NCBI RefSeq assembly: GCF_023887685.1
Contig: NZ_JAMWMR010000020.1
Location: 62,001 to 126,000 of the forward strand
Source of the DNA: Streptomyces macrolidinus
GTDB taxonomy: Bacteria > Actinomycetota > Actinomycetes > Streptomycetales > Streptomycetaceae
Length of the DNA stretch: 64,000 nt
Direction of reading: 5' to 3'
Below the pieces are notes generated by a model. The model was not told the DNA's origin. It did no database searches and saw only the letters and a list, made by a program, of their open reading frames with translations. This document shows, piece by piece, positions 1 to 64,000 of the stretch (the first letter of the stretch is position 1; every line of letters begins with the position of its first letter). The position numbers and the translations under genes were made by a program.

Positions 1-140
1 GGCGGATCCGCGCGCACGGCCCGCTCGCCGAGGTCCGCGGTGACGCGCCGACCCTGCAGCAGGCGTTCCTGGAACTGGTGGGCGCGGGCAGCCGTACGGC
101 CGGTGCCGACCTCGACTGGCTCGGCGGCGGCGCCCGATGA
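1..140 (+). CDS. ABC transporter ATP-binding protein, C-terminal end (partial)
   Basis: Only the last 45 codons are in the window (reading frame begins at base 3). The tail contains a segment of the type LQQAFLELVG that is common at the C-terminus of ABC exporter ATPases, then a short Gly/Ala-rich end. The stop codon TGA at 138-140 overlaps the ATG of the permease at 137 (ATGA), so the two are translationally coupled and very probably form one ABC export system. The substrate cannot be judged. No Walker motifs are in the visible part, so the assignment rests on the tail and on the neighbour. Confidence 0.7.
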   Translation, partial: RIRAHGPLAEVRGDAPTLQQAFLELVGAGSRTAGADLDWLGGGAR

Positions 141-1738
141 GCACCGCGCCGACCACCGGCCTCACCGCCACGTTCGTCCGGCTGAAGCTGTCGCTGCTGC
201 GCAACGGGCTGCGGCAGTCCACCGGACGGCGGGCCGCCTACGTCACGTCCATCGTCTTCTCGCTGCTGTTCGCCGCGCTGCAGATGCTCGGTCTCGTCCT
301 GCTGCGCGGCAACGACCACGCGGGCACGGTCGCGGTGCTCGGCACGGCGGTCGTGGCTCTCGGCTGGGCGGTGTTGCCGCTGTTCTTCCCGAGCGGCGAC
401 GAGACGCTCGACCCCACGCGCCTGGTGATGCTGCCGTTGCGCCCACAGCCCATGGTCCGCGCGCTGCTGACGGCGTCCCTGGTCGGCATCGGCCCGCTGT
501 TCACGCTGTGTCTGCTGGTGGGTTCGGTGATCTCCGTGGCGCACGGCGCTGCGGCCTTCGGCACCGCTGTGGTCGCCACCGTCCTCGCGCTGCTGATCTG
601 CATGGCGCTCGCGCGGGCCGTCGCCGCCGCCAACATCCGGCTGCTGTCCAGCCGCAAGGGCCGCGATCTGGCCGTCCTGAGCGGTCTGGTCATCGCGATC
701 GGCGCGCAGGTGGTCAACTTCGGCGCACAGCGGCTCGGTTCGGGCGGACTTGCCCAACTGGAGCCGGTGTGGAACATCGTGCGCTGGGTGCCGCCCGCCT
801 CCGCGATCGGCGCGGTGGAGTCGGTCAGCCAGGGGTCGTACGGCGTCGGTGTCGCCCAACTGCTCCTGAGCGCGGCGGCGTTGGCGGGCCTGCTGGCACA
901 GTGGTCACGCAGCCTGACGAAGCTGATGACCTCGCCCGACGAGTCCACGCTCCAGGCCGCCGAACCGGGGCCCGCGGAGCGCTCCTCGGCGAACCTGTCC
1001 CGGCTGCTGCCCACGGGCCGCACCGGCACGGTCATGGAGCGCACCCTGCGCTACATGTGGCGTGACCCCAAGACCAAGACGGCCTGGGTGACCGCGCTCG
1101 CGATCGGGATGATCGTGCCGGTCTTCAACGCCCTCCAGGGCACCGGCTCGGTCTACTTCGCCTGCTTCGCAGCCGGGATGCTCGGCATCCAGATGTACAA
1201 CCAGTTCGGGCAGGACACCTCCGCGTTCTGGATGGTCGCGATGACGATCTCCTCGCCCCGCGACGCGTACGCGGAGCTGCGTGGCCGGGCGCTGGCGCTG
1301 CTGCTGGTCACGCTGCCGTACACCGCCCTGGTCGGCGTCGTGACGGCCGCGCTCCTCGGCGCCTGGGCGAAGCTGCCCGAGACGCTCGGGCTCTCCTTCG
1401 CGCTGCTGGGCGCGATGCTGGCCACGGGCACGTGGAGCTCGGTCCGCTTCCCGTACTCGATACCGCAGGAGGGCTACAAGAACGTGGTCCCCGGGCAGGC
1501 CGGGATCGCCTGGGCCTCCATCGTCGGCGGCATGGTCTCGGCGGCCCTGCTCGCGGCGCCCGTGATCGCGGCGACGATCTGGCTGAACGCCAGCGCGGAC
1601 GGCGCCGACTGGGCCTGGCTCCTGCTGCCCGTGGGCTGCGTCTACGGGGTGCTGATCCTGCGCCTCAGCCTCCGTCTCGCGGCCCCGCGCGCGGCGCGCC
1701 GCCTGCCGGAGATCCTGGCGGCGGTCAGCAAGGGCTAG
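137..1738 (+). CDS. ABC transporter permease (533 aa)
   Basis: A 533-aa integral membrane protein starting at the ATG that overlaps the ATPase stop. Several hydrophobic helices occupy the N-terminal half (roughly residues 35-250), then comes a cytoplasmic stretch rich in Pro/Glu/Ser around residues 265-300, then a second membrane block to the end. It resembles the large unspecific permeases paired with actinobacterial drug/lipid-type ABC ATPases. The gene ends seven codon-equivalents before a 44-bp palindrome and is the last of its operon. The substrate is unknown. No frameshift is seen, and the GC-rich codon use matches core genes. Confidence 0.87.
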   Translation: MSTAPTTGLTATFVRLKLSLLRNGLRQSTGRRAAYVTSIVFSLLFAALQMLGLVLLRGNDHAGTVAVLGTAVVALGWAVLPLFFPSGDETLDPTRLVMLPLRPQPMVRALLTASLVGIGPLFTLCLLVGSVISVAHGAAAFGTAVVATVLALLICMALARAVAAANIRLLSSRKGRDLAVLSGLVIAIGAQVVNFGAQRLGSGGLAQLEPVWNIVRWVPPASAIGAVESVSQGSYGVGVAQLLLSAAALAGLLAQWSRSLTKLMTSPDESTLQAAEPGPAERSSANLSRLLPTGRTGTVMERTLRYMWRDPKTKTAWVTALAIGMIVPVFNALQGTGSVYFACFAAGMLGIQMYNQFGQDTSAFWMVAMTISSPRDAYAELRGRALALLLVTLPYTALVGVVTAALLGAWAKLPETLGLSFALLGAMLATGTWSSVRFPYSIPQEGYKNVVPGQAGIAWASIVGGMVSAALLAAPVIAATIWLNASADGADWAWLLLPVGCVYGVLILRLSLRLAAPRAARRLPEILAAVSKG

Positions 1739-1740
1739 TT

Positions 1741-1784
1741 CGGCCACTGCCCCCGGTCCCGGCCGGGACCGGGGGCAGTGGCCG
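1741..1784. terminator. 44-bp perfect palindrome, bidirectional terminator between convergent genes
   Basis: Bases 1741-1762 are the exact reverse complement of 1763-1784, giving a stem of about 20 bp with a 4-nt loop. It fills the 49-bp gap between the permease stop (1738) and the hydrolase stop (1788). There is no T-run, as is normal for Streptomyces terminators. It can serve both strands. Confidence 0.9.
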
Positions 1785-1787
1785 GGG

Positions 1788-2648
1788 TCAGGGTGTGAGC
1801 AGCGAGTCCAGGAACGGTTCGATCGCCGCGCGCCAGGCCTCCGGCTGGTCGTAGTGGACGAGGTGGCCGGCGTCGGCCACCTCCGCGTACCGGCCGTGCG
1901 GCAGGACGCGCACCATCTCCTGCGCCTCCGCCCGGCCGAGCTGGCCGTCCAGACCGCGCAGGACGAGGGCCGGGCACCGCACCTGCGCCAGCTCCTCCCA
2001 GTGCGCGTCGTACACCCAGGTCTCGCGGGAGCGCAGCATCTGCTCCGGTTCGAAGACCGGCCGCCAGCCGTCCTCGGACTCGGCCATCACCTCGGCGTAG
2101 AACGCGCCGCGGGCCGGGTTCGGGCGCTCCACCCAGGGGTCGTCCTCGCCGAACCACTTGCGTACGTCGGCGAGCGTGGCGAAGGGGAGCGGCCAGGTGG
2201 TGAACCAGTTCTCCCACTCGCGCTGCGAGGCCGCGCCGAGCGCGGAGGCCCGCATGTCGCAGATGATCAGACCGCGCACCAGATCGGGGCGCTGGGCGGC
2301 GAGCTGCCAGGCGGTCAGGGCGCCCATGGCATGGCCGATGAGGACGGCCGGGGCGAGGCCGAGCTGGTCGAGGGCCGCCGCGACGTCGTCGGTGTAGGCC
2401 TCGCGGGTGTAGCGGCCCAGGGGCGGCTTGTCGCTCTGGCCGTGACCGCGCAGGTCGAGCGCGACCGCGCGGTGGCGACCGGAGAGCCAGCGGGCGGTGG
2501 ACGCCCAGTGCGAGGCACGGCCCATCAGCCCGTGCAGTAACAGCACCCCCGGCGCGCGGTCGTCCTCCCCCGCCTTGGGGGGATCGGCGAACTCCCACGC
2601 GGCGAGGCGGACGCCTCCCGCTCCCCTCACGTCGATGCGCCGCACCAT
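1788..2648 (-). CDS. alpha/beta hydrolase-fold protein with Ala in place of the nucleophile Ser
   Basis: 286 aa with the classical alpha/beta hydrolase layout. The oxyanion region is LLLHGLMG (about residues 37-43), DLRGHGQS sits near 65-72, and the nucleophile elbow reads GHAMG at 105-109. A late acid occurs in LRGLDGQ, and the expected catalytic His lies in DAGHLVHYDQP near the C-terminus. The elbow normally reads GxSxG; here the central residue is Ala (codon GCC on the minus strand), so the protein is unlikely to act as a normal serine hydrolase. The fold, acid and His are otherwise kept. The ATG at 2648 fits the conserved N-terminus. It stands alone, convergent with the ABC permease, behind a long leader with short tandem repeats. 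Confidence 0.85.
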   Translation of the reverse strand: MVRRIDVRGAGGVRLAAWEFADPPKAGEDDRAPGVLLLHGLMGRASHWASTARWLSGRHRAVALDLRGHGQSDKPPLGRYTREAYTDDVAAALDQLGLAPAVLIGHAMGALTAWQLAAQRPDLVRGLIICDMRASALGAASQREWENWFTTWPLPFATLADVRKWFGEDDPWVERPNPARGAFYAEVMAESEDGWRPVFEPEQMLRSRETWVYDAHWEELAQVRCPALVLRGLDGQLGRAEAQEMVRVLPHGRYAEVADAGHLVHYDQPEAWRAAIEPFLDSLLTP

Positions 2649-2670
2649 CGTCCTGGAACCCCCCTGGCTC

Positions 2671-2722
2671 CGCTCAGTACTTCTGCAGTCGCTCAGTACT
2701 TCTGCGCTTCTGTACTTCTGCG
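2671..2722. repeat. 19-bp tandem repeat (two copies plus a truncated third)
   Basis: CGCTCAGTACTTCTGC begins at 2671 and again at 2690, with a 19-bp period. A shortened third copy carrying GTACTTCTGCG follows at 2712-2722. The array lies 23-74 bp upstream of the alpha/beta hydrolase start on its minus-strand leader. It could be a regulator array or 5' UTR element; no known motif is recognised. Confidence 0.7.
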
Positions 2723-2756
2723 TGTTCCGCGCGTTCTGCGTTACTACGTCACGTTA

Positions 2757-2772
2757 TCGAAAGGTCTTTCGA
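2757..2772. promoter_or_regulatory. 16-bp palindrome TCGAAAGGTCTTTCGA, candidate operator
   Basis: The arms TCGAAAG/CTTTCGA are perfect and separated by GT. It lies 109 bp upstream of the hydrolase start. It resembles, but does not match, the actinobacterial LexA box (TCGAAC-N4-GTTCGA), because both inner positions differ symmetrically. An AT-richer stretch flanks it, as expected for a promoter zone. Confidence 0.45.
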
Positions 2773-2939
2773 AATCACCGCTTCCGGCGGTAACACCCCA
2801 CCTTCGAGTGACCTTTCCCGAGGATTGACCGCCGTCTCCGTGGGGAGATCTTCAGCGGGAGGCGGACCGCTCGGGGAAATCCGGTCCGAGGGGGATGACC
2901 CTGGGAGCTCGGGGCTCCGGGTCAGCACAGGGGAGGACA

Positions 2940-2967
2940 GGCCCCGGCGCCCCAGGGCGCCGGGGCC
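2940..2967. terminator. 13-bp GC hairpin, probable terminator
   Basis: Arms 2940-2952 and 2955-2967 are perfectly complementary with a 2-nt CA spacer. It lies about 290 bp beyond the stop of the DtxR-type gene on the minus strand, so it could end that transcript or an unrecognised small transcript in the gap. Confidence 0.6.
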
Positions 2968-3203
2968 CTCCGCGTATCGGCGCCAGCTCCATCCGCCGCC
3001 CCCTTCCCGGCCAGGTGACATCACGGTCACCGTCCGGCCAAGAGCCCTCCGGTCATATGCCTCGCGCACCAGCCTCGCACGGGAACGGCCCGGCCGCTGC
3101 GGTCGGACCGGCTGAATCTTGGTTGCGGTAAGATCGCGAAATCATCACAACTCGCCCTGAAAGCACGGGTGTTGAAGACATCGCAGGTGCGGGGCGTCGG
3201 GGT

Positions 3204-3269
3204 GGTCGCTCAGCGCGTGGCCGTGCGGGCGCTTCAGCGCTCGGCCGCGCGGGCGCTCAGCGCTTGGCC
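3204..3269. repeat. about 22-bp triplicate repeat overlapping the DtxR-type stop codon
   Basis: Three similar blocks of the form GCGGGCGCTCAGCGCTnGGCC lie at 3204-3222 (degenerate), 3225-3246 and 3249-3269. The last copy contains the final codons and TGA stop (3257-3259) of the regulator, so the end of the gene has been duplicated into its 3' flank. Confidence 0.65.
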
Positions 3270-3949
3270 ACGAAGACATGGGAGGCGATGTCCGCCTCCA
3301 GCTCGGCCGCCTCGCCGCCGCTGCCCACCAGGACACCGCCCGCGCCCTGCGTCACGCTGACCACCGAACCGGGCTGCACGCCCGCCCGGCGCAGCATGTG
3401 CATGAGCTGCGCGTCCGTCTGGATGGGCTCGCCGATGCGCCGTACGACGACCGTCTTGCCGTCCGCGCCCGGGTCCAGCTCCGCGAGCGAGACCATGCCC
3501 TCGCCCAGGAACGGGGCCGCGTCGTCCCGCTCGCCCAGCTCCTCCAGGCCCGGGATCGGGTTGCCGTACGGCGACTCCGTGGGGTGGCGCAGCAGCTCCA
3601 GGACGCGGCGCTCGACGGCCTCGCTCATGACATGCTCCCAGCGGCACGCCTCGGCGTGCACCTGCTCCCACTCCAGGCCGATCACATCGACCAGCAGGCA
3701 CTCGGCCAGACGGTGCTTGCGCATCACACGCGTGGCGAGGCGGCGGCCCTCGTCCGTCAGCTCCAGATGGCGGTCGGCGGCGACCGCGACCAGGCCGTCG
3801 CGTTCCATCCGCGCCACGGTCTGGCTGACCGTCGGGCCGCTCTGGTCGAGCCGCTCGGCGATCCGGGCGCGCATGGGGACCACGCCTTCCTCCTCGAGTT
3901 CGAGGATGGTGCGGAGATACATCTCCGTGGTGTCGATCAGTCCGGACAT
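3257..3949 (-). CDS. DtxR/IdeR-family metal-dependent transcriptional regulator
   Basis: 230 aa from the ATG at 3949, preceded by a good ribosome site (GAGGGG). Domain order: N-terminal winged helix (residues 1-70; MSGLIDTTEMYLRTILELEE, then the recognition part DQSGPTVSQTVARMERDGL). The metal-binding and dimerisation domain follows (about 75-140; it has the MRKHRLAECLL and CRWEHVMS segments with Cys/His ligands). A C-terminal SH3-like domain ends the protein (about 150-230). It should repress iron- or manganese-responsive genes with Fe2+/Mn2+ as co-repressor. It diverges from the SIS gene with 296 bp between the starts. From memory the S. coelicolor neighbour is the iron repressor called DesR; orthology is inferred from context only. 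Confidence 0.93.
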   Translation of the reverse strand: MSGLIDTTEMYLRTILELEEEGVVPMRARIAERLDQSGPTVSQTVARMERDGLVAVAADRHLELTDEGRRLATRVMRKHRLAECLLVDVIGLEWEQVHAEACRWEHVMSEAVERRVLELLRHPTESPYGNPIPGLEELGERDDAAPFLGEGMVSLAELDPGADGKTVVVRRIGEPIQTDAQLMHMLRRAGVQPGSVVSVTQGAGGVLVGSGGEAAELEADIASHVFVAKR

Positions 3950-4206
3950 ACGTGCCCCTCGATGAGATTGCCGGAGGCTCGACGGCTCACCGGCGCGTGC
4001 GCTGGCCCTGCCCCAATTCTGACGCATGGGACCGACAACCGGGGCGTGGGCAACGGAGTCGGGCGGTGCGGACAAGGGTTCCCCCACGGCGTCCGCACGG
4101 GAGCGGCGGCGGTACGGCACGGGCCCTGCGGCGGTATTGACAGCGCACTGGTCCGGACCGCACCGTGATCCGCGACCGGGGCCGCCCACGGCTCCGGTAC
4201 GACCGA

Positions 4207-4233
4207 TACATCGGGTACATCGAGTACATCAAG
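4207..4233. repeat. three tandem 9-mers TACATCGRG just upstream of the SIS gene
   Basis: TACATCGGG (4207-4215), TACATCGAG (4216-4224) and TACATCAAG (4225-4233) run head to tail and end next to the GGGGGAG ribosome site of the gene starting at 4246. A TTGACA hexamer (4137-4142) lies upstream. The array may be an operator or a translational element. Confidence 0.7.
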
Positions 4234-4245
4234 GGGGAGTGGCCG

Positions 4246-5019
4246 ATGCGCGAGGAGCCGACGGACGCGAGCGAGCCGGCCGGGAGGTTCTTCGACGCGG
4301 CGATCGGGCTGCTGGCCCGCGTCCGCGACGAGGAGGCGAAGTCGATCGCGGCGGCCGGTGCCCTGGTCGCGGACACCGTCGCCGCCGGTGGCCGGTTGTT
4401 CGCGTTCGGTGCCGGGCACTCGTCGCTGGCCGCGCAGGACCTCGTCTACCGCGCGGGCGGCCTCGCCCTGATGAACCTGCTCGCGGTGCCCGGCGTCGTC
4501 GGCGTGGACGTCGTACCGGCGACCCTGGGCTCGGCGCTGGAGCGGGTCGAGGGCCTGGCCGGAGCGGTCCTCGACACCAGCCCGCTGCGCTCGGGCGACC
4601 TCCTCGTGGTCATCTCCCTGTCCGGCCGCAACGCGCTCCCCGTCGAGATGGCGATGACCGCCCGCGCGCGCGGCGTCAGGATCATCGGGGTGACCTCGGT
4701 GGCGTACGCCTCCGAGACGACCTCGCGGCACGCCTCCGGCACGTATCTCAAGGACCACTGCGACCTCGTGCTCGACTCGAAGATCGCGGTGGGCGACGCG
4801 GAACTCGCTCTCGACGGCGTCCCCGCCCCCTTCGCCCCCGCCTCCACCGTCGTCACCACGGCCCTGCTCCAGGCGGTCATGGCCACGGCCGCGGGCACCC
4901 TCGCCGAGCGCGGCATCGACCCGCCGCTGCTGAGGTCGGGGAACGTCGACGGCGGCCTGGAGTGGAACGACCGGATCATGCGGGAGTACGGCGACCGGAT
5001 CTTCTACCGGCACGCGTAG
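4246..5019 (+). CDS. SIS-domain sugar-phosphate binding protein
   Basis: 257 aa. The ATG at 4246 is chosen because GGGGGAG lies 7 bases upstream; the longer in-frame version from 4165 has no ribosome site. The protein is a SIS-type fold with VADTVAAGGRLFAFGAGHSS near residue 40 and VVISLSGRNALPVEMAMTAR near 125, the two phosphosugar-binding segments of the UPF0309/phosphosugar isomerase type. A later PLLRSGNVDGG segment is typical of this subgroup. It probably binds or isomerises an amino-sugar phosphate in the cytoplasm; the exact substrate is not readable. It is divergent from the DtxR-type regulator and convergent with the PAS protein. Confidence 0.85.
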   Translation: MREEPTDASEPAGRFFDAAIGLLARVRDEEAKSIAAAGALVADTVAAGGRLFAFGAGHSSLAAQDLVYRAGGLALMNLLAVPGVVGVDVVPATLGSALERVEGLAGAVLDTSPLRSGDLLVVISLSGRNALPVEMAMTARARGVRIIGVTSVAYASETTSRHASGTYLKDHCDLVLDSKIAVGDAELALDGVPAPFAPASTVVTTALLQAVMATAAGTLAERGIDPPLLRSGNVDGGLEWNDRIMREYGDRIFYRHA

Positions 5020-5039
5020 CCCGTGCACTGCGGGGCCGC

Positions 5040-6479
5040 CTACGCTCCCGTCTCCTCCCACCGCTCGGCCAGGTCCAGCGCGGCGGCGATCCGTACCGCC
5101 ACGTCCTCCGCGTAGACCGCGTCGGCCCGTTCGAAGCCGCCGCGTCCGGCGCCGCGCAGGAACGTCACGACGCCGAGCGTCCGGCCGCGGCTGCGCAGCA
5201 CCGCGCACAGCGCGTGCACCGCGTCGGGGGGCCACTGCCGGGCCAGCGCCCACGCGCGGGCCCGCTCGGGGTCGAGGGCGCCCGCCGCGGCCCGGACGGA
5301 GGCCGCGCGCTCCGCGCACTGCACGGCCGGATGCCCGTCGCCGTACGGGACGGGCAGTCCCGCCTTGCCGGTGAGCGCGCTCGGTCCCGGCCCGCCCGCC
5401 GGGGTCTCCGCCGTCCGCACCAGGCGTACGGGCCCGGGGCCGTCCGCTGCCACGCCGCCCACCGTCCGGTCGATCAGCGCGTGGTCGGCGAACCCGGCGA
5501 GCGCGAAGTCGAGATGGACCGTGGCCGCCTCGCGCGGGTCCTCGCACTCGGCGGCGGCCCGCGCGGCACGGTGCGACTGCTGGGAGCGGAAGCGCAGCAG
5601 CGCCGCCTCCCGCTCCTGCCGCCTGACCTCGGTGACGTCCTGGAACAGCCACCCCACGCCGAGCGGGGCCGGTTCCTCCGCGAGCGGCGAGGCCAGTCGC
5701 AGGAAGCCGCTGTGCCAGCACCGCCGCTGGTCGCCCTCTTCGCCGCGCACGCTGACCCATACGTCGGCGGGGGCGGGCGGGGCGCCCTCGGCGAGCACAT
5801 GGGTCAGCGCGCTCTCCAGCTCCTCGACGCCTTGGGAGAGCAGCTCCCCGAGGGGCCGTCCGAGCACGGCCGTACGCCCGGTACCGAGCGCGCGGGCCGC
5901 GTGGACGTTGACGAGGGCGGGCCGCAGATCGGCGTCCACGAGCACCACGCCCCAGCTCGCGTTCTCGAACAGGGCCTCGCTCAGCGCGATGGACCGCTCC
6001 AGGTCGATCTGTGTGTGGACCTCGCTGAAGGCGCAGTAGACCCCGGCGGGCCGCCCCGCAGCATCCCGCACGGCCGCCGACTGGATGCGTACGAGTACCC
6101 GCCCGCCGCTCTTGGTGAGCAGCGCGGACTCGTGCACCTGACGCCCGGTGGACGCCATCACGGACATCAGCCGCGCCTCGACCTCGGCGGCGTCGGCGGT
6201 GCGCACGGCCCATCCGGCCAGCCCACGCCGTCCCACGGCCTCGGCGGCCGTCCAGCCGAGGATCCGCTCGGCCTCCCGGTTCCAGTGAGTCACCACGCCG
6301 TCGGCGTCGAAGGCGCACAGCGCCGCGTCCATCCCGTCGAGAAGCGTGGCCAGCAGATCCGGACCGCCCCGCGCGGGCTCGCCCGGCCCCAGCTCGTCCG
6401 TGGTCCCGCTACGCCGGGAAGCATTCACCCGAACCCCCATGCAGCCTGCCGCGTCCGCGCGTACGGCGCGTGCGCTCAC
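5040..6479 (-). CDS. PAS-PAS-GAF sensory protein without an output domain
   Basis: 479 aa from a GTG at 6479 (an ATG at 6440 is an alternative; neither has a strong ribosome site). A first PAS domain is near residues 40-150 (ALCAFDADGVVTHWNREAERILGW) and a second near 160-290 (SWGVVLVDADLRPALVNVHAARALG). The C-terminal third looks like a GAF domain ending with a coiled segment (VRIAAALDLAERWEE). Such modules usually sit in front of a SpoIIE-type PP2C phosphatase or kinase in Streptomyces; here the protein ends without one. It may sense a ligand or light and act through a partner. A 7-bp inverted repeat (6511-6517/6530-6536) lies just upstream. Confidence 0.8.
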   Translation of the reverse strand: MSARAVRADAAGCMGVRVNASRRSGTTDELGPGEPARGGPDLLATLLDGMDAALCAFDADGVVTHWNREAERILGWTAAEAVGRRGLAGWAVRTADAAEVEARLMSVMASTGRQVHESALLTKSGGRVLVRIQSAAVRDAAGRPAGVYCAFSEVHTQIDLERSIALSEALFENASWGVVLVDADLRPALVNVHAARALGTGRTAVLGRPLGELLSQGVEELESALTHVLAEGAPPAPADVWVSVRGEEGDQRRCWHSGFLRLASPLAEEPAPLGVGWLFQDVTEVRRQEREAALLRFRSQQSHRAARAAAECEDPREAATVHLDFALAGFADHALIDRTVGGVAADGPGPVRLVRTAETPAGGPGPSALTGKAGLPVPYGDGHPAVQCAERAASVRAAAGALDPERARAWALARQWPPDAVHALCAVLRSRGRTLGVVTFLRGAGRGGFERADAVYAEDVAVRIAAALDLAERWEETGA

Positions 6480-6510
6480 CGGCCCTCATTCAACTCGACC
6501 GTGACGCAGC

Positions 6511-6536
6511 ACACATCCGCTTCGCGAAAGATGTGT
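6511..6536. promoter_or_regulatory. ACACATC/GATGTGT inverted repeat between divergent transcription units
   Basis: Perfect 7-bp arms (6511-6517 and 6530-6536) separated by 12 bp. It is 32 bp upstream of the PAS gene GTG on one side and 26 bp upstream of the -35 hexamer at 6562 on the other, a suitable place for a shared operator. Confidence 0.45.
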
Positions 6537-6561
6537 CGTGGTCGTGCTCTCGGAAATTCGG

Positions 6562-6590
6562 TTGAGCGCCCACCGAGTGGTTCCTAGGGT
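6562..6590 (+). promoter_or_regulatory. vegetative-type promoter for a short transcript
   Basis: TTGAGC at 6562-6567, a spacer of exactly 17 bp, then TAGGGT at 6585-6590, close to the HrdB-type consensus of Streptomyces. Transcription would start near 6597, a few bases before an AAAGGAGGTGG ribosome site and a 12-codon ORF at 6623. Confidence 0.6.
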
Positions 6591-6622
6591 GTGGAGCACA
6601 GCGAAAGGAGGTGGTTCGGCGA

Positions 6623-6661
6623 ATGTATGACAACCGGACGGCTGAGGTGACTGCGGGCTGA
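6623..6661 (+). CDS. 12-residue small ORF with strong promoter and ribosome site
   Basis: ATG at 6623 to TGA at 6659-6661 encodes MYDNRTAEVTAG. It is preceded by GAAAGGAGGTGG, a near-perfect anti-16S complement, and by a spaced -35/-10 pair. The stop codon sits in the loop of a small hairpin (6654-6668), followed by a hairpin at 6698-6715 and a long inverted repeat at 6741-6812. No downstream gene on this strand could be controlled by it as a leader peptide (the next plus-strand gene starts at 7800, beyond the opposite-strand pdxH). It may be a small protein gene, a dual-function small RNA, or a remnant of a longer gene. Homology is unknown. Confidence 0.45.
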   Translation: MYDNRTAEVTAG

Positions 6662-6740
6662 CGGCCCGTCGTCGTACTCGGTTTCGGCGCCGGACCCGCG
6701 CGTGAGCACACGCGCAGCCGGCCAATTCCACGCAGTCACC

Positions 6741-6812
6741 CGACCCGCGAGCTCGCCGGCACGTCCGGCCGGCTTCTCCGCCGCCAGGCGGAGGACCCGA
6801 GCTCGCGGGTCG
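6741..6812. terminator. 15-bp inverted repeat, probable bidirectional terminator
   Basis: CGACCCGCGAGCTCG (6741-6755) is the exact reverse complement of 6798-6812; the 42-nt loop holds further GC-rich stems (6781-6791). It lies after the 12-codon ORF on the plus strand and 34 bp after the pdxH stop on the minus strand, so it can end both transcripts. Confidence 0.65.
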
Positions 6813-6845
6813 TTCGCGTCCACCGACGACCCAGGACGCCCCCCT

Positions 6846-7580
6846 TCAGGGGCTGAGGCGCTCCACCCGCCACGCCCCGTCCGCCGCCGCGACATAGCGC
6901 AGACGGTCATGGAGGCGGTTCTCGCGGCCCTGCCAGAACTCGACCGTCCTCGGGGCGATACGGAACCCGCCCCAGTGCGGCGGGACCGGGACCTGGCCAC
7001 CGCCCTCCGGATAGCGGGTGCTCAACTCCTCGTAGGCGGCGTCGAGTTCGGTACGGGACTCGATGACCGAGGACTGGGCGCTGGCCCAGGCGCCCAACTG
7101 GGAGCCGTGCGGGCGGGTACGGAAGTAGGCGGCCGTCTCGTCGCGGCCGGTGCGGCGGGCCGTGCCGGTGACGATCACCTGGCGGGCGATCGGATGCCAG
7201 GGGAAGAGCAGCGCGACATGGGGGTTGGCCGCCAACTCGCGCGCCTTGCGGGACTCGTAGTTGGTGTAGAAGACGAAGCCCTGGGTGTCGTACTGCTTCA
7301 TCAGCACCGTGCGCGAGCTGGGACGGCCCGCCGCGTCCACCGTGGAGACGATCATCGCGTTCGGCTCGTAGATCATCCCCCGCACGGCGGCCTGGGCGGC
7401 CTGGTGGAACCAGCGGGCGAACTGGTCCATGGGGTGGGCGGCGAGCGAGGACGCGTCGAGCCCCTCGGTGCGGTAGTGCAACCGCATCTCGGCGGGATCG
7501 GAGACCGGGTCCTCGACGGGTCCCTCGGCCGCGCGCTCGACGATGGGTTCCAGTGGCTTGTCCGGGAAGCGGTCGGTCAC
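6846..7580 (-). CDS. pdxH: pyridoxamine 5'-phosphate oxidase
   Basis: 244 aa from the GTG at 7580 ([10 protein letters not shown]); a longer reading frame to 7673 adds about 31 residues with no family character. It is an FMN-dependent oxidase converting pyridoxamine/pyridoxine 5'-phosphate to pyridoxal 5'-phosphate. Visible family signatures: [21 protein letters not shown] (FMN binding), [29 protein letters not shown], and the C-terminal [16 protein letters not shown], a PdxH hallmark. The length is slightly longer than the E. coli enzyme. It is divergent from the citrate synthase across about 219 bp with an inverted repeat. Confidence 0.93.
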
Positions 7581-7640
7581 ACCGTCATCTTGCCGTATGC
7601 ACGGGACCACTCGGTGGGTGTGGTTCATCACTGCGCGGCA

Positions 7641-7677
7641 CTGAGTGCCGCAGACCCTCCCCAAAGGTGGCACTCAG
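7641..7677. promoter_or_regulatory. CTGAGTGCC/GGCACTCAG inverted repeat in the pdxH-citrate synthase gap
   Basis: Perfect 9-bp arms (7641-7649, 7669-7677) with a 19-bp spacer; the left arm is also part of the 13-bp palindrome GGCACTGAGTGCC (7637-7649). The half-site recalls the CIRCE element (GCACTC) but the arm orientation and spacing do not match it. It lies between the two divergent genes. Confidence 0.4.
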
Positions 7678-7799
7678 GGATATCGTGCTCATGCCGTTCG
7701 GGTCAGGTCGGCACGTTGCGATGACCGGCCACCGAGCGGGGCAACTCCCGCAATACTCCGCCTTCGCAGTACTCCGCCGCCGTCACGAGGAGCCGCCTG

Positions 7800-8903
7800 A
7801 TGTCCGACTTCGTACCCGGACTCGAGGGAGTCGTCGCATTCGAGACGGAGATCGCCGAACCGGACAAGGAAGGCGGCGCCCTGCGCTATCGGGGCGTCGA
7901 CATCGAGGAACTGGTCGGCCAGGTCTCGTTCGGCAACGTCTGGGGGCTGCTGGTCGACGGCTCCTTCGACCCCGGGCTGCCGCCCGCCGAACCCTTCCCG
8001 ATCCCGGTGCACTCCGGTGACATCCGCGTGGACGTGCAGTCGGCGCTCGCCATGCTCGCCCCGGTGTGGGGGCTGAAGCCCCTCCTCGACATCGACACCG
8101 AGCAGGCCCGCGACGACCTGGCCCGCGCCGCCGTGATGGCGCTGTCCTACGTCGCCCAGTCGGCGCGCGGCCAGGGGCGGCCGATGGTGCCGCAGCGCGA
8201 GATCGACAAGGCGCACTCCGTCGTGGAGCGGTTCATGATCCGCTGGCGCGGCGAGCCGGACCCCCGGCATGTCGCGGCGGTGGACGCCTACTGGACCTCG
8301 GCCGCCGAACACGGCATGAACGCCTCCACGTTCACGGCCCGGGTCATCGCGTCCACGGGCGCCGACGTGGCCGCCGCGCTGTCCGGTGCCGTCGGCGCGA
8401 TGTCCGGGCCGCTGCACGGCGGCGCGCCCTCCCGGGTCCTCGGCATGATCGAGGAGATCGAGCGCACCGGGGACGCCGAGGGCTATGTGAAGCGGGCCCT
8501 GGACCAGGGCGAGCGGCTGATGGGCTTCGGCCACCGGGTGTACCGGGCGGAGGACCCGCGGGCGCGCGTGCTGCGCCGCACCGCCCGTGAGTTGGGCGCG
8601 CCCCGCTTCGAGGTCGCCGAGGCGCTGGAGAAGGCGGCCCTGGAGGAGCTGCACAACCGCCGCCCCGACCGGGTCCTCGCCACGAACGTGGAGTTCTGGG
8701 CGGCGATCATGCTCGACTTCGCCGAGGTCCCGGCGCACATGTTCACGTCGATGTTCACCTGCGCCCGTACGGCAGGCTGGTCCGCGCACATCCTGGAGCA
8801 GAAGCGCACGGGCCGGCTGGTGCGCCCGTCCGCGCGGTACGTGGGTCCCGGTCCGCGCAGCCCCCAGGAGATCGAGGGCTACGCGGACCTCGCGCACCGC
8901 TAG
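7800..8903 (+). CDS. citrate synthase family protein
   Basis: 367 aa. It condenses oxaloacetate with acetyl-CoA (or propionyl-CoA in the methylcitrate subgroup). Catalytic and binding residues are in place: EHGMNAST near residue 170, GPLHGGAPS near 203 (active-site His), MGFGHRVYR near 242 (active-site His) and the late Asp in AAIMLDFAEVP near 305. At 367 aa it is of the short Gram-positive class rather than the 430-aa hexameric type. Whether it is the main tricarboxylic enzyme or a secondary one cannot be decided from sequence alone. It ends 10 bp before the TetR gene on the other strand. Confidence 0.92.
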   Translation: MSDFVPGLEGVVAFETEIAEPDKEGGALRYRGVDIEELVGQVSFGNVWGLLVDGSFDPGLPPAEPFPIPVHSGDIRVDVQSALAMLAPVWGLKPLLDIDTEQARDDLARAAVMALSYVAQSARGQGRPMVPQREIDKAHSVVERFMIRWRGEPDPRHVAAVDAYWTSAAEHGMNASTFTARVIASTGADVAAALSGAVGAMSGPLHGGAPSRVLGMIEEIERTGDAEGYVKRALDQGERLMGFGHRVYRAEDPRARVLRRTARELGAPRFEVAEALEKAALEELHNRRPDRVLATNVEFWAAIMLDFAEVPAHMFTSMFTCARTAGWSAHILEQKRTGRLVRPSARYVGPGPRSPQEIEGYADLAHR

Positions 8904-8913
8904 TACTCAGGGC

Positions 8914-9504
8914 TCAGTCCAGTGCCTGCTCCAGCAGCTCGGCCCACTGTGCCACCACGCGTCGGCGGCGGGCCGCGTCGTCGGTGAGGAGGGTGGCCAG
9001 GCCCAGGCCGCGGGCCATGTCCAGCAGGCCCTGGACGGTCTCGCGTACGCCCGGCCGGGACTCGTCGGCGCCGAGGAGGTCGACGGCGATGCGATGGGTC
9101 TCGCGGCCGACGCGGGCCTCCAACTCCGTCACGCGCGGGCGCAGTTGCTCCTCGTCGCAGGCGGCGACCCATAGCTGCAGGGCCGCGCGGAACAGCGGCC
9201 CGGTGTACAGGTCGACGAGGGCCGCGACCACCGCCCGGCGGTCGGCGGTGCCCTGCGGGAACAGTGCCCGCAGGGCCATGGAGCGCTCCTCGGCGACGTA
9301 CTCGACGGCGGCGGTGAACAGGTCCTCGCGGGTGGGGAAGTGGTGCTGGGCGGCGCCTCGGGAGACCCCGGCGTGCTCGGCGACGACGGTGACCGTGGAG
9401 CCCGCCCAGCCGTGCGCGGCGAGGCAGGCCACGGCGGCCTCCAGGAGCCGCTGCCGGGTGGCCCGGCCGCGGTCCTGCTTGGGCGTCCGGTCGGCCGTGG
9501 TCAC
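8914..9504 (-). CDS. TetR-family regulator, last gene of the acyl-CoA operon
   Basis: 196 aa, GTG start at 9504 overlapping the enoyl-CoA hydratase stop (GTGA). The N-terminal TetR helix-turn-helix is clear (RQRLLEAAVACLAAHGW, then HAGVSRGAAQHHFPTREDLF, about residues 17-65). The C-terminal ligand domain carries LDMARGLGLATLLT and fits the TetR_C family. As the terminal gene of an eight-gene lipid/acid operon it is the likely local repressor. The palindrome CAAGCAAGCGTGCTTGCATG at the operon promoter (19179-19198) is its best candidate target. The probable ligand is an acyl- or aryl-CoA, by analogy with similarly placed regulators. Confidence 0.88.
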   Translation of the reverse strand: MTTADRTPKQDRGRATRQRLLEAAVACLAAHGWAGSTVTVVAEHAGVSRGAAQHHFPTREDLFTAAVEYVAEERSMALRALFPQGTADRRAVVAALVDLYTGPLFRAALQLWVAACDEEQLRPRVTELEARVGRETHRIAVDLLGADESRPGVRETVQGLLDMARGLGLATLLTDDAARRRRVVAQWAELLEQALD

Positions 9505-10241
9505 CCCACCACCCAGGCGGGGTCGCGCCGTTCGAGGAAGGCGGTCATCCCCTCGCGGGCCTGCGGGGAGGCGAACAGCCGGGCCGACAGCGCGGCCAGC
9601 TCGACCGCGTCCCGGTCGAAGGCCTCCAGCACGGGCGCGGTGAGCAGGCGTTTGGTCTCGGCCAGCGCCTGCGGTGCGGCCCGGCGCAGCCCGTCGAGCA
9701 CGGGCGCGAGCACCGTGTCCACGTCCGCGCCCGCGGCCGTGAGCAGCCCGGTGCGTACGGCCTCGGCGGCGTCGAGGCGTTCGCCGGTGAGGCAGTAGCG
9801 GGCGAGGGCGCGCGGGTCGGTGCGCGGCAGCAGGGGCAGGGAGATGACTGCGGGGGCGACACCGATGCGTACTTCCGTGAACGCGAAGGTGGCCTCGGTG
9901 CTCGCGGCGGCGATGTCGCAGGCGCCGAGCAGGCCCAGGCCGCCCGCCCGTACGTGCCCCGTCACCCGGGCGACGACGGGCCGGGGCAGCGCGACGATCT
10001 GCCGGAACAGCCCGACCAGCGCCTCCGGCGGCGGAGGGTCGCGCAGGTCGGCGCCCGCGCAGAAGGTGGTCCCGGTATGGGTGAGGACGACGGCGCGGGT
10101 GGCGGGATCCGTGCCGCAGCGGGTCAGCGCGGCGGTGAGGTCGCCGACGAGCGCGGCGGACAGGGCGTTGCGGTTGCCGGGCGCGTCGAGGGTGAGGGTG
10201 GTGATGCCGCGGTCGTGCGCGGCGAGGACGAGGCCGGTCAT
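9501..10241 (-). CDS. enoyl-CoA hydratase/isomerase family protein
   Basis: 246 aa, ATG at 10241 overlapping the stop of the CoA ligase by 4 bp. It is a crotonase fold. The oxyanion-hole region TTFCAGADLRDPP lies near residue 60, and VTGHVRAGGLGLLGACDIAAAS near 95-115 forms the second half. ARYCLTGERLDAAEAVRTGL is a standard crotonase segment. The Glu pair of true hydratases is not obvious: the position after GGxGL is followed by LGACD, so isomerase, lyase or hydrolase activity is possible. It works with the ligase and dehydrogenase of the operon in beta-oxidation-like steps. Confidence 0.88.
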   Translation of the reverse strand: MTGLVLAAHDRGITTLTLDAPGNRNALSAALVGDLTAALTRCGTDPATRAVVLTHTGTTFCAGADLRDPPPPEALVGLFRQIVALPRPVVARVTGHVRAGGLGLLGACDIAAASTEATFAFTEVRIGVAPAVISLPLLPRTDPRALARYCLTGERLDAAEAVRTGLLTAAGADVDTVLAPVLDGLRRAAPQALAETKRLLTAPVLEAFDRDAVELAALSARLFASPQAREGMTAFLERRDPAWVVG

Positions 10242-11803
10242 GCCCGTGCCCTCAGCTCGCGACGGAGGATCTTCCCGGAGGCGGCCCGTGGCACGGCGTC
10301 GATGAAGGTGACGCCGCGCACGCGCTTGTAGGGGGCGACGCGTTCGGCGACGTAGCTCATGACCTCCTCCGCCGAGAGGTCGTCCGCGTGTTGCCCCCGG
10401 ACCACGAAGGCGTGCGGAATCTCGTTGTGGTCGTCGTCGAGGACGCCGATGACGGCGGCGTCCGCGATGCGCGGGTGGGTCAGCAGGAGGGCCTCCAGCT
10501 CGGCGGGGGCCACCTGGTAGCCCTTGTACTTGATGAGTTCCTTGACGCGGTCCACGACGAACAGCCAGCCGTCGGCGTCGACATGACCGACGTCCCCGGT
10601 GCGCAGCCAGCCCTCCGGGTCGATCAGCGCGTCGGTGGCCTCGGGCCGCCCGAGGTAGCCCTTCATCACCTGAGGACCCCGGATGGCGATCTCGCCGACC
10701 TCGCCGACGCCCAGGTCCTTGCCGGGGTCGTCCAGGGAGAGGATGCGCATCTCGGTGCCCGCGGCGAGCTTGCCGACCGTCCCGGGCGGCGGGTTCAGGG
10801 CACCCAGGGGCACGGCGTGCGAGGCGGGCGACAGTTCGGTCATGCCGTAGCCCTGGCCGATCGGGGGCAGTCCGAGCCGCCGTGAGCAGGACGTGGCGAG
10901 AGCGGCGTCCAGGGGCGCGGCGGCACAGAGGATGTGCTCCAGGGACGACAGGTCGTAGCCGTCGACGACGGGCTGCTTGGCGAGCGCGAGCACGATCGGC
11001 GGGGCGACGCACAGCCTGGTGATGCGGTGCTTCTCGATGGCGGCGAGGAACGTCTCCAGGTCGAAGCGCGGCAGCACGACGACCGTGGCGCCCTTCCTGA
11101 GCGGCCCGTTCATCAGGGTGGTCAGTCCGTAGATGTGGAAGAACGGCAGGACGGCGAGGAGACGGTCGCCGGGGTTGGCCGGGACCAGGGGTTCGAGCTG
11201 GGCGAGGTTGGTGGCGATCGAGCGGTGGGTGAGCATCACGCCCTTGGGGGTGCCCGTGGTCCCGGAGGAGTACGGGAGGACGGCGATGTCCCGTACGGGG
11301 TCGATGGCGACCTCGGGTTCGGGCGCGGTCGTGGACAGCATGTCGATCTGGGAGCGGTGGCCGGGCGCGCGGTCGCACACGATGATCTCCCGTATGCCGC
11401 CCGCGCGTTCGGCCGCCGCGCGTGCCGTCTCCAGCAGCGGGGACAGGGTGACGATCCAGCGGGCGTCGGCGTCGCGCAGTTGCCGCGCGAACTCGTCCAC
11501 CGTGGCGAGCGGGTGCACGGTCGTGACCGTCGCGCCCGCGCGCGTGGCCCCGTAGAAGGCGATCGGGAACGTGATCGTGTTGGGGCTGTGCAGGGCGAGT
11601 ACGTCGCCCTTGCGCACCCCCGCCTCGGCGAAGCCTGCGGCCCAGCGCCGGTGGAAGCGGTCGAGTTGGGCGTAGGTGAGGGTGGTGCCGTCCACGCCGT
11701 CGACCAGGGCGGGCAGTTCACCGTACTCGGCGGCCCGGCCCAGGACCGCCTCGTGGATGGGGAGTTCGAGGGCCGGGACGTCTGCGTACTGGCTGCGGAA
11801 CAC
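10238..11803 (-). CDS. 4-coumarate/cinnamate:CoA ligase
   Basis: 521 aa, GTG at 11803 with AGGAGG five bases upstream. It belongs to the adenylate-forming (ANL) superfamily. Motifs: AMP-binding loop LPYSSGTTGTPKG near residue 178, GQGYGMTE near 315, GEIAIRGPQVMKGY, the hinge region WLRTGDVGHVD, and the C-terminal catalytic Lys in PRAASGKILRREL. It activates an aromatic or fatty acid to its CoA thioester via the acyl-adenylate. The overall sequence and this neighbourhood resemble the S. coelicolor cinnamate:CoA ligase characterised in the literature (SCO4383, from memory). In this operon it is the entry reaction for the acid substrate. Confidence 0.9.
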   Translation of the reverse strand: MFRSQYADVPALELPIHEAVLGRAAEYGELPALVDGVDGTTLTYAQLDRFHRRWAAGFAEAGVRKGDVLALHSPNTITFPIAFYGATRAGATVTTVHPLATVDEFARQLRDADARWIVTLSPLLETARAAAERAGGIREIIVCDRAPGHRSQIDMLSTTAPEPEVAIDPVRDIAVLPYSSGTTGTPKGVMLTHRSIATNLAQLEPLVPANPGDRLLAVLPFFHIYGLTTLMNGPLRKGATVVVLPRFDLETFLAAIEKHRITRLCVAPPIVLALAKQPVVDGYDLSSLEHILCAAAPLDAALATSCSRRLGLPPIGQGYGMTELSPASHAVPLGALNPPPGTVGKLAAGTEMRILSLDDPGKDLGVGEVGEIAIRGPQVMKGYLGRPEATDALIDPEGWLRTGDVGHVDADGWLFVVDRVKELIKYKGYQVAPAELEALLLTHPRIADAAVIGVLDDDHNEIPHAFVVRGQHADDLSAEEVMSYVAERVAPYKRVRGVTFIDAVPRAASGKILRRELRARA

Positions 11804-11869
11804 GGTTCCTCCTCGTACGACGGTGTACGGCGCTGGACGACTCTGTACGGCTGTGGTCGCGGGCTGCGG

Positions 11870-13030
11870 CTAGTAGGACTTGGGCAGGCCCAGGGTCTGA
11901 TGGGAGACGTAGTTGAGGATCATCTCCCGGCTCACCGGGGCGATACGGGCCACGCGCGAGGCCGTGACGAGGGAGGCGAGCCCGAACTCCCGGGTGAGGC
12001 CGTTGCCGCCGAGGGTGTGCACGGCCTGGTCCACGGCCTTCACACAGGCCTCCGCGGCGGCGTACTTGGCCATGTTGGCGGCTTCCCCGGCGGCGACGTC
12101 GTCCCCGGAGTCGTACAGGTAGGCGGCCTTCTGCGTCATCAGGCGGGCCAGTTCGAGGTCGATATGGGCCTGGGCGAGCGGGTGCGCGATCGCCTGGTGG
12201 GCGCCGATGGGCTGCTTGAAGACGGTACGGTCGCAGGCGTACGCGACGGCCCGGGACAGCGCGAAGCGGCCCATGCCGATCGCGAAGGCGGCGGTCATCA
12301 CGCGCTCGGGGTTGAGGCCGGCGAAGAGTTGGAGCAGCCCCGCGTCCTCGTCGCCCACGAGCGCGTCGGCGGGCAGCCGCACCTCGTCCAGGGTCAGCTC
12401 GAACTGCTTCTCGGCGGCGGACAGTTCCATGTCGATGGGGCACCGCCCGAAGCCGGGGGTGTCGCGGGGGACGATGAACAGGCAGGGCTTGAGCCTGCCG
12501 GTGCGCGCGTCCTCGGTGCGGCCGACGATCAGGGTCGCGTCGGCGATGTCGACACCGGAGACGAACACCTTGCGGCCGGTGAGGACCCACTCCTCGCCGT
12601 CGCGACGGGCGGTGGTGGTGATGCGGTGGGAGTTGGACCCGGCGTCGGGTTCCGTGATGCCGAACGCCATGGTGCGGGTGCCGTCCGCGAGGCCCGGCAG
12701 CCAGCGCCGCTTCTGCGCGGGGGTGCCGAAGCGGGCGATGACCGTGCCGCAGATCGCCGGTGACACGACGAGCATGAGCAGCGGGCAGCCCGCCGCCCCC
12801 AACTCCTCGAGGACGATGGCGAGTTCGGCGATACCGCCGCCGCCACCGCCGTACTCCTCGGGGAGGTTGACCCCGAGGTAGCCCAACTTGGCTGCCTCGT
12901 ACCAGAGTTCGGTGGGGTGGCGCTGCTCGGCGACGACCTTGGCGAGGTAGTCGCGGCCGTAGTGCGCGCCGAGGGCGGCCACGGCCGAGCGGAGGGCCTG
13001 GTGTTCGTCGGTCTCGATGACGGGGCTCAT
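11870..13030 (-). CDS. acyl-CoA dehydrogenase
   Basis: 386 aa from the ATG at 13030 (GGGAG five bases upstream); an in-frame ATG at 13042 is possible. FAD-dependent acyl-CoA dehydrogenase: N-terminal helical domain, then MAFGITEPDAGSNSHRITTTA (about residue 135; FAD/substrate contact), GRKVFVSGVDIAD, ERVMTAAFAIGMGRFAL (about 245) and CVKAVDQAVHTLGGNGLTREF (about 340; the family signature near the C-terminus). The substrate chain is not inferable. It lies between the carboxylase alpha subunit and the CoA ligase in the same operon, separated by 85 and 66 bp. Confidence 0.93.
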   Translation of the reverse strand: MSPVIETDEHQALRSAVAALGAHYGRDYLAKVVAEQRHPTELWYEAAKLGYLGVNLPEEYGGGGGGIAELAIVLEELGAAGCPLLMLVVSPAICGTVIARFGTPAQKRRWLPGLADGTRTMAFGITEPDAGSNSHRITTTARRDGEEWVLTGRKVFVSGVDIADATLIVGRTEDARTGRLKPCLFIVPRDTPGFGRCPIDMELSAAEKQFELTLDEVRLPADALVGDEDAGLLQLFAGLNPERVMTAAFAIGMGRFALSRAVAYACDRTVFKQPIGAHQAIAHPLAQAHIDLELARLMTQKAAYLYDSGDDVAAGEAANMAKYAAAEACVKAVDQAVHTLGGNGLTREFGLASLVTASRVARIAPVSREMILNYVSHQTLGLPKSY

Positions 13031-13115
13031 GACGTCTCCCAAGTTCGCAAGTACGCAGGTTCGCGTGGACCGGGCTGCTCGCGTTCGCTCGACGACGGGG
13101 GTACGTGCGCTGTCT

Positions 13116-14957
13116 CTACTCGGGGCTCTGCACCACGGCCAGCAGCGCCCCGACCTCGACCTGACGGCCGGGGACGGCGTGCAGGGCCGTGAGGGTCCCG
13201 GCGGCGGGCGCCGTGATCGTGTGCTCCATCTTCATCGCCTCCAGCCACAGCAGCGGCTCCCCGGCCCGTACGGCGGCTCCGACGGCCAGGCCCTCGGCCA
13301 CGCGGACGACCGTTCCCGGCATCGGCGCGAGCAAGGAGCCCGGCGCGTGGTCGGCGGCGGGTTCGGGGAAGCGGGGCAGGACGGTGAGGGCGGTCGGCCC
13401 GACATGGACCTGGTCGCCGTACCGCGCGACCGCGCACTTCCGCCGCACGCCGTCGACTTCGAGGACGACGAGGCGGGAGTCGGCGTGCACGACCCGCACC
13501 CCGTCCGCCGCCAGGCCCGTACGGGTGTGCCGATAGCGGACCTCGTGCTCCTCGCCCGCCATGCGGTACCGCTTGGTCTGCGGCTGGGACGGCAGGTTGC
13601 GCCAGCCGCCGAACCGCGACCGGCCGCAGGCGTCCGCGAGGGCGGCGGCCAGCGGGGCGTACGGGTCGGGGGCGGGCTCGGTCAGCGCGGGCAGATGGCG
13701 TTCGTAGAAGCCCGTGTCCATCCGGGCCGCCCCGAACTCCTCGTGGCGCAGGGACCGTACGAGCAACTCCCGGTTGGTCACCGGGCCGTGGATCTCGGCC
13801 CGCTCCAGCGCGGCGGCCAGCCTGCGGATCGCCTCGGCGCGGGTGGGGGCGTGGGCGACGGCCTTGGCGAGCAGCGGGTCGTAGTGCACGCCGATCGTGT
13901 CGCCGTCCGCGTACCCGGTGTCCAGCCGCACGTCCGGTACGGCCAGGCGGTGCAGGGTGCCGGTCTGCGGGGCCCAGTCGCGCGCCGGGTCCTCGGCGTA
14001 CAGGCGGGCCTCGATCGCGTGGCCCCGCGCGCGAGGAGGCTCGGCGTCCAGGGCCGCGCCCTCCGCCACCCGGAGCTGGAGCGCCACCAGGTCGATCCCG
14101 AACACCGCCTCGGTGACCGGGTGTTCGACCTGGAGCCGGGTGTTCATCTCCAGGAAGTGGGCGCGGCCGTCCGCGACCAGGAACTCCACCGTGCCCGCGC
14201 CCACGTAGTCGACGGCACGGGCCGCCTGCCGGGCCATCTCCCCGAGGGACGCGGTGAGTTCGGCCGTCAGGCCCGGCGCGGGTGCCTCCTCGATCACCTT
14301 CTGGTGGCGGCGCTGGAGGGAGCAGTCGCGGGTGCCCAGCGCCCACACCGTGCCGTGGGTGTCGGCGAGGATCTGCACCTCGACATGTCGGCCGTCCTCC
14401 AGATACGGCTCGACGAAGACCTCGTCGTCACCGAAGGCGCTCAGCGCCTCGGCGCGCGCGGCCGTCAACGCGGCGTCCAGGTCGGCGAGTTCCCTGACGA
14501 TCCGCATCCCGCGTCCGCCGCCGCCCGCCGCCGCCTTGACCAGCACGGGCAGGTCGTCGGCCGTGACGGCGGTCAGCGGCTCGAGGCCCATCAGCTTCTT
14601 CGCTCGGGTCTTGGAGGCCATCGCCTCGATCGCCTCCGGTGGCGGCCCGATCCACGTCGGGCCCGCCTCGCGCACTGCCCGCGCGAACCCGGCGTTCTCC
14701 GACAGGAAGCCGTAGCCGGGGTGCACGGCGTCGGCGCCCGCCGCGAGGGCCGCCTGCACGATCAGGTCGCCGCGCAGATAGGTGGCGGCGGGGGCCTCCC
14801 CCGGCAGTCGTACCGCCGCGTCGGCCATGCGCGTGTGCAGCGCGTCCGCGTCGGCGTCGGAGTGGACGGCGACGGTACGGATGCCCAGCTCGCGGCAGGT
14901 ACGGACGATGCGGCAGGCGATCTCGCCGCGGTTCGCCACCAGAACGGTCGTGATCAT
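13116..14957 (-). CDS. acyl-CoA carboxylase alpha subunit (biotin carboxylase plus biotin carrier)
   Basis: 613 aa from the ATG at 14957. Order: biotin carboxylase N-domain (MITTVLVANRGEIACRIVRT at 1-20), ATP-grasp core with LVKAAAGGGGRGMRIV near 155, ARAVDYVGAGTVEFL and FLEMNTRLQVEHPVTE near 270-285. A linker follows, then the biotinyl domain with EAMKMEH (about residue 575; the Lys carries biotin). It transfers CO2 to biotin using ATP. Five bp separate it from the beta subunit gene, so the two make one holoenzyme. The set resembles methylcrotonyl-, geranyl- or propionyl-type carboxylases; the nearby AtuA-like gene leans toward a branched or unusual acyl-CoA. Confidence 0.94.
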   Translation of the reverse strand: MITTVLVANRGEIACRIVRTCRELGIRTVAVHSDADADALHTRMADAAVRLPGEAPAATYLRGDLIVQAALAAGADAVHPGYGFLSENAGFARAVREAGPTWIGPPPEAIEAMASKTRAKKLMGLEPLTAVTADDLPVLVKAAAGGGGRGMRIVRELADLDAALTAARAEALSAFGDDEVFVEPYLEDGRHVEVQILADTHGTVWALGTRDCSLQRRHQKVIEEAPAPGLTAELTASLGEMARQAARAVDYVGAGTVEFLVADGRAHFLEMNTRLQVEHPVTEAVFGIDLVALQLRVAEGAALDAEPPRARGHAIEARLYAEDPARDWAPQTGTLHRLAVPDVRLDTGYADGDTIGVHYDPLLAKAVAHAPTRAEAIRRLAAALERAEIHGPVTNRELLVRSLRHEEFGAARMDTGFYERHLPALTEPAPDPYAPLAAALADACGRSRFGGWRNLPSQPQTKRYRMAGEEHEVRYRHTRTGLAADGVRVVHADSRLVVLEVDGVRRKCAVARYGDQVHVGPTALTVLPRFPEPAADHAPGSLLAPMPGTVVRVAEGLAVGAAVRAGEPLLWLEAMKMEHTITAPAAGTLTALHAVPGRQVEVGALLAVVQSPE

Positions 14958-14962
14958 GGGCC

Positions 14963-16561
14963 TCACATCCGGAAGACGCCGAACCCACCCCGCGCGCCCT
15001 CGTAGGGCGCGGTGTGGATCGCGGACAGGCACAGGCCGAGGACGGTGCGGGTGTCGCGCGGGTCGATGACCCCGTCGTCGTACAGCCGCCCGGACAGGAA
15101 CATCGGCAGGGACTCGGACTCGATCTGCTGCTCCACCATGGCGCGCAGGGCCGCGTCCGCGTCCTCGTCGTACGGCGCTCCCTTGGCCGCCGCCGACTGG
15201 CGGGCGACGATCGAGAGGACACCGGCGAGCTGCTGCGGGCCCATGACGGCCGACTTGGCGCTGGGCCAGGCGAACAGGAAGCGCGGGTCGTACGCCCGCC
15301 CGCACATGCCGTAGTGCCCGGCCCCGTACGAGGCCCCCATGAGCACGGACAGATGCGGGACCCGGCTGTTGCTGACCGCGTTGATCATCATCGCGCCGTG
15401 CTTGATGATGCCGCCCTGTTCGTACTCCCGGCCGACCATGTAGCCGGTGGTGTTGTGCAGGAACAGCAGCGGGATGTCGCGCTGGTTGGCCAACTGGATG
15501 AACTGGGCGGCCTTCTGGGACTCCTCGCTGAAGATCACGCCCCGCGCGTTCGCGAGGACCCCGATCGGATAGCCGTGCAGGGTGGCCCATCCGGTGCACA
15601 GGCTCGTCCCGTACAGCGGCTTGAACTCGTCGAAGTCGGAGGCGTCCACGATGCGGGCGATGACCTCGCGCGGGTCGAAGGGCACCTTCAGATCGCCGGG
15701 GACGATGCCGAGGAGTTCCTCCGCGTCGTACAGGGGAGGGGCCGCCGGGCCCGGATCGGCGTACGCCTTACGGTGGTTGAGGCGCGCGACCACGCGTCGC
15801 GCCTGGCGCAGGGCGTCGTGCTCGTCGGCGGCGAAGTAGTCGGCGAGACCCGACACGCGCGCGTGCATCGCGGCGCCGCCGAGGGACTCGTCGTCGCTCT
15901 CCTCGCCGGTGGCCATCTTCACCAGCGGCGGTCCGCCGAGGAAGACCTTGGCGCGCTCCTTGACCATGATCACGTGGTCGGACATACCGGGGATGTACGC
16001 GCCGCCGGCCGTCGAGTTGCCGAAGACGACCGCGACGGTGGGGATTCCGGCGGCGGACAGCCGGGTGAGGTCGCGGAAGACGGCGCCGCCCGGGACGAAG
16101 ATCTCCTTCTGGGACGGCAGATCGGCGCCGCCCGACTCGACCAGGCTGATGCACGGCAGCCGGTTGGCGAGCGCGATGTCGTTGGCGCGCAGGGCCTTCT
16201 TCAGGCTCCACGGGTTGCTGGCGCCGCCCCGCACGGTGGGGTCGTTGGCGGTGATCAGGCACTCGGTGCCCTCGACCACGCCGATGCCGGTGACGAGGGA
16301 GGCGCCGACCGTGTGGTCACTGCCCCAGGCGGCGAGCGGCGACAGCTCCAGGAAGGGCGTGTCGGGGTCGAGGAGGAGTTCGACGCGCTCACGGGCGAGC
16401 AGCTTGCCGCGCGCGCGGTGCCGGGCGACGTACTTCTCGCCGCCGCCCGCCAGCGCCTTGGCGTGCTCGGCGCGGAGTTCCGAGAGCTTGGCGAGCATGG
16501 TGTCGCGGTTCGCCCGGTGGTCGGGGTCGTCGGCGTGCGCGGCCGTGGGGAGGACCGTCAT
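14963..16561 (-). CDS. acyl-CoA carboxylase carboxyltransferase (beta) subunit
   Basis: 532 aa from the ATG at 16561, which overlaps the previous stop (ATGA). Typical two-part crotonase-like carboxyltransferase. The N-half has KYVARHRARGKLLARERVELL (about 40-60), then TECLITANDPTVRGGASNPWSLKK and CISLVESGGADLPSQKEI. The C-half has LLFLHNTTGYMVGREYEQGGI and KHGAMMINAVSNSRVPHLSV, which are characteristic of the methylcrotonyl-CoA carboxylase beta branch rather than of AccD5-type propionyl enzymes. It accepts CO2 from the biotin of the partner at 13116-14957. Substrate preference is inferred only. Confidence 0.93.
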   Translation of the reverse strand: MTVLPTAAHADDPDHRANRDTMLAKLSELRAEHAKALAGGGEKYVARHRARGKLLARERVELLLDPDTPFLELSPLAAWGSDHTVGASLVTGIGVVEGTECLITANDPTVRGGASNPWSLKKALRANDIALANRLPCISLVESGGADLPSQKEIFVPGGAVFRDLTRLSAAGIPTVAVVFGNSTAGGAYIPGMSDHVIMVKERAKVFLGGPPLVKMATGEESDDESLGGAAMHARVSGLADYFAADEHDALRQARRVVARLNHRKAYADPGPAAPPLYDAEELLGIVPGDLKVPFDPREVIARIVDASDFDEFKPLYGTSLCTGWATLHGYPIGVLANARGVIFSEESQKAAQFIQLANQRDIPLLFLHNTTGYMVGREYEQGGIIKHGAMMINAVSNSRVPHLSVLMGASYGAGHYGMCGRAYDPRFLFAWPSAKSAVMGPQQLAGVLSIVARQSAAAKGAPYDEDADAALRAMVEQQIESESLPMFLSGRLYDDGVIDPRDTRTVLGLCLSAIHTAPYEGARGGFGVFRM

Positions 16562-18327
16562 GGGCGAGCCTCCTGGGGAGTGGGCAACAGGGCCTCCGGT
16601 ATCTCCAGGTGCCGGGTGCGCAGCCATTCGCCGAGGCCCTTGGCCTGCGGGTCGAAGCGGTGACGGGCGGCGACGCCCTCGCCGAGCAGGCCATCCACGA
16701 CGAAGTTCAGGGCGCGCAGATTCGGCAGGAGGTGGCGTACGACGGTCAGTTCGGCCGTCTCCGGGAGGAGCGCGCGGAAGCGGTCGACGGTGAGGGTGTG
16801 GGCGAGCCACCGCCAGGCCGCGTCGGTACGCACCCAGACGCCGACGTTCGCGCTGCCGCCCTTGTCCCCGCTGCGGGCCCCCGCGACGAGACCGAGGGGC
16901 GCGCGGCGCGTGGGTCCCGGGGGCAGCGGGTCGGGCAGGGGCGGTTCCGGCACATCGGCGAGTACGCGGGTGCCGTGGCCCGGTGGCACGGGGACGCGGC
17001 GTCCGTCGTGGAGAACGGCCGTGTGCGTCACGGCACCGCGGTCGACGTGGAGCGCCTCGAAGACCCCGTACGGTTCGCCCTTGCCCGGTGGGGCCATGAG
17101 CTGGAAGCCGGGGTAGCTCGCGAGCGCCAGCTCCACGGCGGCGCCGCTGAGCGAACGGCCCACGACCGCTTGGTCCTTGTCGCGGGCGACGAGCCGCAGC
17201 AGGGCGCTCGCGGTCTCCTCGGTGGACGCGTCCGGGTGGTCGGTGCGGGCCAGCTCCCAGCGCACCTCGGCGGGGCGGGACGGGGCCGCGTCCAACGCCG
17301 CCTCCATCTGGGCCCGGACGAGCGCGGCCTTGGCCTCGATGTCCAGCCCGGTCAGCACGAAGGCGACCTCGTTGCGGAAGCCGCCGAGGCGGCCGAGGCC
17401 CACCTTGAGGGTGGCGGGCGGCGCCTCGCCCCGTACGCCCTCGATCCGCACCCGGTCCGGCCCCTCCTGCGCGAGGCGGACCGTGTCCAGACGGGCGGTG
17501 ACATCGGGGCCCGCGTACCGGGCACCGGCCGTCTCGTACAGGAGCTGCGCGGTGACCGTGCCGAGGTCCACGATCCCGCCCGTGCCGTCGTGCTTGGTGA
17601 TCACGCTGCTGCCGTCCTCGTGGAGTTCGGCGAGCGGGAAGCCGGGGTGGATGAGCAGGCCGGGCGGGTGCTCGGTGAAGAACGCGTAGTTGCCGCCGGT
17701 CGCCTGCGCCCCGCACTCCAGGACGTGCCCGGCGACCACCGCGCCCGCCAGCCGGTCGTACTCCGTCGGGCCCCAGCCGAAGTGCGCGGCGGCGGGCCCG
17801 GTGACGAGGGCCGCGTCCGTCACCCGCCCGGTGACCACGATGTCGGCGCCCTCGCGCAGACAGACGGCGATGCCGTGGCCGCCGAGGTAGGCGTGGGCGG
17901 TGAGGGTGCCCGCGGGGGCCCGGGCGGCGAGGTCGTCGCCCTCCACATGGGCGACGCGGACGGGGATGCCCAGGCGGTCGGCCAACTCCCGTACGGCGTC
18001 GGCGAGTCCGGCTGGATCGAGACCACCCGCGTTGGTCACCACCCGCACGCCCCGCTCGTGGGCGAGACCGAGGCACTCCTCCAGTTGGGCCAGGAAGGTA
18101 CGGGCGTATCCCCCGGCGGGGTGCTTGAGCCGGTCGCGGCCGAGGATGAGCATCGTCAGTTCGGCGAGGTAGTCACCGGTGAGGACGTCGAGGGGACCAC
18201 CGGTGAGCATCTCCCGCAGAGCGTCGAAACGGTCGCCGTAGAAGCCGGAGGCGTTGCCGATGCGGAGGGGGGTGGGGGGTGCGTGAGGGGGCACCGGGCG
18301 GCGTCCTCGCGAGGCTCGCGGGGTCAC
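16558..18327 (-). CDS. AtuA-like acyclic terpene utilisation family protein (DUF1446)
   Basis: 589 aa, GTG at 18327 with AGGAG upstream, overlapping both neighbours by 4 bp. The N-terminal DUF1446 region (from LRIGNASGFYGDRFDALREML to about residue 450) holds the conserved LTGDYLAELTMLILGRDR and DIVVTGRVTDAALVTGPA segments. The C-terminal part (GARSGDKGGSANVGVWVRT to RALNFVVDGLLGEG) is the AtuA/DUF4387-type domain. In Pseudomonas, atuA belongs to citronellol/geraniol catabolism with geranyl-CoA carboxylase, but the biochemical role of the protein is not established. Its position just before the carboxylase subunits in the same coupled operon supports a shared pathway. Confidence 0.88.
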   Translation of the reverse strand: MTPRASRGRRPVPPHAPPTPLRIGNASGFYGDRFDALREMLTGGPLDVLTGDYLAELTMLILGRDRLKHPAGGYARTFLAQLEECLGLAHERGVRVVTNAGGLDPAGLADAVRELADRLGIPVRVAHVEGDDLAARAPAGTLTAHAYLGGHGIAVCLREGADIVVTGRVTDAALVTGPAAAHFGWGPTEYDRLAGAVVAGHVLECGAQATGGNYAFFTEHPPGLLIHPGFPLAELHEDGSSVITKHDGTGGIVDLGTVTAQLLYETAGARYAGPDVTARLDTVRLAQEGPDRVRIEGVRGEAPPATLKVGLGRLGGFRNEVAFVLTGLDIEAKAALVRAQMEAALDAAPSRPAEVRWELARTDHPDASTEETASALLRLVARDKDQAVVGRSLSGAAVELALASYPGFQLMAPPGKGEPYGVFEALHVDRGAVTHTAVLHDGRRVPVPPGHGTRVLADVPEPPLPDPLPPGPTRRAPLGLVAGARSGDKGGSANVGVWVRTDAAWRWLAHTLTVDRFRALLPETAELTVVRHLLPNLRALNFVVDGLLGEGVAARHRFDPQAKGLGEWLRTRHLEIPEALLPTPQEARP

Positions 18328-19121
18328 CGTGTGGCTCCTCGCGGATCCCTCCCCGCTCCCGGTGGGCCCGCGAAGGCCTGGGCGATGTCCAGCCAGCGGT
18401 CCGCGTCCGGCCCCTCGGCCCGCAGCGCGAGGTCGGCCCGGTGGGCGCGCCGGGTGACCAGGAGACAGAAGTCGAGGGCGGGGCCGGTCACCCGCTGGGC
18501 GGCCTCCGGTGGCCCGTACGTCCAGATCTCGTGCCCCGAGGGCGCGACCAGCTCGACCCGGAACTCCTCCCCGGGCGCCTCCCAGCCCCGTATCCCGAAG
18601 GCGAAGTCACGCGCCCGTACACCGATGCGGGCCACATGCCGCAGCCGGTCGGTGGGGGTGCGCACCACACCGAGCGTGTCGGCGACGTCCAGCCCGTGCG
18701 CCCAGGTCTCCATCAGCCGCCCGGTGGCCATGGACGCGGCGGCCATGGGCGGCCCGAACCAGGGGAAGCGGCTACCCGAGGGCGCGGCGCGCAGGGCGCG
18801 GTCGAGGGCGGCACGCCCCTCCCGCCACTGCGCGAGCAGCCGGTCGGGGGGCAGCACGGCCCCCGCCTGCGCGGCCTCGTCGACCCAGGTCCCGAAGGAC
18901 GCGAGCGCCTTCTCCAGCTCGGCCGCGAAGGCCTCCGGGTCGGTGACGGCCGAGACAGCGCATCGGTCCGTCCAGGCCAGGTGGGCGATCTGGTGGGCGA
19001 TGGTCCAGCCCGGCGCGGGGGTGGCGCGCGCCCACCCGTTCGCGTCCAACTCAGCCACCAGGCCGTCGAGTTCCTCGCTCTCCCGGGCCAGATCGTCGAT
19101 CACCAACGACACGTCGGACAC
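18324..19121 (-). CDS. TIGR03084-type mycothiol-dependent/DinB-fold metal-binding protein
   Basis: 265 aa from the GTG at 19121, preceded by GAGGGGAG. The N-terminal four-helix DinB/MDMPI-like domain contains ATPAPGWTIAHQIAHLAWTD (about residues 30-50, with metal-ligand His positions) and MATGRLMETWAHGLDVADTL (about 135-155). The C-terminal small domain binds substrate in mycothiol-dependent enzymes. It is the first gene of the operon, followed at 4-bp overlap by the AtuA-like gene. It may be a mycothiol-dependent isomerase or a detoxifying step for a reactive intermediate; this is inference from family and context. Confidence 0.85.
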   Translation of the reverse strand: MSDVSLVIDDLARESEELDGLVAELDANGWARATPAPGWTIAHQIAHLAWTDRCAVSAVTDPEAFAAELEKALASFGTWVDEAAQAGAVLPPDRLLAQWREGRAALDRALRAAPSGSRFPWFGPPMAAASMATGRLMETWAHGLDVADTLGVVRTPTDRLRHVARIGVRARDFAFGIRGWEAPGEEFRVELVAPSGHEIWTYGPPEAAQRVTGPALDFCLLVTRRAHRADLALRAEGPDADRWLDIAQAFAGPPGAGRDPRGATR

Positions 19122-19178
19122 GATGCGCTCCCCTCGGGGCACGGCGGTGTGCGGGGAGCATGGCAGCGGACGCGGAAA

Positions 19179-19198
19179 CAAGCAAGCGTGCTTGCATG
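19179..19198. promoter_or_regulatory. TetR-type operator palindrome at the operon promoter
   Basis: CAAGCAAGCGTGCTTGCATG contains perfect GCAAGC/GCTTGC arms around GT, and 18 of 20 positions are symmetric. It lies 58-77 bp upstream of the first gene (GTG at 19121). On the minus strand TTGCTT overlaps its left part and CATGCT follows after 17 bp, so a -35 may lie inside the palindrome. This is where a TetR repressor would block transcription; the TetR gene at the operon end is the likely binder. Confidence 0.65.
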
Positions 19199-19330
19199 GA
19201 CTTTCGGCCGTCGTCGGACGGGCGGTACGGGAGGGGCGGTCGCGGGCGAGGTGTCCGGAAGGCCCCCGCCCCCGGCGGCGTACGCACTCGGCCCGCACGG
19301 GCGCATCATGGGTGAGCACGCCCATCGCGT

Positions 19331-19374
19331 TCCGAGCGCTCTCCGAGCACACTCCGAACGCACTCCGAGCCCAC
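19331..19374. repeat. four tandem 11-mers TCCGAnCnCnC upstream of the EamA gene
   Basis: TCCGAGCGCTC, TCCGAGCACAC, TCCGAACGCAC and TCCGAGCCCAC follow each other without gaps, ending 11 bp before the GTG at 19386. The 11-bp period is close to one DNA turn, so a protein could bind all copies on one face. Confidence 0.7.
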
Positions 19375-19385
19375 TGGAAGGCCCC

Positions 19386-20333
19386 GTGAACACCCCCAGC
19401 ACCACCCCGTCGACCCCGGCCCAGGTCGCGCCCTCCACGGCTCCCTCGCCCAGCGCAGGCGGCGGGCCGAGCCGCCTGGGTTCTCTCGGGCCCGTGGGGC
19501 TGGTGCTCGCGGGGGGCATCTCCGTGCAGTTCGGCGGGGCGCTCGCGGTGACCCTGATACCGCGGGCCGGTGCGCTCGGCGTGGTGACGCTGCGGCTCGT
19601 CGCGGCGGCCGTCGTCCTGCTCGTGGTCTGCCGCCCCCGGCTGCGCGGGCACTCGCGCGCCGACTGGGGCACGGTCGTCGCCTTCGGTATCGCCATGGGC
19701 GCGATGAACGGCCTCTTCTACGAGGCGGTGGCCCGCATCCCGCTCGGCCCCGCCGTCACCCTGGAGGTCCTCGGCCCGTTGGCCCTCTCCGTCCTCGCCT
19801 CCCGCCGCGCGGTGAACCTCCTGTGGGCGGGTCTCGCCCTGGCCGGGGTCTTCCTGCTGGGCGGCGGGGGCTTCGGCGACCTGGACCCGGTGGGCGTCGC
19901 CTGCGCGCTCGGCGCGGGCGCGATGTGGGCGACGTACATCGTCTTCAGCGCCCGTACGGGACGACGCTTCCCGCAGGCCGACGGGCTCGCGCTCGCGATG
20001 GCGGTCGCGGCCGTGCTGTCCGTACCGCTCGGCATCGCCGAATCGGGCACGAAGCTGCTCGTCCCGGCGACGATCGGCCTGGGCGCGGGGGTGGCCATGC
20101 TCTCCTCGGTCCTGCCCTACACCCTGGAACTCCTGGCCCTGCGCCGCCTCCCCGCCTCGACCTTCGCGGTCCTGATGAGCCTGGAACCCGCGATCGCCTC
20201 CACCGCGGGCTTCCTGGTCCTCGGCCAGTCCCTGACCGCACTCCAGACGCTGGCGATCGCCCTGGTCATCGCGGCGAGCATGGGGGCGGTACGGACACAG
20301 GTGGGCCGGGGGCGGGCGGGGAAGACGGCGTAA
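19386..20333 (+). CDS. EamA/RhtA-type drug/metabolite exporter
   Basis: 315 aa. The GTG at 19386 has GGAAGG upstream and gives a sensible start; the longer frame upstream reads through the repeat region and another gene. After a Ser/Pro/Thr-rich cytoplasmic N-terminus of about 35 residues there are ten predicted membrane helices in two EamA repeats, including AVTLEVLGPLALSVLASRR and PYTLELLALRRLPASTFAVLM, the repeat-end segment common to RhtA-like threonine/homoserine exporters. It probably exports an amino acid or small metabolite. It ends 3 bp before the stop of the convergent FAD oxidase. Confidence 0.9.
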   Translation: MNTPSTTPSTPAQVAPSTAPSPSAGGGPSRLGSLGPVGLVLAGGISVQFGGALAVTLIPRAGALGVVTLRLVAAAVVLLVVCRPRLRGHSRADWGTVVAFGIAMGAMNGLFYEAVARIPLGPAVTLEVLGPLALSVLASRRAVNLLWAGLALAGVFLLGGGGFGDLDPVGVACALGAGAMWATYIVFSARTGRRFPQADGLALAMAVAAVLSVPLGIAESGTKLLVPATIGLGAGVAMLSSVLPYTLELLALRRLPASTFAVLMSLEPAIASTAGFLVLGQSLTALQTLAIALVIAASMGAVRTQVGRGRAGKTA

Positions 20334-20336
20334 CCG

Positions 20337-24453
<4,117 letters not shown>

Positions 24454-24469
24454 GGCTTCAGCTACGACG

Positions 24470-24512
24470 AACGAGGGGCGCCCGACGACGAATCCGCCGG
24501 GCGCCCCTCGTT
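24470..24512. terminator. serC terminator, 15-bp perfect stem
   Basis: AACGAGGGGCGCCCG (24470-24484) is exactly complementary to 24498-24512 with a 13-nt loop. It lies 17 bp after the serC stop and 10 bp after the DUF397 stop on the other strand, so it can serve both. Confidence 0.9.
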
Positions 24513-24522
24513 GCCCTGTGGC

Positions 24523-24702
24523 CTACGAGAACTGGCGGAGGAATGCCTGCCAGGTCTCGCGGGAGACGGTGAGGAGGGGGCCGTTGTGCTGCTTGCTGTC
24601 GCGGACGGCTCGGCCACCGGGGGCAGTGTCGGCGACCTCGACGCAAGCGTTCTCCTGCCCCGAGTACGACGACTTCCAGAAGGGGCTTACGACCTCGACC
24701 AT
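24523..24702 (-). CDS. DUF397 small protein
   Basis: 59 aa, too short for many gene finders: ATG at 24702, TAG at 24523-24525. The sequence contains FWKSSYSGQENACVEVAD near the start and AVRDSKQHNGPLLTVSRETW later, the two conserved blocks of the DUF397 family. It overlaps the end of the XRE gene by 16 bp, so it is translated with it. DUF397 proteins accompany WhiJ/AbaA-type XRE regulators in Streptomyces and are thought to act with them, possibly as antitoxin or antagonist partners; function here is inferred from that association. The classical pairing plus the divergent ATPase gene makes a complete triad. Confidence 0.93.
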   Translation of the reverse strand: MVEVVSPFWKSSYSGQENACVEVADTAPGGRAVRDSKQHNGPLLTVSRETWQAFLRQFS

Positions 24703-25568
24703 GGCGTGTCTTCCTTCAAGCTCCGCAGTATGCTCCGGATGAGCTTCGCACTCGCGTCCGGAGCCAACGCCGACGATCGTAGTAGGTCGTATGCATTGGC
24801 GTAAGCGGCGAGGTCCTTGGCCCCTTCAAGGACCGACGTGCCTCGAAGATTGTCCATAGCGACCGCTTGGACCGTCGGCTCCTCATCGAAGCTGAAGGAG
24901 TAGAAGCCAGAGGAGTAGCCAGCCAGGACACCCGCACTGAACGGCAGCACCTGCACAGTGACGTTCTTCCGCTGTCCGATCTCAAGGATCGCGGACAACT
25001 GCTCCTGATGAATCTCAACGTTGACCAACGGGTGTGCGACGACGGCTTCCCAGAGAATGACCGTGTACGACGCTCCACCCTCTTCGATCTTCGTCTGCCG
25101 CCCCACGCGCACCTTCACCAGCTGGTCGACCCGTTCCGGATCGATGCAGTGGGGACCACCGGCGATAACTGCCTCCGCATAGGCTGGGGTTTGCAGGAGC
25201 CCTGGCACCATGACCGGCTGCCATTCGCGGATATAGGTCGCGTCGTCCTCCAACGCGATGTGGTCGACGTAATCCGGTCGCAGGTGTTCCGCATGTTCGA
25301 GCCACCAACCCCGGTTCTTGGAGTTCTTGGCCAACTCCTCGAGCTTGGCGCGTACTTCCGGATCCGTGATGCCGTATGCATCCAACAGCAGCCGTACCTC
25401 GATGACACGTGGCGTGGCGTGTCCGCTCTCAACGCGACTGATCCTCGCTTGACTTGACGCAATCACTTCGGCGGCCTGCGGCTGGTCCAGCTTCGCGGCA
25501 TGCCGATACTGCCTGAGCGCCGTACCCAGACGCCTACTGCGCACTGTCGGCCGTCCACCTGCGGGCAT
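24687..25568 (-). CDS. XRE-family helix-turn-helix regulator (Scr1/WhiJ-like, DUF5753)
   Basis: 293 aa from the ATG at 25568, preceded by GGGGAGGTCAC; a longer frame to 25907 has no ribosome site. N-terminal XRE domain at about residues 12-70 (LGTALRQYRHAAKLDQPQAA, then SSQARISRVESGHATPR). The C-terminal DUF5753 region begins around 95 with REWQPVMVPGLLQTPAYAEA, followed by RVGRQTKI and VQVLPFSAGVLAG, all family hallmarks. Such regulators control development or antibiotic genes in Streptomyces through a DUF397 partner and an anti-sigma-like ATPase. Codon use is a little less GC-extreme than in the flanking core genes, as is usual for these accessory loci. Confidence 0.93.
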   Translation of the reverse strand: MPAGGRPTVRSRRLGTALRQYRHAAKLDQPQAAEVIASSQARISRVESGHATPRVIEVRLLLDAYGITDPEVRAKLEELAKNSKNRGWWLEHAEHLRPDYVDHIALEDDATYIREWQPVMVPGLLQTPAYAEAVIAGGPHCIDPERVDQLVKVRVGRQTKIEEGGASYTVILWEAVVAHPLVNVEIHQEQLSAILEIGQRKNVTVQVLPFSAGVLAGYSSGFYSFSFDEEPTVQAVAMDNLRGTSVLEGAKDLAAYANAYDLLRSSALAPDASAKLIRSILRSLKEDTPWSRS

Positions 25569-25758
25569 GTGACCTCCCCTTCTCCTTCGGCCACCTTGGC
25601 ACACCAGCCGGAACTCCGGGCGTACATCACACGATTGAGTGACACCTGCGCATACATTCATCGGTTTGAGTTGTCCTGGTGTCGAATACGTCAGCAGCTT
25701 CACGGCGCCGCGGAACCGGCGCCGACCTTGACGTCCCGTCAGGAGGTACGGCACCCCC

Positions 25759-26178
25759 ATGCCCGCAACCGAAACCTTCCGCATCCCCAAGCGCAGAGAG
25801 CACGCGCCAACGGCCCGGCAACGCATCCGCAAGGCCTTGGCAAACTGGGGAATCACCGGCGAACTCGCCGACAGCGTCGTCCTGTTGGCCAACGAACTCG
25901 TCACCAACGCCGTGACCCACTGCCGGGTCTCCTACGCCCAGGTCGAGGTCAGACTCACGCTCCAGGAGCCGGAGTTGGTCCTGGAGGTCTTGGACCCGGA
26001 CCGGGACAGGCTCCCCCGAATTCACGATTCCGGCCCCGACGCGGAGAACGGTCGCGGACTGGCGCTCGTGGAGGTGCTGGCCGACGCCTGGGGCCACCGG
26101 CAGGAGCCGTACGCGAAGTGCGTATGGGCCCGGCTCACGCTCGCGGAGGGGATGGCCCGTGTTCCGGCTGGTTCATGA
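25759..26178 (+). CDS. anti-sigma-factor-like ATP-binding protein (HATPase_c_2)
   Basis: 139 aa, ATG at 25759 with AGGAGG upstream. It is a single GHKL ATPase domain of the RsbW/SpoIIAB type. The N-box is VVLLANELVTNAVTHC near residues 48-63, and the G-box segment near 90-105 reads DPDRDRLPRIHDSGPDAENGRGLALVEVLA. No sigma-binding extension is visible. It is divergent from the XRE/DUF397 pair by 190 bp, which is the common WhiJ/AbaA-like arrangement. It may phosphorylate or sequester a partner protein. Confidence 0.9.
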   Translation: MPATETFRIPKRREHAPTARQRIRKALANWGITGELADSVVLLANELVTNAVTHCRVSYAQVEVRLTLQEPELVLEVLDPDRDRLPRIHDSGPDAENGRGLALVEVLADAWGHRQEPYAKCVWARLTLAEGMARVPAGS

Positions 26179-26347
26179 GGCCGTCACGCGTCTGCTCACC
26201 CGGCCGCGCACAGGCGAATCCGCAGTGAACGCCTGGGACCTCGCAGGCGAGGTACGAACGCCGGACCCGTATGTGTGGCAGCCACCCCCCGGCCGACAAC
26301 TCCGTGGATACGACGCATCGTCCAGATCCGTCAGACGCCAGCATTGA
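26159..26347 (+). CDS. possible 62-aa protein overlapping the ATPase gene
   Basis: A GTG at 26159 is preceded by GGAGGGG (8-base spacing) and starts a 62-codon frame overlapping the end of the ATPase gene by 20 bp. The first two-thirds have a plausible mix (VHEAVTRLLTRPRTGESAVN, then WDLAGEVRTPDPYVWQPPPG) and GC-rich third positions; the last 15 codons use rarer codons. It has no recognised domain. Translational coupling to the ATPase gene supports reality, but absence of homology evidence keeps confidence low. Confidence 0.4.
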   Translation: MFRLVHEAVTRLLTRPRTGESAVNAWDLAGEVRTPDPYVWQPPPGRQLRGYDASSRSVRRQH

Positions 26348-26377
26348 ACTTCACTCGCCAGGGACGACCCTCACCTC

Positions 26378-27232
26378 ATGGCAAGCGACGAGAATGCAGG
26401 CATGACGAGCCTCGAGGTTGCTCCGGAGATCGTGAGGTACTACAGCGAAGCCACCGACGAAGCGAGCCGGTTGGTCACCACGGCGGACGGTCGCCTGGAG
26501 ATGGTGCGCACGCAGGAGTTGCTGCGCCGCCACCTCCCGGCACCGCCCGCCAGGGTCCTCGATGTCGGTGGCGGCCCGGGGGTGCACGCCCGGTGGCTCA
26601 CGGAGGACGGTTACCACGTCCACCTCATCGACCCCGTACCCCGTCACCTCGAACAGGCCAAGGACACCTGCGCCACGACCGAGCTGGGTGACGCCCGGCA
26701 ACTGACAGCCGAAGACGCCTCGTACGACGTCGTCCTCATGCTGGGGCCGCTCTACCACCTGATCGAACGGTCCGACCGTGACCGCGCCCTCGCCGAGGCC
26801 TACCGCGTCCTCAAACCGGGCGGCTTGGTCGCGGCGGCCGGTATCAACCGGTATGCATCACTGTTCGAGCACACCGCGTACGCACACCTGCACAAGGAGC
26901 CGATGCAAAGGAGCATCGGCTCCATTCTGAGCACCCAGACCCACGACGGCAGGAAGGCGTTCACCGCCGCCTACTTCCACAGCGGGGACCAACTGCGCAC
27001 CGAGGTCGCCGCGGCGGGGTTCGACGGTGCAGAGGTCTTCGGGATCGAGGGACCGGCCTGGTCGCTGCTCGCCGCTACCGAACGGCACACAGGCCAGTCA
27101 CTGATCGACTCGCCGATGTTCGAGTCGGCACTGACCGCCGCACGCCTGGCCGAGCCGTACCCGGAACTGCTGGCGGCCAGCTCACACCTGCTGGCAGTCG
27201 GACACCGCCCGTTCACGCTCGCGGATCGCTGA
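26378..27232 (+). CDS. class I SAM-dependent methyltransferase
   Basis: 284 aa from the ATG at 26378 (an ATG at 26402 is an alternative; neither has a strong ribosome site). The Rossmann methyltransferase motif I VLDVGGGPGVHARWL lies near residue 58, with DPVPRHLEQAKDT near 85 (motif II), SYDVVLMLGPLYHL near 120 (motif IV) and AYRVLKPGGLVAAAGINRY near 150. The substrate is unknown. It lies in the accessory stretch and overlaps the DUF6087 gene on the opposite strand by 20 bp. Confidence 0.88.
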   Translation: MASDENAGMTSLEVAPEIVRYYSEATDEASRLVTTADGRLEMVRTQELLRRHLPAPPARVLDVGGGPGVHARWLTEDGYHVHLIDPVPRHLEQAKDTCATTELGDARQLTAEDASYDVVLMLGPLYHLIERSDRDRALAEAYRVLKPGGLVAAAGINRYASLFEHTAYAHLHKEPMQRSIGSILSTQTHDGRKAFTAAYFHSGDQLRTEVAAAGFDGAEVFGIEGPAWSLLAATERHTGQSLIDSPMFESALTAARLAEPYPELLAASSHLLAVGHRPFTLADR

Positions 27233-27500
27233 TCATCACTTCGTCCACCCACCATTGAGCCTCCACGAGGTTCCGAGCCATGCCCGCAGGCTCGTACGAA
27301 AGTCCGCTCCACTCCTCCAGCGCCCGCGGGTCGTCAGGGCGAAGGTGGCCGCCACCACCGTGGAGCGGGCGGTGACGGCGGTGAATGTCCAACGGCGGGC
27401 GGCGCCGCTTCGCATACGGCGCGAGCGGATTGTCCGGGTCGGCACGCGAAATCGCTCGGGACGGCTGGTTCGGCGGTCCGGGTCGGGAATGCTTGCCCAT
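27213..27500 (-). CDS. DUF6087-like small protein
   Basis: 95 aa from the ATG at 27500 (MGKHSRPGPPNQPSRAISR). Features seen are a basic, Pro-rich N-terminus with DPDNPLAPYAKRRRPPLDIH, a RHRPLHGGGGHLRPDDPRALEEW block and a C-terminus with YEPAGMARNLVEAQWWVDE. I recognise this as the DUF6087 type of short Streptomyces proteins, function unknown. An upstream extension to 27878 is Arg-rich out-of-family sequence and was not used. It is convergent with the methyltransferase, with overlapping 3' ends. Confidence 0.7.
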   Translation of the reverse strand: MGKHSRPGPPNQPSRAISRADPDNPLAPYAKRRRPPLDIHRRHRPLHGGGGHLRPDDPRALEEWSGLSYEPAGMARNLVEAQWWVDEVMISDPRA

Positions 27501-27559
27501 GGCTCGACAGGCTAAAGCCGCAACCGGCGTCGGGCGCGCCCGGGTCGGTGTGGCGGGTT

Positions 27560-28048
27560 TCATGGGGTGCGGGGCAGCGCTCGAACCGCCAGGCGGACGC
27601 ATACCGCTGCGAGCGGAAGTTCTGCGAACAACGCCATGACCAGCGCCGTGCGCAGTTCGCTCCCGCTGGCCGCGGTCATCGTGTCGAACCAGGCGTCGAC
27701 GGCGAGCAGGGCGGCCGTCGCGGCGGCGGCCGGTGCCAGTCGTCGATCCCCGCGGGTGGCCAGCAGCCCTGTGGTGATCAGACCGACCGCCTCCAGCGCG
27801 TCCAGACCCACCCAGGCGGCGGACCAGTGCGAGGCACGGAAGGTGGTCGGCAGGCTGGTGGCCAACACGACGAGCCACGGCAGCAGCGCCACCCCGCAGC
27901 CGGCCAGGACGAGACCCCGCCGTCGGCCTGGAAGGCGGTCCGGAGGTCGGCGCTGCGGGCTGGGCAGCGATCCCGTGCGCGGGCCGTGCGGCCTGCGTAT
28001 GCCGCGCTCGGCGTCCGGCTCCGGGAACAGTTCGGTGATTTCCTGCAT
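27560..28048 (-). CDS. small integral membrane protein
   Basis: 162 aa from the ATG at 28048 (a GTG at 28078 is possible). A cytoplasmic, Arg/Pro-rich N-terminus of about 45 residues is followed by four hydrophobic helices (VLAGCGVALLPWLVVLATSL; WVGLDALEAVGLITTGLLAT; LAPAAAATAALLAVDAWFDT; ALVMALFAELPLAAVCVRLA). This four-helix pattern with SHWSAAWVGLDALEA is common in Streptomyces hypothetical proteins of unknown function. It is divergent from the two-component kinase. Confidence 0.7.
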   Translation of the reverse strand: MQEITELFPEPDAERGIRRPHGPRTGSLPSPQRRPPDRLPGRRRGLVLAGCGVALLPWLVVLATSLPTTFRASHWSAAWVGLDALEAVGLITTGLLATRGDRRLAPAAAATAALLAVDAWFDTMTAASGSELRTALVMALFAELPLAAVCVRLAVRALPRTP

Positions 28049-28182
28049 GCCCTTCAGCCTGAGCCGCACAGCGATCACAGTCAGTAATGCCGGGTGCCGT
28101 TCTCAGGGTGGCGCCAGCTTCACCATCGATCCGGATGCACGGTGCATGGCATAGCCCTCACCTGGCGTTTTACCGTCGAGCC

Positions 28183-29421
28183 ATGACGATTCCCCGGGCG
28201 CTGCGGCGCAGAGTTGTTCGGGTCCGGCGGGACACCGGTTTCTTGGCGGCCGGGATTCCGCTGCACCTTGCGCTGGTGCCGTGGTGGAGCTGGATGTCGA
28301 TCGTCGCGAAGTCGAGGGCGTGGCAGTGGCTCCCGCTCCTGTTTGTGCTGATCTTGCTCGGTGCGCTTGCGCTCACCGCTGTGCAGCGACGCCGTTACCG
28401 GGTGCTGCTGGGAGTGGAGATCCTCCGGCTGCCGGCCGCGCGCGAGCAAGGGTGGCTGAGGCGCGCTCTGCGGTGGCTGTTCGTGGCCCAGACCTGGCGG
28501 CAGGCCGGATACCACCTGCTTGTCGGTCTGCTCCTGGCTGTGGTGGAGCTGGGGGTGCTCGCTGCGTGGGTCGCGGGCCTTGCCGGCGTCACCGTCATCG
28601 GGTGGGCCTGGATGTTGCCGGTCGAGGTTCGCCTGGACTATGTCGACTACGCGACCCAAGCGGTGTACTACACCGCGGCCGGCCTGCTGCTGCTGTGCGC
28701 CGCACTCTGGCTGACCGGGCCGGTGACCCGCGCCGAGACCCGGATCGCGCTCGCGCTGCTCGGGACCAGCCGCTCCCAGCAGCTTCAGCAGCGTGTCGAG
28801 CACCTGTCCGAGAGCCGCACCGACCTGATCGACGCCGTCGACACCGAACGCCGCCGCATCGAACGCGACCTGCACGACGGCACCCAGCAGCGCCTGGTCT
28901 CCCTCGCGGTCAACCTGGGCCTGGCCAAGGCCACCCTCACCAACCTGCCGGACGAGGCCCGCACCGTGATCGACGAGGCGCACCGCGAGGCGAAGGAGGC
29001 CATCGCCGAACTCAACGACCTGGTGCGCGGCCTGCACCCGGCCGTCCTCGAAGACCGCGGGCTGGACGCGGCGCTGTCCGGCCTGGCCGCCCGGGTACCG
29101 ATCCCGGTACGGCTGCGAGTCGACCTCGAGGAGCGCGCGGCGCCCACCGTGGAGTCGGTCGCCTACTTCGTGGTCTCCGAGGCGCTCGCCAACGTCACCA
29201 AGCACGCCCGCGCCACCCGCGTGGACGTCACTGTCAAACAGATCGGGAGAATGCTGCGCGTGAACATCACCGACGACGGGATCGGCGGCGCCGACACCTC
29301 CACCGGCAGCGGACTGAGCGGGCTGGCCAAACGGGTCGGTTCCGTCGACGGCACCTTCCACATCAGCAGCCCGGTCGGGGGCCCGACCACCATCGCCGTG
29401 GAGCTGCCATGCGAGCCGTGA
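28183..29421 (+). CDS. NarL-type sensor histidine kinase
   Basis: 412 aa from the ATG at 28183. An N-terminal membrane sensor with four or more helices (about residues 20-210) has a short outer loop including VEVRLDYVDYATQAVYYTAA. The HisKA_3 dimerisation helix is VDTERRRIERDLHDGTQQRL (about 222-241), the His of DLHDGTQQR being the phospho-acceptor. A HATPase domain follows, ending with NITDDGIGGA and GSGLSGLAKRVGSVDGTF. Its stop overlaps the response-regulator start by 13 bp. The signal is unknown. No regulated gene is recognisable next to the pair. Confidence 0.93.
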   Translation: MTIPRALRRRVVRVRRDTGFLAAGIPLHLALVPWWSWMSIVAKSRAWQWLPLLFVLILLGALALTAVQRRRYRVLLGVEILRLPAAREQGWLRRALRWLFVAQTWRQAGYHLLVGLLLAVVELGVLAAWVAGLAGVTVIGWAWMLPVEVRLDYVDYATQAVYYTAAGLLLLCAALWLTGPVTRAETRIALALLGTSRSQQLQQRVEHLSESRTDLIDAVDTERRRIERDLHDGTQQRLVSLAVNLGLAKATLTNLPDEARTVIDEAHREAKEAIAELNDLVRGLHPAVLEDRGLDAALSGLAARVPIPVRLRVDLEERAAPTVESVAYFVVSEALANVTKHARATRVDVTVKQIGRMLRVNITDDGIGGADTSTGSGLSGLAKRVGSVDGTFHISSPVGGPTTIAVELPCEP

Positions 29422-30059
29422 TCGCCGAGGACTCACTGCTGCTGCGCGTCGGGCTCGTCAAGGTCCTGGAAATGGCCGGCTTCGAGATCGCCGCCGAAGT
29501 CGGCGACGCCGAAGCCCTGCTTGCGGCCGTCGAGGAACACCGGCCCGGGCTGGCCCTGGTCGATGTCCGCATGCCACCCGGCTTCACCGACGAAGGCGTG
29601 CGCGCCGCGCTGGTGATCCGTGAGCAATGGCCGCAGACCGCGGTGGTACTGCTCTCGCAGTACGTCGAGGAGCGGTATGCGGCCGACCTGCTGACGGCCA
29701 ACACCAGCGGCGTCGGCTACCTGCTCAAGCAACGCGTCGCAGACGTGGAGGAGTTCGTGGCTTCCGTTCGGCGGGTTGCAGCCGGGGGCACGGCACTGGA
29801 TCCACAGGTGGTCGCCCAGTTGCTCGTGCGCCGCCGCAGTGACCCGCTCGATCGGCTGACGCCACGCGAACGGGAGGTACTCGCCCTGATGGCCGAGGGA
29901 CGCTCCAACACCGGGATCGCCGAGGCCCTGGTCGTCAGCGACAGCGCAGTGGCCAAGCACATCAACAACATCCTCGCCAAACTCGACCTGCGCGCAGCCG
30001 ACGCCGACCACCGGCGCGTTCTCGCCGTCCTGAGATTCCTCGGCGCTTCCCCGACCTGA
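29409..30059 (+). CDS. NarL/LuxR-type response regulator
   Basis: 216 aa, ATG at 29409 inside the kinase 3' end. Receiver domain 1-120: acidic pocket AEDS near residue 7, phospho-Asp in ALVDVRMP near 53, Lys in GYLLKQR near 105. LuxR-type helix-turn-helix at about 150-205 (LTPREREVLALMAEGRSNTG, followed by SDSAVAKHINNILAKLDL). It is the cognate partner of the kinase. The 100 bp downstream holds a 28-bp copy of SGNH-hydrolase coding sequence. Confidence 0.94.
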   Translation: MRAVIAEDSLLLRVGLVKVLEMAGFEIAAEVGDAEALLAAVEEHRPGLALVDVRMPPGFTDEGVRAALVIREQWPQTAVVLLSQYVEERYAADLLTANTSGVGYLLKQRVADVEEFVASVRRVAAGGTALDPQVVAQLLVRRRSDPLDRLTPREREVLALMAEGRSNTGIAEALVVSDSAVAKHINNILAKLDLRAADADHRRVLAVLRFLGASPT

Positions 30060-30093
30060 CCGACCCGCCGCCCGCACCCCTACCGCCGTTCGG

Positions 30094-30121
30094 CATGACG
30101 ATCGGCAGCTCGGGCGAACAC
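30094..30121 (+). repeat. 28-bp fragment duplicated from the SGNH hydrolase gene
   Basis: Bases 30094-30121 match 32962-32989 at 27 of 28 positions. The right copy is codons of the intact SGNH gene (Met-Thr-Ile-Gly-Ser-Ala-Gly-Glu-His); the left copy sits in non-coding DNA after the response regulator. The two copies bracket the disrupted regulator, the tnpB element and the hydrolase remnant. Confidence 0.7.
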
Positions 30122-30710
30122 CGCGCACGCGTCTCACGGGCTGGGGCAAGGGCGGCTGTCTACGCGTGATCCGAGCGTGGCGTGGCGGTGCCGTCCTGAT
30201 TCGTTTCCGTTCTGCTGTAGAGGACTTCGCGGCCCTGTTCCGCCGCGCGGATGAGGCCTTCGCTGACGAAGTCCAGGAAGCGGGCGGCGTTCTCCAGGCG
30301 GGTGGCTGCCGGGGTGCCGCGGCCGAGGACGGCGACGCCTTGCCGTGCGGTCTCGATGAACTGGTCGTTGGCTCGGGCGCTGCGGATCATCGCTTGGTAC
30401 CAGAGGTCGTCGTCGACGACGTAGCGCTCGCGGCGGCGTTGGTCGCGTTCTCGGCGGACGAGGTCCTGGCTCTCGAGGAACGTGATCGCTTTGGAGATGG
30501 ACGCCGGGCTGACCTGGAGACGCTCGGCGAGTTCGGAGGCGGTGAGGCTGCCGCTGTCGGTGGTGTAGAGGCAACCCAGCACCCGGGCCATCATCTGATT
30601 CCTTTCGTGGATACCCCCGCCTTCAGGTGGGGGAGGAAACGAAACTCCTGCGGAGCAGGGCAAGGGCGGGGTTTCGCCGTCAAGGCGAAAGACTGTGCTC
30701 TGGCCCGCAG

Positions 30711-30744
30711 TTGACTCTCACAAGCGGCTTCACTAGCTTGTGAG
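30711..30744 (+). promoter_or_regulatory. tnpB promoter overlapped by a perfect 9-bp inverted repeat
   Basis: TTGACT (30711-30716), 17-bp spacer, TAGCTT (30734-30739). CTCACAAGC (30717-30725) and GCTTGTGAG (30736-30744) are exact inverted repeats overlapping the -10 and ending 2 bp before the GTG at 30747. The start point would be almost at the start codon, implying a leaderless or near-leaderless mRNA and a built-in operator or hairpin. Confidence 0.55.
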
Positions 30745-30746
30745 CC

Positions 30747-31940
30747 GTGACCATGACGCAGGTGAAGCGGGCGTTCAAGTACCGCTTCTATCCCACGGAC
30801 GCGCAGGCAGCGGAGCTGTCCCGCACGTTCGGCTGTGTGCGCAAGGTCTACAACATGGCGCTCGCCGCCCGGACCGAAGCATGGGCCAGGCGGGAACGGG
30901 TCAACTACAACCAGACGTCGGCGATGCTGACGGCGTGGAAGAAGACCGAGGAACTGGCGTTCCTGAACGAGGTCTCCTCCGTGCCGCTGCAGCAGTGCCT
31001 GCGGCACCTGCAGACAGCGTTCACCAACTTCTTCGGCAAGCGGGCGAAGTACCCGCGTTTCAAGTCGAAGAAGAAGTCGCGCAGGAGCGCCGAGTACACG
31101 ACCAGCGGGTTCCGCTTCCGCGACGGCAGGCTGACCCTGGCGAAGACGACCGACCCGCTGGCGATCGTGTGGTCCAGGCCCTTGCCGGAGGGTGCACAGC
31201 CCTCGACGGTGACCGTGTCGCAGGACGCGGCCGGCCGCTGGTTCGTGTCGATGCTGGTCGAGGACCAGGCTGTCAGGCCGCTCCCGGCCGTGGATACGGC
31301 GGTCGGTATCGACGTCGGGCTGGATCATCTGCTGACCTTGTCGACCGGTGAGAAGATCGCCAATCCCCGGCACGAACGCAAGGACCGTGCCCGGCTGGCG
31401 AGAGCACAGCGTGTCCTTGCCCGTAAGGAGAAGGGCAGCCGGAACCGGGCGAAAGCCCGGCGCAAGGTCGCCAGGATCCACGCCCGGATCGCCGACCGCA
31501 GGCGGGACTTCCTGCACAAGCTGACCACTCGACTCGTGCGTGAGAACCAAACGCTCGTGATCGAGGACCTGACCGTGCGCAACATGGTTCGGAACCACAC
31601 CCTGGCCCGCGCGATCAGTGATGCCGCGTGGTCGGACTTCCGGAGCATGCTGGAGTACAAGGCGAGCTGGTACGGGCGCAACGTGGTCGCGGTCGACCGC
31701 TTCTTCCCGTCCTCCAGACTGTGCTCGGACTGCGGCGCCTTGCAGAACAAGATGCCCTTGAACGTCCGTACCTGGACGTGCGACTGCGGCACGACCCATG
31801 ACCGGGATGTGAACGCGGCGAAGAACTTGCTGGCCGTCGGACTGACGGTGTCGGCCTGTGGAGCTGGTGTAAGACCTCAACGGAGCACTCCGGGCGGGCA
31901 GTCGGCGGTGAAGCAGGAAACCCCACGGCGCGAGCCGTAG
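30747..31940 (+). CDS. tnpB: TnpB RNA-guided endonuclease
   Basis: 397 aa from the GTG at 30747 (ATG at 30753 also possible). The N-terminal WED/REC-like part starts VKRAFKYRFYPTDAQAAELS and includes YPRFKSKKKSRRSAEYTT. The RuvC-like nuclease residues are all kept: Asp in GIDVGLDH (about 189), Glu in VIEDLTVRNM (about 273), Asp in HDRDVNAAKN (about 354). The zinc finger CSDCG/CDCG lies between about 324 and 348. It should be an active omega-RNA-guided DNA nuclease that maintains the element by cutting emptied sites. It is the only gene of the element. The tail after the last RuvC motif overlaps the predicted omega-RNA. Confidence 0.93.
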   Translation: MTMTQVKRAFKYRFYPTDAQAAELSRTFGCVRKVYNMALAARTEAWARRERVNYNQTSAMLTAWKKTEELAFLNEVSSVPLQQCLRHLQTAFTNFFGKRAKYPRFKSKKKSRRSAEYTTSGFRFRDGRLTLAKTTDPLAIVWSRPLPEGAQPSTVTVSQDAAGRWFVSMLVEDQAVRPLPAVDTAVGIDVGLDHLLTLSTGEKIANPRHERKDRARLARAQRVLARKEKGSRNRAKARRKVARIHARIADRRRDFLHKLTTRLVRENQTLVIEDLTVRNMVRNHTLARAISDAAWSDFRSMLEYKASWYGRNVVAVDRFFPSSRLCSDCGALQNKMPLNVRTWTCDCGTTHDRDVNAAKNLLAVGLTVSACGAGVRPQRSTPGGQSAVKQETPRREP

Positions 31941-31990
31941 GAATCCCCCTCCTTCAGGAGGGGGAGGAAGTCAACTTGGGCAGTCCCGAG
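31840..31990 (+). ncRNA. predicted omega-RNA (reRNA) with guide in flanking DNA
   Basis: In characterised TnpB systems the guide RNA derives from the 3' end of tnpB and the element right end, and the guide is the adjacent genomic sequence. Here the 8-bp stem hairpin at 31945-31964 and the conserved GAGGAAG-TCAA end at 31974; the guide would start at 31975 with CTTGGGCAGTCCCGAG. The 5' boundary (31840) is only an estimate from the lengths of known reRNAs. The 3' half of the gene before it supplies the rest of the scaffold. Confidence 0.6.
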
Positions 31991-32289
31991 ATCATGTAGA
32001 CGGTGGTGAGCGCCTCCTGATAGTCGTGCACGGCCTGGGCGTCGCGGCCGTAGGGCTGCGGGGATGCCTGTGCCCCTCGGGGTGCGGCCTGTCTGCGTCC
32101 GTGGGTGCGCTGTTGGGTGGCGCGGTGGGCCAGGTCGGCGCGGTAGGCGGTGGGGCCGCCGTTGCGTGTCACCTCGCGCGTGATCGTGGAGGTCGGACGG
32201 TCGAGACGGCGGGCGATCTCGGCGTAGGCCAGGCCGTCGGCCAGCCCCGTCGCGATCTGCCGGCGCTCGGACTGGGTGAGCCTGCCTCC

Positions 32290-32841
32290 CATGTGCCCGC
32301 CGACAAGATCGACCGACTGCCGCCGTGCTACACGCCGAACCCTGAGACCGGGGAGTTCACCGTGTGGGACGAGGCGGTGGGCGGGCAGTACAGCACGCCT
32401 CCGGCGTTCCCGTCGGGCGGTGGTGGTCTTGTCTCCACCGTCGACGACTACCACGCCTACTTCCGGATGCTGCTGAACCACGGGACGCACGACGGCGAAC
32501 GCATCCTGTCCCGGCCGGCCGTGGAGCTGATGACCACCAACTGCCTCACCCCCGCGCAGCAGGCCGCCCGCAGCGACCTGGCCCGCAACAACGTCCACAT
32601 CTCCTTCGGCCAGGGACAGCACGGCGGCTGGGGCTACGGCATGGCCGTACGCACCTACCGCGGCGACTACGCGCCGGTCGGCCAGTTCGGCTGGGACGGC
32701 GGTACCGGCACCACCGCCTACGCCGACCCGCACAACGGAGTCGTCGGCGTCCTGCTGACCCAGGTGGGGCTGTCCCTCCCGGCACCGGCACAGCTCATCC
32801 ACGACTTCTGGACCACGCTCTACCAGGCGCTCGACGACTGA
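32290..32841 (+). pseudogene. beta-lactamase-family serine hydrolase, 3' remnant
   Basis: The last 183 codons of a class C beta-lactamase/esterase-type gene with no start or active-site half. The visible part begins HVPADKIDRLPPCYTPN and contains GQYSTPPAFPSGGGGLVST (substrate-pocket loop of the family), RILSRPAVELMTTNCLTP, then GWGYGMAVRT, FGWDGGTGTTAYADPHNG and a normal C-terminus. The SxxK motif is lost. The coding homology starts at 32290, exactly where the start codon of the opposite-strand regulator lies (32290-32292), so a recombination joined the two. It is not expected to be expressed as an enzyme. Confidence 0.8.
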
Positions 32842-32873
32842 CCCGAACCCTGAACTGCCCCTTTCCCTGCCCG

Positions 32874-32912
32874 CACGCGCGCGTGGCGGACCTCACGCCC
32901 CACGCGCGCGTG
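32874..32912. terminator. 13-bp inverted repeat after the hydrolase remnant
   Basis: CACGCGCGCGTGG (32874-32886) and its exact complement (32900-32912) with a 13-nt loop. It lies 33 bp after the stop of the remnant and 20 bp before the SGNH gene, separating the accessory stretch from the next core gene. Confidence 0.75.
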
Positions 32913-32932
32913 TGATCGACCATCATTGAGCG

Positions 32933-33619
32933 GTGCTCAGGTTCATGCCCGTAGGCGACTCCATGACGATCGGCAGCGCGGGCGAACACACCTGGCGCTA
33001 CCGGCTGTGGCAGCACCTGTGCGCAACGTACAACGGGCCCTGCAAGCTCGTCGGCCCGCGTGAGACGTTGTACGACAAGGTCGCGGACGCGCCGACGTCG
33101 TACGCCTACGCCGAGCCGGACTTCCCGCGCACGCATCTCGCGGGCTGGGGCGAGGGCTGGCTGCACATGGCGCCGTTGATAGCCGAGGCCGTACGGACCT
33201 CGCGGGCGGACGTGCTGCTCGTCTCCCTCGGCCTGATCGACCTGGGCTTCTACACGAACGCGGAGCAGACCGCCGAGAACGTACGGGCCTTCGTGACGCA
33301 GGCGCGCACGGCGAACCCGCGGCTGCGCATGGTCGTACTGCCGGTGATCCCGAACATACGGGCCGAGGCGGACGAGTCGTTCGCCGCGCAGGTGGCCCTC
33401 TTCAACGACCTCCTCGCGAAGGCCGTCGCCGACCTGGACGAGCCCCGCTCCCCGCTGCTCCTGGCCACTCCCCCGGCGGACTACGACTTCCACCGCGACA
33501 CCTACGACGGCACGCACCCGAACGCGAGCGGCGAGCACAAGATCGCGGCGGCGTTCGCGGAGGCCATGCACCAGGCATGGGACTTCGGTCAGCCGTATGC
33601 GGCGGCCGGAACGAGCTGA
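32933..33619 (+). CDS. SGNH/GDSL-type hydrolase
   Basis: 228 aa from the GTG at 32933. Block I is MPVGDSMTIGSAG (nucleophile Ser about residue 10). The final block DGTHPNASGEHK carries the Asp and His of the triad, and the central strand LLVSLGLIDLGF corresponds to block III. Its usual GxND Asn is replaced (GLID), so the oxyanion hole differs from the standard. There is no signal peptide, so the product is probably cytoplasmic. Twenty-eight bases of its 5' coding region recur at 30094. It may be an esterase or lipase-like acylhydrolase; the natural substrate is not known. Confidence 0.85.
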   Translation: MLRFMPVGDSMTIGSAGEHTWRYRLWQHLCATYNGPCKLVGPRETLYDKVADAPTSYAYAEPDFPRTHLAGWGEGWLHMAPLIAEAVRTSRADVLLVSLGLIDLGFYTNAEQTAENVRAFVTQARTANPRLRMVVLPVIPNIRAEADESFAAQVALFNDLLAKAVADLDEPRSPLLLATPPADYDFHRDTYDGTHPNASGEHKIAAAFAEAMHQAWDFGQPYAAAGTS

Positions 33620-33706
33620 CCGATTCCCGGCGTGACCCGGTCACCATGCGTATCGTTGTACTGCGCGGCTGCACCTGTTCACGGGTAGCCGGGGAGGAGC
33701 GCGACC

Positions 33707-34300
33707 GTGACCGTCCTTGACGACAGGATCGAGATGGCCGACGCCGACGCCAGCACCGAGCGTCTGGACGAGTGGTTCGAGCGTCTTGAGCACATGCCCG
33801 TCCCCGAAGGATTCAGGGTCGAGATCGTCGGGGGCAATGTCTTCATGACGCCGCAGCGAAACACGCATTGGCAGATCATCCGCCGGATCCTCTGGGCCCT
33901 TGAGGACAGATTCGGGAGAGAGGTCATGGCGTTCACGGACGTTCGAATCGACTTCCCGGGCGACGAGAACGGCTTCTGCCCGGATGTCGCCATGCTCAAG
34001 GACTCGGCGCGGGAGGACGACAAGGGCCACTGGCAGTACCAGGACGTCGAGTTCGTCGCCGAGGTCATCTCCAAGAGCACGGCCGCCAACGACTACGGCC
34101 CGAAGAAGACCGCCTACGCCACCGCCGAGGTACCCGTCTACCTTATCGCCGACCCCTACCAGGGCCGCTGTCACCTCTTCACCCAGCCCAAGAACGGCGA
34201 CTATCTCACCGAACTGCTGGTGGCCTTCGGTGCGGATGTCGACATGACCACCACTCCGCTGGGCCTCGTCCTCAAGACCGATGACTTCCCTCGCGACTAG
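33707..34300 (+). CDS. Uma2-family protein (PD-(D/E)XK nuclease fold)
   Basis: 197 aa from the GTG at 33707 (GAGGAGCG upstream). Uma2 features: FRVEIVGGNVFMTPQRNTHW near 40-60, RIDFPGDENGFCPDVAMLKD near 100 (Asp position), FVAEVISKSTAANDYGPKKTAYATA near 125-145 and VPVYLIADP. This is the restriction-endonuclease-like fold common in Streptomyces and cyanobacteria, usually as many paralogues, with uncertain function. It stands alone between the SGNH gene and a convergent hydrolase. A GTGAC/GTCAC inverted repeat near 33631-33644 precedes it. Confidence 0.88.
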   Translation: MTVLDDRIEMADADASTERLDEWFERLEHMPVPEGFRVEIVGGNVFMTPQRNTHWQIIRRILWALEDRFGREVMAFTDVRIDFPGDENGFCPDVAMLKDSAREDDKGHWQYQDVEFVAEVISKSTAANDYGPKKTAYATAEVPVYLIADPYQGRCHLFTQPKNGDYLTELLVAFGADVDMTTTPLGLVLKTDDFPRD

Positions 34301-34306
34301 GACACC

Positions 34307-35854
34307 CTAGGAGCAGACCGTGCCGGTCGCCGGGACCGCCCCGTCCAGCAGGTAGCGGTTCACCGTGTCCCGTACGCATGTGTTCTTGCTGTAGTACGCG
34401 CCGTGTCCCTGGCCCCTGTACGTCAGCTCGACGCCGACTCCCTTGCCCAGCGCGTTCACCATCCTCCGTGTGCCGTCGTACGGAGTGGCGGGGTCACCTG
34501 TGTTGCCGATCAGGAGGATCGGACCGGCGCCGGGTGCGTGTACGTCCGGGTGGTAGACGGCTCCCCTCATCGGCCAGCCGGCACAACTGATCAGGTTCCA
34601 GGCCAGGAAGTCGCCGAACAGCGGGGAGGCGGCCCGGAATCGCGGCAGCTTCGCCTCCACGTCGGCGGTGGTGTAACGCGGCTTGTCGTCCGCGCAGTTG
34701 ATGGCGACCTCCGCGGCGGAGTCGTTGCTGTAACGGCCCTTCTCGTCACGCTCGTTCATCGAGTCCCCCAGCAGCATCAGCGGCCTGCCGTCGCCCGCGT
34801 ACGCCCGTCGCAGCGCCTCGGTGAGGGAGGGCCAGGAGTTCTTGGAGTACAGGGCCTCCAGGACGCCGTCGAGCGCGGCGCTTCGGGTCAACCGGCGGGG
34901 GGATACGCCGGGGAGGGGCTTGCGGTCCAGATCATTCAGCAGTCCGGTGAGGCGGTTCTCGACGTCCTTCGGGGTGCTGCCGACCGGGCATCCCGCGCTC
35001 TTCGCGACGCAGTCCCGAGCGTAGTTGCCGAACGCCAGTTGAAAGCCCCCGGCCTGTGCGAGCGCGGCCTGTTCCGGGGTCAGCGTCGGGTCCACCACCG
35101 CGTCGAGCACGGCCCGTCCGACGTTCCGCGGGAACAAGTGCGCGTAGACACCGCCGAGTTCGGTGCCGTACGAGACACCGAAGTAGTGCAGCTTCCGGTC
35201 GCCCAGGAGTTGGCGCATCAGGTCCAAGTCGCGGGCCGTGTCGGTCGTCCGCAGATACGGCAGCACCCTGCCGGAGTGCAGTCGGCAGGCCTGGTTGAAT
35301 CGCTTGGTGCTGTCCAGGAACACGCGCTGCGTTTCGGCTGTCCTCGGCATCGCGTCCAGTTGGAAGAACGCGTCCAACTGCTGATCGTTCAGACACTTCA
35401 CGCCCGCGCTGCGGCCGACCCCGCGCGGGTCGAAGCTCACCAGGTCGTAACGGGTGCGCAGGGCCGCGTAGTCCTGGCCGAAGGAGGGCAGCGCCGTGAC
35501 GCCGGATTCGCCGGGGCCACCGTAGTTGAAGACGAGCGAGCCGATGCGGCGGCTCGGGTCACCGCTGGCCTTCGCCCGGATCAGCGCGATGTCGATCGTG
35601 CCGCTCCTGGGGTCGTCCCAGTTCAGGGGCGCCTTCATGGTCGCGCACTGCCACCGGGTGCCGTCCGGCAGCGGTGAGGGGGCGCCGCCGTCGCCCTGTG
35701 CCACCGACGGCACGGGACAGTCCTTCCAGCCCAGCCGCTGCCCCAGCGGACCCCCGTGCGCGAGGCCCGGGTCACGGGCGCAGCCGGTGAGGAGTACGGG
35801 CAGAAGGGCGGCGATGGTCAGAGCTGTGGCGCGGATCCGGTGGGGGTGCGGCAT
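34307..35854 (-). CDS. secreted lipoprotein hydrolase, TAP-like tripeptidyl aminopeptidase family
   Basis: 515 aa from the ATG at 35854 (MPHPHRIR); the longer frame to 35977 is rejected because the shorter start gives a lipoprotein signal with lipobox LLTGC (Cys about residue 25). The mature alpha/beta hydrolase has VFNYGGPGESGVTALPSFG (oxyanion region), YFGVSYGTELGG (Ser nucleophile in GVSYG), and the TAP-like C-terminal domain with ILLIGNTGDPATPYDGTRRM (Asp) and GQGHGAYYSKNTC (His). It probably releases peptides outside the cell. It is divergent from the aldo/keto reductase over 146 bp. Confidence 0.92.
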   Translation of the reverse strand: MPHPHRIRATALTIAALLPVLLTGCARDPGLAHGGPLGQRLGWKDCPVPSVAQGDGGAPSPLPDGTRWQCATMKAPLNWDDPRSGTIDIALIRAKASGDPSRRIGSLVFNYGGPGESGVTALPSFGQDYAALRTRYDLVSFDPRGVGRSAGVKCLNDQQLDAFFQLDAMPRTAETQRVFLDSTKRFNQACRLHSGRVLPYLRTTDTARDLDLMRQLLGDRKLHYFGVSYGTELGGVYAHLFPRNVGRAVLDAVVDPTLTPEQAALAQAGGFQLAFGNYARDCVAKSAGCPVGSTPKDVENRLTGLLNDLDRKPLPGVSPRRLTRSAALDGVLEALYSKNSWPSLTEALRRAYAGDGRPLMLLGDSMNERDEKGRYSNDSAAEVAINCADDKPRYTTADVEAKLPRFRAASPLFGDFLAWNLISCAGWPMRGAVYHPDVHAPGAGPILLIGNTGDPATPYDGTRRMVNALGKGVGVELTYRGQGHGAYYSKNTCVRDTVNRYLLDGAVPATGTVCS

Positions 35855-35967
35855 GCACCCAGCGTGTCGCCCCACGTGGCGGGACGCTCGGGACGCGGGC
35901 CCGTGCGAGTGAAGTCCCGTGACCCGGGGCGCGCGCACGCCCGTACGCGTGAGGGGCGCGCCTTGCT

Positions 35968-35981
35968 TGGAGCGCACTCCA
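35968..35981 (+). promoter_or_regulatory. TGGAGCGCACTCCA palindrome, candidate MerR-type operator
   Basis: Arms TGGAG/CTCCA around CGCA, 19 bp before the ATG of the aldo/keto reductase; TTGCTT lies directly upstream (35963-35968). MerR-family regulators commonly bind such short GGAG-N4-CTCC dyads between -35 and -10 in front of reductase genes. No merR gene is adjacent. Confidence 0.5.
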
Positions 35982-36000
35982 CGCCGTTTGCTGGACGACC

Positions 36001-36999
36001 ATGACGACCATGAAGTACACGCAGCTCGGACGCACAGGACTCAAGGTCAGCCGACTCGTCCTCGGGACCATGAACTTCGGCCCGCAGACCGACGAGTCCG
36101 ACAGCCACGCGATCATGGACACGGCGCTGGACGCGGGCATCAACTTCTTCGACACCGCCAACGTGTACGGCTGGGGCGAGAACAAGGGCCGTACCGAGAG
36201 CATCATCGGCAACTGGTTCGCCCAGGGCGGCGATCGCCGCGAGAAGGTGGTCCTCGCCACGAAGGTGTACGCCGATATGAGCCCGGACGGCGAGGCCTGG
36301 CCGAACCACGACAAGCTCTCCGCGGTCAACATCCGCCGCGCGGTCGACGCCAGCCTCCGGCGGCTGCGCACCGACCACATCGACCTGTACCAGTTCCACC
36401 ACATCGACCGCAGCACCCCCTTCGAGGAGATCTGGCAGGCCATCGACGTACTGGTCCAGCAGGGGAAGATCCTCTACGCGGGCTCCAGCAACTTCCCCGG
36501 CTACAAGATCGCCCAGGCCAACGAGACCGCCGCGCGGCGCGGCTCCTACGGGCTCGTCAGCGAGCAGTGCCTCTACAACCTCTTCGAGCGCCGCGCCGAG
36601 ATGGAGGTCATCCCGGCCGCGCGGGACTACGGGCTCGGGGTGATCCCGTGGTCGCCGCTGCACGGCGGGCTGCTCGGCGGCGTCATCGAGAAGCAGGCCA
36701 CGGGCGGGCGCCGGGCCGGCGGCCGGGCCGCCGACGTCCTCAAGGACCCCGCCGTGCGCACACAGATCCAGGCCTACGAGGACCTGCTCGCGGGGCACGG
36801 CCTGGAACCCGGCGAGACCGCTCTCGCCTGGCTGCTGACCCGCCCCGGCGTCACCGGGCCGATCGTCGGCCCGCGTACGGCGGAGCAACTGGAGTCGGCG
36901 CTGCGCGCGGTCCGGCTGGAGCTGTCGGAGGAGGTTCTGGACGGTCTTGACGAGATCTTCCCGGGGCCGGGGCCCTCGCCCGAGGCCTTCGCCTGGTAG
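36001..36999 (+). CDS. aldo/keto reductase
   Basis: 332 aa, ATG at 36001 (a second ATG at 36010). NADPH-dependent TIM-barrel reductase. Motifs: MKYTQLGRTGLKVSRLVLGTMNFG at the start, ALDAGINFFDTANVYGWGE (catalytic Asp/Tyr region, about 45-62), VVLATKVYADMS (catalytic Lys), DHIDLYQFHHID (catalytic His, about 125), YNLFERRAEMEVIPAARDYG and the C-terminal TGPIVGPRTAEQLESALRAV. It closely fits the AKR11/YajO-like branch. A MerR-like dyad at its promoter suggests inducible expression. Confidence 0.93.
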   Translation: MTTMKYTQLGRTGLKVSRLVLGTMNFGPQTDESDSHAIMDTALDAGINFFDTANVYGWGENKGRTESIIGNWFAQGGDRREKVVLATKVYADMSPDGEAWPNHDKLSAVNIRRAVDASLRRLRTDHIDLYQFHHIDRSTPFEEIWQAIDVLVQQGKILYAGSSNFPGYKIAQANETAARRGSYGLVSEQCLYNLFERRAEMEVIPAARDYGLGVIPWSPLHGGLLGGVIEKQATGGRRAGGRAADVLKDPAVRTQIQAYEDLLAGHGLEPGETALAWLLTRPGVTGPIVGPRTAEQLESALRAVRLELSEEVLDGLDEIFPGPGPSPEAFAW

Positions 37000-37101
37000 C
37001 CCGGGCCGGGGCTGCCTGGGAGTGGCGGGCCGCTCGGTCATCGACCGGGGTGCGAGAGGGCCCTGGGGTGCCGAGCGGTCGTCCGCCGACCGGTGTGTTC
37101 G

Positions 37102-37191
37102 CTACCTGCCGACGGCCGCCGACATCGCCACCACCACGAACATCAGCACAAGCACACCGGCCATGATCCGGTTACGGGTCTTCGGGTCCAC
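37102..37191 (-). CDS. 29-aa single-span membrane peptide
   Basis: GTG at 37191, TAG at 37102-37104. The sequence VDPKTRNRIMAGVLVLMFVV continues into a run of small residues ending AAVGR. A charged N-terminus (DPKTRNR) followed by one hydrophobic helix of about 18 residues and a short basic end is the pattern of small bacterial membrane peptides. It lies 105 bp downstream of the thpR-type gene on the same strand, so it may be its operon partner or have its own promoter. No ribosome site is obvious. The clean charge-helix-charge layout, not homology, is the reason for calling it. Confidence 0.55.
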   Translation of the reverse strand: MDPKTRNRIMAGVLVLMFVVVAMSAAVGR

Positions 37192-37296
37192 ACATCGAGA
37201 CTAACCGGCTCTTGTCACTCGCCTGCTCGGAGCCCCCGCCGCAAGCCCTCGCCGCTCCACCTCGTCCGCCCGCCGCGAGCCCCCCGCCGCTCAGCC

Positions 37297-37869
37297 TCAT
37301 CCACCGGCCCCGAGCGCCCACCGCTCCACCGTCTCGTACCGGGGCTGCTCCCCCGGAACCCCCGCCTCCGGCAGTCGGCTGCGGATCAGGCACAGCTCCC
37401 CGACCGTCCACTCGCGCCCGGCGAACCCGTCCAGCGCGGCGACGTACGGCCGCAGATCCTCGGAGTGCCGTCGGCTGCGGGCCAGGGTCAGATGCGGGCG
37501 GTAGGGGCGGTACTCCCCCGTCTCCACGCCCGCCTTGCGCGCCGCGGCCTCCGCGCGGTCGGCCAGCAGCCCCATCACGCCCGTGTCCCCGCTCGCGCCC
37601 ACCCACAGCGTGCGGCCCCCGAAGTGCCCGCCACCGCCGAGAGCCAGCCGGAACGGCTCCGTACGCCGGGCCGCCCGCGCCAGCCGCTCCGACAGCTCGG
37701 GGACGACCTCCTCGGCCACCTCGCCGTAGAAGGCGAGCGTGAAGTGCCAGCCCGGCCGCCCCGTCCAGCGCAGCCGCTCGGCTCCGGGCATCCCCTCAAG
37801 GCCACGTGCGACCGGCTCCAGTTCACCGATCACGGAACTCGGGGGAACCACCGCGGCGAAGAGTCTCAT
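37297..37869 (-). CDS. thpR: RNA 2',3'-cyclic phosphodiesterase (2'-5' RNA ligase family)
   Basis: 190 aa from the ATG at 37869 (MRLFAAVVPP). It is a two-His phosphoesterase: first HxT motif HFTLAFYGEV near residue 42, second motif HLTLARSR near 125, and the closing strand ELCLIRSRL. The active site opens 2',3'-cyclic phosphates on RNA. The start is only 6 bp from the start of the divergent acetyltransferase. The size is normal for the family. Confidence 0.92.
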   Translation of the reverse strand: MRLFAAVVPPSSVIGELEPVARGLEGMPGAERLRWTGRPGWHFTLAFYGEVAEEVVPELSERLARAARRTEPFRLALGGGGHFGGRTLWVGASGDTGVMGLLADRAEAAARKAGVETGEYRPYRPHLTLARSRRHSEDLRPYVAALDGFAGREWTVGELCLIRSRLPEAGVPGEQPRYETVERWALGAGG

Positions 37870-37875
37870 ACCCCC

Positions 37876-38403
37876 ATGATGGACGGCATGGCGATCACAC
37901 GGATACGCGAAGGGTCCACCGCCGACGTTCCCGTCGTCCTCGGTCTGCTCGACGGCGCCGTCGAATGGCTCGTCTCACAGGGGCGCACCCGGCAGTGGGG
38001 CACCCAGCCCTGGTCGGCGCGGCCACGCGCCGTGGAGGCGGTGCACCGCCATGTGGCGGCGGGCACTCCCTGGATCGCGGAGATCGACGGCGTCCCCGCG
38101 GGCACGCTCACCCTCTCCCCAGCGCCCGGTGACTACATCGCCGCCGTGGACGAGCCCGAGCGCTATATCCATCTGTTCGCCGCCGACCACCGCTTCACGG
38201 GCCGTGGCGTCGGCGCCGCGCTGCTCGCCCATGCCGCCGAGGAGACCCGACGCGCGGGCGTCTCGCTGCTGCGCGTGGACTGCTACGCGGGCGACGACGG
38301 CAAACTCGTCGCCTACTACGAGCGCCACGGCTTCACCCGGACCGAGACCTTCACCTTCGGGGACGACCAGTGGCCGGGGCAGGTGCTGGCGCGGCGCGTA
38401 TGA
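37876..38403 (+). CDS. GNAT-family N-acetyltransferase
   Basis: 175 aa from the ATG at 37876 (in-frame ATGs at 37879 and 37888 are alternatives). GNAT fold: TRIREGSTADVPVVLGLLDG at the start, AGTLTLSP beta strands, acetyl-CoA loop HRFTGRGVGAALLAHAAEE near residue 110, LLRVDCYAGDDGKLVAYYERHGF near 140. The AVEWLVSQGRTRQWG segment marks a Streptomyces GNAT subgroup of unknown substrate. It is divergent from the thpR-type gene with only 6 bp between starts, so at least one mRNA must be leaderless or promoters lie inside the partner gene. Confidence 0.9.
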   Translation: MMDGMAITRIREGSTADVPVVLGLLDGAVEWLVSQGRTRQWGTQPWSARPRAVEAVHRHVAAGTPWIAEIDGVPAGTLTLSPAPGDYIAAVDEPERYIHLFAADHRFTGRGVGAALLAHAAEETRRAGVSLLRVDCYAGDDGKLVAYYERHGFTRTETFTFGDDQWPGQVLARRV

Positions 38404-38484
38404 CCGCGTATGACACGGGACCAAGGCACCGAACCGAGGGGGCGGCCACCCGCGGCGCCCCCTCGGTCGGCGCGTCCGGCCTGG

Positions 38485-39834
38485 TCACGCCGGTACGGCC
38501 ACCCGCTCCCGCGGCACGAACCGCACCCGCGGATGCCCCTGATGCCAGCCCACCGCCAGGCGCAGGCCGCCCGAGCGGGCCAGGACCAGGCCGATGGTCA
38601 CGGCCGCGGCGGCCGAGATCAGACCGCCGAGGGCGAAGCCGACCCGGGCGCCGTACGCGTCCGTGACCCAGCCGACCACGGGCGCCCCGAGCGGCGTACC
38701 GCCCACGAAGACCATCATGAACAGGGCCATGACCCGGCCGCGCATCGCCGGATCCGTGCCCATCTGGACCGCGGTGTTCGCGGTGACGTTCACCGTCAGG
38801 CCGAAGACGCCGATCGGGATCATCAGCAGCGAGAACAGCCACAGCTCCGGGGCCACGGCGGCCACGACCTCCAGCACACCGAAGGCGATCGCGGCCACGA
38901 TCAGGACGCGCAGCCGGGCCGTGCCACGGCGGGCGGCGAGCAGCGCACCGGCCACGGAGCCGATCGCCATCAGGGTGTTGAAGAGGCTGTAGGCACCGGC
39001 GCCGGAGTGGAAGACGTCGTCCGCGTAGGCCGAGAGCCACACCGGGAAGTTGAAGCCGAACGTGCCGATGAAGCCGACGAGGACGATCGGCCAGATCAGC
39101 TCCGGGCGCCCGGCGACATAGCGCAGGCCCTCGCGGAGCTGGCCCTTGCCGCGCGGGGCGCGCTCCACGACATGCAGCTCACGGGCGCGCATGAGCAGCA
39201 GGCCGACGATGGGCGCGAGGAAGGACAGGCCGTTCAGCAGGAAGGCCCAGCCCGTGCCGACGCCGGTGATCAGGAGGCCCGCGACGGCGGGGCCGACCAG
39301 GCGGGCGGACTGGAAGTTCGCCGAGTTCAGGCTGACCGCGTTCTGCAACTGACCGGGGCCGACCATCTCGGAGACGAAGGACTGGCGGGCGGGGTTGTCG
39401 ACCACCGTGGCGAGTCCGACGGCGAACGCGGCGACGTAGACGTGCCAGACCTGGACATGGCCGGTGAGGGTCAGGACGGCGAGGAACAGGCCCGTGGCAC
39501 CCATCGCGGACTGGGTGACCAGCAGGGCGGGACGCTTGGGCAGCCGGTCGACGAGCACGCCGCCGTACAGCCCGAAGAGCAGCATCGGCAGGAACTGGAG
39601 CGCCGTGGTGACACCGACGGCGGTGGAGGAGCCGGTCAGGCTCAGCACCAGCCAGTCCTGGGCGATGCGCTGCATCCAGGTGCCGGTGTTGGAGACGGCC
39701 TGGCCGAGGAAGAAGAGCCGGTAGTTCCGGATGCGCAGCGAGCTGAACATCGAGGACTTACGGGGCTCGGGGGCGGACGGGGAGTTGTGGGCGGCAGGTG
39801 CGGGCACGGAAGTTGGTCCGATTCCCGTACTCAA
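38485..39834 (-). CDS. MFS transporter (EntS/MFS_3 type)
   Basis: 449 aa. The start is TTG at 39834, supported by AGAGGAGG nine bases upstream; an internal GTG is possible. Twelve predicted membrane helices. Typical segments: SLRIRNYRLFFLGQAVSNTG near residue 30, MQRIAQDWLVLSLTGSSTAV, LFGLYGGVLVDRLPKRPALLV (cytoplasmic loop A motif near 95) and SVAGALLAARRGTARLRVLI. Function: proton-driven export of a drug or siderophore-like compound. Its gene is downstream of a MarR regulator on the same strand (152 bp), the usual exporter/regulator pair. Confidence 0.9.
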   Translation of the reverse strand: MSTGIGPTSVPAPAAHNSPSAPEPRKSSMFSSLRIRNYRLFFLGQAVSNTGTWMQRIAQDWLVLSLTGSSTAVGVTTALQFLPMLLFGLYGGVLVDRLPKRPALLVTQSAMGATGLFLAVLTLTGHVQVWHVYVAAFAVGLATVVDNPARQSFVSEMVGPGQLQNAVSLNSANFQSARLVGPAVAGLLITGVGTGWAFLLNGLSFLAPIVGLLLMRARELHVVERAPRGKGQLREGLRYVAGRPELIWPIVLVGFIGTFGFNFPVWLSAYADDVFHSGAGAYSLFNTLMAIGSVAGALLAARRGTARLRVLIVAAIAFGVLEVVAAVAPELWLFSLLMIPIGVFGLTVNVTANTAVQMGTDPAMRGRVMALFMMVFVGGTPLGAPVVGWVTDAYGARVGFALGGLISAAAAVTIGLVLARSGGLRLAVGWHQGHPRVRFVPRERVAVPA

Positions 39835-39986
39835 AGGGGTTCGCCTCCTCTTTCAGCTCGAACGGTCGAAACGGTTGACGGGGTACGTACTACGTACGCG
39901 GGCGGGGACCGCGTACGCCGGGGCGGGGGCGGAGCACGGCCGCGGCATCCGGCGCCGATGCGCCGCTGCCGCGGCCGTGCGTGCGA

Positions 39987-40424
39987 TCACAGGTGCGCGA
40001 GCTTCTCGAGGACGGGGGCGGCGGCGCGGAGCGTCTCCCACTCGTCGTCGTCCAGACGCTCGACCAGTCCGGCCAGCCATGCGTTCCGTTTGCGGCGGCT
40101 CTCCTCGAGCATCGCCTCGGCCCGCTCGGTCTGCGTGACCACCTTCTGGCGCCGGTCCTCGGGGTGCGACTCCAGGCTGACCAGCTCCTTGCTCTCCAGC
40201 AGCGCCACGATGCGGGTCATCGACGGCGGCTGGACATGCTCCCTGCGGGCGAGTTCGCCCGGCGTGGCGGAGCCGCAGCGGGCGAGGGTGGCGAGCACCG
40301 ACATCTCCGTCGGGCTCAGCGACTCGTCGACCCGCTGGTGCTTGATGCGGCGCGACAGGCGCATCACCGCGGAATGCAGGGCATTCACGGCGGCGGCGTC
40401 ATCGCCATGGGTAAGGTCAGCCAT
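39987..40424 (-). CDS. MarR-family regulator of the downstream MFS gene
   Basis: 145 aa, ATG at 40424. Winged helix: VNALHSAVMRLSRRIKHQRV, then SPTEMSVLATLARCGSATPG and ELARREHVQPPSMTRIVALL (recognition helix region, about residues 55-80), and the wing SHPEDRRQKVV. It controls the MFS gene 152 bp downstream and itself. A dyad (CTTTAGC/GCTAAAG around GTAA-N4-TTAC) lies 4-33 bp from the start codon, the expected autoregulatory position. Confidence 0.92.
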   Translation of the reverse strand: MADLTHGDDAAAVNALHSAVMRLSRRIKHQRVDESLSPTEMSVLATLARCGSATPGELARREHVQPPSMTRIVALLESKELVSLESHPEDRRQKVVTQTERAEAMLEESRRKRNAWLAGLVERLDDDEWETLRAAAPVLEKLAHL

Positions 40425-40427
40425 GCT

Positions 40428-40457
40428 CTTTAGCGTAACTCATTACTTTTGCTAAAG
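40428..40457. promoter_or_regulatory. MarR operator at its own start
   Basis: CTTTAGC (40428-40434) and GCTAAAG (40451-40457) are exact inverted repeats; inside lies GTAACTCATTAC (40435-40446), a second dyad. AT-rich against the background, it borders the MarR start codon at 40424, so binding would block both RNA polymerase and ribosome loading. Confidence 0.6.
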
Positions 40458-40647
40458 ACCACCGCTCAACGGGTGACTCCCGCCACTTACGCGTGTGCGC
40501 CCGCGCACAGACGCGCACGGCCGCGCGCCCACGCACGCCCACGCGCGTCCACAGCAGAATCTCCGCGCGGCATCAGATCACCCGTACGAGTGATCCCGGA
40601 CCGGAACGCGCCGCACCGCCCGCCCGGATCGGGCGACCCTCGTACCC

Positions 40648-40896
40648 ATGGAGAGCGAAGTGCTCAGTGTGCGGGTGGACCGGGAACTGCTCGACCGGCT
40701 CCGGTTCCATGCCGCCAAAAGAGGAATGAGCGTCCAGGACTATGTCGTCCGGACGCTCGTTCGCCATGACTTCGACGAGCGGTTCCAGGCCGCCGTCGAG
40801 GAGACGGAGAGGTTCTACGGGGCGCCCGACCCGGGGGACAGCTCGGGCGGGCGCCCACCGGCGGATCAGGTCAGACCGAGCGCCGGCATCAGGTAG
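40648..40896 (+). CDS. ribbon-helix-helix-like small protein
   Basis: 82 aa from the ATG at 40648. The first 60 residues (MESEVLSVRVDRELLDRLRF, then AAKRGMSVQDYVVRTLVRHDF) match the CopG/Arc ribbon-helix-helix pattern: a basic beta strand, then two helices. A Gly/Pro/Ser-rich tail follows. It may be a DNA-binding regulator or orphan antitoxin; no toxin gene is next to it. Its 3' end overlaps the end of the permease on the opposite strand by 31 bp. Confidence 0.75.
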   Translation: MESEVLSVRVDRELLDRLRFHAAKRGMSVQDYVVRTLVRHDFDERFQAAVEETERFYGAPDPGDSSGGRPPADQVRPSAGIR

Positions 40897-42320
40897 TAGA
40901 AGGCGAAGACCCCCGACACCACGTACATCGCGGCCGGGACCTCCCGGCCGCGGCCCGCGGCCAGGCGCAGCACCACGAAGGTGATGAAGCCCATGCCGAT
41001 GCCGTTGGTGATCGAGTAGGTGAACGGCATCATCAGCATCGTCACGAACGCCGGGATCGCGATCGTGTAGTCCGCCCAGTCGATCTCCTTGATGGAGGTC
41101 GACAGGATCAGGAAGCCGACCGCCAGCAGCGCCGGGGTGGCCGCCTGCGACGGGACCATGGTGGCGACCGGGGTGAGGAAGAGCGCCACCGTGAAGAGCG
41201 CGCCCGTGACGATGTTCGCGAAGCCGGTGCGCGCGCCCTCGCCGACGCCCGCCGTGGACTCCACGAAGCAGGTGGTGGCCGAGGAGGAGCTGGCACCGCC
41301 GAGCGAGACCGCGAGGCCGTCCACGAGCAGGACCTTGTTCATGCCGGGCATCTCGCCCTCGGCGTTGGTCAGCTTGGCCTCGTCGCTGACGGCCATGATC
41401 GTGCCCATCGCGTCGAAGAAGCACGACAGCAGGACCGTGAAGACGAAGAGGATGCCGGTGAGCGCGCCGACCTTCTCGAAGCCGCCGAACAGGCTGACCT
41501 TGCCGAGCAGGCCGAAGTCCGGGGTGGCGACCGGGTTGCCGGGCCACTTCGGGACGGTCAGACCCCAGGACGGGACCTTGGCGACGGCGTTGACGATCAC
41601 CGCGAGGACGGTCATGCCGACGATGGAGATCAGGATCGCGCCCGGCACCTTGCGGACGATCAGCGCGAGGGTCAGCAGGACACCGAGGACGAAGACCAGG
41701 ACCGGCCAGCCGTTGAGGTGGCCGTCGCCGCCGAGCTGGAGCGGGACCGTGGTGTGCGCGGCGTCCGGGATACGGCTGACGAAGCCGGAGTCCACGAGAC
41801 CGATCAGCATGATGAACAGGCCGATACCGATCGAGATGCCCTTGCGCAGGCCGAGCGGCACGGCGTTCATCACGCGCTCCCGCAGACCCGTGGCGACCAG
41901 CAGCATCACCACGATGCCCGCGAGGACGACCATGCCCATCGCGTCCGGCCAGGACATGCGCGGGGCGAGCTGCAGCGCGACGACCGTGTTCACACCGAGG
42001 CCGGCCGCGAGGGCGATCGGAACGTTGCCGATCACACCCATGAGCAGCGTGGTGAAGGCGGCGGTCACGGCGGTCGCGGTGACGAGCTGACCGTGGTCGA
42101 GCTGGTGCCCGTACATGTCCTTCGCGCTGCCGAGGATGATCGGGTTCAGCACGATGATGTAGGCCATCGCGAAGAAGGTGGCGAAACCACCCCGGATCTC
42201 ACGGGGCAGGGTGCTGCCCCGCTCGGAGATCTTGAAGAAGCGGTCGAGGGCACCCGAGGGGGACGGGGTGCCCGGCGGCTGGTCCTGGACGGGGACCGAG
42301 GCGGGGGCCGGGGTGGGCAT
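40866..42320 (-). CDS. NCS2-family purine permease (AzgA/PbuG type)
   Basis: 484 aa from the ATG at 42320 (GAGGTC upstream); the longer frame to 42452 is out of family. It starts with an ALDRFFKISERGSTLPREIR block, then membrane helices beginning GGFATFFAMAYIIVLNPIIL; ALAAGLGVNTVVALQLAP and TCFVESTAGVGEGARTGFAN are typical. This is the guanine/hypoxanthine/adenine proton symporter branch. Upstream there is a promoter with direct repeats; a purine riboswitch was looked for and not found. Confidence 0.92.
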   Translation of the reverse strand: MPTPAPASVPVQDQPPGTPSPSGALDRFFKISERGSTLPREIRGGFATFFAMAYIIVLNPIILGSAKDMYGHQLDHGQLVTATAVTAAFTTLLMGVIGNVPIALAAGLGVNTVVALQLAPRMSWPDAMGMVVLAGIVVMLLVATGLRERVMNAVPLGLRKGISIGIGLFIMLIGLVDSGFVSRIPDAAHTTVPLQLGGDGHLNGWPVLVFVLGVLLTLALIVRKVPGAILISIVGMTVLAVIVNAVAKVPSWGLTVPKWPGNPVATPDFGLLGKVSLFGGFEKVGALTGILFVFTVLLSCFFDAMGTIMAVSDEAKLTNAEGEMPGMNKVLLVDGLAVSLGGASSSSATTCFVESTAGVGEGARTGFANIVTGALFTVALFLTPVATMVPSQAATPALLAVGFLILSTSIKEIDWADYTIAIPAFVTMLMMPFTYSITNGIGMGFITFVVLRLAAGRGREVPAAMYVVSGVFAFYYLMPALGLT

Positions 42321-42421
42321 GCGTGACCTCAATACTGCGGGGATCTTCAGGGGACCTGACAACGCGCTCGAGTCTCGCCAGTCCGTACACCACCGGAGGA
42401 CTCCCCCTTGCCTCTTTTGGT

Positions 42422-42472
42422 GTTTCCTACGAACATACCTGGCCAGACTCAAACCGTTTCAGTATGAACATA
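42422..42472 (-). promoter_or_regulatory. purine permease promoter with two direct repeats
   Basis: On the minus strand TTGAGT (42452-42447), 17-bp spacer, TAGGAA (42429-42424). A direct repeat of about 16-17 bp (TATGTTCnTA...GGAAAC type) occurs at 42456-42472 and 42422-42437: one copy just upstream of the -35, the other over the -10. An AT-rich island against the background, suited to a regulator that binds both copies. Confidence 0.55.
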
Positions 42473-42571
42473 TAAGGCCGAGATCGCCATCTCCGCGCGT
42501 AGACCCTTGGAATCAGCGGCCGAACGCGGGGTCGGCCCCACACCCGTACGCCCTCCTCGTAAGCTGAGCGC

Positions 42572-42823
42572 ATGGCGAAGTGGACCCCCAGGCACCCGGC
42601 GCCGGAGCCCCTCGAGGGCCCCGTGGTCGCCACCATCACCGGCGGCACGATCCTCTGGTTCGTCCTCTTCCTGGTGCAGCTCCCGTTCTATGGCTGGTTC
42701 GACTCCCATGGACACACCTGGTGGCTGTGGACCTGCCTCACGGGCGCCGGCCTCGGCTGTCTCGGCATCTGGTACGTCCGCGCCCGCGACGCGGCGCTCA
42801 AGCGCGCGGCCTCCGAGCAGTAG
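42572..42823 (+). CDS. DUF2530 membrane protein
   Basis: 83 aa, ATG at 42572. Begins MAKWTPRHPAPEPLEGPVVA, then two membrane helices (TITGGTILWFVLFLVQLPFY and WLWTCLTGAGLGCLGIWYV) and a basic tail. This closely fits DUF2530 of Streptomyces, function unknown. It is divergent from the purine permease (251 bp) and precedes the P-type ATPase by 110 bp. Confidence 0.92.
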   Translation: MAKWTPRHPAPEPLEGPVVATITGGTILWFVLFLVQLPFYGWFDSHGHTWWLWTCLTGAGLGCLGIWYVRARDAALKRAASEQ

Positions 42824-42933
42824 CCGGGCAGCAGCCGAGCGGGTACCCCCATCGCGCGAGAGCACTCCGGCCGGGGCCGAACTTCGGGACCCTCGACGGG
42901 TGAACGCTCATATCGCCACGTACCGTCGAATGC

Positions 42934-45327
42934 ATGACGCACATCGACGCGGACGCCGAGCTCGATCCCGTGCACCCCGCTCCCCTGCCGGGACCGACCC
43001 GGGGACTGTCCGCGGCCGAGGTGGCCGAACGGGTCGCCCGCGGCCAGATCAACGACGTACCCGTCCGCAGCAGCCGCTCCCTCGGCGAGATCGTCCGGGC
43101 CAACGTCTTCACCCGCTTCAACGCGATCATCGGTGTGCTCTGGCTGATCATGCTGTTCGTGGCGCCGTTCCAGGACAGCCTGTTCGGCTACGTGATCATC
43201 GCCAACACCGGGATCGGCATCATCCAGGAGTGGCGCGCCAAGCAGACCCTGGACTCGCTCGCCGTGATCGGCGAGGCGCGGCCGACGGTGCGCCGTGACG
43301 GGGTGGCGGCCGAGATCGGCACGTCCGAGATCGTGCTGGACGACATCATCGAGATCGGGCCCGGCGACAAGGTCGTGGTCGACGGCGTCTGTGTCGAGGC
43401 CGACGGGCTGGAGATCGACGAGTCGCTGCTGACCGGCGAGGCCGATCCCGTCGTCAAGCGCTCCGGCGACCACGTCATGTCGGGCAGCTTCGTGGTCGCG
43501 GGGGGCGGCGCGTTCCGGGCCACCAAGGTCGGCCGACAGGCCTACGCCGCCCAGCTCGCCGAGGAGGCGAGCCGCTTCACGCTCGTCGACTCCGAACTGC
43601 GCACCGGTATCTCCACGATCCTCAAGTACGTGACGTGGATGATGATCCCGACCGCGCTGGGCCTGGTCATCAGCCAACTGGTCGTCCAGCGGCACGGCTT
43701 GAAGGACTCCGTGGCCCGGACGGTCGGCGGCATCGTGCCGATGGTCCCCGAGGGGCTCGTCCTGCTGACCTCCGTGGCCTTCGCGATCGGCGTCATACGC
43801 CTGGGCCGCAAGCAGGTCCTCGTCCAGGAGCTGCCCGCGATCGAGGGGCTCGCCCGCGTCGACACCGTCTGTCTGGACAAGACGGGCACGCTCACCGAGG
43901 GCGGCATGGACGTCAGCGAGCTGCGCCCGCTCCAGGGCGCCGACGAGACGTACGTACGCAAGGTGCTCGGCGCGCTCGGCGAGGCCGATCCGCGCCCCAA
44001 CGCCTCCCTCCAGGCGATCATCGACGCCTACCCGGACAGCGAGGACTGGCGCTGCACCGAAGCGCTGCCCTTCTCCTCCGCCCGCAAGTACAGCGGCGCC
44101 TCCTTCAGCGAGGGCGACGGCGAGTCCAGCACGTGGCTGCTCGGCGCCCCGGACGTCCTGCTGGGCCCCGACGACCCGGCGCTGGAGGAGACCGCGCGGC
44201 TCAACGAACAGGGCCTGCGCGTGCTGCTGCTGGCCCGCGCCACCCGCGAGCTGGACGACCCCCTGGTCAAGGAGGGCGCCCGGCCCACCGCCCTCGTCGT
44301 CCTGGAGCAGCGGTTGCGCCCGGACGCCGCCGAGACGCTGCGCTACTTCGCCGAGCAGAACGTGCGCACCAAGGTGATCTCCGGCGACAACGCGGTGTCG
44401 GTGGGCGCGGTGGCCGGGAAGCTCGGTCTGTCCGGCGAGGTCCTGGACGCCCGCCGGTTGCCCGAGAACCAGGTGGAGATGGCGAAGTCGCTGGACAAGG
44501 GCACCGTGTTCGGGCGGGTCACGCCGCAGCAGAAGCGGGACATGGTGGGCGCGCTCCAGTCGCGCGGGCACACGGTCGCGATGACCGGTGACGGCGTGAA
44601 CGACGTCCTCGCGCTCAAGGACGCCGACATCGGTGTCTCGATGGGGTCGGGCTCGGAGGCGACACGTGCCGTGGCCCAGATCGTGCTGCTGAACAACAGC
44701 TTCGCCACGCTGCCGTCGGTGGTCGGCGAGGGCCGGCGGGTGATCGGGAACATCACCCGGGTCGCCTCGCTCTTCCTGGTGAAGACCGTGTACTCGGTGC
44801 TGCTGGCGCTGCTGGTGGTGATCTCGCAGGTGGAGTATCCGTTCCTGCCCCGGCACCTGACGCTGCTGTCGACCCTGACGATCGGCATCCCGGCGTTCTT
44901 CCTGGCGCTGGCCCCCAACCGGGAACGCGCCAAGCCCCACTTCGTACGGCGGGTGATGCGGTACGCGATCCCGGGCGGGGTCGTGGCGGGGGCCGCCACC
45001 TTCGTCATGTATCTGGTCGCCCGCCGCCACTACGCGGGCCCGGGTGCGCTGGAGGCGCAGACCAGCGCGGCGACGCTGACCCTGTTCCTGATCTCGCTGT
45101 GGGTGCTGGCGATCATCGCCCGGCCCTACACCTGGTGGCGGATCGGGCTCGTGGCCTCGATGGGCGCGGCGTTCCTGTGCGTCCTGGCCGTGCCCTCGCT
45201 CCAGGAGTTCTTCGCGCTGAAGCTGGTCGGGGTGACGATCCCGTGGATCGCGGTGGGTGTCGCGGTGGTGGCGGCGGCCGTCCTGGAGTTCCTGTGGAAG
45301 TGGGTCGACCGCCGCTTCCCCGCCTGA
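42934..45327 (+). CDS. cation-transporting P-type ATPase
   Basis: 797 aa. P-type order: actuator domain with [14 protein letters not shown] near residue 165 (TGE motif), helix 4 PEGL (MVPEGLVLL near 270), phosphorylation site [10 protein letters not shown] at about 315, nucleotide domain, hinge [20 protein letters not shown] at about 549-568, and six C-terminal helices. The PEGL signature and lack of metal-binding N-terminus put it with the bacterial Ca/Mg-like or HAD-IC P2-type pumps (YcnE/Ctp type) rather than copper pumps. The ion is undetermined. It ends 3 bp from the stop of the convergent secreted protein. Confidence 0.93.
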
Positions 45328-45330
45328 GGG

Positions 45331-46170
45331 TTACTTGACCTGGATGTAGTCACCCGCGGCGTTGACCGCCGGGGTGGTCGAGGTGCCCGCGAAGGAGTAG
45401 CGGTAGTAGCCGCTCGTGGACGCCTTGACCGTGGTCTTCAGGTTGCCCTTGCTGTCGCTCTTGATGGTCTTGACGGTGGTGTAGGTGTTGCTGCCCTTCT
45501 TGCGGAACTGCAGCTTCACCGGCTGGACGGTGTAGCCCGCGTACTTCTCGGTCTCCCAGTTGGCGCGGGACAGCTTGCCCGTCACCGTGATGGTCTTGCC
45601 CTTCTTCACCGGCTCCGGCGCCGCGTTCACGGTGAGCTGGGAGGCGCGCTGCACGGAGAAACTCTTGGCGTTGTCCTTCAGGACGTAGTCCTCGTCCTTG
45701 CCCTGCGCGCCCGCCCAGACCTTCCAGGTGCCCGCATGCGCGTTGAGCAGGTCGTAGTTCGCCTTGACCGTGTAGGTCAGCTTGCAGTTCGAGGTCGTGG
45801 CGTTGACCTTGGTGCAGGTGGCGCTGTCCTCGTTCGGCAGGACGCCGTTGTCGCTCTTGTCCATGGTCGAGCCGTGCCACAGGATGGCATACGCGTCCGC
45901 GATGCCGGAGTTGTCGGAGGCCGTGAAGGTGACCGTGAAGGTCTTCTTCGTGGTGGTGCCGAGGACGACCGCCTTGCCCCCGTTGACGACGACGTTGGAG
46001 ATCTTGGTGTCGCCGTAGGACTCGTCGGCGGCCGACTTGCCCGCCGACGGCGAGACGCTGCGGGCGAGCGCGCCGACGCCCGGGGCGTCGGCGGCCTGCG
46101 CGGCCGGAACGGCGAGGGCTGTGAGAGCCAGAGCGCCGGTCACAACGGCGACGGAGGCACGAATGCGCAT
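45331..46170 (-). CDS. secreted repeat-like protein of unknown function
   Basis: 279 aa, ATG at 46170. Sec signal peptide: MRIRASVAVVTGALALTALAVPAAQAADAP with AQA-AD cleavage near residue 27. The mature part is rich in Thr, Lys, Asp and Ser with two beta-sandwich-like modules: about 45-160 (VVLGTTTKKTFTVTFTAS) and about 175-279 (PVKKGKTITVTGKLSRANW). The second looks like an Ig-like/bacterial repeat domain of the kind found in Streptomyces secreted proteins. Two Cys (CTKV and CKL) could form a disulfide. No anchor or enzyme motif. It may be a cell-surface binding or structural protein. Confidence 0.8.
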   Translation of the reverse strand: MRIRASVAVVTGALALTALAVPAAQAADAPGVGALARSVSPSAGKSAADESYGDTKISNVVVNGGKAVVLGTTTKKTFTVTFTASDNSGIADAYAILWHGSTMDKSDNGVLPNEDSATCTKVNATTSNCKLTYTVKANYDLLNAHAGTWKVWAGAQGKDEDYVLKDNAKSFSVQRASQLTVNAAPEPVKKGKTITVTGKLSRANWETEKYAGYTVQPVKLQFRKKGSNTYTTVKTIKSDSKGNLKTTVKASTSGYYRYSFAGTSTTPAVNAAGDYIQVK

Positions 46171-46226
46171 GTGTGTTCCCCACGTGGAAAGGGCACGCGG
46201 GGCTGGTCTAGGGCGTCCGCGTACCA

Positions 46227-46266
46227 GTCTGTTTCGGCGGAGCCGATGGGCTCCGCCGAAACAGAC
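46227..46266. terminator. 18-bp perfect hairpin with GATG loop
   Basis: Arms 46227-46244 and 46249-46266 are exactly complementary. It lies 111 bp after the sacsin-like stop on the minus strand and 57 bp before the secreted-protein start, so it is best read as the terminator of the sacsin-like gene. Confidence 0.85.
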
Positions 46267-46376
46267 CGGCGACGGACGTGAAGAGTTGTATGGCGATGTG
46301 AAGTTCTTTCGAAGGGACGTTTAGACCCCCGGTCGGCCCCGGCCGAGGGACCCTCGGCAGACCGCCGGCCCGGATC

Positions 46377-49300
46377 TCAGTCGAACCAGCGGTCCCGGGC
46401 CAGCTCCTCCGTGCGGGAGGGGTCCTCCAGCAGGGCCGCGACCTCGAAGCGGCGCGGCCACTGGCCCGCCGCCCAGGCGAGCCCCGCGGCGACGCCCTCC
46501 AGGGTGGCGGCGTGCAGCACCCCGTCCGAGGTGAGCCGCCAGTCGATCTCCACACCGTCCACGACGAGTTCCTCGTGTTCGACGTACGACGCCGGGGTCG
46601 CCGCTCCGAGCAGCACCCGTACCGACTCCGGTACGTCGTGCTCGGTGCCCTCGGAGGTCACCACGCCCGAGACCGACTCGCTCAGCCGCCGCACCTGGAA
46701 CAGCTCGGCGAGATCGGCGGCCCGCGCGGGGCGCACCAGCAGCAGCGGGACGCCCTCGGTGAAGGGCAGCAGGTCCGGTGAGTCGACCACCACGGCGTCG
46801 GCGGCGTCCACGACGGTCACCCGCCCGTCGACCACCGCGCGCAACTCGTCCGGCAGGGTCACCTGTTCCGGGTCGAGGTCGGCCAACGCGCCGTAGAGGG
46901 CGTGCAGTTGGGAGGCGGAGATGTGCCGCTCGGGGTCGGCGAGCCGGTCGAGCAACTCGGCGGCGCCGCCGGGCTCTTCGAGGAGCGCGGCGACCGAGGT
47001 CCGTACGCCGAGGGCCCGTAGCACCTGCTCGTCCTCGAACCCGGCGGCGTCCGCCTCCTCGTACAGACCGCGCAGCAGCGGGTCGCCACCGGAGGCGAGC
47101 AGTCCGGCGGGGCGACGGCCGCCGAGGACGGGGTGGCCGCGCAACCACCAGGCGGCGTACGGCCGTACGACCTCGTGGGTGCCGTCCGGCAGCAGGATCC
47201 GCACGGGCTGGGTGAGCGCGTCGCGCAGCGGCGGCCGGGAGAGCAGGGCGAGGGCCTGCGGCCAGCGGTCGTCGTCGACGAGGTCGAGGTCGCGTACGGC
47301 CACGATCTCGGTCGCCACCGGCGGGACCGGGGCCCGCCCGTCTCCCGACCACCACCCCTCATCGGCGCCGCTGCGCGGCGACAGTGACAACTGCAGCCGG
47401 TCCAGGACGTCCTCGCACCACACGTCGACGGCGTCCAGCAGCCCGATGTCGTCGGGTTCGGCGAAGTCCGTGTCGCGGGGCTCCAGTTCGTCCGGGTCGA
47501 GGACGACGTCGGTGGCGCGGACGAGCGCGAAGGTGGCGAGCACCCCGCAGGCGGTCAGCGGCTGTTCGCCCCAGCGCTCGGCCAGTTCGGCGTCCACGAA
47601 GGCGAGTTCGCCCTCGCGCATGACGCTCGCGAACGGGCTGCCGGGCAGGACGAGTTCTCCGGCGGGCGCGAGTTCGCCGTCCTCGTCGGGCAGCGCGAGG
47701 GCGCCGAGCCAGGGCTCGTCACCGGGTTCGAGGCCCGCCTCACGGACGAGGGCGAGCACGGTGTCGGCCAACTCCTCGGCGTCCAGGCCCTCCTGGTCCC
47801 AGCCGGGGCCCTCGTCCTCCAGGGAGGCGGCGACGGCGGCGCGCACCTGGGGGGTGGTGAGCACGGCGCGCGGGGTGGCCGGGAGGGCGCCGAGCTTCTC
47901 CAGGAGAGGGTGGACGGCGTCCGGGTGGGCGATCTTCAGGCCGAGCCGGACCAGGGCCTCGGGAGCCACCGGCGGCCCGTCGAAGGTCGGCAGCAGCACC
48001 TGCCGGGGCCCGATGGTCGTCCGCCCCGCGCTCATGCCGAACTCGGGCGAGGAGGTGTCCCCGGCCAGCGGCACCGGCAGCCCGGAGAGCCGGTCGGGGT
48101 CGACCCCGGCCAGGCTGTCGTACAGCCGCCACCACCAGTCGGGCTCCTTCTCCAGGCCCGCGAGGCGGTCGACCGCCTCGGTCAGCGGCAGCCGGGCGAC
48201 GCCCAACGTCCGCAGTTCCACGCGGCGTTCGAGGCCCGCGGGCAGCAGGCTTGGCAGCACCTCGGCGAGGACCCGCACGGTCTCGGCACCGGCGCCCTCG
48301 ACGATCTCGGCGTCGCGGGGGCGCAGCGCCTCGGGCAGCTCGTCGTCCTCGCCGGGCGCGTTCGCGGGCGGCAGGAACGCGGTGCGCGGCAGCCGTTCGA
48401 GGACGGCCCGGCGCAGGGCGCCGTCCAGCTCGCCCGCGCCCAGCGGGCCCGGGATCAGGTCGAGGACGCCCGGGGTCACCGGGCGCCAGGCGGCGAGGAG
48501 TTCAGCGTAGGCGTCGGCGGCGCGCTCCACCAGGAAGTCGGTGAGCGGGCCCGGGGCGGCGTGGCGGCGGCTGGGGTCCAGCGGGAAGGAGGCGATCAGC
48601 AGGGCGGGCACGCCGAGCCTCTCGTCGCTGGGGGTCGGCGCGTGCACGACGGGTGCGGTGCGCGGCCGGGCCGGGGTGCCGTCGGCGTCGGTGGGGACGG
48701 CCCAGGTGAGGGACCAGTGGGGGCGCAGCCGCTCCTCGACCGGGCGGTCGGCGAGCAGGTCGGGGGTGAGGGGGCCGTGGTGGGAGACGGTCCGCCAGCG
48801 GGTGGTGCCCTCGTCCGAGTCCTCGATGACGGTGTCGGCGCCGTCGACGCGGCGGCGCAGGGTGCGCGGCGCCCGGTCGCCGATCTCGAGGACGACTTCC
48901 GCCAGGCCGGGCAGGGCGAGCAGAAGGGCGTCGTCGACCGCGCCGAGGAGCCGCTCGGCGAGGTCGGCGGCGGCCGTGTCGCGCAGCGGGAGGATGACGA
49001 CGGTGTCGTACGGGTCGGGGGCGGTGCCCTCGGCGGCGAACGGCAGCCGCAGCAGCGGTACGTGTCCGTCGCGGCGGCGGATCTCGTCGCCGAGGCCGGG
49101 GCTGTGGCGGGCGGTCTCGCCGGCCAGCTCGTGGGCCTCGGCCAGGGACCAGCGGACGCCTCCGTGGCGGCCGACGACGGCGGGTTCGTCGCTGACCGCG
49201 AGGACGGCGGCGAAGCCGACGCCGAAGCGGCCGACGGCCGCGTCGTGGGTGTCGCGCTTGGCGGAGGCCCGCAGCGTGGACAGCGACTCGACGCCCGCCG

Positions 49301-49583
49301 CGTCGAGGGGCGCCCCGGTGTTGGCGGCGATGAGCACGCCGTCGCGCAGGGTGAGCCTGAGGCGTCCGGGCACCTTCGCGCGGGCCGCCGCGTCGGCGGC
49401 GTTCTGCGCGAGTTCGACCACCAGCCGGTCGCGGTACCCGCCGAGTACGAGGTCCTCCTCGGCGTTGGCGTCCTCGCGGAACCGGGCCGGGCTGGTCGCC
49501 CAGGCGTCCAGCACCCCGCGTCGCAGGCGGGCGGTTCCGAACGGGTCCGCGCCTTCGGCGGCCGGCCGCACGAACTTGCTCAC
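46377..49583 (-). CDS. sacsin/HSP90-type ATPase-domain protein
   Basis: 1068 aa, GTG at 49583. The N-terminal GHKL/HSP90-type ATPase resembles that of sacsin: N-box VVELAQNAADAAARAKVPG near residue 55, IAANTGAPLDAAGVESLSTL near 90, and G-box VGRFGVGFAAVLAVSDEPAV near 120. The long remainder (about 250-1068) is mostly Leu/Asp/Glu-rich helical-looking sequence without a recognised domain. Such proteins occur across actinobacteria with unknown clients; a chaperone-like role is inferred from the ATPase family. It is 131 bp downstream of the DUF3027 gene on the same strand, a likely operon. No intact HSP90 middle domain is seen. Confidence 0.85.
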   Translation of the reverse strand: MSKFVRPAAEGADPFGTARLRRGVLDAWATSPARFREDANAEEDLVLGGYRDRLVVELAQNAADAAARAKVPGRLRLTLRDGVLIAANTGAPLDAAGVESLSTLRASAKRDTHDAAVGRFGVGFAAVLAVSDEPAVVGRHGGVRWSLAEAHELAGETARHSPGLGDEIRRRDGHVPLLRLPFAAEGTAPDPYDTVVILPLRDTAAADLAERLLGAVDDALLLALPGLAEVVLEIGDRAPRTLRRRVDGADTVIEDSDEGTTRWRTVSHHGPLTPDLLADRPVEERLRPHWSLTWAVPTDADGTPARPRTAPVVHAPTPSDERLGVPALLIASFPLDPSRRHAAPGPLTDFLVERAADAYAELLAAWRPVTPGVLDLIPGPLGAGELDGALRRAVLERLPRTAFLPPANAPGEDDELPEALRPRDAEIVEGAGAETVRVLAEVLPSLLPAGLERRVELRTLGVARLPLTEAVDRLAGLEKEPDWWWRLYDSLAGVDPDRLSGLPVPLAGDTSSPEFGMSAGRTTIGPRQVLLPTFDGPPVAPEALVRLGLKIAHPDAVHPLLEKLGALPATPRAVLTTPQVRAAVAASLEDEGPGWDQEGLDAEELADTVLALVREAGLEPGDEPWLGALALPDEDGELAPAGELVLPGSPFASVMREGELAFVDAELAERWGEQPLTACGVLATFALVRATDVVLDPDELEPRDTDFAEPDDIGLLDAVDVWCEDVLDRLQLSLSPRSGADEGWWSGDGRAPVPPVATEIVAVRDLDLVDDDRWPQALALLSRPPLRDALTQPVRILLPDGTHEVVRPYAAWWLRGHPVLGGRRPAGLLASGGDPLLRGLYEEADAAGFEDEQVLRALGVRTSVAALLEEPGGAAELLDRLADPERHISASQLHALYGALADLDPEQVTLPDELRAVVDGRVTVVDAADAVVVDSPDLLPFTEGVPLLLVRPARAADLAELFQVRRLSESVSGVVTSEGTEHDVPESVRVLLGAATPASYVEHEELVVDGVEIDWRLTSDGVLHAATLEGVAAGLAWAAGQWPRRFEVAALLEDPSRTEELARDRWFD

Positions 49584-49714
49584 GCTTTCACTCTCCCTCT
49601 CGCGGCGCGCGTCCGCTCACCGCGGGACGAAGGTACCGTCCGGCCGTCGGAGGATGTGTCCCCTACGAGCGCCCCTGCGGGCCGCGCCCCCTGCGCGTGC
49701 TCGTACGAGCGCGT

Positions 49715-50641
49715 CTACGAGTGCCCCAGCTCGGCGCCCGACTCGTCCGCCGTGTCCGGGACCGAGCCCGAGTCCGGGGCGGGCCGCAGCGGGAAGGGCT
49801 CCACCTTGGTCTCGTCGACGACCGGCGGGGCGGGCCGCGGCGGCTTCGGCATGACCGCGGCCTCCGAGTGGGCCCCGCAGCCGTACGCCAAGGAGACCAG
49901 ACGGCCGTCCGCCGGGGAGAACTCGTTGGCGCACACACCGAAGGCCTGCCCCAGCGAGCCGCCGACGGGCGCCAGGAAGCCGCAGCTCACGCAGGTGGCG
50001 GGGGCCGCTTGGGCCATCGGGGTCTTCGCCCCGAACGCCTCGTCCCAGCGGTCGGCCGCGGCGCGCAGCCCGTAGCGGGACAGGACCCGGGCGCGGCGCA
50101 TGCCCAGCTCCTCGGCGACCGCGGCGATGGAGCCGCGCGAGGGGGCGACCTGGAGGTCCGCCGGGGCCTCGGCGGTCACCTCGGCGTCCTCCGCCTCGGC
50201 CAGCTCGGCCATCTCCGCGGAGACCGCGGAGTTCGGCGGCGGCTCGTCCGCGCCGGTGTATCCGGGCTCCAGGCGCAGGTCCTCGGCCTCCGTGGGCAGC
50301 AGGTCGCCGGGGCCCAGGTCGCCGGGGCGCAGCCGCTCGCTCCAGGGCAGCCACTCGGGCGCGAGCAGCGCGTCGGGGCCGGGCAGCAGCACCGCCTCGT
50401 CCAGCGTGACCACCTTGGCGCGCGACGCCCGCGCGACGGTCACCGCCCAGCGCCAGCCCCGGTAGCCCAGCTCCTCGCAGGCGAAGAAGTGCGTGACAAC
50501 GCGGTCGCCCTCGGCCACCGCCTCGACGTGCTCGCCGACGACGCCGGGCCAGGCGACCTCCTCGGCGGCAGCGCGGGCGAGGTCGACGGCCTCGGCGCAC
50601 AGGCGGTCGGGGGTGCGGCTTCGCGTTGTCGCTGCGCTCAC
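49715..50641 (-). CDS. DUF3027 family protein
   Basis: 308 aa from the GTG at 50641. The N-terminal half (EAVAEGDRVVTHFFACEELG, then RGWRWAVTVARASRAKVVT) is the DUF3027 core. The C-terminal half has a possible metal site CVSCGFLAPVGGSLGQAFGV followed by CANEF and YGCGAHS. It is widespread in actinobacteria with unknown role. It is followed on the same strand by the sacsin-like ATPase and preceded by the divergent MFS gene. Confidence 0.82.
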   Translation of the reverse strand: MSAATTRSRTPDRLCAEAVDLARAAAEEVAWPGVVGEHVEAVAEGDRVVTHFFACEELGYRGWRWAVTVARASRAKVVTLDEAVLLPGPDALLAPEWLPWSERLRPGDLGPGDLLPTEAEDLRLEPGYTGADEPPPNSAVSAEMAELAEAEDAEVTAEAPADLQVAPSRGSIAAVAEELGMRRARVLSRYGLRAAADRWDEAFGAKTPMAQAAPATCVSCGFLAPVGGSLGQAFGVCANEFSPADGRLVSLAYGCGAHSEAAVMPKPPRPAPPVVDETKVEPFPLRPAPDSGSVPDTADESGAELGHS

Positions 50642-50961
50642 AGGTATCGCTTCTCTCCTACGCGTCTCACGGGTGCGTCTTTCTTCGGCTTGGTGCGGAC
50701 GGAGCGGACCCGGGGACCGCGTCTACGCCCGCGCCCGATCGCGCTCGGGCGCACCCACACCACCCATTCTGAGGGATGGACGAGAGGCGCGCGGCCGAGA
50801 ACAACCGCCATGGCGCGCTACGCACGCTACCTTCTCCGGGCCACGGCGCCCACACCGAGTCACCACCACCGGTCCTGTCCACGCCCGCCGGTACGACACC
50901 ACAGGACCCCGGACGCGCCGCCACCTCACCACGCTCGCCCTTCTCAGGGCACTATGACGGG
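50642..50961. other. 320-bp divergent intergenic region
   Basis: Between the DUF3027 GTG (minus) and the MFS gene (plus). It contains a GCGCCCGATCGCGCTCGGGCGC-like imperfect dyad near 50731-50752 and a TATGAC hexamer at 50953-50958 close to the MFS start. No convincing ORF was found; short frames here are Arg/Pro-rich. Confidence 0.5.
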
Positions 50962-52410
50962 GTGGCAGCGGCGAGGTCGTCCCATGAAGCCCCGGGGATC
51001 GACGAGGTGGAGGGGCGTGGCCGAGAAGGCGGTTCGGGCCGGTTCGGCGGGTCCGTCCGTGCGGTCGGCCGTGCCCTGCGGCTGCCTCTCGTCGCCGTGG
51101 TCCGCGGCATCCGCAAGGCGACCTTCGCGCACGGCGCGGGCGAGTCCGGCCTCGGCAAGCTGATCGAGCTGCACGCGGTGAACGGCGCGGGCGATGTCAT
51201 GATCACCGTCGCGCTCGCCTCCACCGTGTTCTTCTCCGTGCCGACGGACGAGGCCCGCGGGCGCGTGGCGCTCTACCTCGCCATCACCATGGCGCCGTTC
51301 ACGCTCCTCGCCCCGGTGATCGGCCCGCTCCTCGACCGGCTGCCGCACGGCCGCCGGGCGGCGATGGCGGGCGCCATGCTCGCGCGTGCGCTGCTCGCAC
51401 TGGTCATCTCCGGGGCGGTCGCGAGCGGAAGCCTTGAGCTGTATCCGGCGGCGCTCGGTGTCCTGGTCGCCTCCAAGGCCTACGGCGTGATCCGCAGCGC
51501 GGTGGTGCCCCGGCTGCTGCCGCCCCGCTTCTCGCTGGTGAAGGCCAACTCCCGGGTCACGCTGGGCGGTCTCCTCGCCACCGGTCTGGCGGCTCCGCTC
51601 GGCGCCGGGCTGCACACCATCGGCCCGAGCTGGCCGCTGTTCGGCGCCTTCGCGCTGTTCGTCGCCGGAACGATCCTGTCGTTCTCGCTGCCACCGAAGG
51701 TGGACTCCGCCAAGGGCGAGGACACGGCGCTGCTCACCGCGAGCACCGGGCACGCGCACGCGCATACGCGCAAGGGCGGTACGGGACAGCCGCGGCCCGG
51801 ACTGCGCACGGTCGGGCCCGCCGTCACCCACGCCCTGGCCGCCAACGCCACGGTGCGCTGTCTGACCGGCTTCCTGATCTTCTTCCTGGCGTTCCTGCTG
51901 CGGGTGCACCCGCTCGCCGGGCAGAGCGCGGCGGTGTCCCTGGGGATCGCGGGCGTCGCGGCCGGCGCGGGCAACGCGCTGGGCACGGCGGTCGGCGCCT
52001 GGCTGAAGGCGCGCGCACCGGAAGTGATCATCGTGACGGTGGTGGCGGGCGCGCTGGGCACGGCGCTCACCACGGCGCTCTTCTTCAGCCTGTTCATGGT
52101 GGCGCTGCTGTCGGCGGTCGCCGGGTTCGCGCAGGCCCTCGCCAAGCTGTCGCTGGACGCGCTGATCCAGCGGGACGTGCCGGACCTGGTCCGTACGTCC
52201 GCGTTCGCGCGCTCCGAGACGCTGCTGCAGATGGCGTCGGTGCTGGGCGGCGCGGTCGGCATCGTGCTGCCGCTGAACGGGATGCTGGGGCTCGCGGTGG
52301 CGTCCGCGATCGTCGCGGCGGGCTGGCTCGCGACCGTACGGGGGCTGCTCGCCTCGGCCCGGCGCACCGCCGCCGCGGGTTCCCTGGCCGGTGGGACCGA
52401 CGGCACCTGA
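50962..52410 (+). CDS. MFS transporter (unknown substrate)
   Basis: 482 aa if the GTG at 50962 is used; a GTG at 51007 is another candidate and the exact start is uncertain. A cytoplasmic N-terminus of about 60 residues precedes twelve membrane helices starting VNGAGDVMITVALASTVFFS; APVIGPLLDRLPHGRRAAMA is the loop-2 motif of MFS carriers. A His/Thr-rich central loop (HAHAHTRKGG near 270) is unusual and could bind a metal. It resembles the MFS proteins that neighbour DUF3027 in Streptomyces. Substrate unknown. Confidence 0.85.
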   Translation: MAAARSSHEAPGIDEVEGRGREGGSGRFGGSVRAVGRALRLPLVAVVRGIRKATFAHGAGESGLGKLIELHAVNGAGDVMITVALASTVFFSVPTDEARGRVALYLAITMAPFTLLAPVIGPLLDRLPHGRRAAMAGAMLARALLALVISGAVASGSLELYPAALGVLVASKAYGVIRSAVVPRLLPPRFSLVKANSRVTLGGLLATGLAAPLGAGLHTIGPSWPLFGAFALFVAGTILSFSLPPKVDSAKGEDTALLTASTGHAHAHTRKGGTGQPRPGLRTVGPAVTHALAANATVRCLTGFLIFFLAFLLRVHPLAGQSAAVSLGIAGVAAGAGNALGTAVGAWLKARAPEVIIVTVVAGALGTALTTALFFSLFMVALLSAVAGFAQALAKLSLDALIQRDVPDLVRTSAFARSETLLQMASVLGGAVGIVLPLNGMLGLAVASAIVAAGWLATVRGLLASARRTAAAGSLAGGTDGT

Positions 52411-52437
52411 TCGCACGAGCGCGCGGCACGTCGTACA

Positions 52438-52449
52438 CCCCACGTGGGG
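52438..52449. promoter_or_regulatory. CCCCACGTGGGG palindrome upstream of the DUF2771 gene
   Basis: A perfect 12-bp dyad, 33 bp before the ATG at 52482 and 28 bp after the MFS stop. TAACCT nearby could be the -10, giving a leaderless or near-leaderless mRNA. Confidence 0.4.
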
Positions 52450-52481
52450 AGTGAACTGGACACGCCCGATAACCTTCGGCC

Positions 52482-52943
52482 ATGACCGCACTGCGTTCCC
52501 GCCGCACCGTAGCCGCCCTCGGCGCTGTTTCCGCCGGAGTCCTCCTGCTGTCCGCCTGTGAGAAGCCGACGCCTCTGGCGACCGTCACGGTCGGCACGAA
52601 CACGGTGAGCACTCAGACCGACTGCTACCACGACGGCAAGGCAGTGAGCGCCGCCGAGGCGACGAAGTGCCTCACGGCGAAGGACGTCCAGTCGATCACG
52701 ATCGACCCCGACGAGACGGTCCGCTTCGGCGTCGACCCGAGCATCGCGGACAAGGGCTGGACGATCCTGCTGAACGGTCAGCCGCTGACCGACTCCAGCA
52801 CCAAGACGTACCGCACGATCCCGGGCAGCGTGTTCTTCAACGCGCAGTACGGGGCCAGCGGCAGCTCGACCCGCGTCTCCGTGAAGCAGGGCGAGAACAC
52901 GATGACGGGCCTGTGGACGTTCAAGTTCAAGAAGGCCTCCTGA
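52482..52943 (+). CDS. DUF2771 lipoprotein
   Basis: 153 aa, ATG at 52482. Lipoprotein signal MTALRSRRTVAALGAVSAGV then LLLSACEKP with lipobox LSAC (Cys about residue 26). The mature part carries TDCYHDGKAV and GWTILLNGQPLTDSSTKTYR, matching DUF2771. Small, extracytoplasmic, function unknown. Its last codon is shared in a 4-bp overlap with the futalosine hydrolase start. Confidence 0.9.
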   Translation: MTALRSRRTVAALGAVSAGVLLLSACEKPTPLATVTVGTNTVSTQTDCYHDGKAVSAAEATKCLTAKDVQSITIDPDETVRFGVDPSIADKGWTILLNGQPLTDSSTKTYRTIPGSVFFNAQYGASGSSTRVSVKQGENTMTGLWTFKFKKAS

Positions 52944-53653
52944 CCACGTCCTCCCCGCGCGTGCTCGTGGCCACCGCGGTCCCCGTCGAACGGGACGCGG
53001 TGGCCGAGGCGCTCACGTCCCCGGCCGAAGAGGTCGCGCTCCCCGGCGTGAGCCTGCGCCGGACCGGCACCCTCGACCTGATCGCCGCGGGCGTCGGCCC
53101 CGCCCTCGCCGCGGCCTCCGCCGCCTGCGCGCTCACCGCCGCGGCCCTGCGGGGTGCCCCGTACGACCTCGTGGTGTGCGCCGGTATCGCGGGCGGCTTC
53201 GCGCCCGACGCGCCCGTCGGCTCGCTCGTCGTCGCCGACGACCTCGTCGCCGCCGACCTCGGCGCGCAGACCCCGGACGGCTTCCTGCCGGTCACCGCGC
53301 TCGGCTTCGGAACCGTCAACCATCGCCCGCCGCAGCCACTCGTACGAGAGGTCGCCGCCGCCACCGGGGCCCTGACCGGGACCGTCCTCACCGTCTCGAC
53401 CGCCACCGGAAGCGCCGCCCGCGCCGCCGAACTGCGCGCCCGCCATCCGCGCGCGCTCGCCGAAGCCATGGAGGGGTTCGGGGTCGCCGAGGCCGCCGCC
53501 GCGCACGGCGTCCCCGTCCTGGAGGTCCGCGCCGTCTCCAATCCGGTCGGCCCGCGCGACCGCGCCGCCTGGCGCATCGGCGACGCGCTGACCGCACTCA
53601 CCGAGGGCTTCGGGAAGCTCGCGCCTGTCCTGGAGAGTTGGAACCCCGCATGA
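52940..53653 (+). CDS. mqnB: futalosine hydrolase
   Basis: 237 aa. Menaquinone biosynthesis by the futalosine route: cleaves futalosine or 6-amino-6-deoxyfutalosine to dehypoxanthine futalosine plus the base. Nucleoside-phosphorylase/MTAN-like fold: VLVATAVPVERDAVAEAL at the start, AAGVGPALAAASAACAL, YDLVVCAGIAGGFAP, LVVADDLVAADLGAQTPDGF, and the late EAMEGFGVAEAAAAHGVPVL then VRAVSNPVGPRDRAAWRIGD (catalytic Asp region). No ATG or GTG starts the frame near the expected N-terminus. CTG at 52940 overlaps the previous TGA as CTGA and has AAGAAGG upstream; GTG at 52961 has no ribosome site. mqnD overlaps its stop by 4 bp. Confidence 0.9.
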   Translation: MTTSSPRVLVATAVPVERDAVAEALTSPAEEVALPGVSLRRTGTLDLIAAGVGPALAAASAACALTAAALRGAPYDLVVCAGIAGGFAPDAPVGSLVVADDLVAADLGAQTPDGFLPVTALGFGTVNHRPPQPLVREVAAATGALTGTVLTVSTATGSAARAAELRARHPRALAEAMEGFGVAEAAAAHGVPVLEVRAVSNPVGPRDRAAWRIGDALTALTEGFGKLAPVLESWNPA

Positions 53654-54504
53654 CCGCATCCAGCACGCCCCTGAAGATCGCCTACTCGCCCTGCCCGAAC
53701 GACACCTTCGTCTTCGATGCCTGGGCGCACGGCCGGGTCCCGGGCGCGCCGCCGCTCGACGTCACCTTCGCCGACATCGACATCACCAACGGCATGGCCG
53801 AGCGCGGTGAGTTCGATGTGCTGAAGGTGTCGTACGGCGTGCTGCCGCATGTCCTCGACGAGTACGCGCTGCTGCCGTGCGGCGGGGCGCTGGGCCGGGG
53901 CTGCGGTCCGCTGGTGCTCACCCGGGAGCCGGAGGCCGACCTGAGGGGCCGCACGGTCGCCGTGCCGAGCGAGACGTCGACGGCGTATCTGCTGTTCCGG
54001 CTGTGGGCCGCGGACACCGTGCCCGGTGGGGTCGGCGAGATCGTCGTCATGCCGTTCCACGAGATCATGCCGGCGGTGCGGGACGGGAAGGTCGACGCGG
54101 GGCTCGTCATCCACGAGGCGCGGTTCACGTACCAGGACTACGGTCTGCACAAGCTCGCCGACATGGGCGCGCACTGGGAGCGGACCACCGGGCTGCCGAT
54201 CCCGCTCGGCGCGATCATCGCCCGGCGCACGCTGGGCGCGGACACGCTGCGGCTGCTCGCCGAGTCCGTACGGACGTCGGTACGGATGGCCTGGGACGAC
54301 CCCGAGGTCTCGCGGCCCTATGTCATGGCGCACGCGCAGGAGATGGACCCGGCGGTGGCCGACCAGCACATCGGGCTGTACGTCAACGAGTTCACGGCGA
54401 ACCTCGGCGAGTCCGGTTACGCCGCGATCCGGGGGCTGCTCACGCGCGCGGCGGCCGAGGGGCTGCTGCCGCCCCTCGGCCCGAACGCGCTCGCGTTCCC
54501 CTGA
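53650..54504 (+). CDS. mqnD: 1,4-dihydroxy-6-naphthoate synthase
   Basis: 284 aa, ATG at 53650 overlapping the mqnB stop. It has the periplasmic-binding-protein-like fold of MqnA/MqnD: KIAYSPCPNDTFVFDAWAHG at the N-terminus, FDVLKVSYGVLPHVLDEYAL, then RTVAVPSETSTAYLLFRLW and GLVIHEARFTYQDYGL, and the C-terminal YVNEFTANLGESGYAAIRGL. It converts cyclic dehypoxanthine futalosine to 1,4-dihydroxy-6-naphthoate. The coupled mqnB-mqnD pair shows that this strain makes menaquinone by the futalosine route; mqnA, mqnC and mqnE are not in the window. Confidence 0.95.
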   Translation: MTASSTPLKIAYSPCPNDTFVFDAWAHGRVPGAPPLDVTFADIDITNGMAERGEFDVLKVSYGVLPHVLDEYALLPCGGALGRGCGPLVLTREPEADLRGRTVAVPSETSTAYLLFRLWAADTVPGGVGEIVVMPFHEIMPAVRDGKVDAGLVIHEARFTYQDYGLHKLADMGAHWERTTGLPIPLGAIIARRTLGADTLRLLAESVRTSVRMAWDDPEVSRPYVMAHAQEMDPAVADQHIGLYVNEFTANLGESGYAAIRGLLTRAAAEGLLPPLGPNALAFP

Positions 54505-54573
54505 ACCTGCTGATCCGTTGATCCGCCCGCGCGCGGTCGTCCAACTGGCCGGTCGGATGTCCGACTGGCCTGG

Positions 54574-54954
54574 TCAGACGTCCAACTGGTCGGCGACCGC
54601 GCGCAGCAGGCCCGCGATCTTCTTGCCGGAGGCCTTGTCGGGGTAGCGGCCCTTCTCCAGCATCGGCGTGATGTTCTCCAGGAGCGTCGTCAGGTCCTGG
54701 ACGATGGAGGCCAGTTCGTCCGGCTTCTTGCGCTGGGCCGCCGCGACCGAGGGCGTCGGATCCAGGACGCTGACGGACAGCGCCTGGTCGCCGCGCTGAC
54801 CGGCGACCACTCCGAACTCCACGCGCTGCCCCGGCTTCAGGGAGTCGACTCCGGCGGGGAGAACCGAGGAATGGACGAAGACGTCGCCGCCGTCGTCGCG
54901 GGAGAGAAAGCCGAAGCCCTTCTCGCTGTTGAACCACTTGACCTTGCCGGTGGG
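54574..54954 (-). CDS. cold-shock domain protein with C-terminal extension
   Basis: 126 aa from the GTG at 54954 ([18 protein letters not shown]); an upstream GTG frame to 54999 is less likely. The cold-shock OB fold has RNP1 KGFGFL and RNP2 DVFVHSSVL. An extension of about 60 residues, absent in the 67-aa CspA type, contains [20 protein letters not shown] and [16 protein letters not shown], predicted helical. The extended form is common in Streptomyces. RNA/ssDNA-binding chaperone role inferred. Confidence 0.93.
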
Positions 54955-55128
54955 CACGTCTGTCCTCGTCCTCGTACTCGTCGGAAACTGCGTCTGCACG
55001 GTGCAAAACAGCTCTGGATAGCACTACAGCGGGTCGCCACGGACCCGCCGGTACCAAGGCTAATGGTCCAGGGGCCGGTGACAAGACGCCGCCGAGTTGT
55101 TCCTCGCGCTGGGAACTACCCTGGTCGG

Positions 55129-55380
55129 GTGCGTGACAAAACCCAAGCGAATTCCCCGGCGGCCGGTGATTGGCTGATCCGTGCCGGTGTCATCGTGTTC
55201 TTCCTCGGAGCGGTGGCCACGCTGGTCACCGTGGCCCCGATGCTGCTCGGCACGACGCCCTTCCCGACCTATATGTTCGGCCTGAGCATGCTCATGGCCG
55301 TGGGCTTCCTGATGGCCGGGGCGGGGCTGCTCCAGTCGATCGCGGAGGGCCGCAAGCGGGCCCGCGCCGCCAAATCGTAG
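55129..55380 (+). CDS. two-helix membrane protein
   Basis: 83 aa from the GTG at 55129. A short polar N-terminus (VRDKTQANSPAAGDW), two hydrophobic helices (AGVIVFFLGAVATLVTVAPM; MFGLSMLMAVGFLMAGAGLL) and a basic end RKRARAAKS. TACCCT lies just upstream, which would make the mRNA leaderless. No domain recognised, but the pattern recurs in Streptomyces near cold-shock genes. It is divergent from the cold-shock gene and convergent with the HAD gene (14 bp apart). Confidence 0.8.
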   Translation: MRDKTQANSPAAGDWLIRAGVIVFFLGAVATLVTVAPMLLGTTPFPTYMFGLSMLMAVGFLMAGAGLLQSIAEGRKRARAAKS

Positions 55381-55394
55381 GCGGGGGCCCGGTT

Positions 55395-56012
55395 CTACCG
55401 GGACGCGTACGACGTCAGCCAGGCGGGGAACTCGGTGAGGTCGGTCAGGACGACGTCCGCGCCCGCGTCCCGCAGTTCCTCGGCGGGGCAGGGGCCGGTG
55501 GCGACGGCGACGGAGTACGCGTCGGCGCGCCGGGCGCCCCGGACGTCACCGGTGTGGTCGCCCACGTAGACGGCCGCGCCGTGCTCCAGCAGCGCCTCCG
55601 CCTTGCGCTCGGCCCACAGGTCGCCGATGACCGCGTCGGCTTCGATGCCGAGGTGCTCCAGGTGCAGCTCGGCGTTGGGCGCGTACTTGGCGGTGACGAC
55701 GATCGCCCGCCCGCCCGCCGCCCGCACGGCCTCGATCGCCTCGCGCGCGCCGGCCATGGCGGGCGTCGCGGTGATCGCGATGGTCGAATACATCTCGCGG
55801 TAGAGGTCGGCCATGGCCTCGATCCGCTCCTCAGGGAACCAGTTGACCAACTCGTCCAGCAGCGGCGGCCCGAGCCGGGTGATGGCCAGATCGGCATCGA
55901 TATAGGTCCCTGTCCGAGCGGACAGCTCCCGGAAGCAGGCATGAATGCCGGGCCGGGAGTCGATCAGCGTCATATCGAGGTCGAAGCCGACGGTGAAGGC
56001 GCGAGAGGTCAT
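55395..56012 (-). CDS. HAD-family phosphatase
   Basis: 205 aa, ATG at 56012 (an ATG at 56021 is possible). HAD motif I is FDLDMTLIDS near residue 10 (nucleophile Asp), motif II/III region VVTAKYAP near 108, motif IV YVGDHTGDVRGARRADAYSV near 150. The cap resembles the phosphoglycolate phosphatase/beta-phosphoglucomutase group. Substrate unknown. Its upstream flank is the GC-rich repeat stretch. Confidence 0.9.
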   Translation of the reverse strand: MTSRAFTVGFDLDMTLIDSRPGIHACFRELSARTGTYIDADLAITRLGPPLLDELVNWFPEERIEAMADLYREMYSTIAITATPAMAGAREAIEAVRAAGGRAIVVTAKYAPNAELHLEHLGIEADAVIGDLWAERKAEALLEHGAAVYVGDHTGDVRGARRADAYSVAVATGPCPAEELRDAGADVVLTDLTEFPAWLTSYASR

Positions 56013-56501
56013 ATGGACCATTCTCCCTGCCCTGCGGAGGGCGCCTTCGTATGGATGGCGGGTTGTCGGGGGCGGCATCTTGTCGTGGGTTGCCGGGGTC
56101 GTAGCGCGTGGGTCCGCACCCCGTGGACACACCACGTGGCACACGCCGCCCAGACCGTGCCGCCATGCCACACGCCGCCCGGACCGCGCCCCCGTAACGC
56201 GTGCCGTGTGGCACCCGCCGCCATGCCGCATGCCGCGTGACACCAGCCCACCGTGCCGCGTGCCGCCGTGGGACGAGCCGCGCGGAACCGGACCGCCGTG
56301 CCGCGTGCCGCGTGACACCGGACCACCGTGCCGCGTGCCGCGTGCCGCCGTGGGACGAGCCGCGCGGAACCGGACCGCCGTGCCGCGTGCCGCCAGGCTG
56401 GGCCGCTGCAGGGCGTGCCGCCTGGCCACGTGCCGCGTGGGACTCGCCGCCGTGCCGCGTGCCGTGCAGTGCCGGACCGCCGTGGCGCGACCGCTCGCGC
56501 C
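56013..56501. repeat. 489-bp gap containing a GC-rich minisatellite
   Basis: Between HAD start (minus) and the next minus-strand stop. From about 56190 to 56480 the sequence is built of CGTGCCGC-type words: the 15-mer CCGTGCCGCGTGCCG occurs exactly at 56251, 56296, 56326, 56378 and 56450. A 53-bp block (56259-56311) recurs perfectly at 56341-56393 (82-bp offset) and forms two tandem units of about 75-82 bp with GTGGGACGAGCCGCGCGGAA. No terminator or coding sense; open frames in it are repeats of RHGG/ARG residues. Confidence 0.8.
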
Positions 56502-57509
56502 TCAGCGTTCGCGTTGTGAGCGCCAGGCCAGGTACAGGGCCGACGCGACGGCCGCGCCTCGTAGGACCCACGGCCAGGTCTGGGTGATCGCGTCGGACAT
56601 CTGGCCCTGGGCGATCGGGTCGCCCCAGCGGTGGTCGGTGCGGCCCCAGAGCCAGATGATGCCCGCTGCGGCCACCAGGCCGGGCATGCCCAGGACCGCC
56701 CACTTGGATTCGGCGGGGGTCAGCCTGCGGGACGCCCACGCGATGAGCCAGCCGAGGCCCAGGGCGATCACGCTGCCCATGATCGCGCCGGCGACCAGCA
56801 GCAGGGCGGCGAGCAGCAGCAGGGGGTTGCGACGGCCGCTGAGGCCGCGGCCGAGGCGGGGCAGCAGGGGGCGCGGGACGGTGGCGGGCTTCTCGTCGGT
56901 GGGCTCCTCGTCGGCCGTCTTCCCCTCGGCCTGCTTGTCTTTGGCCGGAACTGCCTCCTCGTCCGCTACCGGCGGCTTCAGCAGTTCGGGAACCTCCAGG
57001 CCGCCGACGAACCCCGGCACGCTGTCCCCGAGCCCGAACGCGCTGCCGCCGTCCGTGCGCCACCAGTCGGGCCGCGTGGCGCTGTCCCCGAGTTCGTGCG
57101 CACCGGCCAGGTGGGGCGGGGAGGGGGCGCTCGCGGAGGTGTCGGCGGGCCGGGGCTGCTCGGCGGCGCGCGGGCGGGGTACGACGCGGCGCAGGCCCCG
57201 GGCGCGGGGGCGGGTGTCCGCCGAGTCCGCGCGCTGGGCTGGGACGTCGACGACGGGACTCGGGGCGGCGGCGCCCGGACTGTCGGTGGACGCGGCGGCC
57301 ACGACCTCGTCGGGGGTGCCGAGCCGGTCGAGGATGCGGCGCACGGCGGCCGGGTTGTCGGCCGTGGACTGCGCGCGACTGCGGTCGATCTCGTGGCGCA
57401 GCCCGGAGACGAGCCGCATGCGCGCGCCCGACGGAAGCTGTCGCTGCTGGGCCAGGTCGCCGACCTTGCTCAGGTAGTCGAAGACCAACTGGTCGCTCTC
57501 GATCCCCAC
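56502..57509 (-). CDS. membrane protein with cytoplasmic Pro/Ala-rich middle
   Basis: 335 aa from the GTG at 57509 (GGAGGGAC upstream). N-terminal helical part (MGIESDQLVFDYLSKVGDLA, then RMRLVSGLRHEIDRSRA and AVRRILDRLGTPDEVVAA) looks like the permease-like sensor/DUF1700-type N-domain. A low-complexity Pro/Ala/Asp stretch (80-220) and 3-4 C-terminal helices (LLLLAALLLVAGAIMGSVIA; WAVLGMPGLVAAAGIIWLW; ITQTWPWVLRGAAVASALYL) follow. Family not named. It is divergent from the Helicase_C_3 gene. Confidence 0.8.
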   Translation of the reverse strand: MGIESDQLVFDYLSKVGDLAQQRQLPSGARMRLVSGLRHEIDRSRAQSTADNPAAVRRILDRLGTPDEVVAAASTDSPGAAAPSPVVDVPAQRADSADTRPRARGLRRVVPRPRAAEQPRPADTSASAPSPPHLAGAHELGDSATRPDWWRTDGGSAFGLGDSVPGFVGGLEVPELLKPPVADEEAVPAKDKQAEGKTADEEPTDEKPATVPRPLLPRLGRGLSGRRNPLLLLAALLLVAGAIMGSVIALGLGWLIAWASRRLTPAESKWAVLGMPGLVAAAGIIWLWGRTDHRWGDPIAQGQMSDAITQTWPWVLRGAAVASALYLAWRSQRER

Positions 57510-57674
57510 GAAGTCCCTCCGGGGTGCGCCGGGTTCACCCGTCGTACCGTATCCCGGCGCGCCACCGCCAAGGTCTCCGCGCGGGCCTCCGTGTCGGCCG
57601 CCCCGTACCCCCGGACCCCGCCGAACGCCGCGGAGCCCGGCGTCACCCCGGCTTCACCCGCTACCGTTGATCGG

Positions 57675-60251
57675 ATGACCCCCGAGGCGCACTCACGCAA
57701 GGAACCCCCGGCCGCCGACCCGGCCCCCGCGGCCCCCCGCTCGCTGGCCGAGGCCCTGCGCGCGCGGGACGACGCCTCCCTCGCCGCCCTGCTGCGTGCC
57801 CGCCCGGACCTCATCACGCCCGTCCCCACCGACCTCGCGCAGCTCGCCGCCCGCGCCGCCACCCGCGCGAGCGTGGTCCGCGCGCTGGAGCGCCTCGACC
57901 GGTTCGCCCTGCAGACCGCCCAGGCCCTGGCGGTGGCCGCGGACCCGGCGACGTACGACGAACTCCTGGGCCTGCTGGCGGGCGACGGCGGCCCGGAGGC
58001 CGACCCCGTGACCGCCGAGGCGCTCCCCCGCGCCCTCGGCACCCTGCGCGAACAGGCCCTCGTCTGGGGCACGGACGAGCGGCTCCGGCTGGTCCGCACG
58101 GCCCGCGAGATGCTCGCCCCCTCGCCGCAGCACCCCTCGCCCACCGGCCTCGGCCCCACCGTCGCCGAGGCCACCGCGGGCATGTCGCCCGGCCGGGTCC
58201 AGGAGATCCTGACCGCCACCGGGCTGCCGACCACGCATGACGCGGTGTCCGCCGTGGCCGCGCTCACCGCCCTGTTCACCGACCGCGCCCGTACCTCCGC
58301 GCTCCTCGCCACGGCCCCCGCCGAGTCCCTCGACGTACTGTCCCGGCTGGTGTGGGGGCCGCCGTACGGCCAGGTCACCCCGCGCCCGGCGCCGCATCTG
58401 CGCTGGCTCCTCGACCGGGGTCTGCTGCTGCCGACGGCGCCCGGCACGGTCGTCCTGCCCCGCGAGGTGGCCCTGCATCTGCGCTCCGGTCACGCGCACC
58501 GCCGTACCGAGCCGCTCCCGCCCGCCGTGGAGACCGCCGCGACGCACCGCCCCCAGGGTGTGGACGCGTCGGCGGCCGGTCAGGCCTACACCGCGCTCGC
58601 GACGATCGAGGAGCTGCTGCGGGACTGGGACGAGGGCGGGCCGCTGGTGCTGCGCGCGGGCGGCCTGAGCGTCCGTGACCTCAAACGGACGGCCGTGGCC
58701 CTCGACCTGCCCGAGCCCGCCGCCGCCTTCTGGGTCGAACTCGCTTACGCGGCAGGCCTGTTGGCGTCGGACAGCGAGGTCGACGAGCGGTACGCGGCAA
58801 CCCCGGCGTACGACGAGTGGCGCGAGCTGCCGCCCGCCGAGCGCTGGACCCGGCTCGCCACCGCCTGGCTCACCGCGACCCGCACACCGGGCCTGGTCGG
58901 TGGCCGGGACGCCAAGGACCGTACGCTCTCGGCGCTCGGCCCCGGGCTCGACCGCTCGGCCGCGCCGGAGGTCCGCCACCGCGTCCTCGAACTGCTCGCC
59001 GCTCTCCCCGAGGGCGCCGCGCCCACCACCGAGTCGATCCTGGCCCGGCTGAGCTGGGAGCGTCCGCCGCGCGGCGACCGGACGACGGGCGACGATCTGC
59101 GCAGCCGCCTCGCGCGGTGGGCGCTGTCCGAGGCCGAGACGCTGGGCGTGACGGGCCGGGGCGCGCTGTCCGCGCACGGTCGCGCGCTGCTGGGCCCGCA
59201 CCCCGACCAGTCACCGCCCCCGGCCGGTCCGGGCGACAAGCTTCCCGTGCACCACCGGCACCACCGGCCCGTCCACGGCGACCCCCTCACCGCCGCGGAG
59301 CGGACGGCGGCGGCCTCCCACGCCGCGCGGCTCCTCGCGCCGCTGCTCCCCGAGCCGCTGGACCATGTGCTGCTCCAGGCGGATCTGACCGCGGTGGCCC
59401 CCGGCCCGCTGGAGCGCCCGCTGGCCGAGGTGCTCGGGGTGCTCGCGGACATCGAGTCGAAGGGCGGCGCGACGGTCTACCGCTTCACGCCCGCCTCCGT
59501 ACGCCGCGCCCTGGACGCGGGCCGCTCGGCCGCGGATCTGCACGCGTTCCTCGCCACGCACTCCCGCACGCCCGTCCCGCAGCCGCTCTCCTACCTGATC
59601 GACGACGTGGCCCGGCGGCACGGGCATCTGCGGGTCGGGGCGGCCTCGGCGTACGTACGCTGCGACGACGACGCCGTGCTGAACGAGATCCTCGCCGACA
59701 AGCGCGCGGCCTCCCTGCGGCTGCGCCGCCTGGCCCCGACGGTCCTGGCCGCCCAGACCGACCCGGCCTCGCTCCTGGACGGACTGCGCTCGCTCGGCTT
59801 CGCCCCGGCCGCGGAGTCCGCCGAGGGCGATGTCCTGATCGCCCGCGCGCACACCCACCGCACCCCGCCGCGCACCGCCCCGGCGCCGGTCCCGGACGGG
59901 CCCCCGGCCCCGGACGCCGCGCTGCTCACGGCGGCCCTGCGCGCGATCCGCGCCGGGGATCTGGCCGCCACGGCCCCGCGCAAGTCCGGCGGGGTGCCCG
60001 CCACGGGCGGCGAACTGCCCCGTACGAGCGCCGCCGAGACCCTGGCCACCGTGCAGGCCGCCGTCCTCACCGGCGGCTCCCTGTGGATCGGCTACGTCAA
60101 CGCCGAGGGCGCCGCCTCCCAGCGGCTCATCGCCCCCGTCCGCGTGGAGGGCGGCTTCGTCACGGCCTACGACCACACGGCGGACGAGGTCCGCACGTAC
60201 GCGCTGCACCGGATCACGGGAGTGGCCGAGCCCGCCGACGAGCAGCCATGA
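57675..60251 (+). CDS. helicase-associated protein (Helicase_C_3/XPB N-terminal-like)
   Basis: 858 aa from the ATG at 57675; the longer frame upstream is non-coding. Leu/Ala-rich N-terminus (SLAEALRARDDASLAALLRA, then RPDLITPVPTDLAQLAAR) and segments such as ATRASVVRALERLDRFALQT resemble the Helicase_C_3 family. The C-terminal block YLIDDVARRHGHLRVGAASA and LRLRRLAPTVLAAQTDPASL also fits. No Walker A or DEAD motifs, so it is not a helicase itself. It is followed 99 bp later by the XPB helicase on the same strand, so it probably acts with it, for example as a DNA-binding or regulatory partner in repair. Confidence 0.82.
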   Translation: MTPEAHSRKEPPAADPAPAAPRSLAEALRARDDASLAALLRARPDLITPVPTDLAQLAARAATRASVVRALERLDRFALQTAQALAVAADPATYDELLGLLAGDGGPEADPVTAEALPRALGTLREQALVWGTDERLRLVRTAREMLAPSPQHPSPTGLGPTVAEATAGMSPGRVQEILTATGLPTTHDAVSAVAALTALFTDRARTSALLATAPAESLDVLSRLVWGPPYGQVTPRPAPHLRWLLDRGLLLPTAPGTVVLPREVALHLRSGHAHRRTEPLPPAVETAATHRPQGVDASAAGQAYTALATIEELLRDWDEGGPLVLRAGGLSVRDLKRTAVALDLPEPAAAFWVELAYAAGLLASDSEVDERYAATPAYDEWRELPPAERWTRLATAWLTATRTPGLVGGRDAKDRTLSALGPGLDRSAAPEVRHRVLELLAALPEGAAPTTESILARLSWERPPRGDRTTGDDLRSRLARWALSEAETLGVTGRGALSAHGRALLGPHPDQSPPPAGPGDKLPVHHRHHRPVHGDPLTAAERTAAASHAARLLAPLLPEPLDHVLLQADLTAVAPGPLERPLAEVLGVLADIESKGGATVYRFTPASVRRALDAGRSAADLHAFLATHSRTPVPQPLSYLIDDVARRHGHLRVGAASAYVRCDDDAVLNEILADKRAASLRLRRLAPTVLAAQTDPASLLDGLRSLGFAPAAESAEGDVLIARAHTHRTPPRTAPAPVPDGPPAPDAALLTAALRAIRAGDLAATAPRKSGGVPATGGELPRTSAAETLATVQAAVLTGGSLWIGYVNAEGAASQRLIAPVRVEGGFVTAYDHTADEVRTYALHRITGVAEPADEQP

Positions 60252-60350
60252 GCCAACTGTGGAACGGCCGTGCACAGCCATGAACACCAGCGGTGATCAC
60301 CCCGGAATGAGGCACACTGGACGTTTGGCCCCACGGAAAGGATGCCGCGC

Positions 60351-61997
60351 GTGAGTGGTCCGCTCATCGTTCAGTCCGACAAGACTCTGCTCCTCGAAGT
60401 CGATCACGAGCAGGCCGACGACTGCCGTCGGGCCATCGCCCCGTTCGCCGAGCTGGAGCGGGCGCCGGAACACATCCACACCTACCGGGTGACCCCGCTC
60501 GGCCTGTGGAACGCGCGCGCGGCCGGGCACGACGCCGAGCAGGTCGTGGACGCGCTCGTGCAGTACAGCCGCTACCCAGTGCCGCACGCGCTGCTCGTCG
60601 ACATCGCCGAGACCATGGACCGCTACGGGCGGCTGACCCTCACCAAGCACCCCGCCCACGGGCTCGTGCTCACCACCACCGACCGGCCCGTCCTCGAAGA
60701 GGTGCTGCGGTCCAAGCGGATCGCCCCGCTGGTCGGGGCGCGGATCGACCCGGACTCCGTCGCCGTCCACCCCTCCGAGCGCGGGCAGATCAAGCAGACG
60801 CTGCTCAAGCTGGGCTGGCCCGCCGAGGACCTGGCCGGATACGTCGACGGCGAGGCGCACCCCATCGAGCTGCGCGAGGACGGCTGGTCCCTGCGGGCCT
60901 ACCAGAAGCAGGCCGTGGAGAACTTCTGGCACGGCGGCAGCGGGGTCGTCGTCCTGCCCTGCGGTGCGGGCAAGACGCTGGTCGGCGCGGGCTCCATGGC
61001 CCAGGCCAAGGCCACCACCCTGATCCTCGTCACCAACACCGTCTCCGCCCGGCAGTGGAAGCACGAGCTGGTCAAGCGGACCTCGCTGACCGAGGACGAG
61101 ATCGGCGAGTACTCCGGTACGAAGAAGGAGATCCGCCCGGTCACCATCGCCACCTACCAGGTGCTGACGACCAAGCGGAAGGGCGTCTACCCGCACCTGG
61201 AGCTGTTCGACTCCCGCGACTGGGGCCTCATCGTCTACGACGAGGTGCATCTGCTGCCCGCGCCCGTCTTCAAGTTCACCGCCGACCTCCAGGCGCGCCG
61301 CCGACTCGGGCTGACGGCGACGCTCGTACGCGAGGACGGCCGCGAGTCGGACGTGTTCTCCCTGATCGGCCCGAAGCGGTTCGACGCGCCGTGGAAGGAG
61401 ATCGAGGCACAGGGCTACATCGCGCCCGCCGACTGCGTGGAGGTGCGGGTCAACCTCACCGACTCCGAGCGGCTCGCGTACGCCACCGCCGAGACGGAGG
61501 AGAAGTACCGGTTCTGCGCCACCACCGACACCAAGCGGAAGGTGACCGAGGCGCTGGTGCGGCGCTTCGCCGGGCAGCAGATCCTCGTCATCGGGCAGTA
61601 CATCGACCAGCTCGACGAGCTGGGCGAGCACCTCGGCGCGCCCGTCATCAAGGGCGAGACCTCCAACGCGCAGCGCGAGAAGCTCTTCGACGCCTTCCGT
61701 GAGGGCGAGATCAGTGTGCTCGTCGTCTCCAAGGTGGCGAACTTCTCCATCGACCTGCCGGAGGCGACCGTCGCCATCCAGGTCTCGGGGACCTTCGGGT
61801 CGCGGCAGGAGGAGGCCCAGCGGCTGGGGCGCGTGCTGCGGCCCAAGGCCGACGGGCATCAGGCGCACTTCTACTCGGTCGTGGCGCGCGACACCATCGA
61901 CCAGGACTTCGCCGCCCACCGCCAGCGCTTCCTGGCGGAGCAGGGCTACGCCTACCGGATCATGGACGCGGACGAGCTGCTCGCCGGGGAGAGCTGA
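60351..61997 (+). CDS. DNA repair helicase XPB (SF2)
   Basis: 548 aa from the GTG at 60351, which has GGAAAGG at good spacing; ATG at 60342 is an alternative. SF2 motifs: Q-like and Walker A GVVVLPCGAGKTLVGAG near residue 203, motif II IVYDEVHLLPAPVF near 296 (DEVH), motif III GLTATLVREDGRESD near 322, C-terminal motifs VISKVANFSID-like (VVSKVANFSIDLPEAT) and GRVLRPKADGHQAHFYSVVA. The RecQ/XPB-type thumb and N-terminal DRD-like domain precede the core. Unwinds damaged DNA in excision-type repair; bacterial XPBs are known in actinobacteria. It shares an operon-like layout with the preceding gene. Confidence 0.94.
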   Translation: MSGPLIVQSDKTLLLEVDHEQADDCRRAIAPFAELERAPEHIHTYRVTPLGLWNARAAGHDAEQVVDALVQYSRYPVPHALLVDIAETMDRYGRLTLTKHPAHGLVLTTTDRPVLEEVLRSKRIAPLVGARIDPDSVAVHPSERGQIKQTLLKLGWPAEDLAGYVDGEAHPIELREDGWSLRAYQKQAVENFWHGGSGVVVLPCGAGKTLVGAGSMAQAKATTLILVTNTVSARQWKHELVKRTSLTEDEIGEYSGTKKEIRPVTIATYQVLTTKRKGVYPHLELFDSRDWGLIVYDEVHLLPAPVFKFTADLQARRRLGLTATLVREDGRESDVFSLIGPKRFDAPWKEIEAQGYIAPADCVEVRVNLTDSERLAYATAETEEKYRFCATTDTKRKVTEALVRRFAGQQILVIGQYIDQLDELGEHLGAPVIKGETSNAQREKLFDAFREGEISVLVVSKVANFSIDLPEATVAIQVSGTFGSRQEEAQRLGRVLRPKADGHQAHFYSVVARDTIDQDFAAHRQRFLAEQGYAYRIMDADELLAGES

Positions 61998-62187
61998 GGT
62001 ACCGCAGGGCGCCGTGGCTGCCGTGGCGGCGCAGTCCCGCCTCCTCGTAGTACTCACCGAAGAGCAGGACGTCGAAGGCGGCGCCCGTGTAGACCTGCAC
62101 GGCGTGCAGGGCGTCGCCGAGGCGGTGGTGGTGCACCCGGCCGAGGGCGGTCGCTCCGGGCCCACCGGGAACGGTTGCTGCACTCAT
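61960..62187 (-). CDS. small protein overlapping the XPB 3' end
   Basis: 75 aa, ATG at 62187 with GGGGAG seven bases upstream. MSAATVPGGPGATALGRVHH, then DALHAVQVYTGAAFDVLLFG and EYYEEAGLRRHGSHGALRYL. Plausible amino-acid mix, no recognised domain. It is convergent with the XPB gene and overlaps its last 38 bp. Good ribosome site and position support it; homology is not shown. Confidence 0.55.
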   Translation of the reverse strand: MSAATVPGGPGATALGRVHHHRLGDALHAVQVYTGAAFDVLLFGEYYEEAGLRRHGSHGALRYLSSPRRAARPRP

Positions 62188-62230
62188 GCTCCCCATGGTG
62201 GAACCCCGCGACCCGAATGGCGTCGGACCA

Positions 62231-62260
62231 TGGACGGAGATGGACGGAGATGGACGGAGA
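62231..62260. repeat. three tandem 10-mers TGGACGGAGA
   Basis: TGGACGGAGA occurs at 62231, 62241 and 62251 without gaps, between the small gene and the HelD promoter. It could be a regulator array or a slippage product. Confidence 0.75.
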
Positions 62261-62299
62261 CATGCCCACGGGCGTGACGTAGCGGGCCGTGGATATTCA

Positions 62300-62329
62300 T
62301 TGGCCGCCGCATCCGCGTTCTTCTACAAT
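62300..62329 (+). promoter_or_regulatory. promoter for the HelD gene
   Basis: TTGGCC (62300-62305), 18-bp spacer, TACAAT (62324-62329). The leader to the GTG at 62501 is about 165 nt. The rifamycin-associated element seen before some HelR genes was looked for from memory and not recognised. Confidence 0.55.
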
Positions 62330-62500
62330 CCCCTCCCTTGCCTGCCTCCCTTCACGGAGAGCCGTCGTCCGGACGGAAACCGGACGGCATGACCGCCGAC
62401 CATCCCGCGGACGGCTGAGTCCTCACCGCCACCGCGACGGCCCGGCCCGCCACCCCCCGCGTTCCCGACGTCGCTCGATCCCGCCCGGAGGCACCCTCCC

Positions 62501-64000
62501 GTGTCCACGCCGTCCGTCCCGACCTCACCCGACCCCCTCGTCCGCGAGCAGTCCCATCTCACCGCCTCCCGGGCCGCGCTGCGCGCGATGCGTGAGGACG
62601 TGGAGAACCTCGACATCCGCGATGTCACCGCGAACTGGGTCAACGCCGAGGTCCTCAGCCGTCAGATCGAGGACCGCATCAAGGCCCTCGCCGACCTCAG
62701 CCACACCCCGCTCTTCTTCGGCCGCCTCGACTATCTGCACGCTCCCGGCGCCGAGCAGGCGGAGGGCGCGGAGGGCGAGAGCTTCTACATCGGGCGGCGC
62801 CATGTGCACGACGCGGACGGCGACCCGATGGTGATCGACTGGCGTGCGCCCGTCTCCCAGCCGTTCTACCGGGCCTCGAAGAAGGACCCGATGGACGTCG
62901 CGCTGCGCCGCCGCTTCGGCTACACCGGCGGCGACCTCACCGCGTACGAGGACGAGCGTCTCTCGGACCCGGCCGAGGCGGCGACCACCAGCAAGCTGCT
63001 CCAGCAGGAGATCGAGCGTCCGCGCGTCGGCCCGATGCGCGACATCGTCGCCACCATCCAGCCCGAGCAGGACGAGATCGTCCGCAGCGGGCTGTCCGGC
63101 ACCGTCTGTGTGCAGGGCGGGCCGGGGACGGGGAAGACCGCCGTGGGTCTGCACCGGGTCGCCTATCTGCTCTACGCGCACCGGGAGCGGCTCGCCCGCA
63201 CCGGCACCCTCGTCATCGGACCCAACGCCTCCTTCCTGCACTACATCGAGCAGGTGCTGCCCGCCCTCGGTGAGCTGGAGGTCAAGCAGGCGACGGTCGA
63301 CGACCTCGTCGCGCAGGTCGAGGTGCGCGGCAGCGACACCGCGAGCGCCGCCGTGGTCAAGGGCGACGCCCGGATGGCCGAGGTGCTGCGCAGGGCCGTC
63401 CACGCGCATGTCACGCTGCCCACCGAGCCGGTCGTGGTGGTGCGCGGCTCCCGCCGCTGGCGGGTGCCCGCGTACGAACTGGAGGAGATCGTCCGGCAGT
63501 TGAAGGACCGGGACATCCGCTACGGTGCCGCCCGCGAGGCCCTGCCGCAGCGGATCGCGCACGCGGTGCTCGTCCAGATGGAGCGGGCCGGGGAGGCGCC
63601 GGACGACCGGGTGCAGGACTCGGTCGCCCGCAACTCGGCCGTGAAGGCGGCCGTCAAGGCGATCTGGCCGCCCGTCGACCCGGCCAAGCTGGTCCTCAGG
63701 CTGCTCACCGACACCGACTTCCTCGCCGAGCACGCGGACGGGATCCTGGACGAGGACGAACAGAAGGAGATCCTCTGGGCGAAGCCGGTGCGGTCGGTGA
63801 AGTCCGCCCGGTGGTCGCCCGCGGACGCCGTGCTGATCGACGAGGCGAGCGATCTCGTCCAGCGCACGCACTCGCTCGGACATGTCGTCCTGGACGAGGC
63901 CCAGGATCTCTCGCCGATGCAGTACCGGGCCGTCGGCCGCCGCTGCACGACCGGTTCGGCGACCGTGCTGGGCGATCTCGCGCAGGGCACCACGCCCTGG
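62501..64000 (+). CDS. HelD/UvrD-like RNA polymerase-associated motor (3' end outside window)
   Basis: 500 codons are present, running past the window end. GTG at 62501 with CGGAGG upstream. It begins with a basic coiled-coil-like segment, then LFFGRLDYLHAPGAEQAEGA, RRHVHDADGDPMVIDWRAPV, and the ATPase Walker A CVQGGPGTGKTAVGLHRVAY near residue 205; the Walker B/DExx region is VVLDEAQDLSPMQYRAV near 464. It is a HelD-type ATPase that removes stalled or rifampicin-bound RNA polymerase. The C-terminal half is outside the window. Confidence 0.88.
   Translation, partial: MSTPSVPTSPDPLVREQSHLTASRAALRAMREDVENLDIRDVTANWVNAEVLSRQIEDRIKALADLSHTPLFFGRLDYLHAPGAEQAEGAEGESFYIGRRHVHDADGDPMVIDWRAPVSQPFYRASKKDPMDVALRRRFGYTGGDLTAYEDERLSDPAEAATTSKLLQQEIERPRVGPMRDIVATIQPEQDEIVRSGLSGTVCVQGGPGTGKTAVGLHRVAYLLYAHRERLARTGTLVIGPNASFLHYIEQVLPALGELEVKQATVDDLVAQVEVRGSDTASAAVVKGDARMAEVLRRAVHAHVTLPTEPVVVVRGSRRWRVPAYELEEIVRQLKDRDIRYGAAREALPQRIAHAVLVQMERAGEAPDDRVQDSVARNSAVKAAVKAIWPPVDPAKLVLRLLTDTDFLAEHADGILDEDEQKEILWAKPVRSVKSARWSPADAVLIDEASDLVQRTHSLGHVVLDEAQDLSPMQYRAVGRRCTTGSATVLGDLAQGTTPW

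What the first reader, a model, noticed from the sequence alone, without database searches (positions are those of the whole stretch)
30160..32292. tnpB-only element inserted cleanly into a GbsR/MarR regulator, reconstructable to 250 aa
Seen: deleting 30595-31974 joins GLPK to MMARV in frame and gives 106 + 144 residues. Known: IS200/IS605 elements insert without target duplication and tnpB-only forms lack TnpA. Inference: recent insertion, so the regulator's targets may now be deregulated. The RuvC D/E/D residues and zinc-finger cysteines are intact, so the nuclease may be active.
Basis: partly seen in the sequence, partly recalled or inferred. Interest (0 to 1): 0.7.

Follow-up and report, generated by a model that had tools for sequence, protein, structure and literature searches.

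The report
Mobile element carrying replacement ribosome site
A small Streptomyces jumping element that tends to land on the start codons of genes appears to bring its own replacement ribosome-binding site, so the gene it displaces could still be translated; in this window it landed inside a regulator gene instead.

Summary
30595-31974 is a tnpB-only IS200/IS605-type element inside a MarR-type regulator. Deleting it gives an open 250-aa frame, and the gene is uninterrupted in 19 of 19 congeneric loci opened.

The larger finding is how this family inserts. Its target TCAT is the antisense of ATGA, and its left end, read outward, supplies a Shine-Dalgarno (SD) sequence mostly 5-8 nt before that ATG. 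An SD core occurs in 124 of 127 copies, against 1 of 23 in a CCAT-targeting family and 3 of 9 in a TTAC family (by eye). The SD segment used changed at least 47 times on the element tree. Without the window's copy, 74 of 125 copies sit at predicted start codons, against 95 of 1072 control ATGA sites. The right end restores a stop at ATGA gene overlaps in 26 copies.

I propose translation-repairing insertion; translation itself is untested. Here the element sits on an internal Met-Met and could restart only the C-terminal 144 aa. "Deregulation" is unsupported: the regulator's upstream surroundings were already replaced.

The parts
30595..31974 (+). whole element, tnpB-only IS200/IS605 type, 1380 bp
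   Evidence: ends shared with aligned copies of the family; empty site in relatives
30591..30594 (+). target-adjacent motif TCAT (antisense of ATGA); here part of the internal ATGATG of the regulator
   Evidence: TCAT at the left border in 82 of 88 copies of the first set
30600..30606 (-). outward Shine-Dalgarno match GAAAGGA, 5 nt before the ATG at 30594-30592
   Evidence: read from the sequence; class GAAAGGA@5 in 14 of 127 copies; SD core in 124 of 127
30614..30633 (.). left-end hairpin
   Evidence: repeat pair D1 and sequence
30747..31940 (+). tnpB, GTG start, 397 aa, RuvC motifs and zinc ribbon present
31833..31974 (+). probable guide (omega) RNA scaffold: 3' end of tnpB plus right end
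   Evidence: weak Rfam HgcC match 31833-31987, 24 bits, gathering score 50; conserved fold in 10 copies, 6 of 48 pairs with changes on both sides
31945..31964 (.). right-end hairpin, preceded by GAAT at 31941-31944
   Evidence: GAAT as in IS608
31971..31974 (+). right cleavage site TCAA; outward TTGAC gives a TGA at ATGA overlaps
31975..31990 (+). presumed 16-nt guide taken from the flank
   Evidence: position by analogy with ISDra2; one TCAT site with two mismatches elsewhere in the genome
31975..32292 (-). N-terminal 106 codons of the regulator, HTH_38 domain
30160..30594 (-). C-terminal 144 codons of the regulator, MarR winged helix; begins MMARV

Best explanation
This is a non-autonomous, tnpB-only IS200/IS605 element of a family that is translationally self-repairing. 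Shown by sequence: it inserts 3' of TCAT without duplication; the ATG in that motif stays at its left border; its left end carries an outward SD at proper spacing; its right end, read outward, gives TGA at ATGA gene overlaps; most copies sit at predicted start codons. Inferred: a Y1 transposase acts in trans; TnpB with its guide RNA cuts the empty allele and so keeps the element in place; the left-end SD is kept by selection because it lets the displaced gene be translated although its native SD now lies 1.4 kb away, which is why insertions exactly on start codons survive. In this window the element landed on an internal ATGATG of a regulator whose upstream region is also lost; the likely product is two cistrons (106-aa HTH_38 part, re-initiated 144-aa MarR part) and not a plain knock-out. 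Translation and the transcript that would carry the displaced gene were not tested.
For: SD core 3-12 nt before the border ATG in 124 of 127 copies, mostly at 5-8 nt. Duplex with the recalled 16S tail: median -9.6 kcal/mol in 82 copies, -5.0 at 320 control ATGA sites. Different segments of the SD are used, at least 47 changes among six classes on a FastTree tree of the inner element. Column shuffles lower the share of strong duplexes from 94% to 57% on average; 0 of 300 reach it. Start-like sites: 74 of 125 without the window, against 95 of 1072 control ATGA sites and 27 annotated starts of 316 ATGA sites; in-frame internal sites 3 of 126 against 165 of 1072. Native SD still visible beyond the right end in 64 of 127, control 49 of 312. 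Annotated gene start exactly at the border in 2 of 4 annotated plasmid copies. Comparison families: SD core 1 of 23 (CCAT), 3 of 9 (TTAC, by eye). tnpB open over 360 aa or more in 121 of 127.
Against: No expression data. No conserved outward promoter was seen, so transcription must come from outside; two terminator-like sites on the outward strand lie just before the left hairpin (three such sites in the region, 1.0 expected in shuffles). The SD region is no more open than the native one (mean unpaired probability 0.43 and 0.44, shuffled leader 0.39). 48 of 126 copies were classed 'other', so many insertions are not at recognisable starts; 2 of 4 annotated plasmid copies have no gene start at the border. 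The CCAT family, almost without SD, is also somewhat enriched at starts: 4 of 20 against 13 of 226, p=0.04. Shared descent may inflate the shuffle test. Only one insertion, the window's own, was checked against empty sites in relatives.
Confidence: 0.72

Rival explanations
1. Ordinary tnpB-only insertion: the SD-like motif is a transposase or DNA-structure requirement in the linker between cleavage site and hairpin and has no role in translation.
For: The motif lies in the left-end linker, next to sequences that the transposase must handle; all copies share ancestry.
Against: The conserved thing is complementarity to the 16S tail, not one sequence or position: GGAGG, GGAGGT, GAAAGGA, AAGGAG, AGGAGG in several registers, at least 47 changes on the tree. 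Two related tnpA+tnpB families have linkers of similar length mostly without it.
Confidence: 0.15
2. Start codons are over-represented because gene starts are open or single-stranded more often; the SD is incidental.
For: IS200/IS605 elements use single-stranded DNA (recalled; also the introductions seen).
Against: Around annotated genes there are 37 ATGA sites within 60 nt of a start for 27 on a start; among insertions 74 are start-like, but only 3 of 52 others have a predicted start within 60 nt (background 21 of 284; the start caller finds 33 of 75). The effect is exact to the codon.
Confidence: 0.08
3. In this window the insertion is a plain knock-out: neither half of the regulator is made or works.
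For: The site is internal, the regulator's 5' surroundings are replaced, and the C-terminal half lacks what precedes MMARV.
Against: Both halves are open; ATGATG with a 7-nt SD match 5 nt away starts the C-terminal half.
Confidence: 0.5

Closest known systems
ISDra2 and its TnpB (IS200/IS605, Deinococcus radiodurans)
   Same: TnpB of the same kind (262 bits), right-end guide RNA whose last about 16 nt come from the flank (PMC8612924, passages), insertion without duplication
   Different: ISDra2 has tnpA and uses TTGAT; this family lacks tnpA, uses TCAT and carries an outward SD
IS608 (Helicobacter pylori)
   Same: right end GAAT - hairpin - TCAA as listed for IS608 (PMC5934647, passages)
   Different: IS608 targets TTAC and carries tnpA; the TTAC family in this genome has weak outward SD
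IS1341-type tnpB-only elements (name recalled)
   Same: tnpB without tnpA between IS605-type ends
   Different: no report of start-codon sites or a donated SD was found in ten library searches
IStrons
   Same: a mobile element made harmless to the gene it enters (abstract of PMC4227781)
   Different: IStrons remove themselves from RNA by a group I intron; here no intron family was matched and repair would be at translation start and stop

Membership tests
IS200/IS605, tnpB-only | TnpB with OrfB_IS605 and zinc-ribbon domains | tested here: met
   PF01385, PF07282, PF12323 over cut-off
IS200/IS605, tnpB-only | insertion 3' of a fixed short motif, no target duplication | tested here: met
   TCAT at the left border, exact empty sites
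IS200/IS605, tnpB-only | subterminal hairpins and C/G cleavage-guide sequences | tested here: met
   hairpins 30614-30633 and 31945-31964; right end GAAT/TCAA; the left guide was not tested
IS200/IS605, tnpB-only | no tnpA in the element | tested here: met
   only tnpB has family matches within the element; the genome's Y1 matches lie on other contigs
IS200/IS605, tnpB-only | mobilised by a Y1 transposase | not testable with these tools
   five near-full-length Y1 matches elsewhere in the genome
active RNA-guided TnpB nuclease | RuvC D/E/D and zinc ribbon | tested here: met
   motifs at residues 187, 272, 352 and cysteines
active RNA-guided TnpB nuclease | guide RNA with conserved structure | tested here: inconclusive
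   conserved fold with few compensatory pairs; HgcC match below gathering score
MarR/GbsR regulator | MarR winged helix in the rejoined protein | tested here: met
   PF01047 37 bits, cut-off 24.6
MarR/GbsR regulator | membership in GbsR in particular | tested here: inconclusive
   no GbsR-named model was matched; N-terminal HTH_38 is extra
IStron | group I intron in the element | tested here: not met
   the three Rfam matches at E<=1 over 29500-33000 include no intron

The most novel reading that the evidence does not exclude
A widespread actinobacterial transposon family is translationally self-repairing: its target motif is the antisense of a start codon, its left end donates a selected ribosome-binding site to the gene it displaces, and its right end restores the stop codon of the upstream gene, so insertions between co-translated genes are nearly silent, while the RNA guide, made from the displaced native leader, lets TnpB police the empty allele.
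Probability: 0.65. Interest if true: 0.87.

Novelty: new variant of a known kind. Interest (0 to 1): 0.78.

Why it matters
How transposons avoid hurting their hosts is an open question. IStrons do it by splicing; this would be a simpler answer at the level of translation. It would explain why these elements collect at gene starts, predict which genes stay expressed after insertion, give an annotation rule (an ATG at the element's left border is often a true start), and it can be tested with one reporter construct. It also means that many guides in this family are made from native ribosome-binding regions.

Tried and rejected
Accessibility of gene starts as the cause of the start-codon excess: tested, disfavoured.

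Outward promoter in the left end: none seen by eye in the consensus of 127 copies and no sigma-70-like site in 30400-32400; other promoter types are not excluded.

Other targets of the guide: a 20-nt TAM+guide pattern with up to 3 mismatches gave three sites in the genome: the element's own junction, one TCAT site with two mismatches, one without TCAT.

Repeated insertion at the same start codon: three pairs among 127 (P-II, GH4, ABC permease) share a start. Element identity 84, 79 and 83%; gene side 90, 79 and 89%; other side 78 (110 nt only), 84 and 89%. Shared old insertions are possible, so I claim nothing.

SD accessibility by folding: no difference from native leaders.

Simple patterns for the three catalytic motifs matched 80, 122 and 110 of 127 copies; the patterns are crude and I draw nothing from them.

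Borrelia IS605B stem-loops beside lipoprotein genes (PMC2775950, passages) are at 3' ends, a different matter.

Structure prediction and fold search were not run.

Classifier limits: it calls the window's own internal Met-Met 'start-like', so I subtract that copy (74 of 125, not 75 of 126). Of 147 distinct insertions, 20 were dropped for lack of a TCAT at the anchor or of a located right end; by eye at least 11 of the 20 show TCAT followed by an SD complement. In one search, 12 of 86 new loci gave no paired ends and were left out.

Full report
Observation. The element and the rejoined frame are as described. The joined 753 nt encode 250 aa with the GLPK-MMARV join. The joined DNA matches at E<=0.001 in 280 of 295 congeneric genomes, many of them weakly; in 19 of 19 loci opened the gene runs through the junction, 6 of them with exactly GLPK-MMARV. 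The element occurs once in full in its 6.78-Mb genome, with three partial matches elsewhere. Its DNA has matches in 239 of 392 congeneric genomes, many of them partial. The 80 best relatives in named genomes are mostly Streptomyces, with others in Nocardiopsis, Plantactinospora, Micromonospora, Actinomadura, Sphaerimonospora, Kitasatospora, Yinghuangia and Lentzea.

Anatomy. TnpB is intact and its best natural matches among solved structures are 8h1j and 8bf8 (ISDra2 by recall). Both ends carry similar hairpins, and the right end has GAAT, hairpin, TCAA, as listed for IS608 (PMC5934647, passages). The tnpB 3' end and right end fold into a conserved structure in 10 copies and resemble Rfam HgcC weakly, below its gathering score. 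That HgcC-type RNAs are TnpB guide RNAs is recalled.

The unexpected property. The left motif is TCAT, which outward is ATGA, so the first nucleotides of the element are the leader of any frame that starts there. I compiled 147 distinct insertions; for 127 both TCAT and the right end were located. An SD core (GGAG, GAGG or AGGA, 3-12 nt before the ATG) is present in 124 of 127, mostly at 5-8 nt (82 copies). The part of the SD consensus that is used differs: GGAGG, GGAGGT, GAAAGGA, AAGGAG, AGGAGG. On a FastTree tree of the inner element, six such classes need at least 47 changes. Permuting letters within columns among 101 distinct linkers lowers the share of strong duplexes from 94% to 57% on average, and 0 of 300 shuffles reach the observed share; shared descent can inflate this test. 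tnpB is open over at least 360 aa in 121 of 127 copies.

Sites. A classifier from GC periodicity finds 26 of 27 annotated ATGA starts in 100 kb of two Streptomyces plasmids, with 14 false calls among 287 other ATGA sites. It of 126 insertions start-like (one copy too short), among them the window's own, which relatives show to be internal, hence 74 of 125. Controls: 95 of 1072 ATGA sites in the flanks; 27 annotated starts among 316 ATGA sites. In-frame internal sites are rare: 3 of 126 against 165 of 1072; 48 of 126 were 'other'. The native SD is still visible beyond the right end in 64 of 127, against 49 of 312 control sites. Of 42 start-like copies with a frame of at least 100 aa I chose 20, partly for recognisable N-termini: 20 of 20 have Pfam matches, including P-II and M55 from residue 1, GH4 from residue 2 (two copies) and MreB from residue 11. 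Of six plasmid records opened, four have features near the element; in two of these four a gene is annotated to start exactly at the border: rfbB and an FAD-dependent oxidoreductase.

Right end. Outward it reads TTGAC, or TTGGC in some copies. In 26 of 127 copies the upstream frame is predicted coding up to an ATGA-type junction, and in 26 of 26 the element supplies a TGA at the second codon position read. In the annotated rfbB case the stop of the upstream thymidylyltransferase gene lies inside the element. Since TCAA is also the right cleavage site of IS608, this may be luck and not an adaptation. It is also no excess over nature as far as I could see: 6 four-nucleotide overlaps counted by eye in the two annotated tables against 27 ATGA starts.

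Comparison families. A tnpA+tnpB family with TTAC in the same genome has weak outward SD: -1.6 to -5.3 kcal/mol in nine linkers, an AGGA core in three. Another uses CCAT, the antisense of ATGG, so it could use starts equally well; 1 of 23 linkers has an SD core, and 4 of 20 scorable copies are start-like against 13 of 226 control ATGG sites, still a slight excess, p=0.04. The TCAT family differs from it in start use (74 of 125 against 4 of 20, p=0.001). A third family, with a copy on contig C1, has the SD core in 4 of 9 rows, some of which may be wrongly anchored; 3 of 6 scorable ones are start-like. The trait may thus have arisen or moved more than once. Accessibility of gene starts predicts many insertions near but not on starts; these are not seen.

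This window. The element sits on ATGATG inside the regulator, with GAAAGGA 5 nt before it. In 19 of 19 relatives homology ends at 32289-32290, where a truncated serine hydrolase follows in the window. Three of four relatives examined have a divergent neighbour gene there that the window lacks (DUF4097-like by recall). The genome holds no second close copy of the regulator; the best other match is 38% over 179 residues with one stop. The locus may have been under relaxed selection; what the element adds is a possible restart of the C-terminal domain.

Mechanism, with status. Shown: ends, motif, SD, stop, site distribution. Inferred: transposase in trans (five near-full-length Y1 matches elsewhere); retention by cutting the empty allele, as proposed for ISDra2 (PMC8612924, passages); translation of the displaced gene; selection for it. 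Open: which transcript carries the displaced gene. No outward promoter was seen, and two terminator-like sites precede the left hairpin on the outward strand.

Literature. Ten searches of the open-access library, passages of seven papers and the abstract and outline of an eighth showed no description of an IS200/IS605 end that donates a ribosome-binding site, nor of start-codon targeting. Most subscription papers are outside that library. On re-checking I kept my odds; the facts mended were wordings and denominators.

Noticed in passing
32296-32841: C-terminal part of a serine hydrolase (beta-lactamase family, PF00144 profile positions 216-310) abuts the regulator's start; relatives have no such gene there.
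   Followed up: partly
own contig C1 (L219/L257), contig C48 (L217/L287): Two other tnpA+tnpB families with CCAT-like targets (antisense ATGG); the C1 family has an SD core in 4 of 9 rows, the C48 family in 1 of 23.
   Followed up: partly
30988-31256, minus strand: Below-threshold match to RF02743, described as an antisense Saccharopolyspora sRNA, on the strand opposite tnpB (36.6 bits, gathering 74): possibly antisense transcription of a related tnpB in the outward direction.
   Followed up: no
own contig C49:64535-64554: A TCAT site with two mismatches to the window's guide, the only TCAT-bearing near-match found.
   Followed up: no
30644-30664, minus strand: Two overlapping terminator-like sites just before the left hairpin on the outward strand.
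   Followed up: no
L008/L064, L013/L162, L115/L172: Three pairs of copies at the same start codon in different genomes (P-II, GH4, ABC permease), with different SD segments; shared or repeated insertion not resolved.
   Followed up: partly
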